64,000 bases of DNA from Corallococcus macrosporus DSM 14697 (lineage in GTDB: Bacteria; Myxococcota; Myxococcia; Myxococcales; Myxococcaceae): NCBI RefSeq assembly GCF_002305895.1, contig NZ_CP022203.1, positions 6,792,001 through 6,856,000 of the forward strand. The letters are read 5' to 3'. Numbering within the stretch: the first letter of the stretch is position 1; each line of letters opens with the position of its first letter. Under the pieces are notes generated by a model. It was given only the letters and a program-made list of their open reading frames with translations, had not been told where the DNA came from and searched no databases. A program made the translations under genes and the position numbers. Positions 1-64,000 of this stretch are shown one piece after another.

Positions 1-1163
1 TCGCCCATGGTGAGCACGCCCTTCACCTTCCCCCGCCCCGCCTCCACCATGGGCGCATACGGCGCGCCCTTGCCCTTGCCGCCGGCAATCAGCCACACGC
101 CGCTGGAGAAGGCGCGCAGCGCCACCAGCACCGAGTCCACGTTGGTGGCCTTCGAGTCGTTCACCCACTCCACCCCGTCCAGCACCCGCACGCTCTCCAG
201 CCGGTGCGGCAGGCCCGGGTAGCCGTCCAGCCCCGCCTGCACCGCGCCGGAGGCCACGCCGCCCAGGCGCGCCAGCAGCGCCGCGGCCATGGCGTTCTGC
301 GCGTTGTGGGCGCCGCGCAGCGCGCGGTTCGTCAGCGTGTAGTGCTCGCCCAGGAACTCGAGCCGGAAGCCGCCCGGCTCCGCCACCGCCAGGCCCGCCA
401 GCGCCGGGGCGTCCGCCACCGGCTCGCCCGTGAGGCTGAAGCCGTACACCGGCGCCTTCGCGGCGCGCGCCAGGCCCAGCACGTCCGCGTCATCCGCGTT
501 CACCACCGCGAAGTCGCCGGCCTGCTGGTTCAGGAAGATGCGCGCCTTCGCCTCACCATACGCCGCGTGGCTGGGGTAGCGGTCGATGTGGTCCGGGGTC
601 AGGTTGAGGATGGCCGCGCCGCGAGGCCGCAGCGCGCGGATGCCCTCCAACTGGTAGCTGGACAGCTCCACCACCAGCGCGTCCCACGCCTCCGGGGACA
701 TGGCGGCCTCGCTGAAGGGCCGGCCCAGGTTTCCGCCCACGAAGGTGCGCTTGTCGCCCGCGGCGAAGAGCGCGCCCGTGAGCGCCGTGGTGGTGCTCTT
801 GCCGTTGGTGCCGGTGATGCCGAACAGCGGCACGCCGGCCAGCATGCGGCCCGCCAGCTCCACCTCGCCCCACACCGCCACGCCCGCCGCGCGCGCGGCC
901 TGGATTTCCGGCAGCGCCAGCGGCACCCCCGGGCTCACCACCACCAAATCGCGCGACGCGAGCAGCCCCGGCGGCGTGGGCCCGGACACCAGCGCGGCGC
1001 CCAGCGACTTCACCTCGTGGGCCACGGCGCCCAGCGCGTCCTCGCTCCGCCCGTCCAGCGCCGTGACGTCCGCGCCCTGCTGACGCAGGAGGCGCAGCGC
1101 GGCCACGCCGCTCTTCGCGAGCCCGAACACCAGCACCTTCTGGCCGGACAGCGCCAACGTCAT
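1..1163 (-). CDS. murD: UDP-N-acetylmuramoylalanine--D-glutamate ligase MurD (3' part outside window)
   Basis: Cytoplasmic ATP-dependent ligase that adds D-Glu to UDP-MurNAc-L-Ala in peptidoglycan precursor synthesis. Reading the minus strand from ATG 1163 gives an N-terminal Rossmann-like start (MTLALSGQKVLVFG), then the Mur ligase P-loop GITGTNGKSTT around residue 110-120, an ILNLTPDHIDRYP segment, the central-domain motif GAHNAQNAMAA and the C-terminal-domain motif NDSKATNVDS. The frame is still open at base 1, so about 387 codons of a protein usually near 450 residues are present. It starts 19 bp after mraY and is the last dcw gene visible. Identity is certain; only the C-terminus is missing. 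Confidence 0.95.
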   Translation of the reverse strand, partial: MTLALSGQKVLVFGLAKSGVAALRLLRQQGADVTALDGRSEDALGAVAHEVKSLGAALVSGPTPPGLLASRDLVVVSPGVPLALPEIQAARAAGVAVWGEVELAGRMLAGVPLFGITGTNGKSTTTALTGALFAAGDKRTFVGGNLGRPFSEAAMSPEAWDALVVELSSYQLEGIRALRPRGAAILNLTPDHIDRYPSHAAYGEAKARIFLNQQAGDFAVVNADDADVLGLARAAKAPVYGFSLTGEPVADAPALAGLAVAEPGGFRLEFLGEHYTLTNRALRGAHNAQNAMAAALLARLGGVASGAVQAGLDGYPGLPHRLESVRVLDGVEWVNDSKATNVDSVLVALRAFSSGVWLIAGGKGKGAPYAPMVEAGRGKVKGVLTMG

Positions 1164-1182
1164 GGCCGTGCCACCTCCGGGT

Positions 1183-2361
1183 TCAGCGCAGCTTCAGGGA
1201 CAGGAGCGCCACGCCACCACAGAGGATGGAGACGATCCAGAAACGGACGATGATCTTCGGCTCGGCCATCCCTTTGAGCTCGAAGTGATGGTGCACCGGC
1301 GCCATCTTGAAGACGCGCTTGCCCGTCATCTTGAAGGAGGTGACCTGAATCATCACGCTCAGGATTTCGGCGAAGAAGATGCCGTGGATGATGGCGGACA
1401 CCACCTCGTTCTTGGACAGCATCGCCAGGCCGCCCAGCGCGCCGCCCAGGGCCAGCGAGCCGATGTCGCCCATGAAGACGGAGGCCGGGTAGGTGTTGAA
1501 CCACAGGAAGGAGATTCCCGCGCCGACGATGGCCGCGCAGAACACCGCCAGCTCCGCGCCGCCCGGCACCTGGAGCACGCCCAGGTACTGGTACAGCGGC
1601 GTGGCCACCAGCCTGGACACGCCGTCCACCGTCTCCGAGTCCGCGATGCTCAGCGTGGTGCCCGCCACGTAGCAGAGCACCGCGAAGGTGATGGCGGACA
1701 CGATGGTGGGGACGATGGCCAGGCCGTCCAGGCCGTCCGTGAGGTTCACCGCGTTGGACGTGCCCACGACGACAATCCATGCGAAGACGACGTAGAACCA
1801 GCCCAGGTCCGGGTTGAACCAGCGCGTGGGGATGAAGGGCAGCGTCAGCCGGGTGTTGATGAGCAGCGTGGGCCCGAAGGAGCCGTCCGGCAGCGTCCAC
1901 GTCGTCAGCAGGCCGAACACGGCGACCAGGAAGAAGCAGGTCTGCAGCACCATCTTCTTGCGCCCGGCCAGGCCCTTGGAGTTGCGCTTGGACAGCTTGA
2001 GCCAGTCATCCAGGAAGCCGATGAAGCCATAGCCCAGCGTCAGCAGCAGCATCACCCAGACGGCGCGGCTCTTCAGGTCCGCGAACAGCAGCGTGCCCGC
2101 CGCGATGCACAGCAGGATGAGCGCGCCGCCCATGGTGGGCGTGCCCTTCTTCTTCTGGTGCGAATCCGGCGTGTCCTCGCGCACGTTGCTCTGCCCGTGC
2201 TGCTTCAGCCGCAGCCGGGCGATGAGCCTGGGCCCGATGAGCATGCCCAGCAGGAGCGCGAAGACGCCCGCGGCGATGATGCGGAAGGTGGGGTAGCGCA
2301 GGAAGTTGAGGACGCGCCCCGCCTCGGAGTTCTGGATGACCTCGTACAGGAGGTACAGCAC
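1183..2361 (-). CDS. mraY: Phospho-N-acetylmuramoyl-pentapeptide-transferase MraY
   Basis: Integral membrane enzyme that transfers phospho-MurNAc-pentapeptide to undecaprenyl phosphate, making lipid I. About 392 residues with many hydrophobic helices; family motifs include KKGTPTMGG, the Asp pair in GFLDDWLK, NAVNLTDGLDGLA and the histidine motif PVHHHFE near the C-terminus. The open frame runs upstream into murF, but the protein should start at GTG 2361-2359 (VLYLLYEVI), which overlaps the murF stop as TAGTG and matches the usual family N-terminus. This one-base overlap implies translational coupling. Length and motifs are normal. Confidence 0.95.
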   Translation of the reverse strand: MLYLLYEVIQNSEAGRVLNFLRYPTFRIIAAGVFALLLGMLIGPRLIARLRLKQHGQSNVREDTPDSHQKKKGTPTMGGALILLCIAAGTLLFADLKSRAVWVMLLLTLGYGFIGFLDDWLKLSKRNSKGLAGRKKMVLQTCFFLVAVFGLLTTWTLPDGSFGPTLLINTRLTLPFIPTRWFNPDLGWFYVVFAWIVVVGTSNAVNLTDGLDGLAIVPTIVSAITFAVLCYVAGTTLSIADSETVDGVSRLVATPLYQYLGVLQVPGGAELAVFCAAIVGAGISFLWFNTYPASVFMGDIGSLALGGALGGLAMLSKNEVVSAIIHGIFFAEILSVMIQVTSFKMTGKRVFKMAPVHHHFELKGMAEPKIIVRFWIVSILCGGVALLSLKLR

Positions 2362-3761
2362 TAGTGGTTTCCTCCGGGGACGGCCGTGCCCGTCAGGGCG
2401 GCCACCACCCGTTCCAGCCGCATGCCGCGGCTGCCCTTCACCAGCACCACGTCCCCTTCGCGAAGCCGCGGCGACAACCACGCCATCAGCGGCTCCACCT
2501 CGGTGAAGTGGGCGGCGGATTCACCCATGGAAGCGGACTCCCACCCCTTCACGGAGCGGGGACCGAAAAACGCGGCCAGCGTCGCGTGCGAGGGGACCTG
2601 CCCGCCCAGGCGCGCGTGCTCCTCGAGCTCGCCCGGCCCCAGCTCCAGCATGTCCCCCAGCACCACCACCGCCCGGCCATTCGCGGGCACCAGCGTGCCC
2701 AGGGTTTCAAGCGCGGCGTCCATGGAGGCCGGGTTGGCGTTGTAACAGTCGTCAATGACTGTCACGCCGCGCTGCCCGTCCACCACGTTGAGCCGCCGCG
2801 AGTACGGCCGCGCCGACTCCAGGCCCCGCACGCACTCCTCCGGCGTGTAGCCCAGCGCCAGCGCCACCGCGAAGGCCGCCGTCGCGTTCTGCGCGTTGTG
2901 TGGCCCGATGAAGCTCAGCCGCACCGGCCACTCGCGGCCCAAGTGCCGCACCGTGGCCACCATGCCCTCGCGGCCCAGCGTCTTCACGTCCGCCAGGCGC
3001 ACGTCCGCGTGCTCCGCCCGGCCGAACGTCAGCCGCCGCGCGGTGCTGCGCTCCGCCTGCGCGGGGATGAGCGCGTCATCCACGTTCACCACCACGGTGG
3101 TGCCGCGCCCCATCTCCTGGAACAGCTCGCCCTCCGCCGCCGCCACGCCCTCGAGGCTGCCCAGCCCTTCCAGATGCTCCGGCTGGACCACCGTGATGAC
3201 GCCGGCGTCCGGCTGGACGATGCGCGCCAGCCGCTCAATCTCCCCCGGCTGGTTCATCCCCACTTCGATGACCGCCGCCACGTGGTGCGGCTCCAGCCGG
3301 AAGAGCGTCAGCGGGACGCCAATCTCGTTGTTGAGGTTGCCCTCGGTCTTCAGCGCCGGCCCGCGCGTGGCCAGGATGGCGCCCACCATCTCCTTGGTGG
3401 TCGTCTTCCCGTTGGAGCCGCCCACCGCGCACACCGGGATGCGGAAGCGCTGACGGTGGTGCCGGCCCAGCGCGCCCAGCGCCCGCAGGGTGTCCTCCAC
3501 TTCATAGAGGACCAGCCCCTCGGGCAGCGCGGGCAGGGGGCGCCCGCGCGCCACCACCGCGCCGGCCGCCCCACCCTTCGCCGCGGCGTCCACGAAGGCG
3601 TGGGCGTCGAAGCGCTCACCCACCAGGGCCACGAACAGGCACCCGGGGGTGAGTGCCCGGGTGTCGGTACAGACGGTAGCGTAGGCGGCCCGGGCCGGGC
3701 CGCCACGCCGGGTCGCCCCGGTCGCCTGCACCACCTCTTCGTCGCTGAAGGAAGCTGCCAT
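2361..3761 (-). CDS. murF: UDP-N-acetylmuramoyl-tripeptide--D-alanyl-D-alanine ligase MurF
   Basis: Cytoplasmic ligase adding D-Ala-D-Ala to the UDP-MurNAc tripeptide. It has 466 residues: an N-terminal substrate-binding domain (VCTDTRALTPGCLFVAL), the P-loop GGSNGKTTTKEM near residue 110, the motif TEGNLNNEIGVPLTL, the central GPHNAQNATAA and the C-terminal DDCYNANPASM. It starts at ATG 3761, 39 bp after murE, and its TAG stop overlaps the mraY GTG by one base. Nothing unusual in length or motifs. Confidence 0.96.
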   Translation of the reverse strand: MAASFSDEEVVQATGATRRGGPARAAYATVCTDTRALTPGCLFVALVGERFDAHAFVDAAAKGGAAGAVVARGRPLPALPEGLVLYEVEDTLRALGALGRHHRQRFRIPVCAVGGSNGKTTTKEMVGAILATRGPALKTEGNLNNEIGVPLTLFRLEPHHVAAVIEVGMNQPGEIERLARIVQPDAGVITVVQPEHLEGLGSLEGVAAAEGELFQEMGRGTTVVVNVDDALIPAQAERSTARRLTFGRAEHADVRLADVKTLGREGMVATVRHLGREWPVRLSFIGPHNAQNATAAFAVALALGYTPEECVRGLESARPYSRRLNVVDGQRGVTVIDDCYNANPASMDAALETLGTLVPANGRAVVVLGDMLELGPGELEEHARLGGQVPSHATLAAFFGPRSVKGWESASMGESAAHFTEVEPLMAWLSPRLREGDVVLVKGSRGMRLERVVAALTGTAVPGGNH

Positions 3762-3800
3762 GGTGTGAGAGATGGGCGGGACGACGGGGCTTGGGGAAGC

Positions 3801-5324
3801 TCAGCCAGCGATGCGGTTGGCCAGCGCCTTCGCGGCCACCTGCCGGTCGTCGAACGCGAGCTTCTCCGCGCCGACCTGCTGGTACGTCTCGTGGCCCTTG
3901 CCCGCGATGAGGACGACGTCGTCCGCGGTCGCCAGGCTGATGGCCTGCTCGATGGCCGCGCGGCGGTCCGCGTCCACCAGGTAGCCCTTCTCACCGCTCT
4001 TCGCCTTGGCGGCGGAGATGCGGCGCAGGCCGCTCTTCTCGATGCCCGCGGTCACCTGGGAGATGATCTCATCCGGGTCCTCGGTGCGGGGGTTGTCGCT
4101 CGTCACGACGGCCAGGTCCGCGCCCTCGCCCGCCACCGCGCCCATCAGCGGGCGCTTGCCCTTGTCCCGGTCCCCGCCGCAGCCGAACACCGCGATGACG
4201 CGGCCCTTGGCCATGGCGCGCGCCGCCTCGATGGAGCGCTTGAGCGCGTCATCCGTGTGCGCGTAGTCCACCAGCACCGCGGGGGCGCCGGACGGACCGT
4301 AGTTCTCCACGCGCTCCATGCGGCCGGCCACCGGCATCATCCGCTCGACGCCTTCCTGCACGTCGCGCCGCGCGAAGCCCGCGCCCAGGCCAATGCCCAC
4401 CGCCAGGAGGATGTTCTCCAGGTTGTGGGGCCCCAGCAGCTTGCTCTTGAGCGGGATGTCACCGGCGGGCGTCTTCAGCACGCCCTTGATGCCCTGGAGC
4501 GAGAAGCTCACGTCGGCCGCGGAAATCTCCCCGGAGCCCTGACGGCTGAACTTCCACGCCATCCGCTTCTGGCCGCGCTGCTCGTTGTAGATGCGGCTGG
4601 CGTAGGTGTCGTCGCCGTTCACCACCGCCACGCCCGTGGCGGACAGGTTCTCCGCGAAGAGCTTCCGCTTGGACTGGAAGTAGTCCTCCATGTCCTTGTG
4701 GTAGTCCAGGTGGTCGCGGCTCAGGTTGGAGAAGCCCGCCGCCTTGAAGGTCAGCCCGTGCACACGCTCCTGCGCGAGCGCGTGGCTGGACACCTCCATG
4801 ATGACCGTCTCCACCCCCGCGTCCACCATCTCCCGGAGGAGGCGGTGCAGCTCCAGCGGGTCCGGGGTGGTGTTCGCGCTCTCCACCGTCTTGCCGGCGA
4901 ACTTGTACCCCAGCGTCCCGATGACCCCCGTGGACGCGTACGTCGCGGTGCTCATGGCCTCCAGCAGGTAGCTGGTGGTGGTCTTCCCGTTCGTCCCGGT
5001 GATGGCGAGCAGCGTGAGCTGGTCCGCCGGGCGGCCGTGGAAGTTGGCCGCGATGAGCGCCAACGCCTTTCGGGCACTGCCCACCTTGAAGAAGGGCACC
5101 TGCGAGGACGGCACCGGCTTCTCCGACACCACCGCCACGGCGCCACGGGACACGGCTTCACCGATGAACTGGGCCCCATCCTCCTTCGTGCCAGGAATGG
5201 CGACGAACAGGTCTCCCGGCTTCACACGCCGCGAGTCCTGCGTCACACCGGTGACGTCAACCGCGGAACGGCCGCCCGAGGTCTGCTCGGCACCACATCC
5301 TGCGAGGACATCCGTCAGCTTCAT
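3801..5324 (-). CDS. murE: UDP-N-acetylmuramoyl-tripeptide synthetase MurE (meso-DAP type)
   Basis: Adds the third stem-peptide residue to UDP-MurNAc-L-Ala-D-Glu. The 507 residues carry the N-terminal GVTQDSRRVKPGDLFVA motif, P-loop TGTNGKTTTSYLL, TTPDPLELHRLL, FSNLSRDHLDYH, and DNPRTEDP around residue 400. The DNPR signature is the known determinant for meso-diaminopimelate, so the cell wall should be of DAP type. It starts at ATG 5324, 51 bp after ftsI, and sits in normal dcw order. Confidence 0.96.
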   Translation of the reverse strand: MKLTDVLAGCGAEQTSGGRSAVDVTGVTQDSRRVKPGDLFVAIPGTKEDGAQFIGEAVSRGAVAVVSEKPVPSSQVPFFKVGSARKALALIAANFHGRPADQLTLLAITGTNGKTTTSYLLEAMSTATYASTGVIGTLGYKFAGKTVESANTTPDPLELHRLLREMVDAGVETVIMEVSSHALAQERVHGLTFKAAGFSNLSRDHLDYHKDMEDYFQSKRKLFAENLSATGVAVVNGDDTYASRIYNEQRGQKRMAWKFSRQGSGEISAADVSFSLQGIKGVLKTPAGDIPLKSKLLGPHNLENILLAVGIGLGAGFARRDVQEGVERMMPVAGRMERVENYGPSGAPAVLVDYAHTDDALKRSIEAARAMAKGRVIAVFGCGGDRDKGKRPLMGAVAGEGADLAVVTSDNPRTEDPDEIISQVTAGIEKSGLRRISAAKAKSGEKGYLVDADRRAAIEQAISLATADDVVLIAGKGHETYQQVGAEKLAFDDRQVAAKALANRIAG

Positions 5325-5375
5325 CTCTTCCCCTTCACACGCATTGCAAGAGCGGGGCCTGGAGCGGACGCGGCC

Positions 5376-7394
5376 TTATTGCCGCGCGGCGAGCTCCAGC
5401 GTCACCCGGGCCCCCTTCTCCACCAGTGAACCGGCGGCGGGGGTTTGAGATACCACGCGTCCACTGCCCAACACCTGTGGCTCTAGCGCCGCGGCGAGCA
5501 GCTTCACCACGGCCTCACGTCCTACTTCGCCCTGGAGGTCCGGCACACGTACCGTGCCGGGCTCAGGGGTCTCCGTCACCGCGTCCGCCAGCGCCGTCCG
5601 GGCGGCACCAGGGGCCTTCGCCCCCGGCTTCGCCGCGGCAGGCGCGGGGGACACGGCGGCCACGGCCACCTCGGGTGCCACCGTCCGGGACGGGGGCACG
5701 GCCAGGTGGGCCATGGCGGCGGTCGCAATCTCCTTGAAAGCAGGGGCAGCCACGAGCCCCCCGTATACGTCCGTCTTCGGTTCGTCCACTACGACAAGAA
5801 TCACGGCGCGAGGAGACTCGGCCGGTACCACGCCAACAAAGGAGGCGATCCGCTTGTCCGAATACCCCCGTGCCACCGGATCCGCCTTCTGCGCGGTGCC
5901 CGTCTTGCCGGCCACCCGGTAGTCCTCCATGGCGGCCTTGGGGGCCGTCCCTCCCTTGACCACCACGCTTTCGAGCATGCCCACGACCTGCCGGGCGACC
6001 TTCGAGGAAACCACCCTCCGCAGCTCCGTGGGGCGGTTTTCCAGCAGAACCACGCCGTCCGGGTCCACCACCTTCGACACCAGGTAGGGCCGCATCAGCA
6101 CGCCATCGTTGGCCAGCGCACCATAGGCGGCCGCGATCTGCACCGCGGTGGCCGTCATGCCCTGGCCGAAGGACTGGGTGGCCAGGGAGACCTCCGCCTT
6201 CGGGTATGGCAGCACGCCGCGCCCCTCGCCCGGCAGGGACAGGCCGGTGCGCTCGGCGAAGCCGAAGGCGTGGTAGCCCTTCACGAACTTCTCCCGCCCC
6301 AGCGCCTGGGCGATCTTCGCCATGCAGATGTTGGAGGACACCTGGAGGATGCCCTGCGGGGTGAGCCAGCCGTAGGAGTGGGTGTCGTTGATGGTGTGGC
6401 GGCCCACGCGCCAGGCGCCGTTCTCACAGAAGAACAGGCTGTCGGCGGTGATGGCCTTCTCTTCCAGCGCGGCGGCCACCACGAAGGCCTTCAGCGTGGA
6501 GCCGGGCTCGAAGGTGTCCAGGGCGGCGCGGTTGCGCATGCCGGCGCGCGAGCTGGACTCCGGCGTGTTGGGGTTGAAGCGCGGGTGGTTGGCCACGGCG
6601 AGCAGCTCGCCCGTGCGCGGGTCCAACACCACCGCCATGCCGGCCACGGCCTTGGCGTCCTCCACCGCCTTGCTGAGCGACTTCTCCGCGACGTATTGGA
6701 TGTGGCGGTCCAGCGTGAGGGTGACGGCGGCGCCCTGGCGCTGGAGCGGATCCAACGCGCCCTGCACCAGCAGCTTGCGGCCCTTGGCGTCACGGAAGCC
6801 GGAGGTGGAGGAGGTCTGCCCGGACAGCTCGTCCTGGAAGGCCAGCTCCAGGCCCTCCAGGCCGCGGCCGTCCATGCCCACCGTGCCCACCACGTGCGCG
6901 CCCAGCTCGCGCTGCGGGTAGAAGCGCTTGGGCTCCTTGGAGAAGCCCAGGCCCGGCAGCGCCAGCGCCTTCACCGCGGCGACCTCGGCGGGCTTGGCCT
7001 GGCGCTTCACCCAGGCGAAGCGCCGGGCCCGGGCCAGGCGCGCGCCCAGCTCGCCGGGGTCCAGCTTCAGCGCCCGGGCCAGCGCCCGGGACGCGGCCTT
7101 CACGTCGGGCAGCATGGAGGGGTCCACCCAGATGGAGTCCACCTCCACGCTCTGGGCCAGCGGCGTGCCGCGCCGGTCGAAGATGTCGCCGCGGCGGGCC
7201 GGAATCTCGATGTGCCGGACGTACTGGTCCTGCGCCAGGCCGCGCAGCTTCTCCTGCTCGAAGACCTGGAGCTGCACCGCGCGACCGAAGGCGACGCCCA
7301 GCAGCATCAGGAACAGCCCGAACAGGAGCCGTACCCGCAGCTTCAGCCACTTCGCGTTGGGCTCGGGAGCCCGCGCCGCCTTGAAGTCCCTCAC
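5376..7394 (-). CDS. ftsI: Peptidoglycan D,D-transpeptidase FtsI (class B PBP) with C-terminal PASTA domain
   Basis: Septal peptidoglycan cross-linking enzyme: short cytoplasmic N-terminus, one membrane helix at about residues 20-42, periplasmic pedestal domain with RRGDIFDRRG near residue 68, then a transpeptidase domain. All three penicillin-binding motifs are present: S299-T-L-K302, S353-S-N355 and K497-T-G499. Residues about 612-672 form a single PASTA-like domain (VPDLQGEVGREA...VVSQTPAAGS) after an Ala/Pro-rich linker. PASTA tails are familiar in Gram-positive PBP2x/SpoVD but absent from E. coli FtsI. The start ATG overlaps the ftsL stop by 4 bp. Confidence 0.94.
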   Translation of the reverse strand: MRDFKAARAPEPNAKWLKLRVRLLFGLFLMLLGVAFGRAVQLQVFEQEKLRGLAQDQYVRHIEIPARRGDIFDRRGTPLAQSVEVDSIWVDPSMLPDVKAASRALARALKLDPGELGARLARARRFAWVKRQAKPAEVAAVKALALPGLGFSKEPKRFYPQRELGAHVVGTVGMDGRGLEGLELAFQDELSGQTSSTSGFRDAKGRKLLVQGALDPLQRQGAAVTLTLDRHIQYVAEKSLSKAVEDAKAVAGMAVVLDPRTGELLAVANHPRFNPNTPESSSRAGMRNRAALDTFEPGSTLKAFVVAAALEEKAITADSLFFCENGAWRVGRHTINDTHSYGWLTPQGILQVSSNICMAKIAQALGREKFVKGYHAFGFAERTGLSLPGEGRGVLPYPKAEVSLATQSFGQGMTATAVQIAAAYGALANDGVLMRPYLVSKVVDPDGVVLLENRPTELRRVVSSKVARQVVGMLESVVVKGGTAPKAAMEDYRVAGKTGTAQKADPVARGYSDKRIASFVGVVPAESPRAVILVVVDEPKTDVYGGLVAAPAFKEIATAAMAHLAVPPSRTVAPEVAVAAVSPAPAAAKPGAKAPGAARTALADAVTETPEPGTVRVPDLQGEVGREAVVKLLAAALEPQVLGSGRVVSQTPAAGSLVEKGARVTLELAARQ

Positions 7395-7816
7395 CGGCCC
7401 GCTCCGGCGCGGCCCGCCACGCGGACGCTCGGCTGCCGCGCGGCGGGGTCCACCGCCTCGGCGCGCGCGCCGTCGCCCCGCGCCGGCTTCTCCGCCGACA
7501 GCGACACCACGGCGCCGCCGCGCGGCATGGCCATGTCGAGCTGCTCACGCGCCACACGCTCCAGCCGGCCCGGCGCCTTGAGCGTGGCCAGCTCCAGCTT
7601 CAGGCGGTCGTTCTCCCGCGTGAGGACGCGGCTCTCCGCCTCCTCGCGCGACAGGCGGTAGCCCATGTCCACCACCAGCACCCGGCTGGAGACGTGCAGG
7701 ATGCCCACCGCCGAGAAGAGGGCGAAGAGGCACACGGCCGGCAGCAGGTGCAGCAGCACGCCGCCCACCGTCACGGAGGAACGCAACGCCGAAACCCGGG
7801 AGTGCACCTTGCTCAT
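7391..7816 (-). CDS. ftsL: Cell division protein FtsL-like
   Basis: A 141-residue bitopic membrane protein in the ftsL position between rsmH and ftsI. After a short N-terminus there is one membrane helix at about residues 17-43 ([20 protein letters not shown]), then a periplasmic heptad-like segment ([23 protein letters not shown]), ending in a Pro/Arg/Ala-rich tail. A related start in the family motif [14 protein letters not shown] is typical of FtsL/FtsB-type coiled coils. It starts at ATG 7816, where ATGA overlaps the rsmH stop, and its own stop overlaps ftsI the same way. The call rests on topology and position, because FtsL sequences diverge strongly. Confidence 0.82.
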
Positions 7817-8727
7817 CGGACTTTCTCCACCACGCGCAGGTGCGCGCTGCGAGAACGGGGATTGGCCTCGACCTCCGCCTCGGAGGCGGCCACGGCCTTC
7901 TTCGTCACCAGCGCGAAATCCCCCACCCCGCTGCACACGCACACGGGCAGGCCCGGCGGACAGGTGCAGCCCCCCGCCAGCGCGCGGAACGCCTCCTTCA
8001 CCTTCCGGTCCTCCAGGGAGTGGAAGGCGATGACGGCGGCGCGGCCCCCCACCTTGAGGAGCCCGGGGATGGCGGCCAGCAGCGCGTCCAGCGCCTCCAG
8101 CTCGCCGTTGACGGCCATGCGCAGCGCCTGGAAGGTCCGGGTGGCCACGTGGATGCGGTGGGGCCACGCCTTGCGCGGCACCGCCCGCTTCACGACCTCG
8201 GCGGCCTCCAGGGTCCGCGTGGGCAGCGCCTTCTTCAGCTCGCGGGCGATGGGCCGCGCGAAGGGCTCCTCGCCGTAGTCCTTGAGGATGCGGACCAGCT
8301 CGCGCTCATCGGTTTCGGCGATCAGCTCCGCCGCCGTCGGGCCGTCCGGGCCCATGCGCATGTCCAGCGGGCCGTCCTTGTTGAAGGAGAAGCCGCGCTC
8401 GGCCACGTCCAGTTGGGGCGACGACACGCCCAGGTCCACCAGCACGCCGTCCACGGGCAGCAGGTCCGCGGCGACGCGGGGCAGCTCGGCGAAGTTCCCG
8501 GCGCGGCCCTGGAAGCGCGGGTTGGCGCCCAGGCGCGAGGTGGCCGCGGCGAGCGCCACCGGGTCCCGGTCCACGCCCACCACCGTGGCGCCCGAGGCCA
8601 GCAGCGCCTCCGAGTGGCCCCCGCCACCCAGCGTCCCGTCGATGATGACCCTCCCATCCGCCGGCCGGAGCAGTTCCACTGCTTCCCGCAGGAGGACGGT
8701 CTGGTGCTGGAAGTCCAGAGCCGCCAC
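7813..8727 (-). CDS. rsmH: 16S rRNA (cytosine(1402)-N(4))-methyltransferase RsmH
   Basis: SAM-dependent methyltransferase (formerly MraW) acting on C1402 in the decoding centre of 16S rRNA. 304 residues from GTG 8727: [13 protein letters not shown], the SAM-binding loop [46 protein letters not shown] and [15 protein letters not shown] are all canonical. It lies 6 bp downstream of the STAS gene and overlaps ftsL by 4 bp. Confidence 0.96.
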
Positions 8728-8733
8728 GGGCCG

Positions 8734-9120
8734 TCAGACGAAAGGCGCCCGCGCCAGCGCGAAGGCGGCCCGGGCATCGTTCATGTGCGGGTAGATTTCG
8801 AAGCAGTCGTGGGCGCCGGCCGCGCGGAAGATGGCGGCCAGGTACGGCGACAGCCCGGACAGCTTCACGTCCCCACCCGCGCGGCGGAACGCGTCCGTGC
8901 GCGCCATCAGCGGCTTGACGCCGCGGTAGTTCAGGTGGCCCACGTCTCCGAAGTCCAGCACCACCTGGCGCGTGCCGCGGTTCAGCTTGCGGCCCAGGTC
9001 GTCGCACAGCTCGAGCAGGTCCTGCTCGCTCAGCTCGCCCTCCAGCATGAGCGTCTCGACACGGCCGGCGGCCATCGCCGCGCCCGCCAACCCTGGCCGA
9101 ACCTCCAGAACCTGGTTCAT
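8734..9120 (-). CDS. STAS-domain protein within the dcw operon
   Basis: About 128 residues, read from ATG 9120, which has a good ribosome site (GGGAGGG about 10 bases upstream); a longer start at 9165 is possible but less likely. The fold pattern is that of a STAS/anti-sigma-antagonist domain: beta strand (VETLMLEGEL), helix (EQDLLELCDDLGRKL), strand (RQVVLDFGDVGHLNYRG), helix (VKPLMARTDAFRRAGG), strand (DVKLSGLSPYLAAIFRAAG). The residue after DVGHLN at the usual phospho-Ser site is Tyr rather than Ser, so classical SpoIIAA phospho-switching is doubtful. It sits between mraZ and rsmH, which are normally adjacent. Partner unknown. Confidence 0.8.
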   Translation of the reverse strand: MNQVLEVRPGLAGAAMAAGRVETLMLEGELSEQDLLELCDDLGRKLNRGTRQVVLDFGDVGHLNYRGVKPLMARTDAFRRAGGDVKLSGLSPYLAAIFRAAGAHDCFEIYPHMNDARAAFALARAPFV

Positions 9121-9166
9121 ACGCTTGCCACCCTCCCGGTACTTCGGGGTCCTGTCGACTTTCACG

Positions 9167-9619
9167 TCACGCCTGCCGCAGCTCGGCGAGCACCTTCATC
9201 ACGTCCGCGGAGGTCGCTTCCTGGCGCGCTTCTTCCTGCGCCTTCGCCCACCCCTCGCAGCTCCACAGCTCAATCACCTTCACCATCCCCGCCCACACCA
9301 CGTCCTTCTCCAACCCCGCATAGGCGCGGAGCGACGGCGGGATGAGCAGGCGCCCCAGCTTGTCCAACGGGCACTCCTGCGCGCTGGCCACGTACAGGCG
9401 CATCAGCGTCTTCACCCCCTGCTCCATCGGGTTGCGCTTGGCCAACGACGCCTCGAGCGCTTCCCACTCCCGCACCGGGTAGGCGTGGAGGCACCGGTCG
9501 AGCGCCGTCGTGAGGATGAGCCTCTCGTCGTAGGCGCCCACCAGCGTGTCCCGGAGCTTCGCCGGGAGGCTCGTCCGCCCCTTCGCGTCGATCTGGTGCT
9601 CATAGACGCCTCGGAACAC
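9167..9619 (-). CDS. mraZ: Transcriptional regulator MraZ
   Basis: First gene of the dcw operon, encoding a 150-residue AbrB-fold DNA-binding protein known to repress its own operon in E. coli. Two copies of the MraZ repeat are visible: [20 protein letters not shown] near the start and [20 protein letters not shown] around residue 85-105, each with the DxKGR/DKLGR core. The start is GTG 9619. A row of TGG-starting 10-bp repeats upstream (9661-9683) fits its expected operator. Identity is certain; regulation is inferred. Confidence 0.95.
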
Positions 9620-9660
9620 TCGGGACGATCCACCTTTTCAGCCCACCAAGGGATGAAGCT

Positions 9661-9683
9661 CCACTCCTTCCCACTCCTTACCA
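9661..9683 (-). promoter_or_regulatory. Candidate MraZ operator (three TGGNN repeats at 10-bp spacing)
   Basis: On the minus strand TGGTA, TGGGA and TGGAG recur at exact 10-bp intervals, separated by the identical 5-base spacer AGGAG. Established work on E. coli MraZ describes three TGGGN direct repeats with 5-base spacers, and this array has that geometry just downstream of a plausible promoter and about 40 bases before the mraZ GTG. The match is visual, not measured. Confidence 0.72.
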
Positions 9684-9696
9684 CTGCCGGGCGGCA

Positions 9697-9725
9697 TACA
9701 TACGCGCCCCACCTGGGGGGGTCAA
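9697..9725 (-). promoter_or_regulatory. Candidate dcw promoter (TTGACC - 17 bp - TATGTA)
   Basis: Minus-strand TTGACC (9725-9720) is five of six to the sigma-70 -35 consensus; 17 bases later lies TATGTA (9702-9697), a weaker -10. The putative MraZ repeats begin about 14 bases further on, around the expected start of transcription, where a repressor would block initiation. Confidence 0.5.
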
Positions 9726-9883
9726 GAAACCGCAACAGGTTGAAACAGCGGTTTGTCCGCGCCCGACGTCCTGAAAGGCCGTCACACCTGGAAGGTCCAG
9801 TGCCTGGCGCGGTACGACGCCCTACCTATTGCGCTGGGGTAAACTTGAGTTCCCCCCGGACCCAGGCGCAAAGTGTCAGCCGC

Positions 9884-10594
9884 GTGAACACGAACGTTCG
9901 GCTGAAGGTGGCCTACAAGACGCCGCAGTCCCTGGTGGGGGAGTACACGCGCAGTGTCGGCCTGGGGGGCGTCACCCTGGAGACGCGCCGCAGCCTGCCG
10001 CTGGGGACTCGCTTCACCTTCGAGCTGCATGCGGGCGGCGTGCCCCGGCCCGTGGAGGTGCTGGGGGAGGTGGTCCAGGTCGTCCCGCACGCGGAGGCGC
10101 AGCGCTTCCTGCTCACCGTCCGCTATGGGGTCGGCGAGGACCGCAGCGCGCTGGACGCCATCCTCCAGCGCATCTACTCCACCGAGGAGCATGCGGGCCT
10201 GCGCCGCTTCCCGCGGCTGCCCCTGTACCTGCGCGCCCTGGAGGCGGCGCCCCTGTCCCCGGGCTTCGTCGTCCGGGACATCTCCCGGGGCGGCGTGGGG
10301 CTGGAGGTGCAGGCCCCTGCCCTGCCGCGCCAGGTGAAGGTCGGCACGCCCTTCCTGCTGGAGATGGACTTCCGGGACGGGCCCATGCTGCTGCACGGCG
10401 AGGTGGTGTGGACCTCCACCGTGCCCCGGAAGAACTCGGGGACGGTGACGCCGGGCTTCGGCGCCACCTTCGGGCGGCTCCGCCCGGACATGCAGCAGCG
10501 GCTGGACGGGCTGCTGTCCCTGGCGTCGCTGCCGCCCGTCCCGTGGAAGGCCCGGGTGAGCTTCGGCATGGAGGCCGTCGCGCGGATGCCGTGA
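9884..10594 (+). CDS. Tandem PilZ-like domain protein
   Basis: About 236 residues if started at GTG 9884; an in-frame TTG at 9845 is an alternative and neither has a strong ribosome site. Two PilZ-like halves are visible. Residues 1-95 (VGLGGVTLETRRSLPLGTRFTFEL) resemble the Myxococcus paralogous PilZ subfamily. Residues about 100-215 start with RRFPRLPLYL and continue VRDISRGGVGLEV, the more classical RxxxR...D/NxSxxG pattern for c-di-GMP binding. Transcribed divergently from the dcw operon. A cytoplasmic c-di-GMP-responsive adaptor is likely, but the output is unknown. Confidence 0.78.
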   Translation: MNTNVRLKVAYKTPQSLVGEYTRSVGLGGVTLETRRSLPLGTRFTFELHAGGVPRPVEVLGEVVQVVPHAEAQRFLLTVRYGVGEDRSALDAILQRIYSTEEHAGLRRFPRLPLYLRALEAAPLSPGFVVRDISRGGVGLEVQAPALPRQVKVGTPFLLEMDFRDGPMLLHGEVVWTSTVPRKNSGTVTPGFGATFGRLRPDMQQRLDGLLSLASLPPVPWKARVSFGMEAVARMP

Positions 10595-10616
10595 CGGCCC
10601 CTGCCTCCCGTGGCGG

Positions 10617-12422
10617 CTACACCGCGCCCAGCGGGTAGCCGCTGGCGGACTCCAGGGCCGCCACCACCGTCTCGCGCAGCGCCGCCGGGTCATAGGGCGT
10701 GAAGACGTCCAGCGTGCCCAGGCGCTTCAGCTCCGTGGTGAGCGCGTCCCCCTTCAGCGTCGAGCACAGCGCGCGGCGCGTCCTGTCATAGGCGCGGGGG
10801 ATGGCGTCCAGCGCGTAGAGCCGCGTCATCGCCACGCGCACCGGGTCCAGGGCGCCGCCGGAGGCCGCGGCCTGGCGCGTGCGCGTCACCATGGAGTCCA
10901 GGGCGAAGGCGTCCATCACCACGTCCGACAGGGCCGCGAGCACCTCCTGGTGCTGCTCCAGCTCCGTCCCGAAGGTCTCCGCCGCGATGCGCAGGCCGTG
11001 CAGCGCCAGGTGCTTGGCGGCCTCGGCGGCGACCTCCTCCGGGGCCTGGGCGTCCCGCACGCGCGCGGGGGGCCGCTCGCCCCGGGACAACGCCTCCGCC
11101 ACGTCGCCGGCCATGGCGAACAGCGGCAGCTCGCCCTTCACCGCGCGCTTGAGGAGCATCCCCGTTATCAGCATGCGGTTGATTTCATTGGTGCCCTCGA
11201 AGATGCGGTTGATGCGCGCGTCGCGGTACGAGCGCTCCACCGGGTACTCCTCGATGTAGCCCGCGCCGCCGTGGAGCTGGACGGCGTCGTCCACGAGCTG
11301 GCCGAAGGACTCCGAGCCGTGCACCTTCATGATGGAGGACTCGATGGCGTACTCCTCCACCGCCGCCAGCAGGCGCGCCTCGTGGTCCGCGGCGGCCTTG
11401 TCGCCCTGCTCCAGGCGCGCGTCCACCAGCCCCGCGGTGCGGTACGTCATGCTCTCCACCGCGTAGACGAGCGCGGCCATGCGGGCCAGCTTCTCGCGCG
11501 ACAGCGGGAACTGGACGATGGGCGCGCCGAACTGCTTGCGCTCCTGCGTGAAGCGCAGCGCGTTCTGGAGCTGGAGCTTCATGCCCCCCAGCACGCCGGC
11601 GCCCAGCTTGAGGCGGCCGTAGTTGAGGATGTTGAAGGCAATCTTGTGGCCCTTGCCCACCTCGCCGAGCTGGTTCTCCACCGGGACGCGCGCGTCCTCG
11701 AAGTAGAGCGGGCAGGTGGAGGAGCCGCGGATGCCCATCTTGTGCTCCTCTGGCCCCACGGTGAGGCCGGGCGTGTCCTTCTCCACGATGAAGCCGGTGA
11801 ACCTGTCCCCGTCCACCTTGGCGAAGACGACGAACACGTCCGCGAAGGCCGCGTTGGTGATGTAGAGCTTGGAGCCGTTGAGAATCCAGTGCTTGCCGTC
11901 GGGGGACAGCGCCGCCTTCGTCTTCGCGCCCAGCGCGTCGCTGCCGCTGCCCTGCTCCGTGAGCGCGTAGGCCGCCACCCACTCCCCGGTGGCCAGCTTC
12001 GGCAGGTACTTCGCCTTCTGCGCCGCGTTGCCGAACCAGACGATGGGCAACGTCCCGATGCCGGTGTGCGCCCCGAAGGTCACCGACCACGAGCCGTTGA
12101 GGCTCATGGCCTCCGCCAGCAGCAGCGACGTCGTCTTGTCCAGGCCGGTGCCGCCGTAGGCCTCGGGGATGTCCACGCTCAAGAGGCCCAGCTCGCCAGC
12201 CTGGCGCAGCAACTGGCGCAGGAGCGCGTTGTCCTTGGCCTCGATTCGCTCGGCCAGGGGGAGGACCTGCTCCCGGGAGAACTGGAGCGCCGTCTTGAAG
12301 AAGAGGCGCTGCTCCTCGGTGAAGGCCTCCGGTGTGAGGATGCGGGCCGAGCCCACCTCCTCGAAGAGGAACGCGCCACCCGGCGCGAGCGCCTGCTGCG
12401 AAGCGGCCTTGGATACGTCCAT
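10617..12422 (-). CDS. Acyl-CoA dehydrogenase family protein (VLCAD/ACAD9-like length)
   Basis: FAD flavoenzyme for the first oxidation step of fatty-acyl-CoA beta-oxidation. About 601 residues starting at ATG 12422, preceded by GGAGGGG at ideal spacing. N-terminal helical domain with AYGGTGLDKTTSLLLAEA, middle domain with ALTEQGSGSDALGAKT and LNGSKLYITNAAFADVFVVFAKV, C-terminal helical domain ending in the catalytic segment ...INRIFEGTNEINRM near residue 410-425, whose Glu is the usual base. About 170 further residues make it longer than short-chain enzymes and similar to the VLCAD/ACAD9 class. Convergent with the PilZ gene. Confidence 0.9.
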   Translation of the reverse strand: MDVSKAASQQALAPGGAFLFEEVGSARILTPEAFTEEQRLFFKTALQFSREQVLPLAERIEAKDNALLRQLLRQAGELGLLSVDIPEAYGGTGLDKTTSLLLAEAMSLNGSWSVTFGAHTGIGTLPIVWFGNAAQKAKYLPKLATGEWVAAYALTEQGSGSDALGAKTKAALSPDGKHWILNGSKLYITNAAFADVFVVFAKVDGDRFTGFIVEKDTPGLTVGPEEHKMGIRGSSTCPLYFEDARVPVENQLGEVGKGHKIAFNILNYGRLKLGAGVLGGMKLQLQNALRFTQERKQFGAPIVQFPLSREKLARMAALVYAVESMTYRTAGLVDARLEQGDKAAADHEARLLAAVEEYAIESSIMKVHGSESFGQLVDDAVQLHGGAGYIEEYPVERSYRDARINRIFEGTNEINRMLITGMLLKRAVKGELPLFAMAGDVAEALSRGERPPARVRDAQAPEEVAAEAAKHLALHGLRIAAETFGTELEQHQEVLAALSDVVMDAFALDSMVTRTRQAAASGGALDPVRVAMTRLYALDAIPRAYDRTRRALCSTLKGDALTTELKRLGTLDVFTPYDPAALRETVVAALESASGYPLGAV

Positions 12423-12528
12423 GGGTACCCCTCCAACGGGCGGGCGCACCCCGCCCCGGGGCTGGAATGTAATCCTCCGGAGTGAAAGCGCCCGGGAGCG
12501 CGCGGAGCGCTCGCGCACCACCAGCGCA

Positions 12529-12547
12529 GCGCCGCATTCAGCGGCGC
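12529..12547. terminator. GC-rich hairpin between arsR-type gene and acyl-CoA dehydrogenase gene
   Basis: GCGCCGC-ATTCA-GCGGCGC is a perfect 7-bp stem with a 5-base loop, about 70 bases after the ArsR-type stop codon on the minus strand. No T-run follows, so intrinsic termination is unproven; chance occurrence in GC-rich DNA is possible. Confidence 0.35.
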
Positions 12548-12613
12548 GCAATGTCCGGTAGGCACCGCCTTGCCTCTCGCGAGGGCGGGCAGCCCTGGCC
12601 ACCGCACGCCCGG

Positions 12614-12967
12614 TTACGCGCCGCCGCCCTCCTTGTCGGCCTTGGCCCGGGCCCGCTTGCCGCGCGCGACCTCGGTGGCGAGCGCGTCCAGGCGGGGTGC
12701 CCAGAAGACGCGAAACCGCTCCAGCCACGCGTCGACCTGCTGAAGCGGCGCGGTGTCCACGCGATAGAGGCGGCGCGTGCCCTCCGCGCGCACCTCCGCG
12801 AAGCCGCTGTCGCGCAGCACCTTCAGGTGCTGGCTGACCGCGGGCTGGCTGATGCCGAACTCCGCCTGGATGCGCTCCGTCACCTCGCCGGAGGGGCGTT
12901 CCCCTTCGGCGAGGAGCTCGAGGATTCGCCGGCGCACCGGATCACCCAGGACGTCGAAGGCATGCAT
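12614..12967 (-). CDS. ArsR-family winged-helix transcriptional regulator
   Basis: 117 residues with a typical ArsR/SmtB fold: FDVLGDPVRRRILELLAEGERPSGEVTERI at the N-terminus, recognition helix in ISQPAVSQHLKVLRDSGF (residues about 40-57), wing EVRAEGTRRLYRV, and a C-terminal helix ending in a Lys/Arg-rich tail. No cysteines, so metal sensing is unlikely; it belongs to the type paired with AHSA1 proteins. It is the second gene of a two-gene operon, 8 bp after the AHSA1 gene, and likely binds the tandem operator at 13652-13683. Confidence 0.88.
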   Translation of the reverse strand: MHAFDVLGDPVRRRILELLAEGERPSGEVTERIQAEFGISQPAVSQHLKVLRDSGFAEVRAEGTRRLYRVDTAPLQQVDAWLERFRVFWAPRLDALATEVARGKRARAKADKEGGGA

Positions 12968-12975
12968 CGTGGCTA

Positions 12976-13638
12976 TCAGGTCCCCGGGTGCCGCACGTCG
13001 GGCGGCGGAGCCCCAGTATAGAAGGCCGTCGTCCGGGCCGCGCGAGCCTTCGCCGTCGCGGCGTCCTCTCCGGCCTTCGCGTCCGCCGCCCCCCAGCCTT
13101 CACTGCTGGCCGTGATGAAGGCCTTGCCCTCCTCCGAGGTCGTCCAGGCCTCCACCGCGGCGGGGTCCACGGCGGCGCCGCCGGACTCCAGGTGCCTGGC
13201 CAGCCCCTGCACCAGCCCCAGCTCCCAACCCACGCCCACCGCGCCGGGCCCGTAGGACTCCCAATGCGGGCTGAGATGGGCCATGTGCTCCAGCCGCAGC
13301 CGCGTGCCACCGCCCGGGGCCGCCGCCAGGATGACGTCCACCCAACTGATGCCCCCGCCGAACTCCCACGTCACCGCCAGGTGCCGCGGCGGCTCGCAGC
13401 GGGTGACGCTCCCCTCCGCGTTGCCCTTGAGCTGATACCGCCCGCCCAGCTTCAGCTCGCCGGTGACGGGCAGGAACCAGCGGGGAAGCCGCTCCGGGTT
13501 GGTCAGCGCGTCCCAGAGGTCCTCCGGCGTCGTGTCGTAGTCGCGCGTGGCGACCACGACGCGCGCGGGCTTGCCCTCATGCTCACGGCGCTCCACCTCA
13601 CGTACGACGGCCCCCAGATAGCGCTGCACATCACTCAT
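12976..13638 (-). CDS. SRPBCC/AHSA1 (ATPase-activator-like START-fold) protein
   Basis: 220 residues with the AHSA1 pattern: TRDYDTTPEDLWDALTNPERLPRWFLPV, LKLGGRYQLKGNAEGSV, RHLAVTWEFG, RLRLEHMAHLSPHWESYGPGAVGVGWELGL. The helix-grip fold makes a hydrophobic pocket; ligands of this branch are not established. The last 60 residues are Ala-rich. It starts at ATG 13638 with GGAGG 5 bases upstream and precedes the ArsR-type gene, a common arrangement in which the ArsR protein represses both. Confidence 0.88.
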   Translation of the reverse strand: MSDVQRYLGAVVREVERREHEGKPARVVVATRDYDTTPEDLWDALTNPERLPRWFLPVTGELKLGGRYQLKGNAEGSVTRCEPPRHLAVTWEFGGGISWVDVILAAAPGGGTRLRLEHMAHLSPHWESYGPGAVGVGWELGLVQGLARHLESGGAAVDPAAVEAWTTSEEGKAFITASSEGWGAADAKAGEDAATAKARAARTTAFYTGAPPPDVRHPGT

Positions 13639-13651
13639 GTCGCCTCCGAAA

Positions 13652-13683
13652 ATAAGTTCCGGCTTATATAAACGACGGCTTAT
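13652..13683 (-). promoter_or_regulatory. Tandem 16-bp operator-like repeat upstream of the AHSA1-ArsR operon
   Basis: Two abutting 16-bp boxes, ATAAGTTCCGGCTTAT (13652-13667) and ATAAACGACGGCTTAT (13668-13683) on the plus strand, each have an ATAAR...CTTAT inverted-repeat shape. They end 13 bases before the start codon, overlapping where a promoter and start of transcription should be. A/T-rich ends in a very GC-rich genome and the ArsR-type gene in the operon suggest autoregulation. Confidence 0.6.
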
Positions 13684-13770
13684 TCATGATGTCAACGCCA
13701 AGGCTCTGCCCGGGGAAGGCGGCTGGGCTGGGTGCCTCCAGGGCGGCGCGGCCCAGGCCCGCGCGGCAGG

Positions 13771-14592
13771 TCACCCTCCCTCCGGAGCGCGGTGCGGCGT
13801 GGGGAAGACGAAGCACAGCGTGTCGAACAGCGGCTCACCCGGCGCGGTGAAGGTTCCGCCCAGCGCCCGCGCGGCCTGCGCCACCTCCATGCCGAACGAG
13901 GGCACCAGGCAGAGGTCCTCGGACGTCTTGAAGCGCCCCTTCAACAGCCCCAGCCCCCGGCGCAGCGTGACGATGTCCTGCCGCCCCGCCCGCACCGGCA
14001 CCGAGGGGCCGTTCGCGTCAGGCCCCGGCAGCTTGCCCACGCTGGTGGTCAGCTCGAAGCCATCCGCGCGCATGATGATGCGCAGCTTGCCCGGCGCGAC
14101 CTCCTCCAGCCACGCGCGGAAGGCCACCTCGTCCCGAAGCACCACCGGGTACGCCACCGGCCCGTCCGGATGCGCCAGCCACACCGACTCCGCCGCGTCC
14201 CGCAGCACGGTGAACAGCTCCGACGTCTGCACCAGGAACGTGTCCGCGTCCGGCACCACCAGCACGGTGTGCCCTTTCACCCGCCGCGCCAGGCGCGCGG
14301 CGTCGTCCGGGCGCGCTGGCGTGAAGGGCTCCTCGCCCACGCGGACGCGCTCTCCCGCCAGCGCAAGCCGGAGCGCCCCGGCCGGCGGCGGCTCGCCGTA
14401 GGCAGGCCCCGCCACCTCCACCTCGGCTGAAGAAGGCGCGTGTCTCTCGGCGCCCGCGTCGCCCGGCGCGGAGAGCGAGGGCAAGGGAGCTGGCCTCAGG
14501 GACTTGAGCGGCTCGGCCTGCTTCTCCTCGCGGCAGCCCGCCCCTTGCGCGACGAGCAGCGCCACGGCGAGCCCCCGGGTGGCCCCCGGCAA
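13771..14592 (-). CDS. Putative lipoprotein of unknown function (possible TolR/ExbD-like repeats)
   Basis: The frame is open to 14898, but the likely start is TTG 14592, which gives a lipoprotein signal (RGLAVALLVAQGAGC) and about 273 residues. After a Pro/Ala linker come two similar segments: residues about 90-150 (HTVLVVPDADTFLVQTSELF) and about 205-255 (LCLVPSFGMEVAQAARAL). Their strand-helix pattern recalls the periplasmic ExbD/TolR domain, but this is only a visual impression. Located outside the cytoplasm, probably on a membrane. Function not recognised. Confidence 0.6.
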   Translation of the reverse strand: MPGATRGLAVALLVAQGAGCREEKQAEPLKSLRPAPLPSLSAPGDAGAERHAPSSAEVEVAGPAYGEPPPAGALRLALAGERVRVGEEPFTPARPDDAARLARRVKGHTVLVVPDADTFLVQTSELFTVLRDAAESVWLAHPDGPVAYPVVLRDEVAFRAWLEEVAPGKLRIIMRADGFELTTSVGKLPGPDANGPSVPVRAGRQDIVTLRRGLGLLKGRFKTSEDLCLVPSFGMEVAQAARALGGTFTAPGEPLFDTLCFVFPTPHRAPEGG

Positions 14593-15017
14593 GCGCCACG
14601 CCCCACCCCCGGGCCGCGCCCTGGAATGACCGCCCGCCGACGTCGCCTGGATTGACGCATCATTACGTCCGGATGCATCAGTCCATGACGCGCGGCGAAG
14701 ACGGGTTTCAAGCCACGCTTTCCCCGCCCAAGTGGCCGCCATCCAACGTCGCGGCGGAAGAGCCTGCGGCGACCCGTTCCAAGTGCGGGCATCCTGCGCC
14801 CGCCCGGACGCCAGCGACCCGCCGGGCGCCGCCCACGCGGCTGTCGCGAGACGCGCAAGACGCAGGAAGAGGCACACCCACCGCGCAATCACACTCAACG
14901 GAATATTCCCATAATGGCGTTTTGCCTACCCCATGATACCTTCACGCGCCCCGGCCAAGACAGTGCGGGGCCCCCTTGGCGCAGCGGCCACCTGCACCCG
15001 AAGGAGCCGGAACGAAC
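14593..15017. other. Intergenic region between divergent lipoprotein and kinase genes
   Basis: 425 bp between the TTG start of the lipoprotein and the GTG start of the kinase. The minus-strand frame of the lipoprotein stays open across most of it, but that stretch reads as Arg/Ser/Ala-rich filler rather than protein. An A/T-rich patch at 14900-14916 (AATATTCCCATAAT) contains CATAAT, a possible -10 for the kinase, without a convincing -35. Nothing else supported. Confidence 0.4.
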
Positions 15018-17390
15018 GTGCAGCAGCCTTCCGAAGGGCTTCATTTCGGTAAATACAAGCTGCTCGAGCGCATCGCGACGGGCGGAATGGCGGAGATCTA
15101 CCGCGCTCGGATGACGGCAGCGGCGGGTGTCACCAAACCGGTGGTCATCAAGAAAATCCGGCCGGGCTATGCGGGCAACAGCGCCTTCCTCTCGATGTTC
15201 GTCAACGAGGCGCGCATCGCCGCGGGGTTGAGCCACGGCAACATCGCCCAGGTCTTCGACTTCGGCGAGGTGGACGGCGAGTACTTCATCGCCATGGAGT
15301 GGGTGGACGGGCGCACCCTGTCGAGCGTCATGCGGCGCGCGCGGGAGAAGGGCATGTACACGCTGCCCCAGCCGCTGGCGCTGCTCATCGCCGTGGAGAT
15401 GCTGGAGGGGCTCGCGTACGCGCACACGCGCCTGGATGAGCGCGGCCGGCCGCTGCACATAGTCCACCGGGACGTCAGCCCGCAGAACGTGCTGCTCAGC
15501 TACGAAGGCCAGGTGAAGCTGGTGGACTTCGGCATCGCGCGGGCGCGGCTGGCCGGCAGCGCGGAGCCGGTGGAGCACGGGCTGAAGGGCAAGTACACCT
15601 ACTTCGCGCCGGAGCAGGTCCGCGGGCGCGAGCCCGACGCGCGCTCGGACATCTTCGCCGCGGGCGTCGTCATCTACGAGATGCTGTGCGGCCGCCTTCC
15701 CTTCGAAGGGAAGATGCCGGACGTGCTGCGCAAGCTCGCCCTGGGCGACTTCCCGCGCCCCCGCGACCTCAACCCCGGCATCCCCACCGCGCTGGAGCGC
15801 ATCCTGCTCACCGCGCTGGCCGTGGAGCGCGAGCAGCGCTACGCCACCGCGGAGGCCTTCGCCGAGGCCCTCACCCGCCACCTCCACACGGCCGCGCCCG
15901 ACGTGTCCTCCAGCGCGCGCGCCCACTTCATGGGCTACCTCTTCGAGGCGGAGCTGGTGGGCGAAGGCCGCCCCGTGCTGCTGCCCCGCGAGTTCCTGGC
16001 GCAGATGGCCCGGTGGACCCAGTCCCCCCTGGAGCGGCGCGCCCTCCGCGAGGTCTCACCGCCCGTCCGCGAGCCCGCCGCCGAGGGCGACGAGGAGGAG
16101 CGGACCCCCATCGCGGACCTCGAGCTGCCCCTGCCCGAGGCGCCGGCCCCCCAGGTGGCCCCGAGCCCGCCCGGGGCCGACGAGCCGCCTCCCGTCAGCC
16201 GTCCGGAGCGCACCACCCTGCCGCTGCCCGCGCTGGCGCCGGCCACGCCGGACGCTCCGCGCCTGGACGCCTCCGCGCCGCGGGCGGGCGGCCTGCCCCG
16301 GATGGTCGCGTTGGGCGCGCCCATCTTCATGGCCCTGACGGCCACGCTGGCCCTGCTGGTCTCGACGAGCACGGGCACCTTCTCCGTGGAGCTGAGCTCG
16401 TCCCCGCCGGGCGCCGCCATCCGGGTGAACGGCAAGCCGCAGACCGCGCGCACCCCCGCCCTGCTCACCCAGCTCCCGGCGGACGTGGAGCACCTGCTGG
16501 AGGTCCAGCTCCCCGGCCGGGTGCCGTGGAGCCAGACGGTGCGCGCCGAGCGCGGCACCACGCTGGCCGTCCATGCCCGGCTGCTCCCCAAGCGGCCCCA
16601 CACGGCCGCGCCGGCCCCGCGGCCCCACCAGCCCCCGCCGCCGCGGGAGCTGCGGATGCCCGCCGGGCGGATTTCACTGTCCAGCGTGGTGCACGCCTTC
16701 CGCGTGCCCTACGTGTCCACCGCGCAGATGCGCCTGGACCCGTCGCGCACCTACAGCGTCCGGGTGGAGGGCCAGGCCTCGCTGGGAGGCGTCAGCTCGG
16801 TGGCGCACGCCGGCTACTTCCTGGAGGGCGACTCGCGGCTGGCCGCGCGCGAGTCCTTCGGGGTGCTGGACGGCGAGGACCGGATGGTGCGCAACGCGTC
16901 GCGGCTCCACGTCTTCCTGCTGGACGCGAACCGGACGGACAACCACGGCACGCTGCGGGTCCGCGTGCGCGAGTGGGGCAACGGCAGCGCCGACACCATC
17001 CTCCGCGTGGATGCCCGGACGCACGCGGTGAAGCTGTCGCGCGCCGACCGCTTCCTGCTGCGCGGCCTGGAGCCGGGGACGACCTACGAGTTCGTGCTGT
17101 GGGACACGGAGGAGCCCGCGCAGACGCGGGGCTTCGACGGAGGCCCCGTGAGCCGCGTGCTGGGCCTGTACGGCGCCGGCGAGGGCCCGGAGGCCGCGCC
17201 CGGACTGCTGACGCTGCTGGAGGTGGGGCGTCCGCTCCGCATCCGGGGCACCTCCTGGCTGCAGCTCGCCTTCCCGGATGACCACCTGACGGACAACACG
17301 GGCAGCCTGCTGCTGGAGGTGACGCCCGTGGCGGGGCCCGATGGCCCGCCCGCTTCGCCACCTCCGTCCTCCAGCACGCCCCCCCGGTAA
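15018..17390 (+). CDS. Membrane-anchored serine/threonine protein kinase with PEGA-like extracytoplasmic domain
   Basis: About 790 residues from GTG 15018 (AAGGAGC 11 bases upstream). Kinase domain, residues 13-280: Gly-loop IATGGMAEIY, catalytic Lys in VVIKKI, HRD at 150-152 within VHRDVSPQNVLL, DFG at 170-172, APEQV. A Pro/Ala-rich linker leads to a membrane helix near 428-448 (LGAPIFMALTATLALLV), then a PEGA-like beta domain (VELSSSPPGAAIRVNGK), a Pro spacer, and a C-terminal domain of about 240 residues rich in beta strands that I do not recognise. This is a complete myxobacterial receptor-type kinase that may sense something outside the inner membrane. The substrate is unknown. Confidence 0.9.
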   Translation: MQQPSEGLHFGKYKLLERIATGGMAEIYRARMTAAAGVTKPVVIKKIRPGYAGNSAFLSMFVNEARIAAGLSHGNIAQVFDFGEVDGEYFIAMEWVDGRTLSSVMRRAREKGMYTLPQPLALLIAVEMLEGLAYAHTRLDERGRPLHIVHRDVSPQNVLLSYEGQVKLVDFGIARARLAGSAEPVEHGLKGKYTYFAPEQVRGREPDARSDIFAAGVVIYEMLCGRLPFEGKMPDVLRKLALGDFPRPRDLNPGIPTALERILLTALAVEREQRYATAEAFAEALTRHLHTAAPDVSSSARAHFMGYLFEAELVGEGRPVLLPREFLAQMARWTQSPLERRALREVSPPVREPAAEGDEEERTPIADLELPLPEAPAPQVAPSPPGADEPPPVSRPERTTLPLPALAPATPDAPRLDASAPRAGGLPRMVALGAPIFMALTATLALLVSTSTGTFSVELSSSPPGAAIRVNGKPQTARTPALLTQLPADVEHLLEVQLPGRVPWSQTVRAERGTTLAVHARLLPKRPHTAAPAPRPHQPPPPRELRMPAGRISLSSVVHAFRVPYVSTAQMRLDPSRTYSVRVEGQASLGGVSSVAHAGYFLEGDSRLAARESFGVLDGEDRMVRNASRLHVFLLDANRTDNHGTLRVRVREWGNGSADTILRVDARTHAVKLSRADRFLLRGLEPGTTYEFVLWDTEEPAQTRGFDGGPVSRVLGLYGAGEGPEAAPGLLTLLEVGRPLRIRGTSWLQLAFPDDHLTDNTGSLLLEVTPVAGPDGPPASPPPSSSTPPR

Positions 17391-17478
17391 CGGGCCGCTA
17401 CAGCGGTGCAGCGACCTGTTGCCGAAAAGTTGATCACCGGAGGCCGCCCCCTACCCTGAGCGCCACGGAGGACTCACC

Positions 17479-17685
17479 ATGAAGAAGCTGGTGGCGGTGG
17501 CCGTGTTCGGCCTGATGGGAACCCTGGGAGTGGCCGCGCGCGTGGATGCCCGGCCGGGAGTGGACGGGATGGAGCCGACGGACGCACAGGTCGAGGCGGC
17601 ACTGGACGCGCGGCAGAAGCTGGTGCTGGGCAACCTCCTGAGGGTTCAACAAACAGCCGCACGCACGGCGGCAATCCACCGGTAA
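17479..17685 (+). CDS. Small exported protein of unknown function
   Basis: 68 residues with a strong ribosome site (GGAGG 8 bases before ATG 17479). The N-terminus MKKLVAVAVFGLMGTLGVAA is a clear signal peptide with cleavage likely near ARVDA. The mature part is a short, mostly helical peptide (TDAQVEAALDARQKLVLGNLLRVQQ). No family recognised. Monocistronic between the kinase and carD. Confidence 0.62.
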   Translation: MKKLVAVAVFGLMGTLGVAARVDARPGVDGMEPTDAQVEAALDARQKLVLGNLLRVQQTAARTAAIHR

Positions 17686-17766
17686 ACTCGTGGCGTCCGA
17701 CGTGGCTCGGTGCTAAGCCCGGGCCTGTTCCGACGTTCAGCCCACCAACCTCACCCGTGAGGGGAC

Positions 17767-18717
17767 ATGCCTGAAGGGTCCGCGTCACTCCAGCTCGCGG
17801 TTGGCGACCGGGTCGTCTATCCGAACCAGGGGGTCTGCCGCGTCTCCGCCATCGACGTGAAGGAAGTGGCGGGACAGAAGCTCACCTTCGTCACCATGCG
17901 CCGCGAAGAGGATGGCGCCGTCGTGATGGTGCCCGAGGGCAAGGTGCTCGCCATCGGCGTGCGCAAGGTGGCCTCCGCCGAGGACGTGGAGGCCATCTTC
18001 TCCTTCCTCCGCTCGGACAGCGACAAGGCCGACCTGGACTGGAAGCAGCGAGCGCGTACCAACCTGGACCGGATGACCCAGGGCGGCATCATGGGCCTGG
18101 CCGAGGTCGTCAAGGGGCTCCAGGTCCTCAGCGAGCTGCGCCCGCTGCCGACCAAGGAGCGCGAGCTCTACGACAACGCCCGCCACCTGCTGGTGACGGA
18201 AGTGGCCGCCGCGCTGGGCACCGCGGAGGTCAACGCCGAGGACGCCATCGACATCGTCCTGTTCCCGCCCGGCCGCGAGCGCCCCAAGCGCACCGCCGCC
18301 GAGTTCCAGCGCGAGGACGGCGACCTGGACCTGGAAGGCGACCTGCTGGGCCTGGACGGCGACCTGGACCTGCCCTCCGACGAGGAGCCCTCCGAGCCGT
18401 CCGAGGAGGAGTCCAGCGAGGAAGGCGAGGGCGAGGAGGCCGAGTCCTCCGAGGAAGCGGCCCCCAAGAAGCGCGGCCGTCCGCCCAAGGCGAAGGCGGC
18501 CCCCGCCGAGGGCGCCGAGCCCGCCGCGCCCAAGAAGCGTGGCCGCCCGCCCAAGCCCAAGCCGGAGCCCACGGCCGAGGGCGCCGAGCCGCCCGCGCCC
18601 AAGAAGCGCGGCCGTCCGCCCAAGCCCAAGCCGCCCGAGGCGGAAGGTGCCGCCCCCGCCGCGCCCAAGAAGCGCGGCCGTCCGCCCAAGGTCAACCCCC
18701 CCGAGGGTGAGAGCTGA
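17767..18717 (+). CDS. carD: Transcriptional regulator CarD (CarD/CdnL domain plus HMGA-like tail)
   Basis: 316 residues. Residues 1-160 form the CarD_CdnL_TRCF domain (VGDRVVYPNQGVCRVSAI; VPEGKVLAIGVRKV), which contacts RNA polymerase beta. Residues about 180-230 are highly acidic (DLDLEGDLLGLDGDLDL; EEPSEPSEEESSEEG). Residues about 235-312 hold four KKRGRPPK AT-hooks separated by Pro/Ala/Glu linkers, giving an HMGA-like DNA-binding tail. This architecture is that of Myxococcus xanthus CarD, which controls light-induced carotenogenesis and development together with ECF sigma factors. carG follows by 59 bp, as expected. Confidence 0.95.
   Translation: MPEGSASLQLAVGDRVVYPNQGVCRVSAIDVKEVAGQKLTFVTMRREEDGAVVMVPEGKVLAIGVRKVASAEDVEAIFSFLRSDSDKADLDWKQRARTNLDRMTQGGIMGLAEVVKGLQVLSELRPLPTKERELYDNARHLLVTEVAAALGTAEVNAEDAIDIVLFPPGRERPKRTAAEFQREDGDLDLEGDLLGLDGDLDLPSDEEPSEPSEEESSEEGEGEEAESSEEAAPKKRGRPPKAKAAPAEGAEPAAPKKRGRPPKPKPEPTAEGAEPPAPKKRGRPPKPKPPEAEGAAPAAPKKRGRPPKVNPPEGES
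18475..18699 (+). repeat. Four AT-hook coding repeats in carD
   Basis: Four near-identical copies of aagaagcgyggccgyccgcc (encoding KKRGRPP) start at about 18475, 18535, 18601 and 18667, spaced 60-66 bp by Pro/Ala/Glu-coding linkers. They build the HMGA-like DNA-binding tail of CarD and could allow copy-number change by recombination. Confidence 0.85.
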
Positions 18718-18776
18718 CAGCCCCATGGACCGACGGGCCCCCGCGCGGTGGGCCCTTTGCGCCGAGGTGACGCCCC

Positions 18777-19289
18777 GTGATTCGCGTCGTGACGCTGGAC
18801 CCCTTCGACGACAAGCAGCTCGCGAAGTTCAACCGCACGCTCTACACGGCGTTCGGCGTGGGCAGTGAGCACTCCGGCAGCGCGGAGGTGCCCGCGGGCA
18901 TGTCCGAGCCGCTGGATGCGGAGAAGCTCATTGACGAGGTGCAGGGCATCCGTTCCTACAAGGACGACAAGGTGCTCATCCTCACCACGCGCAAGCTGAA
19001 GGACCGCGAGCTTCCCAGCGGCGTGGCGCCCACCGCGGGCTTCGCGCGCCAGGGGAAGGACCGCGCCATCCTCACCCTCGCGCCCCACAAGGATTTGGAG
19101 AGCGCCTTCAAGGCCGTCTCCCGCCACGCGCTCCACCAGTTGGGCCACCTGTGGGAGCTGCACCACTGCCTGGATCCACGCTGCTCGATGTACCCGCCCT
19201 GGACGCCGTCCTTCGTCCAGGGTGAAGCCATCTTCTGCACCTTCTGCCGCGAAAAGAGCGAGCAGAAGATTCGCCTTGCGAAGTCCTAG
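18777..19289 (+). CDS. carG: CarG, zinc-binding partner of CarD (archaemetzincin-like, catalytic Glu replaced)
   Basis: 170 residues from GTG 18777. The C-terminal half carries the archaemetzincin-like zinc pattern: H120-Q121-x2-H124...H130-C131-x4-C136-x-M138...C154-x2-C157. Q121 stands where metallopeptidases have the catalytic Glu, so it should bind zinc without proteolysis, as described for M. xanthus CarG, which acts only in complex with CarD. Position directly after carD supports the call. Confidence 0.93.
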   Translation: MIRVVTLDPFDDKQLAKFNRTLYTAFGVGSEHSGSAEVPAGMSEPLDAEKLIDEVQGIRSYKDDKVLILTTRKLKDRELPSGVAPTAGFARQGKDRAILTLAPHKDLESAFKAVSRHALHQLGHLWELHHCLDPRCSMYPPWTPSFVQGEAIFCTFCREKSEQKIRLAKS

Positions 19290-20226
19290 CGTCAGGCGCG
19301 CGCTGCCCCTGCTGGAGCTGGGGGGCCTGCTCCTCGTCGCGCTCCTGTGCCTGCTCTTCCACCTGCGCCTGCCGGGCCGCCTCCCGTCCGAAGCGGACTA
19401 CCGCGCGGCGGCGGAGCGCCTCCAGACGGAAGGCCAGCCGGGAGACGCGGTGCTGCTCTTCCCCTGGTGGGCGGAGCGCGCCCGCGTCTTCGTCCCCGCC
19501 TCGCTGCCGGTGTACGGCTACCTGGGCTCGGACCGGGATGACCTGTCCGCGCACCCGCGCGTCTGGGTGCTGGGCCAGCCGGAGTTGCCCCGCTCCGACG
19601 AAGCGGGCTTCCTGGAGACCTTCCTCACCGGCCGCCGCGCGGTGGGCGCGACGTCGCGGCACGGCACGCTGACGCTGGCGCTCTACGAGAATGGCCGGCA
19701 CCGGCCCCGGCGCTTCACGGCCACGGACGCGTACGCGCGCGCCCGCGTGTACCTGGAGCAGCCGGACGGCACGCGCCGCGACTGCCCGTTCGACGGCAAG
19801 GCGCACCGCTGCCCCGGCCCCGCGCACCTGTACGTGGCGCCGGAGTGGCACGAAATCCTCTATGAGCCGCGGCGCTGCCTGTGGATGCACGCGCCGGGCG
19901 GCAAGCAGCGCCTGGTGGCGGAGCTGGACGGCGTGCCCGGCGGCGTGGGCCTGCGCCTGGAGGGCGGCATCATCTTCGAGCACGCCTTCCCCAAGGACGC
20001 GCGCTTCTCCACCACGCACCTGGGCGTGGATGACGCGGTGAGCGGCGCGCGGCTGGTGTCGCTGGCAATACCGCCGGGGCTGGAGGGCGTGCAGAAGGCG
20101 GAGGTCCGGCTCCCCGACGGCGCGCCGCACACGATGAAAATCTGGGTGCAGGCGGACAACGCGGACCGGCGGCAGGTGTGCCTGGACGTGCTGGGCGTGG
20201 AGCCCGAGGTGGGAGTGCGGGGATGA
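19276..20226 (+). CDS. Membrane-anchored protein of unknown function, coupled to a glycosyltransferase gene
   Basis: About 316 residues if started at TTG 19276 (overlapping the carG end by 14 bp); GTG 19222 is a longer in-frame alternative. One membrane helix near residues 12-30 (LELGGLLLVALLCLLFHLRL), then an extracytoplasmic part: an alpha/beta region (TEGQPGDAVLLFPWWAERARVF) similar in pattern to periplasmic ends of GT39-type proteins, followed by a Cys-containing beta-rich half. ATGA at 20223-20226 couples it to the PMT-type gene, so the two proteins probably work together on the same glycan. Family not recognised. Confidence 0.68.
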   Translation: MRSPSVRRALPLLELGGLLLVALLCLLFHLRLPGRLPSEADYRAAAERLQTEGQPGDAVLLFPWWAERARVFVPASLPVYGYLGSDRDDLSAHPRVWVLGQPELPRSDEAGFLETFLTGRRAVGATSRHGTLTLALYENGRHRPRRFTATDAYARARVYLEQPDGTRRDCPFDGKAHRCPGPAHLYVAPEWHEILYEPRRCLWMHAPGGKQRLVAELDGVPGGVGLRLEGGIIFEHAFPKDARFSTTHLGVDDAVSGARLVSLAIPPGLEGVQKAEVRLPDGAPHTMKIWVQADNADRRQVCLDVLGVEPEVGVRG

Positions 20227-22073
20227 TGCGAGGACGCGCCCCCACGCGCGACGAGAAGCGGCTGGCCTGGGCCCTGTGGGCGCTGGCCTTTGTGGCGCTG
20301 TGGCTGACGGAGTCCGCGGTGGGCTACACGCGCGACGAGAGCGTCTACTTCATCGCGGGCGAGCACTACGCGGGCTGGTTCCAGCAGTTGTTCCGCTCGC
20401 CGGCCCGGGCGCTGACGGACGCGGCCATCGTGCGCGGGTGGGACTACAACCACGAGCACCCGGTGCTGATGAAGACGCTGTTCGGCCTCAGCCACCTGCT
20501 CTTCCACACGGGGCTGGGGTGGATGCGCTCGGCCACGGCGTTCCGGCTCCCCGCCTTCGCCATGGCGGCGCTGATTCCCGCGCTCACCTTCCTGCTGGGC
20601 AGCGCCATGTACGGCCGCGTCGCGGGGCTGTTCGGCGCCCTGGCCTTCATGCTGGCGCCGCGGCAGTACTTCAACGCGGAGCTGGCGTGCTTCGACGTGC
20701 CCGTGGCCGCCATGTGGCTGCTCGTCGTTTACTGCTTCTGGCGCGCGCTGGAGGACGCGCGCTGGGGCCTGTGGTGCGGCGTGGCCTTCGGCCTGACGCT
20801 TGCCACCAAGCACAACGCGCTGTTCCTCCCCTTCGTGCTGACGCCGTTCGCGCTGTGGCGCGCCTGGAGCGAAAGCGAGGGCCAGCCGGAGGCCCGCGCC
20901 TGGCTGGGCCGCTTCGTGGGCGTGTTCGCCGCGGTGGCCGTGTTCTACGGCCTGCTGGTGCTGTCCTTGGGCGGCGGTGAGGGCTTCCAGCGGAAGTTCC
21001 TGCTGCTCAGTCCGCACACGCTGCTGTTCGCCGGGCTCGCCGTGGGCGGCGCCTGGGTGCTCAAGGGCGTGGACAAGGTGAGCGCGCCGGTGACGCGGGC
21101 GCTGGTGCCCATCGCCGCCATGGCCGTGTTGGGGCCGGTCATCTTCTACCTGCACTGGCCCTACCTCTGGCACCACCCGGTGGACCGCACCGCGTGGTAC
21201 CTGGCCTTCCACGCCAAGCACAACCACTACGCCTGGTTCTACCTGAACCAGCTCTTGCGCGAGCCGCCCTTCCCGCTCGCCTACGTCGTCGTGAAGACGG
21301 CGCTGACGGTGCCCACCAGCCTCTTCGTCCCCATGGTGACGGGCCTGTCGGCGCTGCTGGCGCGCGCGGTCCTGGGCGCCTTCGCGAAGACGCGCGCGTG
21401 GGTGGAGCGCCCGGTGACGATGACGGAGGCGCTGGTGGGGGTGAACGCGGTGGCGTCCATCCTCATCATCAGCCACCCGCAGGTGCCGCACTTCGGCGGG
21501 GTGAAGCACTGGTTCCCGTCCATGGTGTTCCTGGGCATCCTCGCGGGCGCCGCGGTGGCCCGGGGCTGCACCGCGCTGTGGGAGCGGCTCAAGGCGAAGT
21601 GGCCCTCACTGCCCCAGGTCGCGGTGGCCGCGCCGGTGCTCGCCGTGCTGCTGGCGCCCGCACTGGTGTACTCGGTGCGCGTGTTCCCCTACGGGACGGC
21701 GGCATACTCGGAGCTGGCCGGCGGACTGCCGGGCGCGGCCACGCTGGGCATGCAGCGCCAGTTCTGGTCCAGCCACGTGACGGGCGTGCTGCCGTGGATC
21801 AACGCGAACGCGAAGCAGGGCGCGCGCCTGTTCCTGCACGAGGTGCACGGCGGCTCGTTCCGCGACTACCAGCGCAACGGGATGCTGCGCGCGGACTTGC
21901 GCGCGGTGGGCAGCCCGGCGGACGCGGACATCGTCGCGTACCAGTACCACCAGGAGTTCCGCGAGCACGAGTTCCTCACGTGGCAGGCCTTCGGCACGCG
22001 CACGCCGGTGACGGGCCTCTACGTGGACGAGACGCCGCAAGTCGTCGTCTACGTGCGGCCGCAGGCGCGGTAG
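20223..22073 (+). CDS. Glycosyltransferase family 39 (PMT/ArnT-like) membrane protein
   Basis: 616 residues from ATG 20223, overlapping the preceding gene by 4 bp. Multiple membrane helices with the GT-C hallmark acidic motif in the first loop (YTRDESVYF near residue 37, including the Asp-Glu pair), NHEHPVLMKT, and APRQYFNAELACFDVPVAAMWL, typical of dolichyl/undecaprenyl-phosphate-sugar-dependent mannosyl- or arabinosyl-type transferases. The C-terminal 140 residues are soluble and likely periplasmic. Expected to transfer a sugar from a polyprenyl carrier in the inner membrane; acceptor unknown. Confidence 0.82.
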   Translation: MMRGRAPTRDEKRLAWALWALAFVALWLTESAVGYTRDESVYFIAGEHYAGWFQQLFRSPARALTDAAIVRGWDYNHEHPVLMKTLFGLSHLLFHTGLGWMRSATAFRLPAFAMAALIPALTFLLGSAMYGRVAGLFGALAFMLAPRQYFNAELACFDVPVAAMWLLVVYCFWRALEDARWGLWCGVAFGLTLATKHNALFLPFVLTPFALWRAWSESEGQPEARAWLGRFVGVFAAVAVFYGLLVLSLGGGEGFQRKFLLLSPHTLLFAGLAVGGAWVLKGVDKVSAPVTRALVPIAAMAVLGPVIFYLHWPYLWHHPVDRTAWYLAFHAKHNHYAWFYLNQLLREPPFPLAYVVVKTALTVPTSLFVPMVTGLSALLARAVLGAFAKTRAWVERPVTMTEALVGVNAVASILIISHPQVPHFGGVKHWFPSMVFLGILAGAAVARGCTALWERLKAKWPSLPQVAVAAPVLAVLLAPALVYSVRVFPYGTAAYSELAGGLPGAATLGMQRQFWSSHVTGVLPWINANAKQGARLFLHEVHGGSFRDYQRNGMLRADLRAVGSPADADIVAYQYHQEFREHEFLTWQAFGTRTPVTGLYVDETPQVVVYVRPQAR

Positions 22074-22116
22074 CCCTTCACGGGTCACCGCGCCCGCCGA
22101 GCCACGGACGCGGGGC

Positions 22117-22776
22117 TCAGGTATCGCCGCCGTTGCTCCCTGTCTTCTTGCCCAGGTTCATCAGGTGCGCGGCCCCGCGCAGGGTGTCCGGGTCACTGAA
22201 CAGCGCGGACTGCTCCTTCAGCTTGTTGTACTCGCTTTGCGTCACCTTGGGCCGGTCCCCGTCAATGCGCTGTTGGAAGAAGGGCTGGTCGGGGAAGTCC
22301 TTGTGGAAGAAGCGCTGGTCCACGTACTCGGCGCGCTGCGTGCCCGGGCGCATGGCGAACTTCGTGTCCACGATGACGTCCGGGTTGCCGGAGATGGCCT
22401 TGTCCGGCGGAATCATGGCCGTGTTCGCGCCATGGGACGCCGAGGCCAGGTTGTTGGGCGACTGCGTCTTCTTGCCGCCCTCGCCGTGGCCCATGCCGTG
22501 GAGGATTTCGTAGTCCGTTCGCGGCTCCGCCGTGCCGAGCTTCTGCTGGTACTTCGTGGAGCTGGTCTCCCCGCCCGTCATCTTCCCGAAGACCTTGGTG
22601 TGCTCGCCCTTGTCCCGGTCCGGCACCGAGGTCAGCACGCTCTGAGGCCCCAGTCCCTTGCTGTCGAGCGGGCCGGTGGCGAAGAGGCCCTTCTGATTGG
22701 ACGCCTGGCTCGCGTAGTGCGCCAGCATGTTCAGGTTGTCCAGGGGGCTGTCCTTCACCGTCCGGAGCGCCTCCAT
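22117..22776 (-). CDS. Uncharacterised protein, possible 5'-truncated effector/nuclease-like domain
   Basis: 219 residues from ATG 22776, without an obvious ribosome site. The coding pattern continues upstream in frame (PSNADLFKQSQAAGLQDTH) to about 22865 and then Pro/Gly-rich sequence until a stop at 22937-22939, with no other ATG, GTG or TTG. The gene therefore looks as if it lost its 5' end. Conserved-looking residues cluster in the middle: HGMGHGEGGKK followed by NNLASASHGANTAMIPPDKAI. This His/Asn-rich arrangement is reminiscent of small nuclease or toxin domains in polymorphic effectors, but I cannot assign a family. Convergent with the glycosyltransferase gene. Confidence 0.55.
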   Translation of the reverse strand: MEALRTVKDSPLDNLNMLAHYASQASNQKGLFATGPLDSKGLGPQSVLTSVPDRDKGEHTKVFGKMTGGETSSTKYQQKLGTAEPRTDYEILHGMGHGEGGKKTQSPNNLASASHGANTAMIPPDKAISGNPDVIVDTKFAMRPGTQRAEYVDQRFFHKDFPDQPFFQQRIDGDRPKVTQSEYNKLKEQSALFSDPDTLRGAAHLMNLGKKTGSNGGDT

Positions 22777-23209
22777 GTTGGCCGGGCGCGCCGCGTGCGT
22801 GTCCTGGAGTCCCGCCGCCTGGGATTGCTTGAAGAGGTCCGCGTTGGAAGGGCGTGGCCCCCCGTCGCCGCCGCGCGCTGGAGGTGGGACTGGCGAAGCT
22901 GGGCTGCTACGCCGTGCGATGAAGTTCCTCTACGGCTACGTCATCGCCGCCACCGGGACGAAGCGGAACGGGTGGATGGCCTACGACGCGCTCCAGGTGA
23001 GCTCCGGCTGCCCCTGAGCGGCCCCCGGGCGCACGCATCCACGCCCTGACGCCGTGCATGCGCGCGCCCGGCCGGTCGTGGTGTGCACTGGCGGTCGTTG
23101 CCCGTCACGCGAGGTGTCACGGACCAACGCCTGACCTCCCCTGGGAGCGAGGCTCCGAAGTAGGCTGGGGGCGGCAGGTGAAGGCTCTTCCACACCCCGG
23201 GAGGGACAC
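22777..23209. other. Region with broken reading frames between 22117 gene and the 23210 lipoprotein gene
   Basis: 433 bp holding the upstream, start-less extension of the minus-strand gene (to about 22865), the plus-strand remnant (22875-23017) and a non-coding stretch before the lipoprotein gene. No insertion-sequence end or tRNA was recognised at the junction near 22865-22875. Confidence 0.5.
22875..23017 (+). pseudogene. Possible 3' remnant of a gene (frame broken at 22919)
   Basis: Two plus-strand frames look coding and meet at CGATGA: one reads ALEVGLAKLGCYAVR and stops at 22920-22922; the other begins at ATG 22919 and reads MKFLYGYVIAATG, then TKRNGWMAYDALQVSSGCP, stopping at 23015-23017. 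Together they resemble the C-terminal end of a protein with one frameshift, lacking a 5' part. Alternatively the second frame is a 32-residue overlapping gene. It directly abuts the truncated-looking minus-strand gene. Confidence 0.35.
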
Positions 23210-23782
23210 ATGAGGCGCTGGACTGGGTTGTTGGCGGTGGCCGCGCTGTGTGGCGCGGCTTGTGACGGGAAGAAGTCGACGGACAGGCCCACGCGGGCGC
23301 AGCTTCGGAAGACGGGGGCGGCCACGGTGGAGGTCATCCCCTCCGACGGCCAGCTCCCCTACTGCATGCTGTACACGGTGTCCGAGAAGGGCGTCATCCG
23401 GCAGCTCACGCTGACGCGGGAGAACCGCTCCATCCGCTGTGACGCGAACAAGCCCGTGGCGCACACGAGCTTCCGCATCCCGGTGCAGGAGGGGAAGGTC
23501 CGCCTGTACATCTTCTTCTCCGACGACCGCATCCCCGCGGGCCCGGTGGCCCAGCAGCTCTACGAGCTGCGAGGCCAGGAGCGCATCAACGCCATGGACC
23601 TGCGCCTGCCCGGCCGCGTGTTCGTGGAGACGCTGGAGTTCACCCCCGAGGAAGGCGGCACGGCCGTCACCGGCACCGTGGTGGGCGCGGGAGGAGAACC
23701 CGCGCCCGAGGGCACCGGCGTCCCGGTGCTGTCGGATGGCGGCACCGAGGGCGGCTTGGGCGCCATGGACGAAGCGCCCTGA
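23210..23782 (+). CDS. Lipoprotein of unknown function
   Basis: 190 residues from ATG 23210, preceded by GGGAGGG. The signal peptide MRRWTGLLAVAALCGAAC ends in a lipobox with acylatable C18. The mature part has a beta-rich core (ATVEVIPSDGQLPYCMLYTV; GKVRLYIFFSDDRIPAGPVA) with two further cysteines and an acidic, Gly/Pro-rich tail. No family recognised. Probably anchored to the outer membrane. Confidence 0.82.
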   Translation: MRRWTGLLAVAALCGAACDGKKSTDRPTRAQLRKTGAATVEVIPSDGQLPYCMLYTVSEKGVIRQLTLTRENRSIRCDANKPVAHTSFRIPVQEGKVRLYIFFSDDRIPAGPVAQQLYELRGQERINAMDLRLPGRVFVETLEFTPEEGGTAVTGTVVGAGGEPAPEGTGVPVLSDGGTEGGLGAMDEAP

Positions 23783-23840
23783 GTCCTGACGTGGCGCGCC
23801 GGGGGACACCCCTCCCCCGGTCCGCGCCAGCGGCGGCGGC

Positions 23841-25049
23841 TCAGTAGGCCTCGCGCGCCATGGCCAGCAGGTCCGCCTGGGACACCTTTCGCGGGTTGCC
23901 CTGGTGCGAGGCGTCCTGGAAGGCCTTCTCGGCGATGCGCTCCAGGTCCTTCTCCTGCACGCCCACGTCGCGCAACCGCGAGGGGATGCCCACCGCCGCG
24001 TTGAGCTTGCGCACCCGGTCAATGGCGTTGCCCGCGAGCACCTCCTCGCGCGCGAGCGACGTGTCCCCCAGCGCCACCGCGACGCGGGCCAGCCGGGCCG
24101 TGCAGACGGCGCGGTTGAACTCCATCACCACCGGCAGGACGATGGCGTTGGCCAGGCCATGGTGCACGTTGGACACGGGCGTGAGCGCGTGGGCCAGCGC
24201 GTGGCAGGCGCCCAGGCCCTTCTGGAAGGCCATGGCGCCCTCCATGGCCGCCACCATCATGTCCGTGCGCGCGGCCAGGTCCTTGCCGTCCCGCACCGCC
24301 GTCTCCAGCGAGCGGCCCACGCGGTGGATGCCGTCGATGGCCACCGCGTCCGCCAGCGGGTGGAAGCCGTTGGCCAGGTAGGCCTCCAGGCAGTGGGTGA
24401 AGGCGTCCATGCCCGTGGCCGCCGTGACACCCGGGGGCAGCCCCAGCGTCAGCTCCGGGTCGCAGATGGCGGCGCGCGGCAGCAGGTGCGGGCTGAAGAT
24501 GACCGTCTTGCGGCCGGTGTCCTCCAGCGTCACCACCCCGGAGCGGCCCACCTCGGAGCCGGTTCCCGCGGTGGTGGGAATGGCGATGAGCGGCGGCAAG
24601 TCGTCCCGCACGTACTGGTCCCCGCCCTTCGCGTCGTCGTAGCGGCTGAGCGGCGGCTCGTGCGTGGTGAGGAGCTGGATGAGCTTGCCCGCGTCCAGGG
24701 CGCTGCCTCCACCCAGCGCGACGATGCCGTCGCAGGCGTGGCTCCGGTACGCCTCCAGGCCGGCGAAGACGTCGCGCTCGGTGGGGTTGGGCTCCACGCG
24801 GTCGAAGACCTCGCACGCAAGGCCCGCCGTCTTGAGCACGTCCACCACGCGCGCGGCCAGCCCCGCCTTCACCACGCCCGCGTCCGTCACCAGCAGCGGA
24901 CGCTGGACGCCCAGACGCTGGGCCTGCGCGGGCAGGCGCAGCAGCGCGCCAGCGCCGAAGACGATGCGCGTGGGCCACGCCATCTCGGTGACGCGCGGCT
25001 CGGAGGGAAGGTCGAACGGCTTCATGACGGCTGTCTCTTTCGCGCTCAT
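23841..25049 (-). CDS. Iron-containing alcohol dehydrogenase family protein
   Basis: 402 residues from ATG 25049, which overlaps the glutamine synthetase-like stop as ATGA (a start at 25025, 8 codons later, is possible). Family III Fe-ADH features: N-terminal nucleotide-binding half with GIVALGGGSALDAGKLI (GGGS) and IPTTAGTGSEVGRSGV; C-terminal helical half with metal ligands in CDPELTLGLPP...TGMDAFTHCLEAY, GACHALAHALTPVSNVHHGLANA. Converts an alcohol to an aldehyde or the reverse with NAD(P). Its coupling to a glutamine synthetase-like gene suggests a gamma-glutamylated amino alcohol or aldehyde as substrate (inference). Confidence 0.9.
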   Translation of the reverse strand: MSAKETAVMKPFDLPSEPRVTEMAWPTRIVFGAGALLRLPAQAQRLGVQRPLLVTDAGVVKAGLAARVVDVLKTAGLACEVFDRVEPNPTERDVFAGLEAYRSHACDGIVALGGGSALDAGKLIQLLTTHEPPLSRYDDAKGGDQYVRDDLPPLIAIPTTAGTGSEVGRSGVVTLEDTGRKTVIFSPHLLPRAAICDPELTLGLPPGVTAATGMDAFTHCLEAYLANGFHPLADAVAIDGIHRVGRSLETAVRDGKDLAARTDMMVAAMEGAMAFQKGLGACHALAHALTPVSNVHHGLANAIVLPVVMEFNRAVCTARLARVAVALGDTSLAREEVLAGNAIDRVRKLNAAVGIPSRLRDVGVQEKDLERIAEKAFQDASHQGNPRKVSQADLLAMAREAY

Positions 25050-26512
25050 CAGATGAGCTCCAGGTAACGCTCCAGCTCCCAGTTGGTGACGGCGCGCTCG
25101 TACTGACGCACCTCCCACTCGCGCGTGCGCACGAAGTGGTCCACGAAGCCGTCGCCCAGCAGCTCCCGCGCGCGCGCGCTGTCCTTCAGCAGCGCCACCG
25201 CGTCCTTGAGGCTGCGGGGCAGGGGCCGCGCGTCGTTCCTCGCGTAGGCGTTGGCCTCGCAGGGCTCGGGGGGCTCGACTTCATTCTCGATGCCCCACAG
25301 GCCCGCGGCCAGGCTGGCCGCCATGCCGATGTACGCGTTCATGTCCGCGCCGAGCTGCCGGTACTCCAGGCGCATCGCCTTGGCGTTCTCCCCGATGACG
25401 CGGATGGCGGTGGTGCGGTTCTCCCTCCCCCACGTCACCGTGGTGGGCGCCCAGGTGTTCTCCACGCTGCGCTTGTAGCTGTTGATGGTGGGCCAGTAGA
25501 GCGCGGTGAGCTCCGGCATCAGCGCCACCTGCCCGCCGATGTAGTGGCGCAGCCGTCTGCTCATGCCGTGGGGCGCCTTCGCGTCGTGGAAGAGGTTGCG
25601 CTCCCCCTCCAGGTTCCACAGCGACTGGTGCACGTGGCCGGAGCACCCCGGCAGCTTCGCGTGCACCTTCGCCATGAAGCACGCGGTGACGCCGTGGCGG
25701 GCGCAGATCTCCTTCACCACCGTCTTGAAGAGCGCGGCCTTGTCCGCCGACTTCTCGATGTCGTCGTAGCGGATGGCCGCCTCGAAGACGCCCGGCCCTG
25801 TCTCCGTGTGGAAGCCCTCGATGCCCAGGCCGAAGTCGTTGCACCCGTCGATGAGCGCGTGCACCAGCGGCGCGTTGAGCGAGGTGCGCAGCCACGAGTA
25901 GCCGAACATGCCCGGCGTCAGCGGCGTCAGGTCCTGGTAGCCCTTGTCCTTCAGGCTCTGCGGCTGCTCCTTGAAGATGAAGAACTCGTACTCGGCGCCG
26001 AAGCGCGGCAGGTAGCCCAGCGAGCGCGCGCGGGCGGCCACCTTCTGGAGGAGCTGCCGGGGGCTCGCCTCGAAGGGCGTGCCGTCGGGGCTCACGAAGT
26101 CGAGCAGGAACGCCGCCGTGTCCGGCTCCCAGGGGATGACGCGGCCGGTGGACAGGTCCACCTTCGCGTGGGTATCCGGGTAGCCGGTGTGCCAGCCCGT
26201 CACCTCGGTGTTGTCGAGCAGGTCATCGCTCAAGTCCCAGCCGAAGACGACGTCGCAGAAGCCCAGGCCGCCCTTGGCGGCGCTGAGGAACTTCTCCACG
26301 GAGATGTACTTGCCGCGCCAGACGCCGTCGACGTCCACCGCGCCCACCTTCACCTTCCGGATGCCCTTCTCGTCCAGCCACCGCCGCAGGGTGTCCACAT
26401 TGGTGGCGTCCCGGGCGGCCGGTCCCCGCGCGGGCGCGCCCGGCGACTTGCCGCGCGCACGCCGCGCCATGGCGGGATGGGTGAGGACCTTCGCCTTCGG
26501 TCGGTTCGGCAT
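25049..26512 (-). CDS. Glutamine synthetase family protein (gamma-glutamylamine synthetase-like)
   Basis: 487 residues with an Arg/Lys-rich N-terminal extension of about 35 residues. The beta-grasp part (VKVGAVDVDGVWRGKYIS) lacks features of assimilatory GlnA, and the catalytic part has GAEYEFFIFKE (metal Glu), GFHTETGPGVFEAAIRY, the ATP/ammonia-site motif PGCSGHVHQSLW and WGRENRTTAIRV. It resembles the PuuA/GlnA-like group that gamma-glutamylates amines such as putrescine or ethanolamine, not central nitrogen assimilation. It overlaps the Fe-ADH gene by ATGA and is divergent from a class I amidotransferase, which could hydrolyse the gamma-glutamyl product. Substrate not predictable. Confidence 0.88.
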   Translation of the reverse strand: MPNRPKAKVLTHPAMARRARGKSPGAPARGPAARDATNVDTLRRWLDEKGIRKVKVGAVDVDGVWRGKYISVEKFLSAAKGGLGFCDVVFGWDLSDDLLDNTEVTGWHTGYPDTHAKVDLSTGRVIPWEPDTAAFLLDFVSPDGTPFEASPRQLLQKVAARARSLGYLPRFGAEYEFFIFKEQPQSLKDKGYQDLTPLTPGMFGYSWLRTSLNAPLVHALIDGCNDFGLGIEGFHTETGPGVFEAAIRYDDIEKSADKAALFKTVVKEICARHGVTACFMAKVHAKLPGCSGHVHQSLWNLEGERNLFHDAKAPHGMSRRLRHYIGGQVALMPELTALYWPTINSYKRSVENTWAPTTVTWGRENRTTAIRVIGENAKAMRLEYRQLGADMNAYIGMAASLAAGLWGIENEVEPPEPCEANAYARNDARPLPRSLKDAVALLKDSARARELLGDGFVDHFVRTREWEVRQYERAVTNWELERYLELI

Positions 26513-26715
26513 TGCGTCAATCCCCTCTCTGGCTGGAAACGCCTGACGCCCGGGGCTCCACCCGCCGCCCGGCCATGCGCAGACTGGGGACGGTGGGGAG
26601 GAAGATGAGCCAACGGGCGCCGGTCATGTGGGTACCTCGGAGCACACGGGAGCGTTCCACGTCGACAGGTCAGGAACGGACACGCGGGGCACGACACGGT
26701 AGGAATGGGGGCTGG

Positions 26716-27471
26716 ATGCGGCAACCTGTGGCGGTGAAGAACGTCCTCTTGCTGAAAGCCGGTGACGCGGCCCAATCGGTGCGCTTCGCCGTCGGCGATT
26801 ACGACCGGTGGTTTCTGCAAACCATTGGACTGTCCGGGTACCGCTTCGACGTCGTCCCGGTGCACCGGGGCGCGCCCCTGCCCCCGCGCGCGGACCGCTA
26901 TGACGCGGTGATGATGACGGGCTCGCCCCTGTCGGTGACGGCGCTGGCGCCGTGGATGGAGCGCGCCGCGGACTACATGGTGGATGCGGGTGAGCGGGGC
27001 ACGCCGGTGCTGGGCGTGTGCTTCGGCCAGCAGCTCCTGGCGCACGCCTACGGCGGCCGCGTCTCGCGCAATCCCCTGGGCCGGGAGACGGGCAGCGTCG
27101 AGGTGACGCTCACCGAGGCCGGCCGGGAGGACCCCCTCTTCGACGGCGTGCCCGAGCGCTTCACCACGCAGGCGACCCACGAGGACATCGTCTCGCGGCT
27201 CCCCGAAGGCGCGCGGGTGCTCGCGGGCAACGCGAACACGGTGGCGCAGGCGCTGGCCTTCCGCCCCAAGGTGCGCGGCGTACAGTTCCACCCGGAGGCG
27301 GGCGTGGACGCCATCCGCGCCGTCATCGAGGCGCGGCGGGACGGCCTGGAGAAGGCGGCCGTGGCGCGCGGCGCCGCGCCCGGCGAGCACGTCCGGCGGC
27401 TGCTGGCGGGCCTCACGCCCTCCCCCGCGGGCCGTAGAATCCTGCTGAACTTCCTCGAGCGCTTCTCCTGA
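26716..27471 (+). CDS. Class I glutamine amidotransferase-like protein
   Basis: 251 residues from ATG 26716 (GTG 26734 is also in frame). Triad-type glutamine amidotransferase: oxyanion segment MMTGSPLSVT, nucleophile Cys in VLGVCFGQQLLAHAYGG (near residue 102), and His-Glu in VQFHPEAG (near 193-195). Similar to GMP synthase-like GATase1 proteins. With the divergent glutamine synthetase-like and Fe-ADH genes, it could release glutamate from a gamma-glutamylated intermediate, as PuuD does in putrescine use. That role is inference. Confidence 0.85.
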   Translation: MRQPVAVKNVLLLKAGDAAQSVRFAVGDYDRWFLQTIGLSGYRFDVVPVHRGAPLPPRADRYDAVMMTGSPLSVTALAPWMERAADYMVDAGERGTPVLGVCFGQQLLAHAYGGRVSRNPLGRETGSVEVTLTEAGREDPLFDGVPERFTTQATHEDIVSRLPEGARVLAGNANTVAQALAFRPKVRGVQFHPEAGVDAIRAVIEARRDGLEKAAVARGAAPGEHVRRLLAGLTPSPAGRRILLNFLERFS

Positions 27472-27487
27472 CCTGACAGAGGCCCCC

Positions 27488-27976
27488 GTGTCCCGACTCG
27501 CCCTTCCGACCCTGCTCCTCGCCCTGCTCACCACCGCGTGCTCGGAGGATTACTGCGCCCAGGCGCCCCGCTGTGATGGCGCGGAGGCGCTCAACTGCGA
27601 GCCGGAGTGCACGGTGGGCCCCTGCTCCAGCGGCCCCATCTTCCAGGAGTGCGACCAGGGCACGACGTGCACCGTCGTCCCCGGCAGCCGCACCGACGCG
27701 CGCTTCTACCGCTCCCGCGCCGTGTGCGCCGTCACCCTGGAGGAATGTGAGCCGGAGACCGCGGCGCCGCCCACCTGCGGCGCCGACCGCTTCGTCACCG
27801 GCTGCGGCGCCTACCGCCGGGAACTCCGCGTGTCCTGCTCGCAGGCGGGGCTCTACTTCGCGCAGGCGCCCGCCTGCTGCCAGGGCCCGTTCCCAGACGA
27901 CGGCGGCACCGACGCGGGCACGGGCGACGCGGACGGGGGTGTCCCCGACGCGGGCACCGCCGACGCCGGCATTTGA
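27488..27976 (+). CDS. Cys-rich lipoprotein of unknown function
   Basis: 162 residues from GTG 27488, 16 bp after the amidotransferase gene. Signal MSRLALPTLLLALLTTAC has a lipobox with C18. The mature part has about 15 more cysteines in short-spaced pairs (CDGAEALNC; CTVGPC; ACCQG), suggesting a disulfide-knotted domain, then a low-complexity Asp/Gly/Ala tail (DGGTDAGTGDADGG). Such Cys-rich surface lipoproteins are common in myxobacteria; function unknown. Confidence 0.8.
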   Translation: MSRLALPTLLLALLTTACSEDYCAQAPRCDGAEALNCEPECTVGPCSSGPIFQECDQGTTCTVVPGSRTDARFYRSRAVCAVTLEECEPETAAPPTCGADRFVTGCGAYRRELRVSCSQAGLYFAQAPACCQGPFPDDGGTDAGTGDADGGVPDAGTADAGI

Positions 27977-27991
27977 GATAGGGAAGAAGCC

Positions 27992-28450
27992 ATGGCGTCA
28001 CGCTGGGACCACCTCTTCGACCTCAAACCCGTCTCCCTGCTGGAGCACCTCCTGGAGGAGGTGGCGAAGCTGCTGCACAAGGACCTGCAGCAGTGGCCGC
28101 CGCCCGTCCAGGAGGTGGACCTGGACACGGGAGGCCACTTCGCGCCGCTCTTCACGGAGCCCCGGCCCCGGCCGTCCCGCGCCGTCTACACGGAGGCCTT
28201 CCGGCTGGCCCAGTGGGAGCTGGCCCGGGAGACAGACGCCTACGACGACTACATGCGCAACAAGCGCTACCTGGAGCGGGGCCTGGCGCCAGACGACCGG
28301 CTGCCCCTGCTGTTCCTCAGCCGTTGGCTCACCGAGCAGATGCTGGGCCTGGGCGAGGCCACCGAGGGGCGCGTCAAGCGCAAGCACCTGCGCGACTGCC
28401 TGGAGCGGCTCCAGTCGAAGCTCCACGCCGTCCAGGTGCCCAGCGCCTGA
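27992..28450 (+). CDS. Hypothetical cytoplasmic protein
   Basis: 152 residues from ATG 27992 (GGAAG 7 bases upstream), 15 bp after the lipoprotein gene. Predominantly helical, no signal or membrane segment. Features: N-terminal LKPVSLLEHLLEEVAKLLHKDL, an Arg/Pro-rich loop, and a charged C-terminal helix (RVKRKHLRDCLERLQSKL). No domain recognised. Confidence 0.75.
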   Translation: MASRWDHLFDLKPVSLLEHLLEEVAKLLHKDLQQWPPPVQEVDLDTGGHFAPLFTEPRPRPSRAVYTEAFRLAQWELARETDAYDDYMRNKRYLERGLAPDDRLPLLFLSRWLTEQMLGLGEATEGRVKRKHLRDCLERLQSKLHAVQVPSA

Positions 28451-28569
28451 GCCGCCGCCGGGGCCGCGGGTGGAATGTTGAACGGGCGCCACTCCCGCGC
28501 CCCGAACCGGGGCGGGGCCCGACATGGCGGCCCTTGTCTCCGGGAGGGCACTGCCGTAAGCCAGACAGC

Positions 28570-29796
28570 ATGTCGCAGCAGCCTTCGGACACCCCCGCCC
28601 CCGCCGACCGACGCAATCGCCTGCTCCTCCTGGGGGCGCTGTGGCTGAGCATGGGGCTGGTCCTGCTGGCCTTCCGCTCGGTGGTGATGCCCTTCGCGGG
28701 CGCCGCGCTCATCGCCTACCTGGTGCAGCCGCTGGTGGGGCGCATCTCTCGGGTGAAGGTGGCCGGCCGGCAGGTGCCGCGCTGGGCGGCGCTGCTGCTC
28801 ATCTACGCCGGCTTCTTCGTGGGCGTGTACCTCTTCTTCGTCGCGCTGGTGCCGCAGCTCTACCGCGAGCTTTCGCGCGTCAGCCGCGAGGCGGTGACGT
28901 TCGCCAACACGCTCACCCCGGAGCACATCCAGGAGCTGGCGCAGCGCGCGGAGACGTGGCTCAGCACGCGGGGCATCCCGGTGGCGCTCTCCAACCGCGC
29001 GCTGGAGGGCGCGGACGAGGGCAGCGGCAACGCCGCCTTCGGCTTCGCGCTGGACCTGGAGCAGTTCCTGGGAGACGCGGTGAAGCGCATCTCCGTGCTG
29101 GTGCAGGAGAACCTGGGCGACATCGTCAACATGTCCCGCAACATCGTCACCAGCGTGGCCGCGGGCGTCTTCATGCTGTTCTTCGTGTTGATGGTGGCCG
29201 CGTTCTTCTCCATCGACGCGCAGGCCATCCGCCACTACTTCGGCACGCTGATTCCGCCGGAGTACGGCACGGACGCGCGGCAGCTCCTGGAGCGCATCGA
29301 CCGCTCGCTGTCCGGCGTGGTGCGCGGCCAGGTCACCATCTGCATCGTCAACGGCGCCCTGACGTTCGTGGGCCTGCTGCTGTTCGGCGTGAAGTTCGCG
29401 TTCCTGCTGGCGACCATCGCCACCTTCTTCAGCCTCATCCCGATTTTCGGCACCATCCTCAGCTCGGTGCCCATCGTCCTCATCGCGCTGGCGGACGGCT
29501 TCCAGAAGGGGCTGGCGATCCTGGCGTGGATCATCGGCATCCACGCGGTGGAGGCCTACTTCCTCAACCCGAAAATCATGGGGCAGGCGGCGCACCTGCA
29601 CCCCGTCATCGTCGCCTTCTCCCTCATCGCCGGGGAGCGGCTCTTCGGACTGGTGGGCGCCCTCTTCGCGGTGCCCGTGGCGTCCGTCCTGGTGGCGTGC
29701 TTCGACTATGCGCGGCTCAAGGCCCAGCCCGCGCCCGCGGTGGCCCTGGCCACGGCCGGCCCGCTCCCCGCGGAGCGTCAGCCGCCCGCCGCCTGA
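28570..29796 (+). CDS. AI-2E family transporter (PerM-like permease)
   Basis: 408 residues from ATG 28570. Eight or so membrane helices in the family pattern: two near the N-terminus (residues 17-55), one at about 75-95, a soluble periplasmic-like loop to about 185, then a C-terminal bundle with the signature VRGQVTICIVNGALTF, FSLIPIFGTILSSVPIVLIAL and NPKIMGQAAHLHP. Proteins of this family export varied small molecules or ions; the AI-2 name reflects one member only, so substrate is unknown. Confidence 0.88.
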   Translation: MSQQPSDTPAPADRRNRLLLLGALWLSMGLVLLAFRSVVMPFAGAALIAYLVQPLVGRISRVKVAGRQVPRWAALLLIYAGFFVGVYLFFVALVPQLYRELSRVSREAVTFANTLTPEHIQELAQRAETWLSTRGIPVALSNRALEGADEGSGNAAFGFALDLEQFLGDAVKRISVLVQENLGDIVNMSRNIVTSVAAGVFMLFFVLMVAAFFSIDAQAIRHYFGTLIPPEYGTDARQLLERIDRSLSGVVRGQVTICIVNGALTFVGLLLFGVKFAFLLATIATFFSLIPIFGTILSSVPIVLIALADGFQKGLAILAWIIGIHAVEAYFLNPKIMGQAAHLHPVIVAFSLIAGERLFGLVGALFAVPVASVLVACFDYARLKAQPAPAVALATAGPLPAERQPPAA

Positions 29797-29799
29797 GCC

Positions 29800-30114
29800 C
29801 TACTGGCAGGCGGCGGCGCAGCGCGCCTCACGGCACGTGGGGATGCAGCGCCCACAGTCGATGGAGCCCTCCGGGCAGCCGCTGTCGCAGGGGGCGTTGC
29901 ACGCCGGGCCTTCGTCCGCGTGCGTGACGGCCGTCCCCAGCCCACAGCACGCGTTGGCCACGCAGTCGTCGTCCGTGTAACACGTCTGGTCGGACAGCGA
30001 CGGGGGGATGTCCCCCAGCGGCAAATCCCCCAGGCCGTCACACCCCACGCCACCACCGCCCAGCGTCACCCCCATGACGAGGGTGAGCAGGCGGAAACGT
30101 CCGTATCCGAGCAA
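29800..30114 (-). CDS. Small Cys-rich lipoprotein
   Basis: 104 residues from the ATG at 30114; the signal peptide ends GGGGVGC with a lipobox-like C25. The mature 80 residues contain about 14 Cys arranged in CC/CxxC-like clusters (NACCGLG; CNAPCDSGC; CGRCIPTC), like a disulfide-stabilised mini-domain. It lies downstream of rho on the same strand, separated by 25 bp. Function unknown. Confidence 0.72.
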   Translation of the reverse strand: MLGYGRFRLLTLVMGVTLGGGGVGCDGLGDLPLGDIPPSLSDQTCYTDDDCVANACCGLGTAVTHADEGPACNAPCDSGCPEGSIDCGRCIPTCREARCAAACQ

Positions 30115-30139
30115 TGGACACTCCTTGCCCGGACACTCT

Positions 30140-31765
30140 CTACCGGTTCATCGAGCCGAGGAAGTCCGCATTCGACGCGGTGGGCCGCATGTGTTTGAGC
30201 ACGAACTCCATCGCGTCAATCGGGGTGAACGGGTGGAGCACCTGCCGCAGGGCGGTGATGCGCACCAGGTCGCCCGGGCCCAGCAGCAGCTCTTCCTTGC
30301 GCGTGCCGGACTTGTTGATGTCCAGCGTCGGGAAGATGCGCTTCTCCATCAGCTTCCGGTCCAGGACGATTTCGGAGTTACCCGTGCCCTTGAACTCCTC
30401 GAAGATGACCTCGTCCATGCGGCTGCCGGTGTCGATGAGCGCGGTGCCGATGATGGTCAGCGAGCCGCCCTCCTCGATGTTGCGCGCGGCGCCGAAGAAG
30501 CGCTTGGGCTTGTGGAGCGCGTTGGCGTCCACGCCGCCGGACAGAATCTTGCCGGACGCGGGCACCACCGTGTTGTAGGCGCGCGCCAGACGGGTGATGG
30601 AGTCCAGCAGGATGCAGACGTCGTACTTCTGTTCGACCAGGCGCTTGGCCTTGTCGATGACCATCTCCGCCACCTGCACGTGGCGCGTGGCGGGCTCGTC
30701 GAAGGTGGAGGACACCACCTCGCCGCGCACGTTGCGCTCCATGTCCGTCACCTCTTCCGGGCGCTCATCCACGAGCAGCACGATGAGGTAGACGTCCGGG
30801 TGGTTGCGGCTGATGGCGTGCGCGATGTTCTGCAGCAGCACCGTCTTGCCGGCCTTCGGCGGCGCCACGATGAGGCAGCGCTGGCCCAGGCCGATGGGGC
30901 AGAACATGTCGATGATGCGCGTGGTCATCTCCGACGACTCGTGCTCCAGCTTGAGCTTGCGCGTCGGATAGAGCGGCGTGAGGTTGTCGAACAGGATGCG
31001 CTCGCGCGCCGCGTCCGACATCGGGTCCGCGAAGTTGACCTTGTCCACCTTCTGGAGCGCGAAGAAGCGCTCGCCCTCGCGGGGCTGGCGGATGGGGCCC
31101 GTCACCGTGTCGCCGGGGCGCAGGTTGAAGCGGCGCACCTGCGACGGGGACACGTAGATGTCGTCCGGGCTGGGCTGGTAGTCGCTGTCCGCGCTGCGCA
31201 GGAAGCCGAAGCCGTCGCTGAGCAGCTCCATCACGCCTTCCGCGTGGACCTCGAAGCGCTTGTCGGCGATGCCGCCCAGCAGCGCGAAGATGAGGTCCTG
31301 CTTCTTCAGGCCCTGGTACCCCTCGATGCCCACGTCGTGGGCCATCTTCGAGAGGTCGGTGATCTTCATCCGCTTCAGGTCATTGAGCTTGATGACCTGC
31401 ATGGGCTCGCCGTCGCGGGTGACCTCCGTGATGGCGGGGGCCTCGGGGGGCTCCGGCGCGGGCGGCAGGGCGGCGGCCGGCTCCTCGGCCTCGCCGGAGA
31501 TGCGGGCCTCCTGGAGGTCGTCGTCCCGCACCGGGCGGGAGATGGGGGTGAGCACCGGACGGGGCGGCTCGGCGGGGGCCTCCTCGGCCTCGGCACCGGA
31601 CTCGTCGTCCCGGCGGGCGGCGCTCCGGCGGGTGCGGGTGGGCTTCTCGGCCTCGTCCCGCTCCACCGTCTTCGCCGCGCGCTTGCGGCGGGGCTTCTCC
31701 GCGTCCGCCTCGACGGCGACGTCGGTGTCGGCAGTCTTCTCTCTCGAAGTACGGGCTTTACGCAT
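30140..31765 (-). CDS. rho: Transcription termination factor Rho
   Basis: 541 residues, longer than the about 420 of E. coli Rho because of a charged N-terminal extension of about 125 residues (Lys/Arg/Glu and then Pro/Ala-rich), as in other high-GC bacteria. Then the Rho N-terminal helical motif ([20 protein letters not shown]), RNA-binding OSB fold ([24 protein letters not shown]), Walker A ([13 protein letters not shown]), Walker B ([14 protein letters not shown]), Q-loop and R-loop regions. Hexameric RNA helicase that ends transcription. Start ATG 31765; long leader from a candidate promoter at 31970-31998. Confidence 0.96.
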
Positions 31766-34316
<2,551 letters not shown>

Positions 34317-34331
34317 AGGATGGGGCGGTCC

Positions 34332-34619
34332 ATGAGTGGCACGCGGCGAGCCTCGCTGCGCATCGAAGGCAAGGTGCAGGGCGTCTTCTTCCGGGAGAGC
34401 GCCCGCGTTGAGGCCACACGCCTGGGTCTGACAGGCTGGGTGCGCAACCGGCCGGACGGGGCCGTGGAGGCCGTCGTGGAAGGGGAGCCCGCCGTGCTCG
34501 AGGAGTTCATCCGCTGGTGTCACCGCGGTCCGCCGCAGGCCCGGGTTTCGGGCGTTCAGCGCGCGGATGGCGAGGCCACCGGCGAGTTCCGTCAATTCAC
34601 CGTGGAGCGCACGTCATGA
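34332..34619 (+). CDS. Acylphosphatase
   Basis: 95 residues from ATG 34332 (an in-frame ATG at 34320 lacks ribosome-site spacing). Family motifs: [17 protein letters not shown] with the catalytic Arg, and [18 protein letters not shown] with the catalytic Asn. Hydrolyses acyl phosphates in the cytoplasm. Stop overlaps the DUF3052 start as ATGA, 15 bp after ligA, so probably in one operon with ligA. Confidence 0.93.
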
Positions 34620-35059
34620 CGCCCTACGCGCTGGCCTCCCTCCCCGCCATGCTGGGCATCCGGGCCGGGTCCAAGGTCTCCGTCATCAACCCACCCCGGG
34701 GCTTCGTGCAGAAGCTCAACCCGCTGCCGGATGGGGTGGAGTTCCTCATCACCGCGGTGACGGGGCTGGATGTCATCCTCTTCTTCACCGAGGACCCACA
34801 GGAGCTGGTGCAGCGCCTGCCGGCCCTGGCCCGCGCCATGGCCCTGACGGGCGGCATCTGGGTGTGCTGGCCCGGGGGCGGAGGCGTCCGCAAGGGCCTC
34901 TCCGAGGACTTCGTGCGCCACGCGGCCCTGGACATCGGTCTGGTGGACAACAAAATCTGCACCATTGACGCCACCTGGACAGGCCTGCGGCTGGTGCGGC
35001 GGCCTCGAGGGCGACTGGACAAGCCAGGAGAGCGCAAGCAAGCCCCCGCCCAGGCTTGA
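34616..35059 (+). CDS. DUF3052 family protein
   Basis: 147 residues from ATG 34616. Pattern of the DUF3052 family: [29 protein letters not shown]-like segment, [46 protein letters not shown] and [20 protein letters not shown]. Function of the family is not known. Translationally coupled to acylphosphatase; a hairpin follows its stop. Confidence 0.82.
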
Positions 35060-35064
35060 TGCCC

Positions 35065-35084
35065 TGCCGGGTAGCTGCCCGGCA
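35065..35084 (+). terminator. Hairpin after the ligA-acylphosphatase-DUF3052 operon
   Basis: TGCCGGG-TAGCTG-CCCGGCA: perfect 7-bp stem with 6-base loop, starting 6 bases after the DUF3052 stop. No T-run follows, so strength as an intrinsic terminator is uncertain. Confidence 0.5.
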
Positions 35085-35610
35085 TCTGCCTGACAGTGAA
35101 TGGAAGCCGTTTCTCGGCTTTACACACCGGGGGGGCCGTGAAAAACTCCTCGTGTTTCTGGACGGTTGTGTGACGCCCCGCGTTGTCGGGGGTCGACGTC
35201 CGGTAGGGATTTTGACGGGTTGCGTTCCCGGCGCCTCCGGGCGCGCCAGCCGCACCGAGGCTCCAGTCGCCCCCCCAAGGTGGCCCACGATGGGCATCGA
35301 CCGGGTGTGGATAGAAGAGCGGGCGGCACGCGCGTCGTGGGGAAGCTCGAACGCGGTGTGAAGACAAGGCCTCGCCCGGCACGGTGCCGGTCGCAATGCG
35401 GGGCGCCAATGAACTCGGAGGAGCAGGCGGTGGTCCCCTCGGTCCTCGACAGCGCGCCCCCAGCCGCACCCGGCATTTCCGGGGCGGTGGCGCGCGCTGA
35501 CGACCCGCCGGAGGCCGCCTCTCCCTTCGCAGCGCGCTCGGAGGCGCGGCGTCTCGCCGCCGCCCGTCCGGTGAGGTCCGCCCTACCGCGCGCGCCAGCA
35601 GGATTCATCC
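35085..35610. other. Long region upstream of the RNase E/G gene
   Basis: About 530 bp with no supported gene. Open frames here (for example minus 35120-35608) have Arg/Ala/Pro-rich translations typical of non-coding high-GC DNA. A TTGACG at about 35213 could be a -35, but no good -10 follows. A long 5' leader would fit the known autoregulation of RNase E through its own mRNA leader in enterobacteria; that is inference. Confidence 0.4.
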
Positions 35611-38451
35611 ATGAGCAGCATCCTGGTCATCAACGCCGCGGGTCGCGAGACGCGCGTCGCGCTCGTCGAGGGCGGACACATCGCGGAGTTCTACCTCGAG
35701 CGTAAGAAGGACAAGGGCGTCGTCGGGAACATCTACAAGGGCCGGGTCGTCCGGGTGCTCCCCGGCATGCAGGCCGCCTTCGTGGACATTGGCCTGGAGA
35801 AGGCCGCGTTCCTCTATGTCAGTGACGTTGTCTACGACCCTGACTTCGCGCGCGCGCAGTTCGAGCTGACCGAAGGCGAGCACGAGGATGCGCCGGACGT
35901 CCCGGACGAGTCCGAGGCCGAGGCCGCCGAGTTCGCCGCCCGCAGCGCGCCCCCCCGTCACCCGGAGCCCGAGGACGCCCACTTCGAGCCCGTCGCGGCG
36001 CCCACCGCGTCCCTGCCCCGCGACACCGCCCTGGAGCTGGCCGCCAACGCGCCGCCGGTGACGCCGCCGGGCGCGGAGACGCCGGTGGCGCCCGCGGAGG
36101 AAGCGCCGGCCGCCGCGCCGGAAACGGCGGTCGCCGCGCCGGAGACGGCGGCCGCAGCCGAGGCCGCCGCGCAGCCCGTCACGCCCGAGCAGATTGTGGC
36201 GGTCGCGCCGTCCACCACGGCTTCCGTCGAGGCGGCGCCGGCTCCCGTCGCAGGCGAGGCCGTGGCCGCGCCCTCCGAGCCCCAGGTGACGGAGCCGGCT
36301 GCCGTGGCGCCCGCCGCTCAGCCGGAGTCGCCCGAGGCGGCGCTGGCCGTCGCCGCGGCGTCCGAGCCCGCGGCCGTCGCCGCGGAGGCCCCGCCCGAGG
36401 CGGCCCCTGGCGACGTGGCGGAGCTGCCCGTCGAGCCGCCGCCGCCCTCGGCCGCGGCGCTGGGCGACATCATCCCCCCGCCCGCCCCGGAGTCCGCGCA
36501 GGCGGCGAAGCCTTCCGAGGTCTCCGGCGAGCGCCGCACGCCGCGCGAGGCCCGCGAGGCGCGTGAGCCCCGCGGCCGGGACAAGGAGCGCGAGAAGGAC
36601 AAGGGCCGCCGGCCGCAGCAGGAGGAGAAGCGCCGGGGCGACAAGCGCGACGAGGAGAAGGCCAAGCCGCGCCGCACCGACAAGATTGAAGACCTGCTGA
36701 AGGTGGGCCAGGAAGTCGTCGTCCAGATTTCAAAGGACCCCATCGGCACCAAGGGCGCGCGGCTCACCTCGCACATCTCCATCCCCGGGCGTCACCTGGT
36801 GTTCATGCCCACCGTGGACCACGTGGGCATCAGCCGCCGCATCTCCAACGAGAAGGAGCGCCGGCGCCTGCGTGAAATCGTGGACCGCCTGCGCCCGCCC
36901 GGGACGGGCTTCATCGTCCGCACCGTCGCGGAGAACGTGCCGCAGGAGAAGCTCGAGAGCGACATCCGGTTCCTCATCGAGGTGTGGAACCAGGTGGTGC
37001 GCAAGAACGAGAAGCGCGGCGGCCCCGGCCTGCTGCACCCGGACCTGGACCTCATCCTTCGCGCCACGCGCGACCTCTTCGCGCACGACGTGGAGAAGCT
37101 CGTCGTCGACGACCGCGAGGAGTACGAGCGCATCCTCGGCTTCGTCACCGCGCAGGACCCGGCGCTGCGGGACAGGGTGGCGCTGCACGAGGGCGACGAC
37201 ACCGTCTTCGACGCGTACGGCATCGAGCAGGAGCTGCAGCGCGCCACCCAGCGCAAGGTGTGGCTGAAGAGCGGCGGCTACCTCATCATCGACCAGGCCG
37301 AGGCGCTCACCGCCATCGACGTCAACTCGGGCCGCTACGTCGGCAAGAAGAGCCTCGAGGAGACCATCACCAAGATCAACGTCGAGGCGGCCAAGGAGAT
37401 TGTCTACCAGCTCCGGCTGCGCAACATCGGCGGCATCATCATCTGCGACTTCATCGACATGGAGAAGGCGCAGAACCGCGACAAGGTCTTCAAGGCGCTG
37501 CAGGAGGCGCTGGGCCGCGACAAGGCCAAGACGAACGTGCTGCGCATCTCCGAGCTGGGCCTGGTGGAGATGACGCGCAAGCGCGTGCGCGAGTCCATTG
37601 GCCGCATGCTCCACGAGGACTGCCCGTACTGCGACGGCAACGGCTTCGTGAAGACGGCCACCACCGTGGCCTACGAAATCTTCCGGGAGATTCGCCGCGA
37701 GGCGCCGGGCTACAAGGACTCCACGCTGGTCATCAACTGCAACGCGGAGGTGGCGCGCCTGCTCCAGGGCGAGGAGCGCAACGAGCTGCGTCACCTGATG
37801 GACCGGTACAACAAGTCCATCCAGGTCAAGGCGCAGCAGAACTACCACCGCGAGCAGTACGACATCTACGGACGCTCGGCCACGGGCCCGGAGCACAAGG
37901 TGGCCTCGTCGCCCGGCTCGGGTGACGGTGAGCTGGCCATGCAGCAGCGCAAGCCGGACAGCAATGGCGGAGGCTACGGCCGCCAGGAGCAGGGCCGGCG
38001 CGGCGGCGGTGGCGGCGGCGGCGGCAGGGACCGGGGCGGTGAGCGAGGTGAACGCTCCGAGCGGGGTGAGCGCGGCGGAGGCCGCCGCGAGGGCCGAGGA
38101 GGCGACCGCCCCCGGGGTGAGCGTGGCGGTGAGCGCGGCGAACGGGGTGAACGCTCCGAGCGTGGCGGTGAGCGCGGCGAACGGGGTGAACGCTCTGAGC
38201 GTGGCGGTGAGCGCTCCGAGCGCGGCGAACGGGGTGAACGCTCCGAGCGCGGTGAGCGCTCCGAGCGCGGCGAACGGGGTGAACGCTCCGAGCGCGGCGA
38301 ACGGCACGAGCGCGGTGACCGTCGGGGCGAGCGCGGTGAGCGCGGCGGCTCGCAGGGCCCGTCCGGCGGAGGTGAGAGCGCCGGTGGCTCGACGCCGCCC
38401 CCGCCTCCATCCTCGGGGGGCGGGTCGGAGCCTTCCGGCGGCACGACCTGA
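35611..38451 (+). CDS. Ribonuclease E/G with interrupted S1 domain and RGG-like tail
   Basis: 946 residues. Residues 1-85 begin the S1 RNA-binding domain (GNIYKGRVVRVLPGMQAAFVDIG), which is then broken by about 265 residues of Ala/Pro/Glu-rich and Lys/Arg-rich sequence (residues about 86-352) before it resumes (VGQEVVVQISKDPIGTKGARL). 5'-sensor and DNase I-like parts follow: catalytic Asp in LTAIDVNSGRYVG and IICDFIDMEKAQNR, and the zinc-link CPYC in HEDCPYCDGNGF. From about residue 775 the tail is Gly-rich, then ERGERSERG repeats to residue 915. Endonuclease for mRNA decay and rRNA processing; S1 insertions are known in alphaproteobacterial RNase E. Confidence 0.92.
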   Translation: MSSILVINAAGRETRVALVEGGHIAEFYLERKKDKGVVGNIYKGRVVRVLPGMQAAFVDIGLEKAAFLYVSDVVYDPDFARAQFELTEGEHEDAPDVPDESEAEAAEFAARSAPPRHPEPEDAHFEPVAAPTASLPRDTALELAANAPPVTPPGAETPVAPAEEAPAAAPETAVAAPETAAAAEAAAQPVTPEQIVAVAPSTTASVEAAPAPVAGEAVAAPSEPQVTEPAAVAPAAQPESPEAALAVAAASEPAAVAAEAPPEAAPGDVAELPVEPPPPSAAALGDIIPPPAPESAQAAKPSEVSGERRTPREAREAREPRGRDKEREKDKGRRPQQEEKRRGDKRDEEKAKPRRTDKIEDLLKVGQEVVVQISKDPIGTKGARLTSHISIPGRHLVFMPTVDHVGISRRISNEKERRRLREIVDRLRPPGTGFIVRTVAENVPQEKLESDIRFLIEVWNQVVRKNEKRGGPGLLHPDLDLILRATRDLFAHDVEKLVVDDREEYERILGFVTAQDPALRDRVALHEGDDTVFDAYGIEQELQRATQRKVWLKSGGYLIIDQAEALTAIDVNSGRYVGKKSLEETITKINVEAAKEIVYQLRLRNIGGIIICDFIDMEKAQNRDKVFKALQEALGRDKAKTNVLRISELGLVEMTRKRVRESIGRMLHEDCPYCDGNGFVKTATTVAYEIFREIRREAPGYKDSTLVINCNAEVARLLQGEERNELRHLMDRYNKSIQVKAQQNYHREQYDIYGRSATGPEHKVASSPGSGDGELAMQQRKPDSNGGGYGRQEQGRRGGGGGGGGRDRGGERGERSERGERGGGRREGRGGDRPRGERGGERGERGERSERGGERGERGERSERGGERSERGERGERSERGERSERGERGERSERGERHERGDRRGERGERGGSQGPSGGGESAGGSTPPPPPSSGGGSEPSGGTT
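38038..38349 (+). repeat. Degenerate repeats coding the GERSERGERG tail of RNase E/G
   Basis: About 300 bp of short tandem units built from ggtgaacgctccgagcg and gagcgcggcgaacgg, coding Arg/Glu/Gly/Ser blocks. The protein tail resembles RNA-binding RGG/RE-rich segments and may bind RNA or partners of a degradosome. Prone to length change and assembly error. Confidence 0.85.
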
Positions 38452-38658
38452 GTCGTCCTTCCGCCGAGGCAGCAGCCGGCGCCCTGCCCTGCCCGTGGTT
38501 TCACGGAAGGGGGCTGGGAGCCGGCGACGCGTCCTGGCGGAAGTCGCCGGCCGGTGCGCGCGGCGTCGCGCAGCGTGTCGGCTTGTGTACGCTGGCCAGC
38601 CACCTCGAACCGGGGTGGGCTGGCCCTGGCCGCCGCGGATTGGCTAGCGTGAGCGTCC

Positions 38659-40194
38659 ATGCCCCGGGGCGTTTCTCGCCGCGCGGGCCGGCCATGTCAC
38701 ACGGATGATGTCCTCACGCTCCGCGCACGTATCGCCCCCGACGGGGGCACGCCCCCTCCGCCTCCGTCAGGCACGCGCCTGCCACGGCTGGGTTCCCTGA
38801 GGGATGCCGTGACGCTGACGCCCCTCCCGTGGCTCCGGAGACTCCACGAGCGGCTGGCCGCCCAGGCCGCCGGGCTCTGGGCCCCCGTGCAGCACACGCC
38901 CGTGGGACAGTTCGCGACGGACACCTTCCTGGCCGCGAAGACAGTGGCCGAGGGCTTCCGGGGCGAGAATCTCCGGCTGCGGGCCGCGGCACTGACGTAC
39001 GTCAGCATGTTCTCCCTGGTGCCCCTGCTGACGGTGGCCCTGGTGCTGCTGACCGCGTTCCACCAGGAGGAGTTCAAGGAGAAGCTGCGCTTCGTCGTCA
39101 GCGAGGTGCTCAACCCGGGCGTGCGCGGGAAGTCCTCCCAGTTCCTCGACCGGTTCCTGAACCCCACCAACACCGTCGCCATCGGCAGCGTGGGCTTCCT
39201 GGCGGTGCTGCTGTCCGCGGGCTCGTTGCTGCGACAGTTGGATGGCGCGGTCAACGAACTGTGGGGCATCCGGCGTCAGCGCCCCTGGCGCATCCGCCTC
39301 CTCATCTATTCGGGCCTCCTGCTGGTGGGCCCCTTCTTCCTCGCGGTGTCGTTCTCCGGCACGGGCAAGGTCCGCGTCTTCCTGCAGAGCCACGCCCCGT
39401 ACGCCACCGCGTTCATCCTGCTGGGCACCACGCTCATCACCGTGGCGAGCCTCACGCTGCTCTACTACTGGACCCCCTACGCCCATGTCCGCGTCCGCTC
39501 CGCGCTCGCCGGAGGGCTGGTGGCCGGCCTGGGCTGGACCATTGCCAAGCAGGCGTACGCCTCCTTCGCGGAGCGGAGCTTCCAGTACAACCCCATCTAC
39601 GGCTCGCTCGGCGCCCTGCCCTTGTTCCTGGCCTGGGTGTACGTGAGCTGGCTGCTGGTGCTCTTTGGCGCGCGGCTCTCCTATGCCGTGGAGCACGCCG
39701 CCTTCCGGCATTCCCTCTTCGCCTTTGGGAGCCACCCGCGAGCGCACGAGCTGTCCGCGGCCCGCGTCGCCCAGGAGACGACGTTGGCCTGGGTGGATGG
39801 TCTCCAGGCCCCCACGCCCCGCGAGCTGGCGACCCGACTGCGCGTCCCCGAGTCGCTCGTCCACGAAGTCGTGGACCGCATGGTGGCCGCCGAGTTGCTG
39901 GAGCGCCTGCGCAAGGGGGGCCTGCGCCCCGCGAAGGACCCGGCGACCCTCACGCTGGCGGACACCACCCTCGCTGTACACGGGGTGATGATCACCGGCG
40001 GCGCGGAGAGCTGGAACGGCCCCCGAGCGCCCGGCTTCGAACAGTTGGAGCCGCTCTTCCAGGCCGCTGACCGCGCCGGGGTCGACCTGCTACGTCGCAC
40101 CCGATGGCTGGACCTGGTGGTGCCGCTCCGCCCGGGACTGGCCGAGCCCGCTCCCGCGCCCCCTCCCAAGGTGGCCATGGGGGGAAATCCGTAG
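38659..40194 (+). CDS. YihY/BrkB family membrane protein with C-terminal winged-helix-like region
   Basis: 511 residues from ATG 38659. Six membrane helices between residues about 105 and 355 in the family pattern: LRLRAAALTYVSMFSLVPLLTV, FLNPTNTVAIGSVGFLAVLLSAGSLL, YGSLGALPLFLAWVYVSWLLVLFGARLSYAVE. The old RNase BN label for this family is wrong; its function is unclear. The C-terminal 140 residues (TPRELATRLRVPESLVHEVVDRMVAAELLERL) look like a winged-helix domain, common in longer members. The first 50 residues are Pro-rich and the start may lie later. Confidence 0.82.
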   Translation: MPRGVSRRAGRPCHTDDVLTLRARIAPDGGTPPPPPSGTRLPRLGSLRDAVTLTPLPWLRRLHERLAAQAAGLWAPVQHTPVGQFATDTFLAAKTVAEGFRGENLRLRAAALTYVSMFSLVPLLTVALVLLTAFHQEEFKEKLRFVVSEVLNPGVRGKSSQFLDRFLNPTNTVAIGSVGFLAVLLSAGSLLRQLDGAVNELWGIRRQRPWRIRLLIYSGLLLVGPFFLAVSFSGTGKVRVFLQSHAPYATAFILLGTTLITVASLTLLYYWTPYAHVRVRSALAGGLVAGLGWTIAKQAYASFAERSFQYNPIYGSLGALPLFLAWVYVSWLLVLFGARLSYAVEHAAFRHSLFAFGSHPRAHELSAARVAQETTLAWVDGLQAPTPRELATRLRVPESLVHEVVDRMVAAELLERLRKGGLRPAKDPATLTLADTTLAVHGVMITGGAESWNGPRAPGFEQLEPLFQAADRAGVDLLRRTRWLDLVVPLRPGLAEPAPAPPPKVAMGGNP

Positions 40195-40224
40195 AGGTTC
40201 TGGGCAGTTGGAAGCTCACCCTGC

Positions 40225-40252
40225 TTGCACGAAGGATGCGTTCTGTTATGTT
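40225..40252 (+). promoter_or_regulatory. Candidate promoter of the HU/IHF gene (TTGCAC - 16 bp - TATGTT)
   Basis: TTGCAC at 40225-40230 and TATGTT at 40247-40252 in a locally A/T-rich patch, 68 bases before the ATG. Reasonable sigma-70-like match in a GC-rich genome, visual only. Confidence 0.5.
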
Positions 40253-40319
40253 TTCAGGATTCGACCACGGGCCAGAGCGCCCTGTTTCCAAGGGGTCACC
40301 GGGTTTGCGGGAGCGTCCG

Positions 40320-40673
40320 ATGCTCAAGTCCGATCTGATCAACATCCTCGTCGCCAAGAGGGGCGTGACGCAGAAGCAGGCTGAGGCCACCATCGAGACG
40401 ATTTTCGAGTCGATGAAGGATGCCCTCTGCCGCGGGGAGAACATCGAGATCCGCGGGCTCGGTGCCTTTCACGTGAAGAACTACCAGGGCTACCAGGGCC
40501 GCAACCCGAAGACGGGCCAGGTCATCCCGGTGAAGCCCAAGCGCGGCCTGCTCTTCCGCACGGGCAAGGAGCTGAGGGACCGGGTCAACCGTCCGGCGCC
40601 CCAGCAGGCCCAGACGGACCTGCCCTCGCTTCCCGAAAGCAAGGGGCCAGGCAACACGGGCACCGGGCTCTGA
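40320..40673 (+). CDS. HU/IHF family DNA-binding protein
   Basis: 117 residues from ATG 40320. Helical N-terminus (MLKSDLINILVAKRGVTQKQAEATI), then the beta-arm signature GLGAFHVKNYQGYQGRNPKTGQVIPVKPKRGLLFRTGKEL with the IHF-type RNPKTG tip, and a 20-residue Pro/Gly tail. Resembles IHF beta more than HU. Bends DNA as a dimer; partner gene not in the window. Stop lies 9 bp from the convergent sctV stop. Confidence 0.9.
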   Translation: MLKSDLINILVAKRGVTQKQAEATIETIFESMKDALCRGENIEIRGLGAFHVKNYQGYQGRNPKTGQVIPVKPKRGLLFRTGKELRDRVNRPAPQQAQTDLPSLPESKGPGNTGTGL

Positions 40674-40682
40674 GCCCCCGCG

Positions 40683-42749
40683 TCAGCGCCCCACCGCCAC
40701 CGGTGACAGCCGGCCGATGGGGCGAATCTGCAGGGCCCCATCCAGCTCGCCATAGGTGAGCACCGCCACGTCCGGGAACGCGCCCTCGCACAGCCTGCGC
40801 AGGGGCCTCCGGACGTCTGGAGCCGTCAGCAGCACGGCCCGTCCTTCGGTGGCCACCTGCCGCACGCCTTCGAGGATTTCGGCCACCCGCTCCGGGTCGG
40901 GCGCCAAGCCCCGCGGTCCCATGCCGCGCAGCACCTCCTCCACCTCCGGGTCCACGAGGTACGCGTACAGCGGCCCGGTGGGGGCGAACTTGTGGCTGAG
41001 GTACCGGCGCAGCGCCTGCCGGCAGCGCTCCGCGAGCGCGACGGCATCGCCCTCCGTCGTCGGCGACACCAGCGCCTCCAGGATGGCGCGCAAATCCCGG
41101 ATGCTGACGCCCTCCTGCAGCAGCTTGCGCAGCACGTCCGTGAGCAGCGGCAGCGGCACCTTCTGCAGCGCCTCCTTCACCAGCACCGGCGCCTGCGCCT
41201 CCAACCCCTCCAGCAGCCCCTGGACGTCCTGCAGCCCCAGCAAATCCGCGGCTCGGCCCCGCAGGATGGCGCGCACGTGGTCCGCGAGCAGCTCCCCCGG
41301 ACGCCGCAGCGGCACCTGCGCCGTCTCCAGCAAGGCCCGCCCGGACTCGGGGATGCGGCTGATGACCTTCCCGCTCGCGGGCTCCGTCGCGGCCTCCGCG
41401 CTCACCTGGAGGAACGCGAGTTCGTCCGGGGGGGCCAGCGCATAGAGCGCGCCGGGAATCACCTGCCCTCCCCCCGCGGGGACCTCGTCCACCAGGACGC
41501 GATACTCGCCGGAGGACAGGTAGGCGGCGTGCGTGCGCACCCGGAGGCCAGGCACCCGCACCCCCAACTCGAAGAACAACTCGTCCCGCACGCCATTCAA
41601 CGTCTTGTGGACGAAAGCAGCCCCCTCCGCTTCCGCCAGCACCGTCAAATCCGGCGCCAGGTCCAGCGTGAGCGGAGCGACCCCCACCGGTGACGAGGCG
41701 CTCTCCGGCGGGGCGCCAGCCGCGCCAGGCGCCGCGCCTTCCACGGGCGCAGTCCCCGCCTCCTCGACCTTCGTGACGGCATGCCGGCTCAACACCTGGC
41801 CAAGCCCGCCCAGGCCTCCCGCCAGCAGCAGGAATGTCAGGTGCGGCATCCCCGGCATGAGGGCCAGCGCGACGCACAGGCCCGCCACCACCCAGAGCGT
41901 CCGCGCCTCTCCGAAGAACTGGGTACCAATCTCCGTCCCCAGCGAGTCCTCCTCCTTCTCCGAGGCGACCCGGGTGACGACGAGGCCCGCGGCCACCGCG
42001 ATGCACAGCGACGGCACCTGGGACACCAGGCCATCACCAATGGCGATGAGCGCGAACGTCGACGCGGCCTCGCCCAGGGGCATGCCGCCCTGGAGCACAC
42101 CGATGAGGGTGCCTCCCAGCAGGTTCACCGCGACGATGACGAGGCCCGCAATCACGTCCCCCTTCACGAACTTCATCGCGCCGTCCATGGCGCCGAACAT
42201 CTGCGACTCGCGCTCCAAATCCCTCCGCCGGCGCCGGGCCTGGGTCTGGTCGATGGCACCCGCGCGCAGGTCCGCGTCGATGGACATCTGCTTGCCGGGC
42301 ATCGCGTCCAAGGTGAAGCGCGCGGACACCTCCGCCACGCGCTCCGCCCCCTTGGTGACGACCAGCAACTGCACCAGGGTGAGGATGGCGAAGACCACCG
42401 CGCCCACCACGTAGTCCCCCCGGACGACGAACTCACCGAAGGCCTGGATGACGTCCCCCGCGTGGCCATCCGCGAGCGCCAGCCGCGTGGAGGACACGTT
42501 GAGCGACAGCCGGAACAGCGTGGTGAACAGCAACAGCGTGGGGAACGACGTCACCTTCAAGGCGTCCCGGGCACGCAACGCGGCCACCAGCAGGGCCACC
42601 GACGCCGCCAGATTGACGGCGAGCCCCGCGTCCAGGAGCCACGCGGGCAAGGGGATGATGAGCGCGCCCAGGACGGCGGCCATGGCGACCGCGAGCACCA
42701 CGTCCGAGGAGCTCCGGGCCTTCAGCAATACCTTCATGAGGGGGGGCAT
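40683..42749 (-). CDS. sctV: Type III secretion export gate protein SctV (FlhA/YscV family)
   Basis: 688 residues. N-terminal half has about eight membrane helices (LGALIIPLPAWLLDAGLAVN; FPTLLLFTTLFRLSLNVSSTRLAL) and the FHIPEP-family signature RFTLDAMPGKQMSIDADLRAGAID near residue 145-170. An Ala/Pro linker at about 330-360 leads to the cytosolic domain that forms the nonameric ring and docks substrates (PGLRVRTHAAYLSSGEYRVLVDEVPA). Last gene of the operon; its start overlaps sctU by 16 bp. Complete length suggests function. Confidence 0.93.
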   Translation of the reverse strand: MPPLMKVLLKARSSSDVVLAVAMAAVLGALIIPLPAWLLDAGLAVNLAASVALLVAALRARDALKVTSFPTLLLFTTLFRLSLNVSSTRLALADGHAGDVIQAFGEFVVRGDYVVGAVVFAILTLVQLLVVTKGAERVAEVSARFTLDAMPGKQMSIDADLRAGAIDQTQARRRRRDLERESQMFGAMDGAMKFVKGDVIAGLVIVAVNLLGGTLIGVLQGGMPLGEAASTFALIAIGDGLVSQVPSLCIAVAAGLVVTRVASEKEEDSLGTEIGTQFFGEARTLWVVAGLCVALALMPGMPHLTFLLLAGGLGGLGQVLSRHAVTKVEEAGTAPVEGAAPGAAGAPPESASSPVGVAPLTLDLAPDLTVLAEAEGAAFVHKTLNGVRDELFFELGVRVPGLRVRTHAAYLSSGEYRVLVDEVPAGGGQVIPGALYALAPPDELAFLQVSAEAATEPASGKVISRIPESGRALLETAQVPLRRPGELLADHVRAILRGRAADLLGLQDVQGLLEGLEAQAPVLVKEALQKVPLPLLTDVLRKLLQEGVSIRDLRAILEALVSPTTEGDAVALAERCRQALRRYLSHKFAPTGPLYAYLVDPEVEEVLRGMGPRGLAPDPERVAEILEGVRQVATEGRAVLLTAPDVRRPLRRLCEGAFPDVAVLTYGELDGALQIRPIGRLSPVAVGR

Positions 42750-43795
42750 GACGTCTGTCTCCGTGGATGGCCGTCCAGCTCCCGCGCGTCCATCGCCGTG
42801 CGCAGGACGACCGCGGCCGCCTGGTACAGCTCCTCCGGGATGGGCTCGCCCACGTCGTAGTGGATGAGGCTGCGCGCCAGCGGGATGTCCCGCACCACCG
42901 GAATGTCCAGCCGGCGTGCCTGCTCCCGCATGGCGAGCGCGTCTGTCTCCCGGGCCTTGGCCACGAGGTAGGGCGCGTCACATTCGTCCGCGTCGTAGCG
43001 GAGCGCGACCGCGATGTGCGTGGGATTGACGACCACGGCTGTCGCCTTTTGCACCCCGCGTGCCGCGCCCCCCTGCGCCAACTGACGGTGCAGCGCCTTG
43101 CGCTGTCCCTTGTGCTGGGGGTCGCCCTCGCTCTCCTTGTACTCCCGCTTCAGCTCCTCGCGGGTCATCATCAAGTCCTTGAGGTGGCGCCGCCAGGCCA
43201 GCGCGTAGTCCCCCAACCCCAGCACCACAATCAGCCAGACCAGTCGGGTCGCCAGCCCGGAGACATGCGCGACCACCCGGCTGAAGGCCTCCGCGCCTCC
43301 CAGCCATGCGGTTCGCATCGCATCCGGCGCGGCCTCGCGCGCATCGCGCAGGACGAGCGCGCCCACCACGCCGACAATCAACATCAGCTTCGCCAGCTCA
43401 AACCACGGGCTCCAACTGAAGAGCCGCTGCAAGCCCGCCTTGATGCTGATGCGCTCCAGCCTCGGCGTCACATGCTGGAGCTCGGCCTCGAGCCCCACGG
43501 TGACCACCGAGGCGAGCAACGCCGCGGCGAACGCGCCCCCGAGGACCGGCCCGCAGAGTCGCGCGCCAATCCACACGCCCTCCTGCCATGCGCCCGCGTC
43601 CTGCTGTCCAAGGAAGAGCCGCTCCGTCCACGCATGGAGCCGCGCCATGCCCGTCGGCGCGGTCGAGGTGAGGCCAATCAGGCCCCCCGCCATCACCGCG
43701 CCGCCGTTCAGCACCCGGCTGCGGGGAATCTGCCCCTTGCGCCGCGCCTCCCGAAGGCGCTTCGCGCTGGGCTTCTCCGTCTTCTCGCCGCTCAC
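42734..43795 (-). CDS. sctU: Type III secretion switch protein SctU (FlhB/YscU family)
   Basis: 353 residues: N-terminal GEKTEKPSAKRLREARRKGQIPRS, four membrane helices (residues about 30-210), then the cytoplasmic domain with the self-cleavage motif NPTH (in AVVVNPTHIAVALRY near residue 263-266) followed by the family motif PVVRDIPLARSLIHYDVGEPIP. An intact NPTH implies normal substrate-switch autocleavage. Overlaps sctT stop by 4 bp and sctV start by 16 bp. Confidence 0.94.
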   Translation of the reverse strand: MSGEKTEKPSAKRLREARRKGQIPRSRVLNGGAVMAGGLIGLTSTAPTGMARLHAWTERLFLGQQDAGAWQEGVWIGARLCGPVLGGAFAAALLASVVTVGLEAELQHVTPRLERISIKAGLQRLFSWSPWFELAKLMLIVGVVGALVLRDAREAAPDAMRTAWLGGAEAFSRVVAHVSGLATRLVWLIVVLGLGDYALAWRRHLKDLMMTREELKREYKESEGDPQHKGQRKALHRQLAQGGAARGVQKATAVVVNPTHIAVALRYDADECDAPYLVAKARETDALAMREQARRLDIPVVRDIPLARSLIHYDVGEPIPEELYQAAAVVLRTAMDARELDGHPRRQTSCPPS

Positions 43796-44586
43796 CGCGC
43801 CACCTCCCCCAGCAGCGACAGCGCGCCCTCCACGGACAAGACACCCGCCAGCAGCCGCTCACACAGCACGCCCGTTCCGAGCCACAACACGGCGCCACCG
43901 CCCAGAATCTTCAGCGGCGCCCCCACCTCTTGCAGATTCACCTGGGGCGCCGCGCGCGAGGCCAGTCCCAGGAAGCAGTCCACGAGCAGCACCGCCGCCG
44001 CGATGGGCGCCCCCACCGCCAGCCCCGTCGCCATGGCGGCGCCCGCCAGCAGTGCGAGGTGCAACGTGGCCGCCTCGGTCGGGACGAAGGCTCCCAGCTT
44101 CACCACGCCAAAGCCACGCAACACGCTGGAGATGACGAGCGGCCACAGGCCACCGGAGACCACCAACGCAATCATCAGATGGTAGAGCCCCTCCCCCGCG
44201 GCGGCCTCGCGGCTCCCCGCATGGGGCAGGCTCGCCTCGGCGGAGGTGCCTCGAAGCAGGTCGATGAAGCGGCCGCCCATTCGCGCGGCATCGAACGGGA
44301 GCGCCGCGACGAGCCCCACGGACGTGCCGTACAGCAGCTCGCGGACCACCAACCCGCCCAGGGCCACCGTGGACGTGACGGGCGCGTCCAGGGCCACCCC
44401 CGCCTCGACGCGGAGGAACAGCGACAGGGAGAGCACCAGCGCCAGGCGCACCATCGTCGGCGTGGCCTGCCCTCCCAACAGAGGGCACAGGAGCGTGATG
44501 GGCAGCAGCCGGGCGGCACACAAGGCCACCACGACGATGTCGGGCCCCAGTGAATCCAGCCAGGCGCGAAGCGGCTCCAGGTTCAT
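43792..44586 (-). CDS. sctT: Type III secretion export apparatus protein SctT (FliR/YscT family)
   Basis: 264 residues from ATG 44586, which overlaps the sctS stop as ATGA. Hydrophobic throughout: ARLLPITLLCPLLGGQATPTMVRLALVLSLSLFL, LGGLVVRELLYGTSVGLVAALPFDAARMGGRFIDLLRG (family signature with E, G and RG positions), then three more helices. Core export gate subunit. One copy per complex in known systems. Confidence 0.92.
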   Translation of the reverse strand: MNLEPLRAWLDSLGPDIVVVALCAARLLPITLLCPLLGGQATPTMVRLALVLSLSLFLRVEAGVALDAPVTSTVALGGLVVRELLYGTSVGLVAALPFDAARMGGRFIDLLRGTSAEASLPHAGSREAAAGEGLYHLMIALVVSGGLWPLVISSVLRGFGVVKLGAFVPTEAATLHLALLAGAAMATGLAVGAPIAAAVLLVDCFLGLASRAAPQVNLQEVGAPLKILGGGAVLWLGTGVLCERLLAGVLSVEGALSLLGEVAR

Positions 44587-44852
44587 GCCGCGACCTCGGA
44601 GATGAGCAGCAGGAGCTGGTGCGTGAAGCGCGTGAGCTGCCCGGCAATCCAGGGGCCCGCCAGGACCAACGCCAGGACGGCGGCGCACAGCTTGGGCACC
44701 ACCGAAAGCGTGGACTCCTGAAGCTGCGTGGTGGCCTGGAACAGGCTCGACAAGAACCCCACCACCAGGCTCGCGCCAATCGGCGGCAGCGACGCCATCA
44801 CCATCAGCAGCAAGGCCTCGCGCCCCAGGGTGAGAAAGACATCCTGGGTCAT
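44583..44852 (-). CDS. sctS: Type III secretion export apparatus protein SctS (FliQ/YscS family)
   Basis: 89 residues from ATG 44852 (the open frame runs 17 codons further upstream, inside sctR). Two membrane helices with the family pattern LGREALLLMVMASLPPIGASLVVGFLSSLFQATTQLQE and TLSVVPKLCAAVLALVLAGPWI. Forms the helical export gate with SctR and SctT. Length matches FliQ (about 89). Confidence 0.93.
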   Translation of the reverse strand: MTQDVFLTLGREALLLMVMASLPPIGASLVVGFLSSLFQATTQLQESTLSVVPKLCAAVLALVLAGPWIAGQLTRFTHQLLLLISEVAA

Positions 44853-44856
44853 GGCG

Positions 44857-45588
44857 TCACCGGTAACCGAGGATGAGGCCCCGCGCGAGCAGCGACCAGC
44901 CATCCACGGCGACGAAGAGGAGAATCTTGAAGGGCAGGCTCACCTGGCTGGGTGACAGCGTCTGCATGCCCAGCGCGAGCAACACGTTGGCAATCACCAT
45001 GTCCAGCACGAGGAACGGGAGGAAGACGAGGAAGCCAATCTGGAAGGCCTCCTTCAGCTCGGTGATGACGAAGGCCGGGATGACGACGAAGAGGTCCGTC
45101 TCCCGCACCGACTCCAGCTCCTCCACCGGCCGCAGCTCACGCGCCAGGTCCACGAAGCGCGCGCGCTCCTCGGGGCTCCCGTGTTTGACAAGGAAGGCCC
45201 GCAGCGGCTCCGACACGCGGGACGCGGCGGAGAGCATCTCCGCGCCGGAGCCCGACGCCACCTGCGTGTAGGCCACCTGCCCCGCTTCGTACATGCGCTC
45301 CATCACCGGCGCCATGATGTGGCCGGTGAGCACCGCCGCCAGCCCCGTCAACACGATGGTGGGCGGCGCCTGCTGCGTGCCCATGGCCGAGCGGGCCAGC
45401 GACAGCACGACGGCGATTTTCGAGAAGCTCGTCAGCATCAACACCGCGAACGGCAGCAGCGACATCACCGCGAGCATGCCCATCATCGACAACGGGCTGC
45501 CTGCGTACGACATCCGAGCCAGCGAGCTCTCCGCCGCGGCGGCCACGGCCGGAACCAACACGAGCACGCCCACGAAGCCGCGGCTCAT
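44857..45588 (-). CDS. sctR: Type III secretion export apparatus protein SctR (FliP/YscR family)
   Basis: 243 residues with an N-terminal signal-like helix (VGVLVLVPAVAAAAE), as in FliP, then the family signatures SFSKIAVVLSLARSAMGTQQAPPTIVLTGLA and, near the C-terminus, ELKEAFQIGFLVFLPFLVLDMVIANVLLALGM. Pentamer-forming core of the export gate. It overlaps the FliO-like stop by 4 bp. A cleavable N-terminus is a flagellar FliP trait and is usually missing in injectisome SctR. Confidence 0.94.
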   Translation of the reverse strand: MSRGFVGVLVLVPAVAAAAESSLARMSYAGSPLSMMGMLAVMSLLPFAVLMLTSFSKIAVVLSLARSAMGTQQAPPTIVLTGLAAVLTGHIMAPVMERMYEAGQVAYTQVASGSGAEMLSAASRVSEPLRAFLVKHGSPEERARFVDLARELRPVEELESVRETDLFVVIPAFVITELKEAFQIGFLVFLPFLVLDMVIANVLLALGMQTLSPSQVSLPFKILLFVAVDGWSLLARGLILGYR

Positions 45589-46019
45589 GACCGCACCCGC
45601 CTGCCTCGGAGGACGCGTGGCCTGGGCATGGGCCGGCGCGCCTGCGCCAGGACATGGCCGAACTCCGGAGCCGGCGCGGGCGTCTCGCGAATCTCCGCGA
45701 ACGCGTCACCAAAGGCCACCAGGTAGCTGTGCCCGTCCACCTCCACGAGCGCCACGCCGCACCGCTGGGACAGCCCCGCCCGCGACACGACGTTCAGCCG
45801 GGGCGCATCGGGTGCGCCCGTGACGGCGCCGCCGCGCCGGTGCAGCCACCAGCCCAGCACGGCCAGCGCCACGCCTCCCAGCAGCCACCGCGCGGCCACG
45901 GTGGAGGACACTCCCGCCACAGGCCCCAGGACGGTCAACGCGAGCACCAACGCCCCCGCCAGCAACAAGCGTGAGCGCGGCGAAGGAACGAAGCGCTGTG
46001 CATTCATGAGCGGACTCAC
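45585..46019 (-). CDS. FliO-like small membrane protein in the T3SS operon
   Basis: 144 residues from GTG 46019 (GTGA overlap with sctQ stop); ATG 46007 is an alternative. One or two membrane helices (RLLLAGALVLALTVLGPVAG; WLLGGVALAVLGWWL), then a short beta-rich cytoplasmic domain (LNVVSRAGLSQRCGVALVEVDGHSYLVAF) and an Arg/Pro tail. This is the FliO pattern: helix followed by a strand-rich motif with a conserved VEVxGxxYL-like core. It sits between FliN-like sctQ and FliP-like sctR, exactly where fliO is in flagellar operons. FliO is not part of classical injectisomes. Call by topology, motif impression and position. Confidence 0.6.
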   Translation of the reverse strand: MSPLMNAQRFVPSPRSRLLLAGALVLALTVLGPVAGVSSTVAARWLLGGVALAVLGWWLHRRGGAVTGAPDAPRLNVVSRAGLSQRCGVALVEVDGHSYLVAFGDAFAEIRETPAPAPEFGHVLAQARRPMPRPRVLRGRRVRS

Positions 46020-47161
46020 GGCAGCAGCGCCAGGACGCGGGCACCGACCTCGCCCTCGATTTCCACCAGCTCGGCGCGGGCCACCGCGCGGTCTCCCACG
46101 CGCAACACCACCGGCTCACTGGCGTTGATGTGCAGGGGCAACAGCGCGCCCGGCTTGAGCGCCGCGAGCTCCGACAAGGGAATCATCACCCGCGTCAGCT
46201 CAATCTCCACGTCCACGGGCAGCGGAGGCATCCCGTCCTCCGGCTTGTTCACGGCCACCATGTCCGACTCCTGGGGAATCGCGCGCCGCTGCGCGCGGGT
46301 CAGAGAAAAGCCCTCGGCGAGGAAGTCCCCCGAGAGCGCGAATCCACGCGTCACCAGCCGCCCGGGCCCGAGGAGCTGGCCGGCCTGCTTGCGCACGCCC
46401 TCGAAGACGACGACGTCCCCCACCACCAGCGCGTCCACCGCGTTCACGGGAAGCGGCGTCTGCCCCACGAGGCAGCGGGTCTCCAGCGATGCGGCCAGCA
46501 CCTCCGCCGCGATGTCCGGCGCCCGCTCCACGGGGAGCGGCTGGAAAATCGTCTGGACGGCCTGCGCCGGCAGCAGCAGCCTGGCGCCCGCCCGCGCCTC
46601 GCCCACGGAGAGCAGCAGCTCGATACCCAGCAACGGCTGGCGAGGCTCCAGGCGTGACACCACGTCCGCCTTGCACATCGTCACGCCCGCGAGCCGGGGC
46701 CCCAGCCACGAAGAGGCCCCGCCCGAGTCCCGCGCCGCGGACAGCGCGACGAGCAGGACATACGCCAACGTCGCTTCTTCCAGCCGCGCCAGCTCCGTGA
46801 CGACGCCGGGGCGCTGCCCCGCCCCCGCGATGCGCTCCAGCCCCATGAAGGCGAGCGCGGGCTCCAGCTCCAGCACCGCCGTGCCACCCACCGCGGACAA
46901 CTCCAGCAGCGCGAAGACGGCGGGCTCGCACAACCCCTCCCCAGGCGAAACGACGGCGTCCAGGAGGCGGGCCTCCGCCCGCACCGGGCAGCCCAGCTCC
47001 CGCGTCAGCGCCTCCGCCACCGCCAGCAACGCCTGCCGCCCGAGCCCCGCGGCCTGGGGACGCTCCGCGAGCACGAGGTGCGCGCGGGCCAACCGGCGCG
47101 TCCCCAACCGGCGCAGGGGACGGACCTTCCGGTGGGGCACATGTTCGATACGGGTGTTCAT
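46016..47161 (-). CDS. sctQ: Type III secretion C-ring protein SctQ (FliM/FliN-like)
   Basis: 381 residues from ATG 47161. The C-terminal 75 residues are a SpoA/FliN domain (PLPVDVEIELTRVMIPLSELAALKPGALLPLHI...VVLRVGDRAVARAELVEIEGEVGARVL). A second SpoA-like segment is visible at about 235-300. The N-terminal part resembles the FliM/SctQ middle domain only weakly. Cytoplasmic sorting platform or C-ring. 147 bp downstream of the 47309 gene and overlapping the FliO-like start. Confidence 0.88.
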   Translation of the reverse strand: MNTRIEHVPHRKVRPLRRLGTRRLARAHLVLAERPQAAGLGRQALLAVAEALTRELGCPVRAEARLLDAVVSPGEGLCEPAVFALLELSAVGGTAVLELEPALAFMGLERIAGAGQRPGVVTELARLEEATLAYVLLVALSAARDSGGASSWLGPRLAGVTMCKADVVSRLEPRQPLLGIELLLSVGEARAGARLLLPAQAVQTIFQPLPVERAPDIAAEVLAASLETRCLVGQTPLPVNAVDALVVGDVVVFEGVRKQAGQLLGPGRLVTRGFALSGDFLAEGFSLTRAQRRAIPQESDMVAVNKPEDGMPPLPVDVEIELTRVMIPLSELAALKPGALLPLHINASEPVVLRVGDRAVARAELVEIEGEVGARVLALLP

Positions 47162-47308
47162 CCATTGCTCCGGTGCTGCATCGGGACGCACCCCACCCGT
47201 GCAGGGCCCCCGCCAGGGGCCAGGCTCGTGGAGTCGCGGGGTTGGGTGGGCGCGGCATCCGCTCGCGGGACGCCGGGTACGAGGGCCGGGACGGCGCCCC
47301 TCACGGGC

Positions 47309-47800
47309 TCAGCGCGTGGCCTCACGGATGAGGCGCTCGGCCAGCGCGCCGAGCGCGGGCGGAGCCTCCGCGCGCGGTGGCACCGGCTTCTCTTCGGGAA
47401 ACAGGGTCCGGTGGTACGGGGGAAGACGTCGGAAGAGCTCCTGGCGAAGCAAGGGGGGCGCCTCGCTCATGAGGCGCCTCAGCCGCGCGGCGGCATCGGG
47501 CCGCTCGCCGAACTCCACTGAGACCTTGGCCTGACGTTGCGCGGAGGGCAGCGCGGCCAGGCGCTGGAGGTGCGCTCGCGCGTCCCCCGCCGCCGCTTCG
47601 CCCAGGCCTCCCAGCAGCGCCCCCGCCCGCTCCCGCCCCAGCACCCACGCGACGAGCGCGAGGCGCTCCAGTGGAAGTGGCAGGGGGCCCACGAGGCGCG
47701 GCACCTCCTCGGTCGGCGCGGCGGCCCGGACAGAGCCGGAGCTGCGGACCGGACGGGGCTTGCGCCCCACGCGTGTCGCGTCCATGCGTTCGCTCTCCAT
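47309..47800 (-). CDS. T3SS-associated protein, possibly SctK or FliG N-domain-like
   Basis: 163 residues, 7 bp after sctJ. A helical core at residues about 42-100 (LALVAWVLGRERAGALLGGL, then AAALPSAQ-type helix and VSVEFG) has the helix pattern of the FliG N-terminal domain that binds FliF. The C-terminal segment (LRQELFRRLPPYHRTLFPEE) is Pro/Arg-rich. Injectisome operons have sctK here, flagellar ones fliG. Sequence support is weak; position is the stronger argument. Confidence 0.5.
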   Translation of the reverse strand: MESERMDATRVGRKPRPVRSSGSVRAAAPTEEVPRLVGPLPLPLERLALVAWVLGRERAGALLGGLGEAAAGDARAHLQRLAALPSAQRQAKVSVEFGERPDAAARLRRLMSEAPPLLRQELFRRLPPYHRTLFPEEKPVPPRAEAPPALGALAERLIREATR

Positions 47801-47807
47801 GGGGCGC

Positions 47808-48611
47808 TCAAGCCACCTTGCGCGCCGGCCCCTGCGACAACACGGGCCGGGCAGGGCCAGGCGGCACGGCCGGAGCCACCGGCCGGTCGCGGTAGTGCCG
47901 CATCCGGAGCGTCACCCACACCAGCGCCACCGACAGCCCCGTCACCATGAGGCCCAACAGCGCCAGCAAGGCACGCAGCCGGGTCAGCGGCGAGACGCCG
48001 CCGCCCGACGGAGGTTCCACCCGGGAGGAGACCTCGTCCACGAGCAGCGACACGGCCTCCGGCGTCAGCCCCTCCACGCCTCCCGCGAGGAGGACCTTCA
48101 ACGTCTCGGAGGACTGCCGCACCCGGGCGGCGCTGCCCGGCGCCACCCGGAGCATGGCGGACGCCTTCGACGGCCCCGGCGCCTGCCCCAGCCTCGGCGG
48201 CGCGGGCACCACCAGGTGGACGCGCGCGAGCAGCACCCCTTCCACCGACTGGAGCGTCTTCTCCAGGCTCCGCTCCATCACCCGCACCCGGCAGACGCTC
48301 TCCTCCACCGGCGTGCGCACCAGCCCGCCACCGCCGAAGACGTCACAGCCCACTTCCTCCTGGGGCCTCGGCAGTCCGAGCTCCGCCAGGATGCGCACCG
48401 CGTCCGAGGCGTGCTCATCCGCCACCTCGATGGACCAGGTGGGCTTCTTGCCTCCCTCGGGGACCTTGCGCGCGTCGAGCCCTCGCTCGACGAGCACCGA
48501 TTGAAGCTCGTTGGCCTGCCGCTCCTCCAGGCCATGCTGGATGCGCTCCCGGCACGCCGTGACACTCAAGAGCAGAAGGAGAAGGAAACAGCGACGGGGG
48601 GGAAATCGCAT
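47808..48611 (-). CDS. sctJ: Type III secretion inner-ring lipoprotein SctJ (YscJ/FliF N-domain family)
   Basis: 267 residues. Signal MRFPPRRCFLLLLLLSVTAC with lipobox Cys20, then the YscJ domains: LEERQANELQSVLVERGLDARKV and the motif SLEKTLQSVEGVLLARVHLVVP, followed by a C-terminal membrane helix near 222-244 (LALLGLMVTGLSVALVWVTL) and a basic tail. Forms the inner-membrane ring of the basal body. Length and lipoprotein signal are injectisome-like, unlike full FliF. Confidence 0.92.
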   Translation of the reverse strand: MRFPPRRCFLLLLLLSVTACRERIQHGLEERQANELQSVLVERGLDARKVPEGGKKPTWSIEVADEHASDAVRILAELGLPRPQEEVGCDVFGGGGLVRTPVEESVCRVRVMERSLEKTLQSVEGVLLARVHLVVPAPPRLGQAPGPSKASAMLRVAPGSAARVRQSSETLKVLLAGGVEGLTPEAVSLLVDEVSSRVEPPSGGGVSPLTRLRALLALLGLMVTGLSVALVWVTLRMRHYRDRPVAPAVPPGPARPVLSQGPARKVA

Positions 48612-48621
48612 CGGGTGCTCC

Positions 48622-49107
48622 TCAAACCTGGGTCTGGAGGACCTGCTTCACGCCGCCAGTCGCCTTCTCGACGACCTTGCCGGCGAGGTCGAGCTCCTGG
48701 CTCGCCCGGTAGACATGGGCCTGCAACGCGAGCAGCTCCGCGGGTGTGAAGCTGCGGCCGGACTGCGCCAGGTGGAGGATGTGGTCCAGCCGCTTCTGCG
48801 CCTGCCCCACCCGGTCCAGCACCTGCGCCGCCTGCTGCGCGCGCGCCGCCTGCACCGAGTCCACACGGGCGCCCGGCTTCACGTCCGCGCGGCCCGGCGC
48901 CGCGGGCCCCACGCCCTCCGCCCGGGAGACACCGCGCGGCGCCGACGTGGGCGCGGACTTCGGCGGCCCCTCGGTGGCCACCGGAACCCCGGCCCCCTTC
49001 GCCGGCCCCTTCACGTCCTCCAATACCTTGCCGAAGCGCTCCCGGCTGGGCTCCACCGCGGGCGCCGCGCCCGCGCCCCCCACCGGCCCCAACGTGTCCA
49101 TGGCCAT
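48622..49107 (-). CDS. sctI: Type III secretion inner rod protein SctI (YscI/HrpB family)
   Basis: 161 residues. The N-terminal 90 are Pro/Ala/Gly-rich. The C-terminal 50 match the YscI pattern: FTPAELLALQAHVYRASQELDLAGKVVEKA and the end VKQVLQTQV, with the ELLALQ and KVVEKAT blocks typical of rod subunits. Lies 15 bp after the first gene and 10 bp before sctJ, i.e. F-I-J order. Would form the inner rod or connector below the needle. Confidence 0.8.
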   Translation of the reverse strand: MAMDTLGPVGGAGAAPAVEPSRERFGKVLEDVKGPAKGAGVPVATEGPPKSAPTSAPRGVSRAEGVGPAAPGRADVKPGARVDSVQAARAQQAAQVLDRVGQAQKRLDHILHLAQSGRSFTPAELLALQAHVYRASQELDLAGKVVEKATGGVKQVLQTQV

Positions 49108-49122
49108 GGCTGCTGTCGCTCC

Positions 49123-49590
49123 TCAGCGGATGTTGTTGATGGCCGCCTTCGCGGAGTCGTGGCGGACCTTCATGATGTTGGAGACCGCGTTGTGCTCGCG
49201 GCTCTCCTTCTGCATCTCGTTCTGGAGCTGCAGGTAGGCCATGTTGAACTTCTGGCCCTCCGCGGTGAGCACCTTCTGCGCCTCCAGCAAATCCCAGGCG
49301 TCCTGGTTGCCCGCCGCGGCCCCCGCGCCCGCCGCCCCTCCTGTCTCCGCCGAGGCGGGAATCCCCGCCGGGGACGCCTTGGTCGCCACCGCCGACACCA
49401 CCGTCTTCGCGCTGGAGACGGCCGCGCTGAAGATGGGGCCCGCCGGAATCATGCCGCCCACCAGGCCCGCGCCCGAGCGCACCACCTCGTGCGCCGCGCG
49501 CGCCAGCACCGCGCCGAATTCGTTCTGCGGCGTCTGCCGCGGAACCGTCTGGGTGATGGTGAGGGTGGGAATCCGACTGTCATTGGACAC
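49123..49590 (-). CDS. First gene of T3SS operon; protein with needle-subunit-like (SctF/PrgI) C-terminus
   Basis: 155 residues from GTG 49590 (GGAGG 6 bases upstream). Residues 1-80 are Ala/Val/Ser-rich with a hydrophobic stretch (GAGLVGGMIPAGPIFSAAVSS), 81-92 are Gly/Ala filler. Residues about 95-155 form a helix ending in a motif at 133-155 (NAVSN at 134-138, K141-V142, D145, A149, I151, N153, R155). By eye this matches the C-terminus of Salmonella needle protein PrgI (NAQSN...KV...D...A-I..N-R), 11 of 23 positions. The place before sctI-sctJ is that of prgI in prgI-prgJ-prgK. Twice the usual needle length, so function is uncertain. Confidence 0.6.
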   Translation of the reverse strand: MSNDSRIPTLTITQTVPRQTPQNEFGAVLARAAHEVVRSGAGLVGGMIPAGPIFSAAVSSAKTVVSAVATKASPAGIPASAETGGAAGAGAAAGNQDAWDLLEAQKVLTAEGQKFNMAYLQLQNEMQKESREHNAVSNIMKVRHDSAKAAINNIR

Positions 49591-49624
49591 GGGCAGCCTC
49601 CTGCGGAGAGTTGCCCGGCCCCAG

Positions 49625-49640
49625 TTCAGCCGGCGTGCCA
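49625..49640 (-). promoter_or_regulatory. Sigma-54-like element upstream of T3SS operon (TGGCACG-N4-CTGAA)
   Basis: Minus-strand TGGCACG (49640-49634) is a perfect -24 element for sigma-54, followed after CCGG by CTGAA (49629-49625) where TTGCA is expected. The -12 GC is not kept, so this is weak. It lies about 35 bases before the first T3SS start codon. Confidence 0.3.
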
Positions 49641-49815
49641 GGGATAAACCCCAGCAATTCCAGGCGTCAGGCCGGGATGGAAGGCCTGGAGGCGCTCCGC
49701 CAGCCGGGAGGAGCGTCCGGCGGACGGGACGGCGCCTCCGGCTGGAAACTTGCGTCCGCTCCAGACTGCCTCAGAGTTGTCGCACCCTGTCGTACGGAGA
49801 AGAGGAGAAACCCCG

Positions 49816-50142
49816 GTGAGGACGACCGATGGCGGCCCCCAGATTGCCGAGCGCTATCACCCGCGCATCGACGCCAACCTCCCCGTGAAGGTCCTCCTCA
49901 AGGGGCGCTCGGTGATGGTCCGCGCCCGGGACGTCTCCATGGCGGGCCTGTTCCTGATGGCCCACCCGTCCGACACCGCGCGCGAGCTCACCATCGCGGT
50001 GCCGCTGCCCGGGGACCGGGAAATCCTCACCACCTGCCAGATTCGCCGCCGCGAGGTGGACGGCGTGGCGCTGGAGTTCGGCGAGCTGGACTGGGACGAC
50101 CTCATCGCCCTGGCGCGCTACCTCCACCCGCGCCTGCCCTGA
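49816..50142 (+). CDS. PilZ domain protein
   Basis: 108 residues from GTG 49816 (AGAGGAG upstream). Single PilZ domain: AERYHPRIDANLPVKVLLKG, then ARDVSMAGLFLM (D/NxSxxG-like, with Ala in place of the first Gly neighbour) and EVDGVALEFGELDWDD. The expected RxxxR box is reduced (YHPRID has one Arg), so c-di-GMP affinity is uncertain. Divergent from the T3SS operon, with about 225 bp between. Confidence 0.82.
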   Translation: MRTTDGGPQIAERYHPRIDANLPVKVLLKGRSVMVRARDVSMAGLFLMAHPSDTARELTIAVPLPGDREILTTCQIRRREVDGVALEFGELDWDDLIALARYLHPRLP

Positions 50143-50154
50143 AGCCCGCCCGCC

Positions 50155-50562
50155 TCAGGGCTGCTCCGGCTTCGGCCCCGCTTCGCGCAGCCGCTCCACC
50201 AGCGCCATCAGCTCGGCGCCCCGGAAGGGCTTGTGGATGTAGCCATCCGCCCCCGCCTGCGTCGCGCTCTCCATGTCGGAGCGCTTCGCCTTCGCCGTGA
50301 GCATGTAGAGAGGCACCTCGGCGGTGGCCGGGTCGCTCTTGAGGATGCGGCACACGGAGATGCCGTCGAGCTGCGGCAGCACCACGTCCATCAGGATGAG
50401 CTGGAACGGGTGGCTCCTGGCCAGCTTCAGGCCCTCCAGCCCCGTGGCCGCGCACACCACCTCGACGGTGCCGTCGCTCAACATGGAGCGCACCAGCTCC
50501 CGGATGACCGGCTCATCCTCGACGAGCAGGATGTGGAAGGGTGCCTGGGAATCGCCAGCCAT
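50155..50562 (-). CDS. Single-domain response regulator (CheY-like)
   Basis: 135 residues from ATG 50562 (CCGGAG 6 bases upstream; open frame extends 9 codons further). Receiver domain only: acidic pair in LLVEDEPVIREL, phospho-acceptor Asp in LILMDVVLPQLDG (near 58), Thr in YMLTAKAKRS, Lys in YIHKPFRGAEL. No output domain, so it acts through protein contacts. Convergent with the PilZ gene, 12 bp apart. Partner kinase unknown. Confidence 0.92.
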   Translation of the reverse strand: MAGDSQAPFHILLVEDEPVIRELVRSMLSDGTVEVVCAATGLEGLKLARSHPFQLILMDVVLPQLDGISVCRILKSDPATAEVPLYMLTAKAKRSDMESATQAGADGYIHKPFRGAELMALVERLREAGPKPEQP

Positions 50563-50839
50563 GGTTCTCCGGACGCGACACGAAGCCACTGCGGAACTGT
50601 TCGCGGGCCTTGCCGCACCCCCGCTGCCAATGCCACCCGCCGCGCGCGGTATAGCCCTCCGGGGCAGGGCCGCACCAGGGAGGATGCAACGGATTGTGCA
50701 ATGTCACCCGTCTCCCGCTTACGTAAGTCAGGCACGCGCCGGATGCCTTCCTTTCCGCCAATGGCTGCCGCCCCGCGCCCTCCCGCCTCCTGATTAGCCA
50801 GGGTGGACAAGGACCCGCCCTCCAATCCCGCAGGCCGGC

Positions 50840-51208
50840 TCACGGCCAGCCGCCCTCCAACAAGCGCTCCGCCTCTTCGAGCGAGAAGGCCAGGTACGCC
50901 TCGTGGCCCACGTTCCGGCTGCTGCGCTGGAACCGCACCGCCGCCACGACGGAGCGCCCCACCACACGCACCACCCGGCGGAAGCCGCGCACCCGGGCCG
51001 CTTCGACGACGCGCTCAATCTGCCCGGAGCCCGACTCCGGCAGCTCCGTCACGCCCGTCAAGTCGGACAGGATGTCGAAGCCTGGCCGGAGCCGCTCGAG
51101 CTCGCGCAGCGAGGCATCGCCAATCTGGAGCGCCTCCTCCTCCGTGACGACACCCCAGAGGCGGATGACCAGCCGGTTCTTGCCGACGAGTGCCTCGACC
51201 GAAAACAC
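50840..51208 (-). CDS. Hypothetical protein, STAS-like fold possible
   Basis: About 122 residues from GTG 51208, which has AGGAGG 10 bases upstream; a TTG at 51229 is also in frame. Alternating strands and helices (RLVIRLWGVVTEEEALQIGDASLRELERLRPGFDILSDLTGV; RRVVRVVGRSVVAAVRFQR) suggest a STAS/SpoIIAA-like fold, but no phosphorylatable motif stands out. Myxobacterial paralogues of this type are common. Not confidently classified. Confidence 0.68.
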   Translation of the reverse strand: MFSVEALVGKNRLVIRLWGVVTEEEALQIGDASLRELERLRPGFDILSDLTGVTELPESGSGQIERVVEAARVRGFRRVVRVVGRSVVAAVRFQRSSRNVGHEAYLAFSLEEAERLLEGGWP

Positions 51209-51311
51209 AGGGCCACGACCTCCTGGCAATACCCACCATCCCTCCGGAAGACTCTACGCTCCGGATGACAGACATTTCCAGTCTTCCGCGACCCTATCCC
51301 GCTGCTTTCGC

Positions 51312-52022
51312 TCAGATTTCAGCCACGCCGTCCCGTTCCGCCCAGCCTTCCAGGCCATTGGGCAGCCGGATGCGGACGAAGCGGCCCGTCTCCTCCAGCA
51401 GGCGCACCTTGAGGCCGGCGTGCACCTCGAAGATGGAGCGGGCGCCGGGCTGGGGCAGCTCGCGCGCCACCAGCGTGGGGGCCAGCACCACGGCCTCGTG
51501 CACCGTGGCTCCCACGTAGGCGTGCGTGGCCACCAGGAGCCCGGAGGGCACCGCCACCGCGAAGAGCAGGACCGCGAGCACGCCCACCGCCGTCCTGCGC
51601 CCCGGCCCCAGCAAGCGCCACAGCAGCACCAGGGCGAAGGCCGCCACCCACGTGCCCAGGAACGTCCACGCCACCACCTGGCCGTCCGTGGCCGCGGCCA
51701 CGCGCGGCAGGAAGGCATCCTCCGCCGTGGCGCCCACCACCTTGTCCACCTGCCGCGCCCGGGCCACGGCGAGGTTGGCCTCCAGATCCGGCGCCTGGCC
51801 CCCTTCCTTCCGCGCCTGCTCCAGGGCCAGCACCGCGCGGCCCAGGTCGCCCTGCGCCAGGTGGGTGGTGCCCAGGTTGTAGAGCACGTCGGGGCCCCCC
51901 TGGCCGTTCGACAGCAGCTTCTCGTAGCCCGCCTTGGCCGCCGCGTAGTCCTCGCGCGCGTAGGCCTCGTTGGCCTTGAGGAAGATGTCCTGCGCCTCGT
52001 CCGGCGTGTAGTAGCCGCTCAC
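51312..52022 (-). CDS. BatE-like TPR protein with C-terminal SH3-like domain
   Basis: 236 residues from GTG 52022 (GTGA overlap with the batD-like stop). TPR repeats at residues about 5-80 (ANEAYAREDYAAAKAGYEKLL; DVLYNLGTTHLAQGDLGRAVLALEQA), two membrane helices near 125-175 (WTFLGTWVAAFALVLLWRLL; AVGVLAVLLFAVAVPSGLLV), then a bacterial SH3-like domain (LKVRLLEETGRFVRIRLPNGLEGW). Last gene of the Bat operon. Likely anchored in the inner membrane. Confidence 0.85.
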   Translation of the reverse strand: MSGYYTPDEAQDIFLKANEAYAREDYAAAKAGYEKLLSNGQGGPDVLYNLGTTHLAQGDLGRAVLALEQARKEGGQAPDLEANLAVARARQVDKVVGATAEDAFLPRVAAATDGQVVAWTFLGTWVAAFALVLLWRLLGPGRRTAVGVLAVLLFAVAVPSGLLVATHAYVGATVHEAVVLAPTLVARELPQPGARSIFEVHAGLKVRLLEETGRFVRIRLPNGLEGWAERDGVAEI

Positions 52023-53902
52023 GCCCAGCCCTCCATGGCCGCCGCCGCGGCATCCATCACCTTCTGACGCTCGGCCGGGTCTCCTCCGCCGCCGTAGCGG
52101 CCGAAGTCGCACGCCTCCAGCACGAAGAGCACCTTGGCGCGCCGCTCCTCGTCCGCGCCGGCCACCGTCAGCCGCTCGGCGAGCGCCTCACGCGTGAGGC
52201 CCACCACGGGCATGCCCAGCCGCGCCTCCAGGAAACCGTGCAGCGCCTTCTCCACCTCGCCGTAGAAGGCGCCCACGTCCGCGCCAGACTGAAGCTTCTC
52301 CGCGTCCGCCAGGCGCTTGCGCGCGGCCTTCGCCTGTTGCCGCCCGCGTCCGGCCTCGGTGCGCAGCGCCAGCCGCCCGCGCACGCCGCCAATCAGCGCC
52401 ACGCCCAGCAGCAGCCCCAGCGGCGCCAGCACCAGCGGGACGAAGAAGCCCCGCTTCCACACCGGCATGGCGGGCGCGGCGAACCGCGCCTGGTAGCGCA
52501 CCGGCCGCAGGCCGCCCGCCATCAGCACGTTCTTCTGCTCGTTGGCCGCGTCCGACGAGCCTTGCGACGACGAGGCGATGGACGACGCGCCGCCCGCGCC
52601 CGCCTCCACCGTGAGCGTCACCGGGTCGGTGCGGGCCACCTCGTACCTGCGGGCGCGCGGGTCGAAGTAGGGGAACTCCAGCGCGGGCAAGGTGAAGCGG
52701 CCCGTGCGCTGCGGCATCACCAGGTACTCCATCACCCGCCGGCCCTGCACGCGGTGGCGCCGCGGCGACACCTTGTCCGTCGTGGTGGGGTCATAAATCT
52801 TGAGCGCGGCGGGGCCCTTCAGCTCGGGGGGCGTGACGTTCTTCACGTTGCCCACGCCCTCCAGGATGACCTTCACCGTGACGGGCTGGCCCAGCTCCAC
52901 CTGCGTCTGCGAGACGTCCACGGACAGCGCCCAGTTGCCCACGTGCGCGTTGGGCATGTCCTGGGGCCCACCGGGCGGCAGCGGCTTCACCTTCACCTTG
53001 AGCGCGTTGGACACCCGGTGCACGCGATGCCCGGCGAAGAGGAAGCCGGTGGTGATGTCCGCCTCCGCGGGGGTGATGGACAGCGTGCCGGACTTCACCG
53101 GGAAGATGGCGCGGCGGCGCAGCAGGTAGGCGCGGTACGGGATGCCGTCCACCACGCGCTGCTCGCCCGAAAGCTGCGTGGGGCTCTCCACCTCCTCGGT
53201 CCAGAAGCCCTCCAGCTTGGGCATGGTGACGGCGTCCACGCTGGACAGGTCCACGCGCGAATAGATGTAGAGCGACAGCGTCACCTGCTCGCCCACGTAG
53301 ACAGTGTCCCGGTCCAGGCTGGCGCGCAGGAACAGGTCGGAGTCGCCCCGCGGAATCGTGGGCCGGTCCGCCTCCATCATGTCGCCGAAGGCCTCCTCCA
53401 TCTGCTGCATCTGCGACTGGATGCTGGCGAAGGGGTCCGGCTGCCGGCCGCCGCCGCGGCCCGCCTGAGCGGAGGACGGCGCGCCCCCCACCCGGCCCGG
53501 CCTCACCGTCATCTCCACGGGCTGGGTGCGGTACGTCTTGCCGCGCACCGTGATTTGCGACGGCGGAATCTTGAGCCGCCCCGCGCGCGTGGCCTGCATC
53601 ACCAGCACGTGCCGCGTGACGTCCTGGATGACGGCGGGGCCGCCGGACAGGGAGATGGCGCGCTGGCTGCTGTGCGAGCGGGAGAGGATGGCGAAGTCCT
53701 CCGACTCCGGCAGCTTCACCCGCGCGTTGGGGGGCGCGTCCACCACGACCACCGTGAGGCGGAAGGTGTCCTCGGTGCCCACCTCCGTGCGGTCCGCCGT
53801 CTGGTAGAAATCGAGGTCGTCCGAGGCCGCCCACGCCGGCGCGGTGGCCAGCAGGGCGAACACGGCGAACACCACGCCGAGGGCGCTACCAGTCCTTCTC
53901 AT
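52019..53902 (-). CDS. BatD-like oxygen-tolerance family protein
   Basis: 627 residues. Cleavable signal (GSALGVVFAVFALLATAPAWA), then BatD beta-sandwich repeats: DDLDFYQTADRTEVGTEDTFRLTVVV, FLRASLDRDTVYVGEQVTLSLYIYS, WALSVDVSQTQVELGQPVTVKVI, with a Gly/Arg linker; one membrane helix near residue 487-510 (FFVPLVLAPLGLLLGVALI), and a cytoplasmic C-terminal part. Overlaps neighbours by 17 bp and 4 bp. Role in envelope stress or aerotolerance in other bacteria; not proven here. Confidence 0.88.
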   Translation of the reverse strand: MRRTGSALGVVFAVFALLATAPAWAASDDLDFYQTADRTEVGTEDTFRLTVVVVDAPPNARVKLPESEDFAILSRSHSSQRAISLSGGPAVIQDVTRHVLVMQATRAGRLKIPPSQITVRGKTYRTQPVEMTVRPGRVGGAPSSAQAGRGGGRQPDPFASIQSQMQQMEEAFGDMMEADRPTIPRGDSDLFLRASLDRDTVYVGEQVTLSLYIYSRVDLSSVDAVTMPKLEGFWTEEVESPTQLSGEQRVVDGIPYRAYLLRRRAIFPVKSGTLSITPAEADITTGFLFAGHRVHRVSNALKVKVKPLPPGGPQDMPNAHVGNWALSVDVSQTQVELGQPVTVKVILEGVGNVKNVTPPELKGPAALKIYDPTTTDKVSPRRHRVQGRRVMEYLVMPQRTGRFTLPALEFPYFDPRARRYEVARTDPVTLTVEAGAGGASSIASSSQGSSDAANEQKNVLMAGGLRPVRYQARFAAPAMPVWKRGFFVPLVLAPLGLLLGVALIGGVRGRLALRTEAGRGRQQAKAARKRLADAEKLQSGADVGAFYGEVEKALHGFLEARLGMPVVGLTREALAERLTVAGADEERRAKVLFVLEACDFGRYGGGGDPAERQKVMDAAAAAMEGWA

Positions 53903-54896
53903 TCGGCTTCCTCTGCTTCTTCTTCTGCTGGAACCGCCAGAGCTGGAGGTTCTTCTCGTTCTGCTTCATCGCGTCCAGCAGGCGCTCCGCCTCCTGCCGA
54001 TCCAGTTCCGACTCGCTGGAGCCGCCGTCCGCCTCGGACTCCTCCGAGTCTTCTTCTCCCGCGCTGCCGCCGTCACTGCCACCGTCCTGGGGCTCGCCCT
54101 CTCCGTCGTCCTGTCCACCATCCGCGCCGCCGTCCGCGCCCCCGTCGCCCTTGTCCGGCGGGCCCTGGTCACCCCCATCCGCGCCGCCGTCGGAGCCGCC
54201 GTCGCTGCCACCATCACCGTCGCCGCCGTCAGCACCGCCGTCCATGCCGCCGTCGCTGGCGCCACCGTCCGCGCCGCCGTCGGCGCCACCGTCCGCGCCG
54301 CCGTCCATGCCGCCATCCTGGGGCGTGCCGCCGTCGCCCTTCGTGCCGCCGTCCTCACCGGCGTCCGGACGTCCACCGTCACTGCCGCCGTCGTGGCCAC
54401 CGTCCGTGCCGCCGTCCTGGCCCTTGTCCTGGGGCGGCGGCAGGTTGCGCAGCACCACCTCGTAGTTGTGGCGGGCCTGCACGTCCTGCGGGTCCAACGT
54501 GAGCGCGCGCCGGTAGGCCTTCAGCGCCTCCTGCCGGTCGCCCGTGGTCGCGTGCAGGTTGCCCAGGTTGTACCAGGCCTTCTGGCGCAGGTCGGCGCGG
54601 TTGGACTCCGTCACCGACTGGAACAGCGCCTTCGCATCCGCGACCCGGCCCAGCTTGGCCAGCGCGTCCGCGCGGTTGAAGTCCAACACCACGTCGTTGG
54701 GGCGCTCCTTCTTCGCGGCCTCGAAGGCCTCCAGCGCCTCCTCGAAGCGGCCCGCGGTGTACGCCTCGCGGCCCTGCTCCACCAGCGGGTGGTCCCGCTC
54801 CAGCGGCCCGGCGGCCCACACGGGCGAGGGCAGCGCCAGCGTCGCCACCAGCCCCCACGCCACCCACCGCGCCGCGCGCGTCTTCGCGGCGCTCAT
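53886..54896 (-). CDS. BatC-like TPR protein with Asp/Gly-rich repeat region
   Basis: 336 residues. Signal-like N-terminus (WVAWGLVATLALPSPVWA), three TPR units at about 33-150 (EQGREAYTAGRFEEALEAFE; KAWYNLGNLHATTGDRQEALKAY), then about 140 residues of DGG/DGGADGG low complexity (residues about 155-290), an acidic/Ser patch, and the conserved BatC end EAERLLDAMKQNEKNLQ...KDW. The DGG block is unusual and resembles calcium-binding or flexible spacers. Overlaps the batB-like gene by 4 bp. Confidence 0.85.
   Translation of the reverse strand: MSAAKTRAARWVAWGLVATLALPSPVWAAGPLERDHPLVEQGREAYTAGRFEEALEAFEAAKKERPNDVVLDFNRADALAKLGRVADAKALFQSVTESNRADLRQKAWYNLGNLHATTGDRQEALKAYRRALTLDPQDVQARHNYEVVLRNLPPPQDKGQDGGTDGGHDGGSDGGRPDAGEDGGTKGDGGTPQDGGMDGGADGGADGGADGGASDGGMDGGADGGDGDGGSDGGSDGGADGGDQGPPDKGDGGADGGADGGQDDGEGEPQDGGSDGGSAGEEDSEESEADGGSSESELDRQEAERLLDAMKQNEKNLQLWRFQQKKKQRKPNEKDW
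54080..54440 (-). repeat. DGG-coding tandem low-complexity DNA in batC-like gene
   Basis: About 360 bp of imperfect 9- and 12-bp units (ggcggtgccga/cggcggcacgga types) coding DGG, DGGAD and DGGSD. Liable to slippage; length may differ between strains. Confidence 0.8.
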
Positions 54897-55954
54897 GGCG
54901 ACGACCTCCGGCGCGACGACGGCAGCAACAACATGCCCAGCGCCAGCAGGGCCAGCCCCGGAATGGCGTACGACTGGAAGCGCTCGTCGTAGCGGACCGT
55001 CACCCGGCTCTCCAGCTCGCTCTTCTGCATCTGGTCGATGCGCTCCACCACCTGCGACATGGCCACGCCGCGAGGCTGGAAGTAGAAGGTGCCCCCGGTG
55101 GCCTCGGCGATGGCCGTCAGCCCCGCCCGGTCCAGGCGCGTAATCACCGTCTCCCCGGCGGCGTCCTTCTTGTAGTCCACGAACGCGCCGCGCCGGTCGA
55201 AGACGGGGATGGGCTCACCGGACTCCGAGCCCACGCCCACCGCCAGCACCTGCACGCCCGCGTCCTTCAACGACTCGGTGGCCTCGCCCACGTCGCCCAC
55301 CAGGTCCTCGCCGTCCGTCAGCAGCACCACCACGCGCTCCTTCGAGCCGCGGTCCGCGTTGTCCAGCACCTGCTTCGCCAACCGCAGCGCCGCGCCCACG
55401 TTGGTGCCGCCCTGGGGCATCACCTCCGGGTCCACCGCGCGCAAAAACAGCTTCACCGCCGAGTAGTCCGACGTCAGCGGCGACTGGATGAACGCATCCC
55501 CCGCGAACACCACGAGGCCCACGCGGTCACCCTTCAGCTCGTCCAGCAGCGTGGTCAGCTCCAGCTTGGCGCGCTCCAGCCGGCTGGGCTGCACGTCCCG
55601 CGCGAACATGGACTTGGAGGCGTCCAGCGCCACCACCACGTCGATGCCGCGCCGCTTCGTCAGCTCGCTCCTGGTGCCACACTGCGGCTGCGCCAGCGCG
55701 AAGCCGAAGAGCGCCAGCCCTAGGCCATACAGCCCGCTCTGCGCGGCCGGACGCCACACCGACACGCCCGGCGTGAAGCGCTCCGCGTGACGCTCATGCA
55801 GGAGCGCCCGCACGCGCGAGCGGCGCCGCAGCGCCCCCACCAGCGCCAGCAGGCCCAGCGTCAGCCCCACCAGCACCAGCAGCAGGAAGAGGGGCTGCGC
55901 CAGCCCCGCCTGGTAACCGAGCACGGTGAAGCGCCAGGGTTCCACGGGCGTCAC
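54893..55954 (-). CDS. BatB-like von Willebrand factor A domain protein
   Basis: 353 residues. Two N-terminal membrane helices (residues about 18-42 and 70-90) and a C-terminal one (IPGLALLALGMLLL). VWA domain with MIDAS motif DASKSM near 107-112 (D-x-S-x-S type), conserved TSDY and LTDGED. Binds divalent metal and probably a Bat partner. Overlaps both neighbouring genes by 4 bp. Confidence 0.9.
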   Translation of the reverse strand: MTPVEPWRFTVLGYQAGLAQPLFLLLVLVGLTLGLLALVGALRRRSRVRALLHERHAERFTPGVSVWRPAAQSGLYGLGLALFGFALAQPQCGTRSELTKRRGIDVVVALDASKSMFARDVQPSRLERAKLELTTLLDELKGDRVGLVVFAGDAFIQSPLTSDYSAVKLFLRAVDPEVMPQGGTNVGAALRLAKQVLDNADRGSKERVVVLLTDGEDLVGDVGEATESLKDAGVQVLAVGVGSESGEPIPVFDRRGAFVDYKKDAAGETVITRLDRAGLTAIAEATGGTFYFQPRGVAMSQVVERIDQMQKSELESRVTVRYDERFQSYAIPGLALLALGMLLLPSSRRRSSP

Positions 55955-56961
55955 GGGAAGACCCTCAGGAAGGAGGCGCGCAGGAGCAGCTCCAGCGCGG
56001 CGAGGCCGAAGGCGGCCAGGAGGAAGGGATGGAACTCCTCGCGGTAGGTGGCGCTGGCGCCGCCCTCCATCAGCTTGGAGCGCTCCAGCGAGTCCAGCAC
56101 CTTCTGGAGGCCCTCACGGAGCTGCTCGGGGTCCGTGGCGCGGTAGTACTCGCCGCCGGTGCGGTCCGCGATGTCCTGCATCAGCTCCGGGTTGATGGGA
56201 ATCTCCGTGTCGCGCCACACGGTGTTGCCGAACAGGTCCGTGCCCTGCGGGAAGGGCACCTTGCCGCCCTTGCCCACCAGGATCGTGTAGATGGGCACCC
56301 GCAGCGCCTGGGCCATGTTGGCCGCGTCCATGGGCGAAATCTTCCCGGAGTTGTTGTCGCCGTCGGTGATGAGCACCACCACCCGGCTCTTCGCCTCCGA
56401 GTCGCGCAGGCGGTTGAGCGACGTGGCCAGCGCGTCACCAATGGCCGTGCCGTCCTCCAGCACGCGCGTGCGCAGCTGCTTCACCACTTCCTTCAGCACG
56501 CCGTAGTCCAGCGTCAGCGGCGCCTGCGTGTAGGCCGCGCCCGCGAACACCACCAGGCCGATGCGGTCATTCACCCGGTTGGCGATGAACTCGCTCAGCA
56601 CTTCCTTGGCGACGTGCATGCGGTTCTGCGGGCGGAAGTCACCGGCCTCCATCGACGTGGACAGGTCCAGCGCCACCACGATGTCGATGCCCTCCACCGA
56701 CAAGTCCCGCACGCGCGAGTCGCGCACCTGCGGCCGGGCGATGGCCAGCACCGCCGCCGTCACCGCCGCCGCGCGCAGCAGGGGGAGCAGCGGCAGCAGG
56801 TAGGTGCGCAGGCCCCGGCCCCCCCGGGCGAAGACGTGCGCCGCGGAGAAGCGCAGCGTGGCGCGGGCGCGCCGCTCCCGCCACGCCTGCCAGAGCAGCA
56901 GCGGCACGAGCAGCAGCCCCCAGAGCGCCTCGGGGTTATTGAACGCGGGGAGCGGCGGCAT
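55951..56961 (-). CDS. BatA-like von Willebrand factor A domain protein
   Basis: 336 residues with the same layout as the next gene: N-terminal helices (WGLLLVPLLLWQAW; LLPLLPLLRAAAVTAAVLAI), VWA domain with MIDAS DLSTSM (near 97-102), LTLDY and ITDGDNNSG, and a C-terminal helix (LLAAFGLAALELLL). A gene pair that arose by duplication; both VWA proteins are membrane-anchored. Overlaps the 56936 gene by 26 bp. Confidence 0.9.
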   Translation of the reverse strand: MPPLPAFNNPEALWGLLLVPLLLWQAWRERRARATLRFSAAHVFARGGRGLRTYLLPLLPLLRAAAVTAAVLAIARPQVRDSRVRDLSVEGIDIVVALDLSTSMEAGDFRPQNRMHVAKEVLSEFIANRVNDRIGLVVFAGAAYTQAPLTLDYGVLKEVVKQLRTRVLEDGTAIGDALATSLNRLRDSEAKSRVVVLITDGDNNSGKISPMDAANMAQALRVPIYTILVGKGGKVPFPQGTDLFGNTVWRDTEIPINPELMQDIADRTGGEYYRATDPEQLREGLQKVLDSLERSKLMEGGASATYREEFHPFLLAAFGLAALELLLRASFLRVFP

Positions 56962-57952
56962 TGTCGGAAGCCTGGGGCGGCGGTGGCGGAACGTACGTCG
57001 TGTCGATGAGCGAGTAGCCGAAGGCCAGCGCGTCGCGGCAGGCGTCGGCGGAGGCGTCCGCGCGGGCGTACTTCACCATGTCCGACTCGGACACGAAGCG
57101 CATCAGCTTGTCCTCCGGCAGGCCCGGCGTGGACATGCGCCGCAGCGACGTCATCAGCTCGGAGCTGGTGCACTCCAGCGCCTCGAAGCCGTAGCGCTCG
57201 CCCAGATAGCCGCGGACGATTTCGGAGAGCCGGAAGTAGAAGTCCTTCACCTGGCCGCGCGCGGGCAGGTCCTCCGCCTTCAGCGCGTCCAGCGCCTGGC
57301 GGGTGCGCACGTCCAGGGGGAGCCGCGGCACCACCTCCACGTGCCTGGGCCGGTTCCTCCACCAGCGGAAGAGCGCCCACGCCAGCAGCGCCGCGGCCAG
57401 CACGCCCAGCACCGTGAGCACCAGGCGCCACGAACGGATGGGCACCTCCTCCGGCGGCTTGTAGTCGAAGAGGTCCGCGCCCTTCCCGTCCGCGTCCTCC
57501 GGCAGCGTGGACGCCACGTCCACCTCGCGGCCCGGCACGGAGAAGGCCCGGGGCCCCTGGGGTGTGGCCACGTCGAAGGACAGCGCGGGCGCCGTCACCG
57601 CGCCCAGCGCGAAGGCGGACATCCGCACCCGGAACGTGGTGGTGGCCGACTCCGGCCCGTCCTGGCGCTGGCGCGTCTGGTCCAGGAACTCGAAGTCCCC
57701 CGTCTCCTGGGGCACCTTCAGCTCGTAGCGGTGGTCCTTCGGGTGGGTGAGGACCACCTCGTAGACGAAGGGGTCACCGATGCGGACCTGCTGCGGCTCC
57801 ACGCGCACGGACAGGTGCTGGGGTTCGACCTGCTCCGTCGTGGCGGCCGCCGGAGCCGGCGCGGCGGCAGGAGCCTGCGCCCACGCCGGCGCCGACACCA
57901 CCGGCGCCGCCGCCACGAGCCACACCGCCAACAGGGGGATGCGCCGCCTCAT
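56936..57952 (-). CDS. Bat-operon membrane protein (BatD-related N-domain)
   Basis: 338 residues. Signal (LLAVWLVAAAPVVSAPAWA), Ala/Pro spacer, one beta-sandwich like a BatD repeat (LSVRVEPQQVRIGDPFVYEVVLTHP), a membrane helix near 181-200 (LVLTVLGVLAAALLAWALFRW), and a helical cytoplasmic part (RQALDALKAEDLPARGQVKDFYFRLSEIVRGYLGERYG) similar to DUF4381-type proteins found beside MoxR. Probably links periplasmic and cytoplasmic Bat components. Overlaps DUF58 gene by 4 bp. Confidence 0.8.
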   Translation of the reverse strand: MRRRIPLLAVWLVAAAPVVSAPAWAQAPAAAPAPAAATTEQVEPQHLSVRVEPQQVRIGDPFVYEVVLTHPKDHRYELKVPQETGDFEFLDQTRQRQDGPESATTTFRVRMSAFALGAVTAPALSFDVATPQGPRAFSVPGREVDVASTLPEDADGKGADLFDYKPPEEVPIRSWRLVLTVLGVLAAALLAWALFRWWRNRPRHVEVVPRLPLDVRTRQALDALKAEDLPARGQVKDFYFRLSEIVRGYLGERYGFEALECTSSELMTSLRRMSTPGLPEDKLMRFVSESDMVKYARADASADACRDALAFGYSLIDTTYVPPPPPQASDNAAAPRVQ

Positions 57953-58830
57953 GCCGCCATCCTCCGGGCCCGCGCGCGGAAGAAGTTCGCCAGCGACTTG
58001 CCGTGGTCATCCCCCGCGCGCAGCTCCACGTGGTCCAGCTCCAGCTTCTTGAACAGCTTGCGCCGCTCGTCCCGCGCGGCCTGCATGGCCCGGGCGAAGC
58101 GGCCCCGCACGCGCGGGTCGCTGGTGTCGACGACGAAGCGCTCGCCCGTCTCCGGGTCCTCCATGTCCACCAGGCCCAGCCGGGGGAAGGCCTCCTCCAA
58201 CGGGTCCGCCACCACCACCGGCACCAGGTCGTGCTTGCGGCCCACCAGCCGCAGCGGCTTCTCGTAGTCGCGCGCCTGGAAGTCGGAGATGAGGAAGGTC
58301 ACCGCCTTCCGCTTCGCCACCTGCGTCAGGTAGTTGAGCCCCGCGGCCAGGTCCGTGCCCTGCCCCCGCGGCTTGAACGTGAGGATGTCGCTCACCAGGC
58401 GCAGCACGTGCGTGCGGCCCTTGCGCGGCGGCACCACCTTCTCCACCCGGTCCGAGAAGAGGATGAGCCCCACCCGGTCGTTGTTGGCGATGGCGCTGAA
58501 CGCAATCTGCGCCGCCACCTCCGCGGCGATCTCCGACTTGGTGCGCTCGCGCGAGCCGAACTCCTTCGACGCGGAGACGTCCACCACCAGCATCACCGTC
58601 AGCTCGCGCTCCTCGGTGAAGACCTTGACGTAGGCCTCGTCCATGCGCGCGGTGACGTTCCAGTCGATGATGCGAATCTCGTCACCGGGCTGGTACTGGC
58701 GCACCTCGGAGAAGGCCATGCCCCGGCCCTTGAAGACCGAGTGGTACTGGCCAGCGAGCATGTCGGAGACCACCTTGCGGGTGCGAATCTCCAGCTTGCG
58801 GATGCGGCGGATGAGGTCCTTGGGAAGCAC
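57949..58830 (-). CDS. DUF58 family protein
   Basis: 293 residues with the DUF58 hallmark GRGMAFSEVRQYQPGDEIRIIDWNVTAR near residue 36-62, and a degenerate VWA-like fold (VMLVVDVSASKEFGS; GLILFSDRVEKVVPPRKGRTHV). These proteins accompany MoxR AAA ATPases. Starts at ATG 58830, 30 bp after the moxR gene. Confidence 0.92.
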   Translation of the reverse strand: MLPKDLIRRIRKLEIRTRKVVSDMLAGQYHSVFKGRGMAFSEVRQYQPGDEIRIIDWNVTARMDEAYVKVFTEERELTVMLVVDVSASKEFGSRERTKSEIAAEVAAQIAFSAIANNDRVGLILFSDRVEKVVPPRKGRTHVLRLVSDILTFKPRGQGTDLAAGLNYLTQVAKRKAVTFLISDFQARDYEKPLRLVGRKHDLVPVVVADPLEEAFPRLGLVDMEDPETGERFVVDTSDPRVRGRFARAMQAARDERRKLFKKLELDHVELRAGDDHGKSLANFFRARARRMAA

Positions 58831-58860
58831 GGGGCGCCTGGCGGGCTCGGGAGGTGAGGG

Positions 58861-59850
58861 TCAGGGGACTTCGACGCGGTCGAACACGCGCTGGATGATC
58901 TTCTCCGGCGTGAGGTCCTCGGCCTCCGCCTCGTACGTCATGGCGACGCGGTGGCGGAGCACGTCGAAGGCAATGGCCTTCACGTCTTCCGGGGTGACGA
59001 AGCCGCGGTGGCGCAGGAAGGCGTGCGCGCGCGCCGCCTGGGCCAGCGCGATGGTGGCGCGCGGCGAGGCGCCGAACTGGATGTAGTCCGCCAGGTCCTT
59101 GAGGCCGTACTTGGAGGGCTCGCGCGTGGCGAACACCACGTTGAGGATGTAGTCCTTCACCTTCTCGTCCATGTAGATGTGCTGGACGAGCTCGCGCGCG
59201 CGGACCAGGTGCTGCAGGTCGATGACCCGCTGGGCGCGCGGCGAGGAGCCGCCGGACATCCGGTCCATGATGACCTTCTCTTCATCACGCGTGGGGTAGC
59301 CCACCTTCACCTTGAGCATGAAGCGGTCCACCTGCGCCTCGGGCAGCGGGTAGGTGCCTTCCTGTTCAATGGGGTTCTGCGTGGCCAGCACCAGGAAGGG
59401 CGAGGGCAGCGGGAAGGACTGGTCGCCGATGGTGACCTGGCGCTCGGCCATGGCCTCCAGGAGCGCGGACTGCACCTTCGCGGGGGCGCGGTTGATTTCG
59501 TCCGCGAGCACGATGTTGGCGAAGATGGGGCCCTTGCGGACGGTGAAGTTCGCCGCCTGCTGGTTGTAGATCATGGTGCCCACCACGTCCGCGGGCAGCA
59601 GGTCCGGGGTGAACTGGATGCGCATGAAGGTGGCGCTGAGCGAGTCAGCGACGGTGCGCACCGTGAGCGTCTTGGCGAGGCCGGGCACGCCCTCCAGCAG
59701 CACGTGCCCGTTGCACAGCAGGCCAATGAGGATGCGCTCCAGCATGTAGCGCTGCCCGACGATGACCTTGCTGGTTTCCTGGTTGAGGACCTCGACGAAG
59801 CTGCTTTCCTGCTGCACGCGTTCGGTGAGCGCGCGAATGTCGGTGTTCAT
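58861..59850 (-). CDS. MoxR family AAA+ ATPase
   Basis: 329 residues. Walker A GVPGLAKT near 52-59, Walker B ANIVLADEINRAPAKVQSALLEAM, sensor-1 LATQNPIEQEGTYPLPEAQ, and the lid domain (SPRATIALAQAARAHAFLRHRGFVTPEDVKAIAFDVLRHR). Chaperone-like ATPase that remodels VWA-domain partners, here probably BatA/BatB. First gene of the operon, starting at ATG 59850. Confidence 0.94.
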   Translation of the reverse strand: MNTDIRALTERVQQESSFVEVLNQETSKVIVGQRYMLERILIGLLCNGHVLLEGVPGLAKTLTVRTVADSLSATFMRIQFTPDLLPADVVGTMIYNQQAANFTVRKGPIFANIVLADEINRAPAKVQSALLEAMAERQVTIGDQSFPLPSPFLVLATQNPIEQEGTYPLPEAQVDRFMLKVKVGYPTRDEEKVIMDRMSGGSSPRAQRVIDLQHLVRARELVQHIYMDEKVKDYILNVVFATREPSKYGLKDLADYIQFGASPRATIALAQAARAHAFLRHRGFVTPEDVKAIAFDVLRHRVAMTYEAEAEDLTPEKIIQRVFDRVEVP

Positions 59851-60045
59851 GTCGCCTCGTGTCGGACTGGCGGCGGGCAGCCTAGGGTTTACAGGGTATC
59901 CGGCTCAACACCGCAGAGGGCCGCGCATTCCAGTAAGTTGCCCGTCCGTCCGCCCCTCCTGGAGTGTCCTCCCCATGTACCACTCACAGCCACCGCGCCA
60001 ACCCCTGTTCCACTCCCGGCGGACGGCGGCGTGTCCGGAGGCGGC

Positions 60046-60936
60046 GTGAAGGCCCCCGCGGTGGGGCCGGTGGAGGCCGCGCTGCTGGCCCAGTTGGCCC
60101 CGGCGGTGGTCGCGAAGGTTCACTGGCTGCCGGACGGCGGGGCCCTGCGGGTGCTGGAGGCGGGCGCCGGCCCCACGGTGGTGCTGCTCCACGGGCGTGG
60201 CGGCGCCGCCTCCCAGTGGTTCACCTACCTGACGGTGCTCGCCCGGGGGCACCGCGTGCTGGCCGTGGACCTGCCGGGCTTCGGCATGTCGTCCGCTCCG
60301 GACGGCCCGCTGGCCACCGCCGAGGACGCGGCGGCCTTCTTCACCGCGCCCGTGGAGTCGCTGCTGGCCCGGCTCGCCCCGGGGCCGGTGATGGTGGTGG
60401 GCCACTCGCTGGGCGGGCTGGTGGCGCTGGAGCTCGCGCTGCGTGGTCGGGTGCCCGTGGAGCGGCTGGCCCTGGTGGACGCCATGGGCCTGGGCCCGGA
60501 GATGGCGCCCAAGGCCCGGCTCTTCTTCCACGCGGGCCCGGAGCGGCTGGCACGCTCGCTGGGCCCCTGGGCCTGGGCCCGGATGATGCCGCCGCCCCGG
60601 ACGCCGCTGGGTGAGCGGCTGGGCGCCTTGGCGTACGAGTTGCTCTCGCGCCCGGACAGCCGCGCCGAGGCCGCGCGGGCCTTCAACCTGCTGGCCCCGC
60701 TGGCCGGCCCCGTCTTCCACCGCGCCGGCCGGCTCGGCTCCGTGACGGCGCCGGCGCTGCTCGTCTGGGGCGAACGGGACGACACCCTGCCCGTCTCCAC
60801 TGCGGAGCAGGCGGCGCGGCGGCTTCCCCTCGCCCGGCTGCTGCGCCTGGACGCGGGCCACAGCCCCCATCAGGAGCACCCGGAGCGCGTGCTGCCCGAG
60901 CTGAAGGCGTTCCTCGCCGCTTCAAGCGCGCCCTAG
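60046..60936 (+). CDS. Alpha/beta hydrolase fold protein
   Basis: About 296 residues from GTG 60046; GTG 60031 is also in frame. Canonical lipase/esterase features: oxyanion loop LLHGRGGAA, nucleophile Ser121 in VVGHSLGGLVAL, acidic residue in LVWGERDDTLP, and His in LDAGHSPHQEHPE. Possible substrates include esters or epoxides; not predictable. Its stop codon TAG lies within the CTAG that borders the insertion sequence, so the gene remains intact. Confidence 0.85.
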   Translation: MKAPAVGPVEAALLAQLAPAVVAKVHWLPDGGALRVLEAGAGPTVVLLHGRGGAASQWFTYLTVLARGHRVLAVDLPGFGMSSAPDGPLATAEDAAAFFTAPVESLLARLAPGPVMVVGHSLGGLVALELALRGRVPVERLALVDAMGLGPEMAPKARLFFHAGPERLARSLGPWAWARMMPPPRTPLGERLGALAYELLSRPDSRAEAARAFNLLAPLAGPVFHRAGRLGSVTAPALLVWGERDDTLPVSTAEQAARRLPLARLLRLDAGHSPHQEHPERVLPELKAFLAASSAP

Positions 60937-60960
60937 GAGCGTGTTGCTGTAAGGGGCAAG
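60937..60960 (+). repeat. Left terminal inverted repeat of the IS
   Basis: Reads GAGCGTGTTGCTGTAAGGGG and continues CAAG. Ten outermost bases are identical to the right end; the rest matches with about three differences and one base shift. Confidence 0.75.
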
Positions 60961-61077
60961 GGGCCGGGTGACGTGCGCCCTGCAGCATATGGGCCGCCTG
61001 CCCCTCTCCCGGCAGGGGGCGCCCGTGGAAGGAATGTTCGTTCCACGTCCGCCCTTCGCGGGCGGACGCCCCTCCTG

Positions 61078-62442
61078 CTACGTGGCCCCCATCGCGCCGT
61101 GCAGCTTGCGGAGGTTGTGGGTGAGACAGATGAGCGCCCACTCGCCGCGCGCCTTCTCCAGCCCGCGCAGCAGCAGTTGCCGGAAGCCTCGCCCCTGCTT
61201 GATTTGGCCGAAGGGCGGCTCGGCCGCCACCTTGCGCCGGGCGTACACCTGGCGGCCCTTTTTCGTCCTCAGCCGGCGCGCCATCCACTGCTTGAGGCTC
61301 AAGTCTCGAGGCCTCCGCCCCCGCACTGGCGGGGGCTGCACCCCATGCTTGAGTCGGCCGGTGGCGATGTACGCGTCGACGCCCATGCTCGCCGCACGCA
61401 CCACGTTCTGCTCGGAGAAGTAGCCGCTGTCGGCTGTCACCGCCCCGGGCACCTCGCCGCAGTTCTCCACCACCTGCTCCAGCAGCGGCAGCAAGTGCTC
61501 GACATCCGGCGGCTGGTTGGTAAGCGCCTGCGCCACGATGATTTGGTGCGCCTCGTCCACGGCCGCCTGCGCGTTGAAGCCCTGAATGAAACCGTCCTTC
61601 GTCTTCTGGATTCGGCTCTCCGGGTCGGTGAAGTTGCGCTGGGCCTTGGGGGTGGGCTTGCCGTCCTTCTCGGTAGGCACCCGGTGCTCGGGCAGGGGCG
61701 TCGGCCCAGACGGCGGCTCGTCGTCCGAGTCCTTCTTCTTCTGGGCCTCTTGCGCCTCATGGGCGGCCCGGGCTTCCGCCTCCAGCTCCGCCTTGGCCTC
61801 GCGGATTTTCGCCAGCCGCGTCTCGGCCCGCTGCAACTCCTTCGGCAACTCGTCGCCTCGCCTCAGCTTGCCGTAGAGTCGGTCCTCCGCCGCGTCCGCC
61901 TCCTCGGCCGCCTTCAGCAGCGCGGCCACCTTCTCGGCCAACTCCTTCTCGCGCTGCTGCATGCGCTCGTAGCTCATCGCCTTGTGCTTGCTGGCATTCG
62001 CCTTCAGCTTCGTGCCGTCCAGCGCCACGTGCCCCAGCTTCACCAGCCCCGCCTTCTGGCACAGCGCCAGCACCTGCACGAAAAGTCCCGCCAGCACGTC
62101 CAGGTGCTGGCGACGGAACTCGCTCACGCAGGTGTGGTCCGGGTGCTGCCCCGCGGCGATGACTCGGAAGGCGACGTCCTCGTACGTCTTCTTCTCAATC
62201 CTGCGCGAGGAGGCCACTCCCACGCAGTAGGCGTACAGCAGCAGCCCCACCATCATCCGCGGGTGGTGCGGCGGATAGCCACGCAGCTCCCGCTCATACC
62301 GGGCCAGCAGCGGCCTGAGGTTCAGCTCCGCCACCGTGTCCAGGATGAAGTACGCCAGGTGCCCGGCCGGCAGCCAGTCTCGGGGCGAGGGCGGCAGCAA
62401 CTCCGACTGCTCGGGTGCGTAGGGGCGGAAGACCTTGCTCAT
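61078..62442 (-). CDS. IS1182-like transposase (IS5/IS1182 superfamily, DDE)
   Basis: 454 residues from ATG 62442. N-terminal helical DNA-binding part (GHLAYFILDTVAELNLRPLL; YPPHHPRMMVGLLLYAYCVG), then the DDE catalytic fold: first Asp in VALDGTKLKANAS, second in VTADSGYFSEQN, Glu in AAEPPFGQIKQGRGFRQ. A charged coiled-coil-like insert of about 100 residues (REKELAEKVAALLKAAEEAD; then KKKDSDDEPP) separates the first two. No stop or frameshift. An 11-bp hairpin sits directly before the start codon. Confidence 0.92.
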   Translation of the reverse strand: MSKVFRPYAPEQSELLPPSPRDWLPAGHLAYFILDTVAELNLRPLLARYERELRGYPPHHPRMMVGLLLYAYCVGVASSRRIEKKTYEDVAFRVIAAGQHPDHTCVSEFRRQHLDVLAGLFVQVLALCQKAGLVKLGHVALDGTKLKANASKHKAMSYERMQQREKELAEKVAALLKAAEEADAAEDRLYGKLRRGDELPKELQRAETRLAKIREAKAELEAEARAAHEAQEAQKKKDSDDEPPSGPTPLPEHRVPTEKDGKPTPKAQRNFTDPESRIQKTKDGFIQGFNAQAAVDEAHQIIVAQALTNQPPDVEHLLPLLEQVVENCGEVPGAVTADSGYFSEQNVVRAASMGVDAYIATGRLKHGVQPPPVRGRRPRDLSLKQWMARRLRTKKGRQVYARRKVAAEPPFGQIKQGRGFRQLLLRGLEKARGEWALICLTHNLRKLHGAMGAT

Positions 62443-62475
62443 GCGTAGGCAAGCGCATCACGCCCTTGCCTACGC
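62443..62475 (-). promoter_or_regulatory. 11-bp perfect hairpin directly upstream of the transposase start codon
   Basis: GCGTAGGCAAG (62443-62453) and CTTGCCTACGC (62465-62475) are exact inverted repeats with an 11-base loop. The stem ends one base before the ATG, so it covers the place where a ribosome site should be. It may keep transposase translation low. Confidence 0.6.
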
Positions 62476-62487
62476 CTCAAGTAGGTT

Positions 62488-62510
62488 CTTGCCGTTACTC
62501 CAACACGCTC
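62488..62510 (-). repeat. Right terminal inverted repeat of the IS
   Basis: Minus strand from 62510 reads GAGCGTGTTGGAGTAACGGC then AAG, matching the left end. Confidence 0.75.
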
Positions 62511-62627
62511 CTAGCGGACGCACGGCCGCCAGACGCGCGAAGGGCCTTCAGGCGACACGGGCCGGTCCGGCGGTCGGAGCCCGCCCTGGCGGCGCTTGTC
62601 CGCGCCTTCCCGCATGCCCACCGTCCC

Positions 62628-62650
62628 GCGGTGTCCTCCACGGACACCGC
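62628..62650. promoter_or_regulatory. 9-bp inverted repeat upstream of the His-rich gene
   Basis: GCGGTGTCC-TCCAC-GGACACCGC: perfect 9-bp arms around a 5-base centre, 16 bases before the ATG at 62667. Shape and size fit either an operator for a dimeric regulator (for example a metal sensor) or an mRNA hairpin. No known box matched with confidence. Confidence 0.45.
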
Positions 62651-62666
62651 CGCCAGGGAGGCTGAC

Positions 62667-63014
62667 ATGAATCACAGGACGCACGAGCACCATGACCACG
62701 TCCACGCCAGGGGCTGTGGCCATCCCGCAATCCAGCACCAGGACCATGTGGACTACCTGCATGACGGGCACCTGCACCACTCGCACTCGGGCCACACCGA
62801 CGAGTGCACCCTCTCCGAGGACGCGCGCAACCCGGCGCAATGTACGCCGCGGCATGCCTGTGGTGCCCATGAGGCCACGCACCACCACGGCCCGTCGTGT
62901 GGCCACCTGGCCGTGCCGCACGGAGACCACATCGACTACCTGGTGGACGGCCACCTGCATCACCCGCACGACGGCCACTGCGATGACCACGGCAAGGTGC
63001 AGGTCCTGAGCTGA
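62667..63014 (+). CDS. His-rich, internally duplicated metal-binding protein
   Basis: 115 residues from ATG 62667 (GGGAGG upstream); about 29 are His and 6 Cys or so. Two copies of one unit, residues 17-43 and 78-104: CGHxAxxHxDHxDYLxDGHLHHxHxGH, 61 residues apart. No signal peptide or membrane helix, so cytoplasmic. Similar short His-rich proteins are sometimes named zinc transporter-like, which is not supported here. Zinc, nickel or copper storage or buffering is likely (inference). It lies just right of the IS. Confidence 0.8.
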   Translation: MNHRTHEHHDHVHARGCGHPAIQHQDHVDYLHDGHLHHSHSGHTDECTLSEDARNPAQCTPRHACGAHEATHHHGPSCGHLAVPHGDHIDYLVDGHLHHPHDGHCDDHGKVQVLS

Positions 63015-63082
63015 ACCGAGGCCGGGGCGGAAGCCCTCCCCCCGGAGGCCTCCGCCCGGCTTCTCGTCCTGGGCGTGCCGCC

Positions 63083-63469
63083 TCAAGCCTGAGACGGCGC
63101 GCCCTGCTGTGCCTGGCGGTCCACCAGCTGCTTGCGCACCTCGTCCATGTCGAGCGCGCGCACCTGGCGGATGAGGTCATCGAGCGCGCTGGCCGGCAGC
63201 GCTCCCGCCTGTTCGAACAACATGATGCCGTCACGGAAGACCATCAGCGTGGGGATGGAGCGGATGGCGAAGGCCCCCGCCAGCTCCACCTCCTTGTCGG
63301 TGTCCAGCTTGCCGAAGACGAGGTCCGGGTTCTTCGTGCTCGCCTGTTCGAAGACAGGCGCGAAGGTGCGGCACGGCGCGCACCACTCGGCCCACCAGTC
63401 GAGGAGGACGATTCCCTCCTTCGACACGAGTTCCTTGAAGTTGGCTTTGGTGATGTCGATGGTTGCCAT
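63083..63469 (-). CDS. Thioredoxin family protein
   Basis: 128 residues from ATG 63469. Thioredoxin fold with redox motif WAEWCAPC (Cys-Ala-Pro-Cys instead of CGPC), cis-Pro in SIPTLMVF, and Asp/Lys positions in FGKLDTDKEVELA. The 20-residue C-terminal tail is extra. CAPC alters redox potential compared with CGPC. Preceded by an 11-bp hairpin, with the Shine-Dalgarno-like GGGGGAGGG in its loop. Confidence 0.92.
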   Translation of the reverse strand: MATIDITKANFKELVSKEGIVLLDWWAEWCAPCRTFAPVFEQASTKNPDLVFGKLDTDKEVELAGAFAIRSIPTLMVFRDGIMLFEQAGALPASALDDLIRQVRALDMDEVRKQLVDRQAQQGAPSQA

Positions 63470-63471
63470 GC

Positions 63472-63512
63472 CCTGACACTGGGCCCTCCCCCCCGGAGGC
63501 GCCAGTGTCAGG
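63472..63512 (-). promoter_or_regulatory. 11-bp inverted repeat upstream of the thioredoxin start, purine-rich site in loop
   Basis: CCTGACACTGG (63472-63482) and CCAGTGTCAGG (63502-63512) are exact inverted repeats around 19 bases that contain, on the minus strand, GGGGGGGAGGG. The stem's 3' arm ends 2 bases before the ATG. It may be a terminator for the upstream gene (stop at 63611), an operator, or an mRNA switch. Confidence 0.55.
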
Positions 63513-63610
63513 CCGTGGCCAGCCAGGCTCCCCCCAGGGCCCGGCGCCTCGCCACCTTCAGCCCACCGCGGCGGCCCCTGACGGCTGGGCCGCCGGGGCA
63601 GCGGACGGGC

Positions 63611-64000
63611 TCAGCCCCAGATGCTCGCCCGGCCCATGAACTGCGCCAGGTCCAGGCGGTTGGACTGCGTCTCGCGGCGGGGCGCCTTCGCGGTGAAGGA
63701 CTCCAGGTCCTGGAGGCTGATGTGGACCTCCTTGCTGGACCTGGACTTGCTGGCGCCCTGGTCCACCGAGCGCATCGCGGTGGGGTGGCTGAGCAGGAAC
63801 TGCGCCGCCTCGCGGAGCTCCTTCGGCGCGCCGCTGTTCGGCTCCGACAGGCGCTTGAGCTCCGACAGGCCGATGTTGTTGTCACCGGCGCCCTTGCCAC
63901 TGGCGTTCATGCCCACGCCCTCGGCGAAGTTGAAGTGGTCCTTGAGCGTCTGGGCCGCCTTGTAGACGTCCATGGGCTGCTGGCGGCCGGCGCCGAAATG
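63611..64000 (-). CDS. Unidentified protein, 5' end possibly beyond window
   Basis: ATG 63973 would give 120 residues, but the frame stays open to the window edge and reads plausibly coding there (FGAGRQQPMDVYKAAQTL). Visible parts: helix VYKAAQTLKDHFNFAEG, a Gly/Asn/Asp loop with KGAGDNNIGLSELKRL (EF-hand-like or harpin-like look), helix APKELREAAQFLLSHPTAMRSVDQ, Ser/Lys/Arg linker and a C-terminal helix. No signal peptide. Family not recognised. Confidence 0.55.
   Translation of the reverse strand, partial: HFGAGRQQPMDVYKAAQTLKDHFNFAEGVGMNASGKGAGDNNIGLSELKRLSEPNSGAPKELREAAQFLLSHPTAMRSVDQGASKSRSSKEVHISLQDLESFTAKAPRRETQSNRLDLAQFMGRASIWG

Follow-up and report, generated by a model that had tools for sequence, protein, structure and literature searches.

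Needle proteins of family SctF (PrgI, MxiH, YscF/PscF and EsaG; PF09392 and TIGR02105) are about 80 aa long. Their C-terminal helices make up the needle core and their N-termini face outward, the lumen of PrgI needles being lined by K66, D70, Q77 and R80 (PMC6455054). In PscF, D76 (equivalent to PrgI D70) is essential and its replacement in D76A blocks polymerisation, and the double mutant P47A/Q54A (Q54 being equivalent to PrgI Q48) is defective in needle assembly (PMC6455054). Myxobacterial non-flagellar systems (Myxo NF-T3SS) were previously divided into 'short' and 'long' loci (Abby and Rocha 2012, PMC3459982). In the literature available without subscription, and hence without the primary 2022 T3SS* report, a needle homologue was stated to be absent from myxobacterial T3SSs (PMC3459982, PMC10849154, PMC10433427, PMC12075869). 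The evolutionary scenario of PMC3459982 places the loss of SctF in the basal myxobacterial lineage, and Kil-pilus tips were modelled as needle substitute in the predation system T3SS* (PMC12075869). Yet, whereas SctF was stated to be absent or lost from the published short and long loci and from T3SS*, an SctF-like gene opens both variants in the genome studied here.

The window (the whole stretch of 64,000 nucleotides that was analysed, positions 6792001-6856000 of the 8.97 Mb genome) carries the short variant; the long variant lies elsewhere in the same genome, where SctJ and SctV are each encoded twice. The short operon, given in window positions, is organized as follows:

49597..49602, minus strand: Shine-Dalgarno sequence AGGAGG of F1, 6 nt upstream of GTG
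49123..49590, minus strand: F1, 155-aa needle-like protein with GTG start, opening the short T3SS operon
48622..49107, minus strand: SctI (inner rod), PF17001 E 2.1e-4, FGKVL motif near residues 25-30
47808..48611, minus strand: SctJ (inner ring, lipoprotein-type), PF01514 E 1e-18
47309..47800, minus strand: 163-aa gene between sctJ and sctQ, no Pfam family, syntenic in relatives
46016..47191, minus strand: SctQ (FliM/FliN-like), PF01052 E 1e-18
45585..46019, minus strand: FliO-like protein, PF04347 E 3e-6
44857..45588, minus strand: SctR, PF00813 E 3e-65
44583..44852, minus strand: SctS, PF01313 E 3e-25
43792..44586, minus strand: SctT, PF01311 E 1e-35
42734..43795, minus strand: SctU, PF01312 E 9e-89
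40683..42749, minus strand: SctV, PF00771 E 5e-204

The earlier note had recognized the open reading frame at 49123-49590 and an F-I-J gene order. Both were confirmed, the former as a 155-aa gene with GTG start on the minus strand (the strand was absent from that note), and the latter by the SctI (PF17001, E 2e-4) and SctJ (PF01514, E 1e-18) genes that come after F1. Intergenic gaps are short (15 nt between F1 and sctI, 10 nt between sctI and sctJ and 7 nt between sctJ and the 163-aa gene), and the order mirrors prgI-prgJ-prgK. SctD, SctL and the ATPase were not found in the short locus of the window, and no secretin belonging to the short or the long locus was found. These missing components, together with the relic status assigned in an early annotation (cited by PMC3459982), would suit a decaying locus in which F1 is a functionless vestige. 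Such decay is nevertheless very improbable, given intact reading frames, a gene order kept across distant families and 97% conservation of the C-terminal 35 residues of F1.

Within F1, the following segments were distinguished:

49504..49518, minus strand: residues 25-29, FGAVL, of the type F-x-x-x-hydrophobic, proposed gate-recognition motif common to SctI
49315..49386, minus strand: residues 69-92, variable Ala/Gly/Ser-rich linker, mean column identity 0.48
49129..49314, minus strand: residues 93-154, single long helix predicted by AlphaFold2, pLDDT about 80-93 at 101-150
49126..49239, minus strand: residues 118-155, needle-like C-terminal domain, in which Q123, K141, D145 and R155 are aligned with PrgI Q48, K66, D70 and R80
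49126..49194, minus strand: residues 133-155, 23-residue motif of the PrgI comparison

The match to PrgI that the earlier note gave for the C-terminal 23 residues proved to be exact: residues 133-155 and the PrgI C-terminus (sequence from PDB 3zqb) share 11 of 23 positions (N134, A135, S137, N138, K141, V142, D145, A149, I151, N153 and R155). None of 200,000 shuffles of this motif reached 11 identities and a single one equalled its BLOSUM62 score. Likewise, none of 1,012,660 background 23-mers from other ORFs had 11 identities to PrgI, the maximum being 8. At the profile level, the F1 C-terminal helix aligns with SctF needles without gaps over 38 residues and up to the exact C-terminus. In this register, PrgI Q48, K66, D70, N78 and R80 fall on F1 Q123, K141, D145, N153 and R155. 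Among 35 diverse C-terminal domains (alignment A2, collected with the F1 profile itself and without a needle profile), the Q48 and N78 positions were invariably Q and N (35/35 each), those of K66 and D70 were K/R and D/E throughout (35/35 each), and that of R80 was R, H or K in 34 of 35.

Beyond this helix, F1 differs from SctF needles: it is 155 aa long versus about 80, its N-terminal half is unalignable, its Ala/Gly linker is long and variable, and a hairpin is not predicted. Conservation in the F1 family nonetheless follows the needle pattern, with a column identity of 0.97 at residues 121-155 (97%) versus 0.48 in the linker (48%). The Ala/Gly-rich stretch described in the earlier note was retrieved as a linker, but the N-terminal part of F1 proved just mildly hydrophobic, the best 19-residue Kyte-Doolittle mean being 1.43 (residues 40-58). 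This value is unconvincing as an anchor, and a membrane-anchored descendant of a needle protein, also considered in that note, was rejected on this ground. AlphaFold2, run on a shallow alignment of 17 close sequences, returned one helix of 62 residues (93-154) without hairpin (pLDDT 59.5, pTM 0.26) and low-confidence helices at 25-43 and 54-68; a Foldseek search with this 17-sequence model yielded no match. Built on so few sequences, the model speaks neither for nor against a needle fold.

As a single sequence, F1 has PF09392 as its top Pfam match, below threshold (13.6 bits against a cut-off of 29.4, E 0.08), and no match to TIGR02105 was obtained. Specificity was high at the genome level, since a six-frame search with PF09392 (E<=10) recovered F1 of the long locus (0.071), F1 of the window (0.75), sctI of the long locus (1.6) and nothing else. 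In about 28 other Myxococcaceae genomes, long-locus F1 was among the few PF09392 matches and usually stood alone at E<=0.1, and larger F1 relatives in two genomes (G104 and G157) exceeded the PF09392 cut-off. Comparison of A2 with a needle profile (PrgI/MxiH/7y6c_F) by hhalign gave an ungapped alignment of 38 columns (90.8%, P 1.2e-6, score 32.6). By comparison, 150 column permutations peaked at 21.4, the reversed needle scored 11.5, SctI 15-16 and other T3SS families at most 16.5. The profile search suggested earlier against needle families therefore succeeds at the family level (P 1.2e-6) and stays below the cut-off with the single sequence.

Two other readings of the similarity have to be weighed here. 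An amphipathic Ala/Gln-rich helix could come to resemble needle C-termini by convergence, without common ancestry: single-sequence scores are sub-threshold, helical sequences readily yield weak matches, and a few A2 members match unrelated helical Pfam families too. Still, the shuffle, permutation and T3SS-protein controls, the whole-genome specificity, the exact C-terminal register and the conserved needle-critical residues make convergence improbable. Likewise, the Pfam families matched by at least four A2 members were HrpF, the SctF needle, an unrelated helical domain and the HrpA pilin, so that needle, HrpF and HrpA account for three of the four. These HrpA pilin, HrpF and EspA matches came from some members (HrpF 11/35, HrpA 4/35, EspA 1/19) and were weak; they lay below the cut-off, and an architecture equivalent to those proteins was not seen.

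F1 might otherwise be a second rod-type (SctI-like) protein or a flagellin D0-like remnant, as it shares an operon and a similar N-terminal FxxxPhi motif with SctI, and a homology of SctF with flagellin-type proteins was proposed (PMC3459982). This is the least probable reading, with hardly any weight: a bona fide SctI follows F1, F1 does not match the SctI family PF17001, the score of the family profile drops from 32.6 with needles to 15-16 with SctI, and Pfam flagellin models were absent among the A2 matches. The rod-like option of the earlier note is accordingly disfavoured. Identities of F1 with SctI and with flagellin D0 were both rejected on the hhalign scores and the Pfam matches of A2.

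Searches of the PDB gave contrasting results depending on the alignment. With A2 alone, hmmsearch found no needle, and an 11-sequence profile of full-length F1 retrieved just spurious coiled or designed proteins. A bridging set of 71-74-aa and larger proteins (A3) placed T3SS needles as the 15 top PDB matches (best E 6e-7; MxiH 1.8e-5; PrgI 5.8e-5; YscF 0.0095), recognized F1 of the window in a whole-genome search at E 4.5e-11 and aligned with A2 at 98.6% (E 5e-16). These A3 intermediates seem to connect F1 to canonical needles, a link that is partly circular because A3 was chosen in part with PF09392.

Altogether, the C-terminal domain of F1 is very probably homologous to SctF needles, as judged from sequence comparison. 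The six-frame genome search, the survey of Myxococcaceae genomes, the Pfam matches of A2 and its hhalign score weigh more here than the weak single-sequence results, and none of these four involves sequences picked with the needle profile. The needle homologue postulated in the earlier note hence stands for this domain at the family level, in line with the shared gene order, the conserved needle residues and a motif likely to mark an early substrate, and does not stand as a canonical SctF. F1 was not filed as such because of its length, its own sub-threshold score and an unproven hairpin.

The consensus of the gate-recognition motif is F-x-x-x-hydrophobic. Such a motif was present near the N-terminus of the full-length F1 proteins examined and of nearly all SctI, and the gate-recognition motif is reported to be conserved in SctI and SctF (PMC8983047). 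F1 is thus a likely early substrate that would bind through this motif.

Genes for D, L and N as well as for TPR chaperones are present in the long locus (about 2.84-2.86 Mb), where the sole T3SS-ATPase C-domain of the genome is also encoded. The content of this locus agrees with that of the published predation T3SS* (MXAN_2434-2464; PMC12075869, PMC10433427). The first gene of this locus is a paralogue of F1 (2837709-2838278, 189 aa, 31% identity, E 2e-17), and the needle question therefore extends to T3SS*, where the paralogue occupies the same slot. The predation context proposed for F1 in the earlier note thus applies to its paralogue, which heads the predation (long) locus, but not to the window, which holds a short, SctD/SctN-less Myxo locus; the link of F1 itself with T3SS* is accordingly indirect. 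Unlike published T3SS* descriptions, the long variant additionally carries needle-sized genes.

Arrangements around F1 were retained in distant families, with F1 before sctI-sctJ in short loci and TPR-X-sigma-sctI-sctJ-sctD after F1 in long loci. The TPR protein following long-locus F1 has LcrH/SycD as its best NCBIfam model (E 4e-14), and TPR-fold proteins chaperone needles in known systems (7y6c; PMC3084799). Members of the F1 family occurred in 156 of 195 Myxococcota genomes and the export-gate family FHIPEP in 161, with both in 150 and neither in 28 (odds ratio 64). Nine F1-less genomes, in which a gate gene was either absent or single and unlinked (and then presumably flagellar), gave no A3 match.

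The same C-terminal module was found at the end of proteins of 71 to >500 aa, many of them adjoining TPR chaperones. Its presence in much larger proteins, seen in many genomes, is as compatible with a shared docking module as with a polymerising subunit. Flagellar hook-associated proteins likewise share D0 helices. F1 could therefore own the needle docking module without being a filament subunit, acting instead as an early-secreted adaptor, a tip/cap or a translocator-like protein, with the true needle elsewhere, e.g. among 71-74-aa proteins. The long locus does hold proteins of this size, one of which (71 aa, between sctU and sctV in other Myxococcus-group genomes) gives a full-length match to PF09392 (E 6.8e-5), and the weakly hydrophobic Ala/Gly stretch of F1 would suit such a role. 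Yet, in short-locus genomes (family f3) F1 was the sole small needle-like gene found, the second match being a much larger protein, and F1 heads both loci, standing in the short one directly before sctI as prgI does before prgJ-prgK. An adaptor or tip role is thus the main rival of a filament subunit, though a rather unlikely one.

The sctU-sctV slot of long loci is reminiscent of YscX-YscY (SctX-SctY), which lie beside sctV, in that it likewise holds a small secreted-type protein and TPR chaperones. Contrary to YscX, however, the slot proteins gave no YscX profile match and matched the needle family instead.

The explanation retained here as a whole, with a confidence somewhat above even, is that F1 is a divergent SctF relative serving as an early-exported axial filament subunit; for the filament function taken by itself, the balance likewise tilts slightly in favour. 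F1 would be exported early through the SctRSTUV gate, its FxxxPhi motif docking on SctU, and its C-terminal helix would then be incorporated into a short axial filament standing on the rod made of SctI. The conserved face formed by Q123, K141, D145 and R155 may line the channel, and the N-terminal half and the linker, both variable, would face the outside, like the variable N-terminus of known needles. Since neither locus owns a secretin, this filament may stay periplasmic or borrow the outer-membrane pore of another system.

The label "needleless" given to myxobacterial T3SS is probably wrong, since a diverged needle relative heads the operon and a sister copy is present in the prey-lysing system. 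A needle relative heading both loci would turn the loss of gene SctF into divergence, would leave the secretin-less ancestor with an axial filament and would name concrete genes for study. More tentatively, one may imagine that Myxococcota T3SSs put one modular needle-like C-terminal domain on a universal axial subunit (F1), on needle-sized subunits of 71-74 aa and on large, TPR-chaperoned proteins of translocator or effector type, building a heteropolymeric, flagellum-like axial/tip structure, T3SS* then being a real injector directed against bacterial prey.

Several additional elements were recorded in the course of this study. Two identical, needle-sized ORFs of 74 aa (2855251-2855475 and 2857666-2857890; L023:15252-15476 and 17667-17891, minus) lie on the opposite strand within the predation T3SS* locus. 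They are possibly unannotated, since spurious plus-strand ORFs overlap both. The pair flanks a TPR chaperone and a DUF1521 gene (PF07481, E 2e-13; L023:15740-16909, plus strand), whose product adjoins that chaperone. DUF1521 occurs in rhizobial T3SS effectors, which makes this protein an effector candidate.

An orphan 498-aa protein (7028571-7030067; L159:1492-2988, minus) is weakly NolX/HrpK1-like (E 3e-5 and 1e-4), displays a needle-like C-terminus and is followed by an LcrH/SycD-type chaperone gene (7028043-7028564). It is a candidate for the translocator that the system is said to lack. Large proteins at L168, L172, L174, L110, L112 and L116 combine a helical segment of the type (N/D)-P-x-(I/L)-(S/P)-(I/L)-E, a Gly/Ala hydrophobic stretch and a needle-like C-terminus, and several adjoin TPR chaperones; from these sequence traits they look like an undescribed Myxococcota translocator or tip family. 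In one deep Myxococcota genome (G190), 13-14 proteins end in a needle-like module, most of them being 200-700 aa long and encoded on different contigs.

A protein 86% identical to F1 was encountered on a 1-Mb contig (BNCN01000001.1) named Comamonas sp. KCTC 72670, which looks like a mislabelled Myxococcus genome. Finally, a DDE transposase (PF01609) is encoded at window positions 61078-62442 (minus strand), upstream of a cluster of MoxR/Bat-type genes that occupies 52-60 kb.
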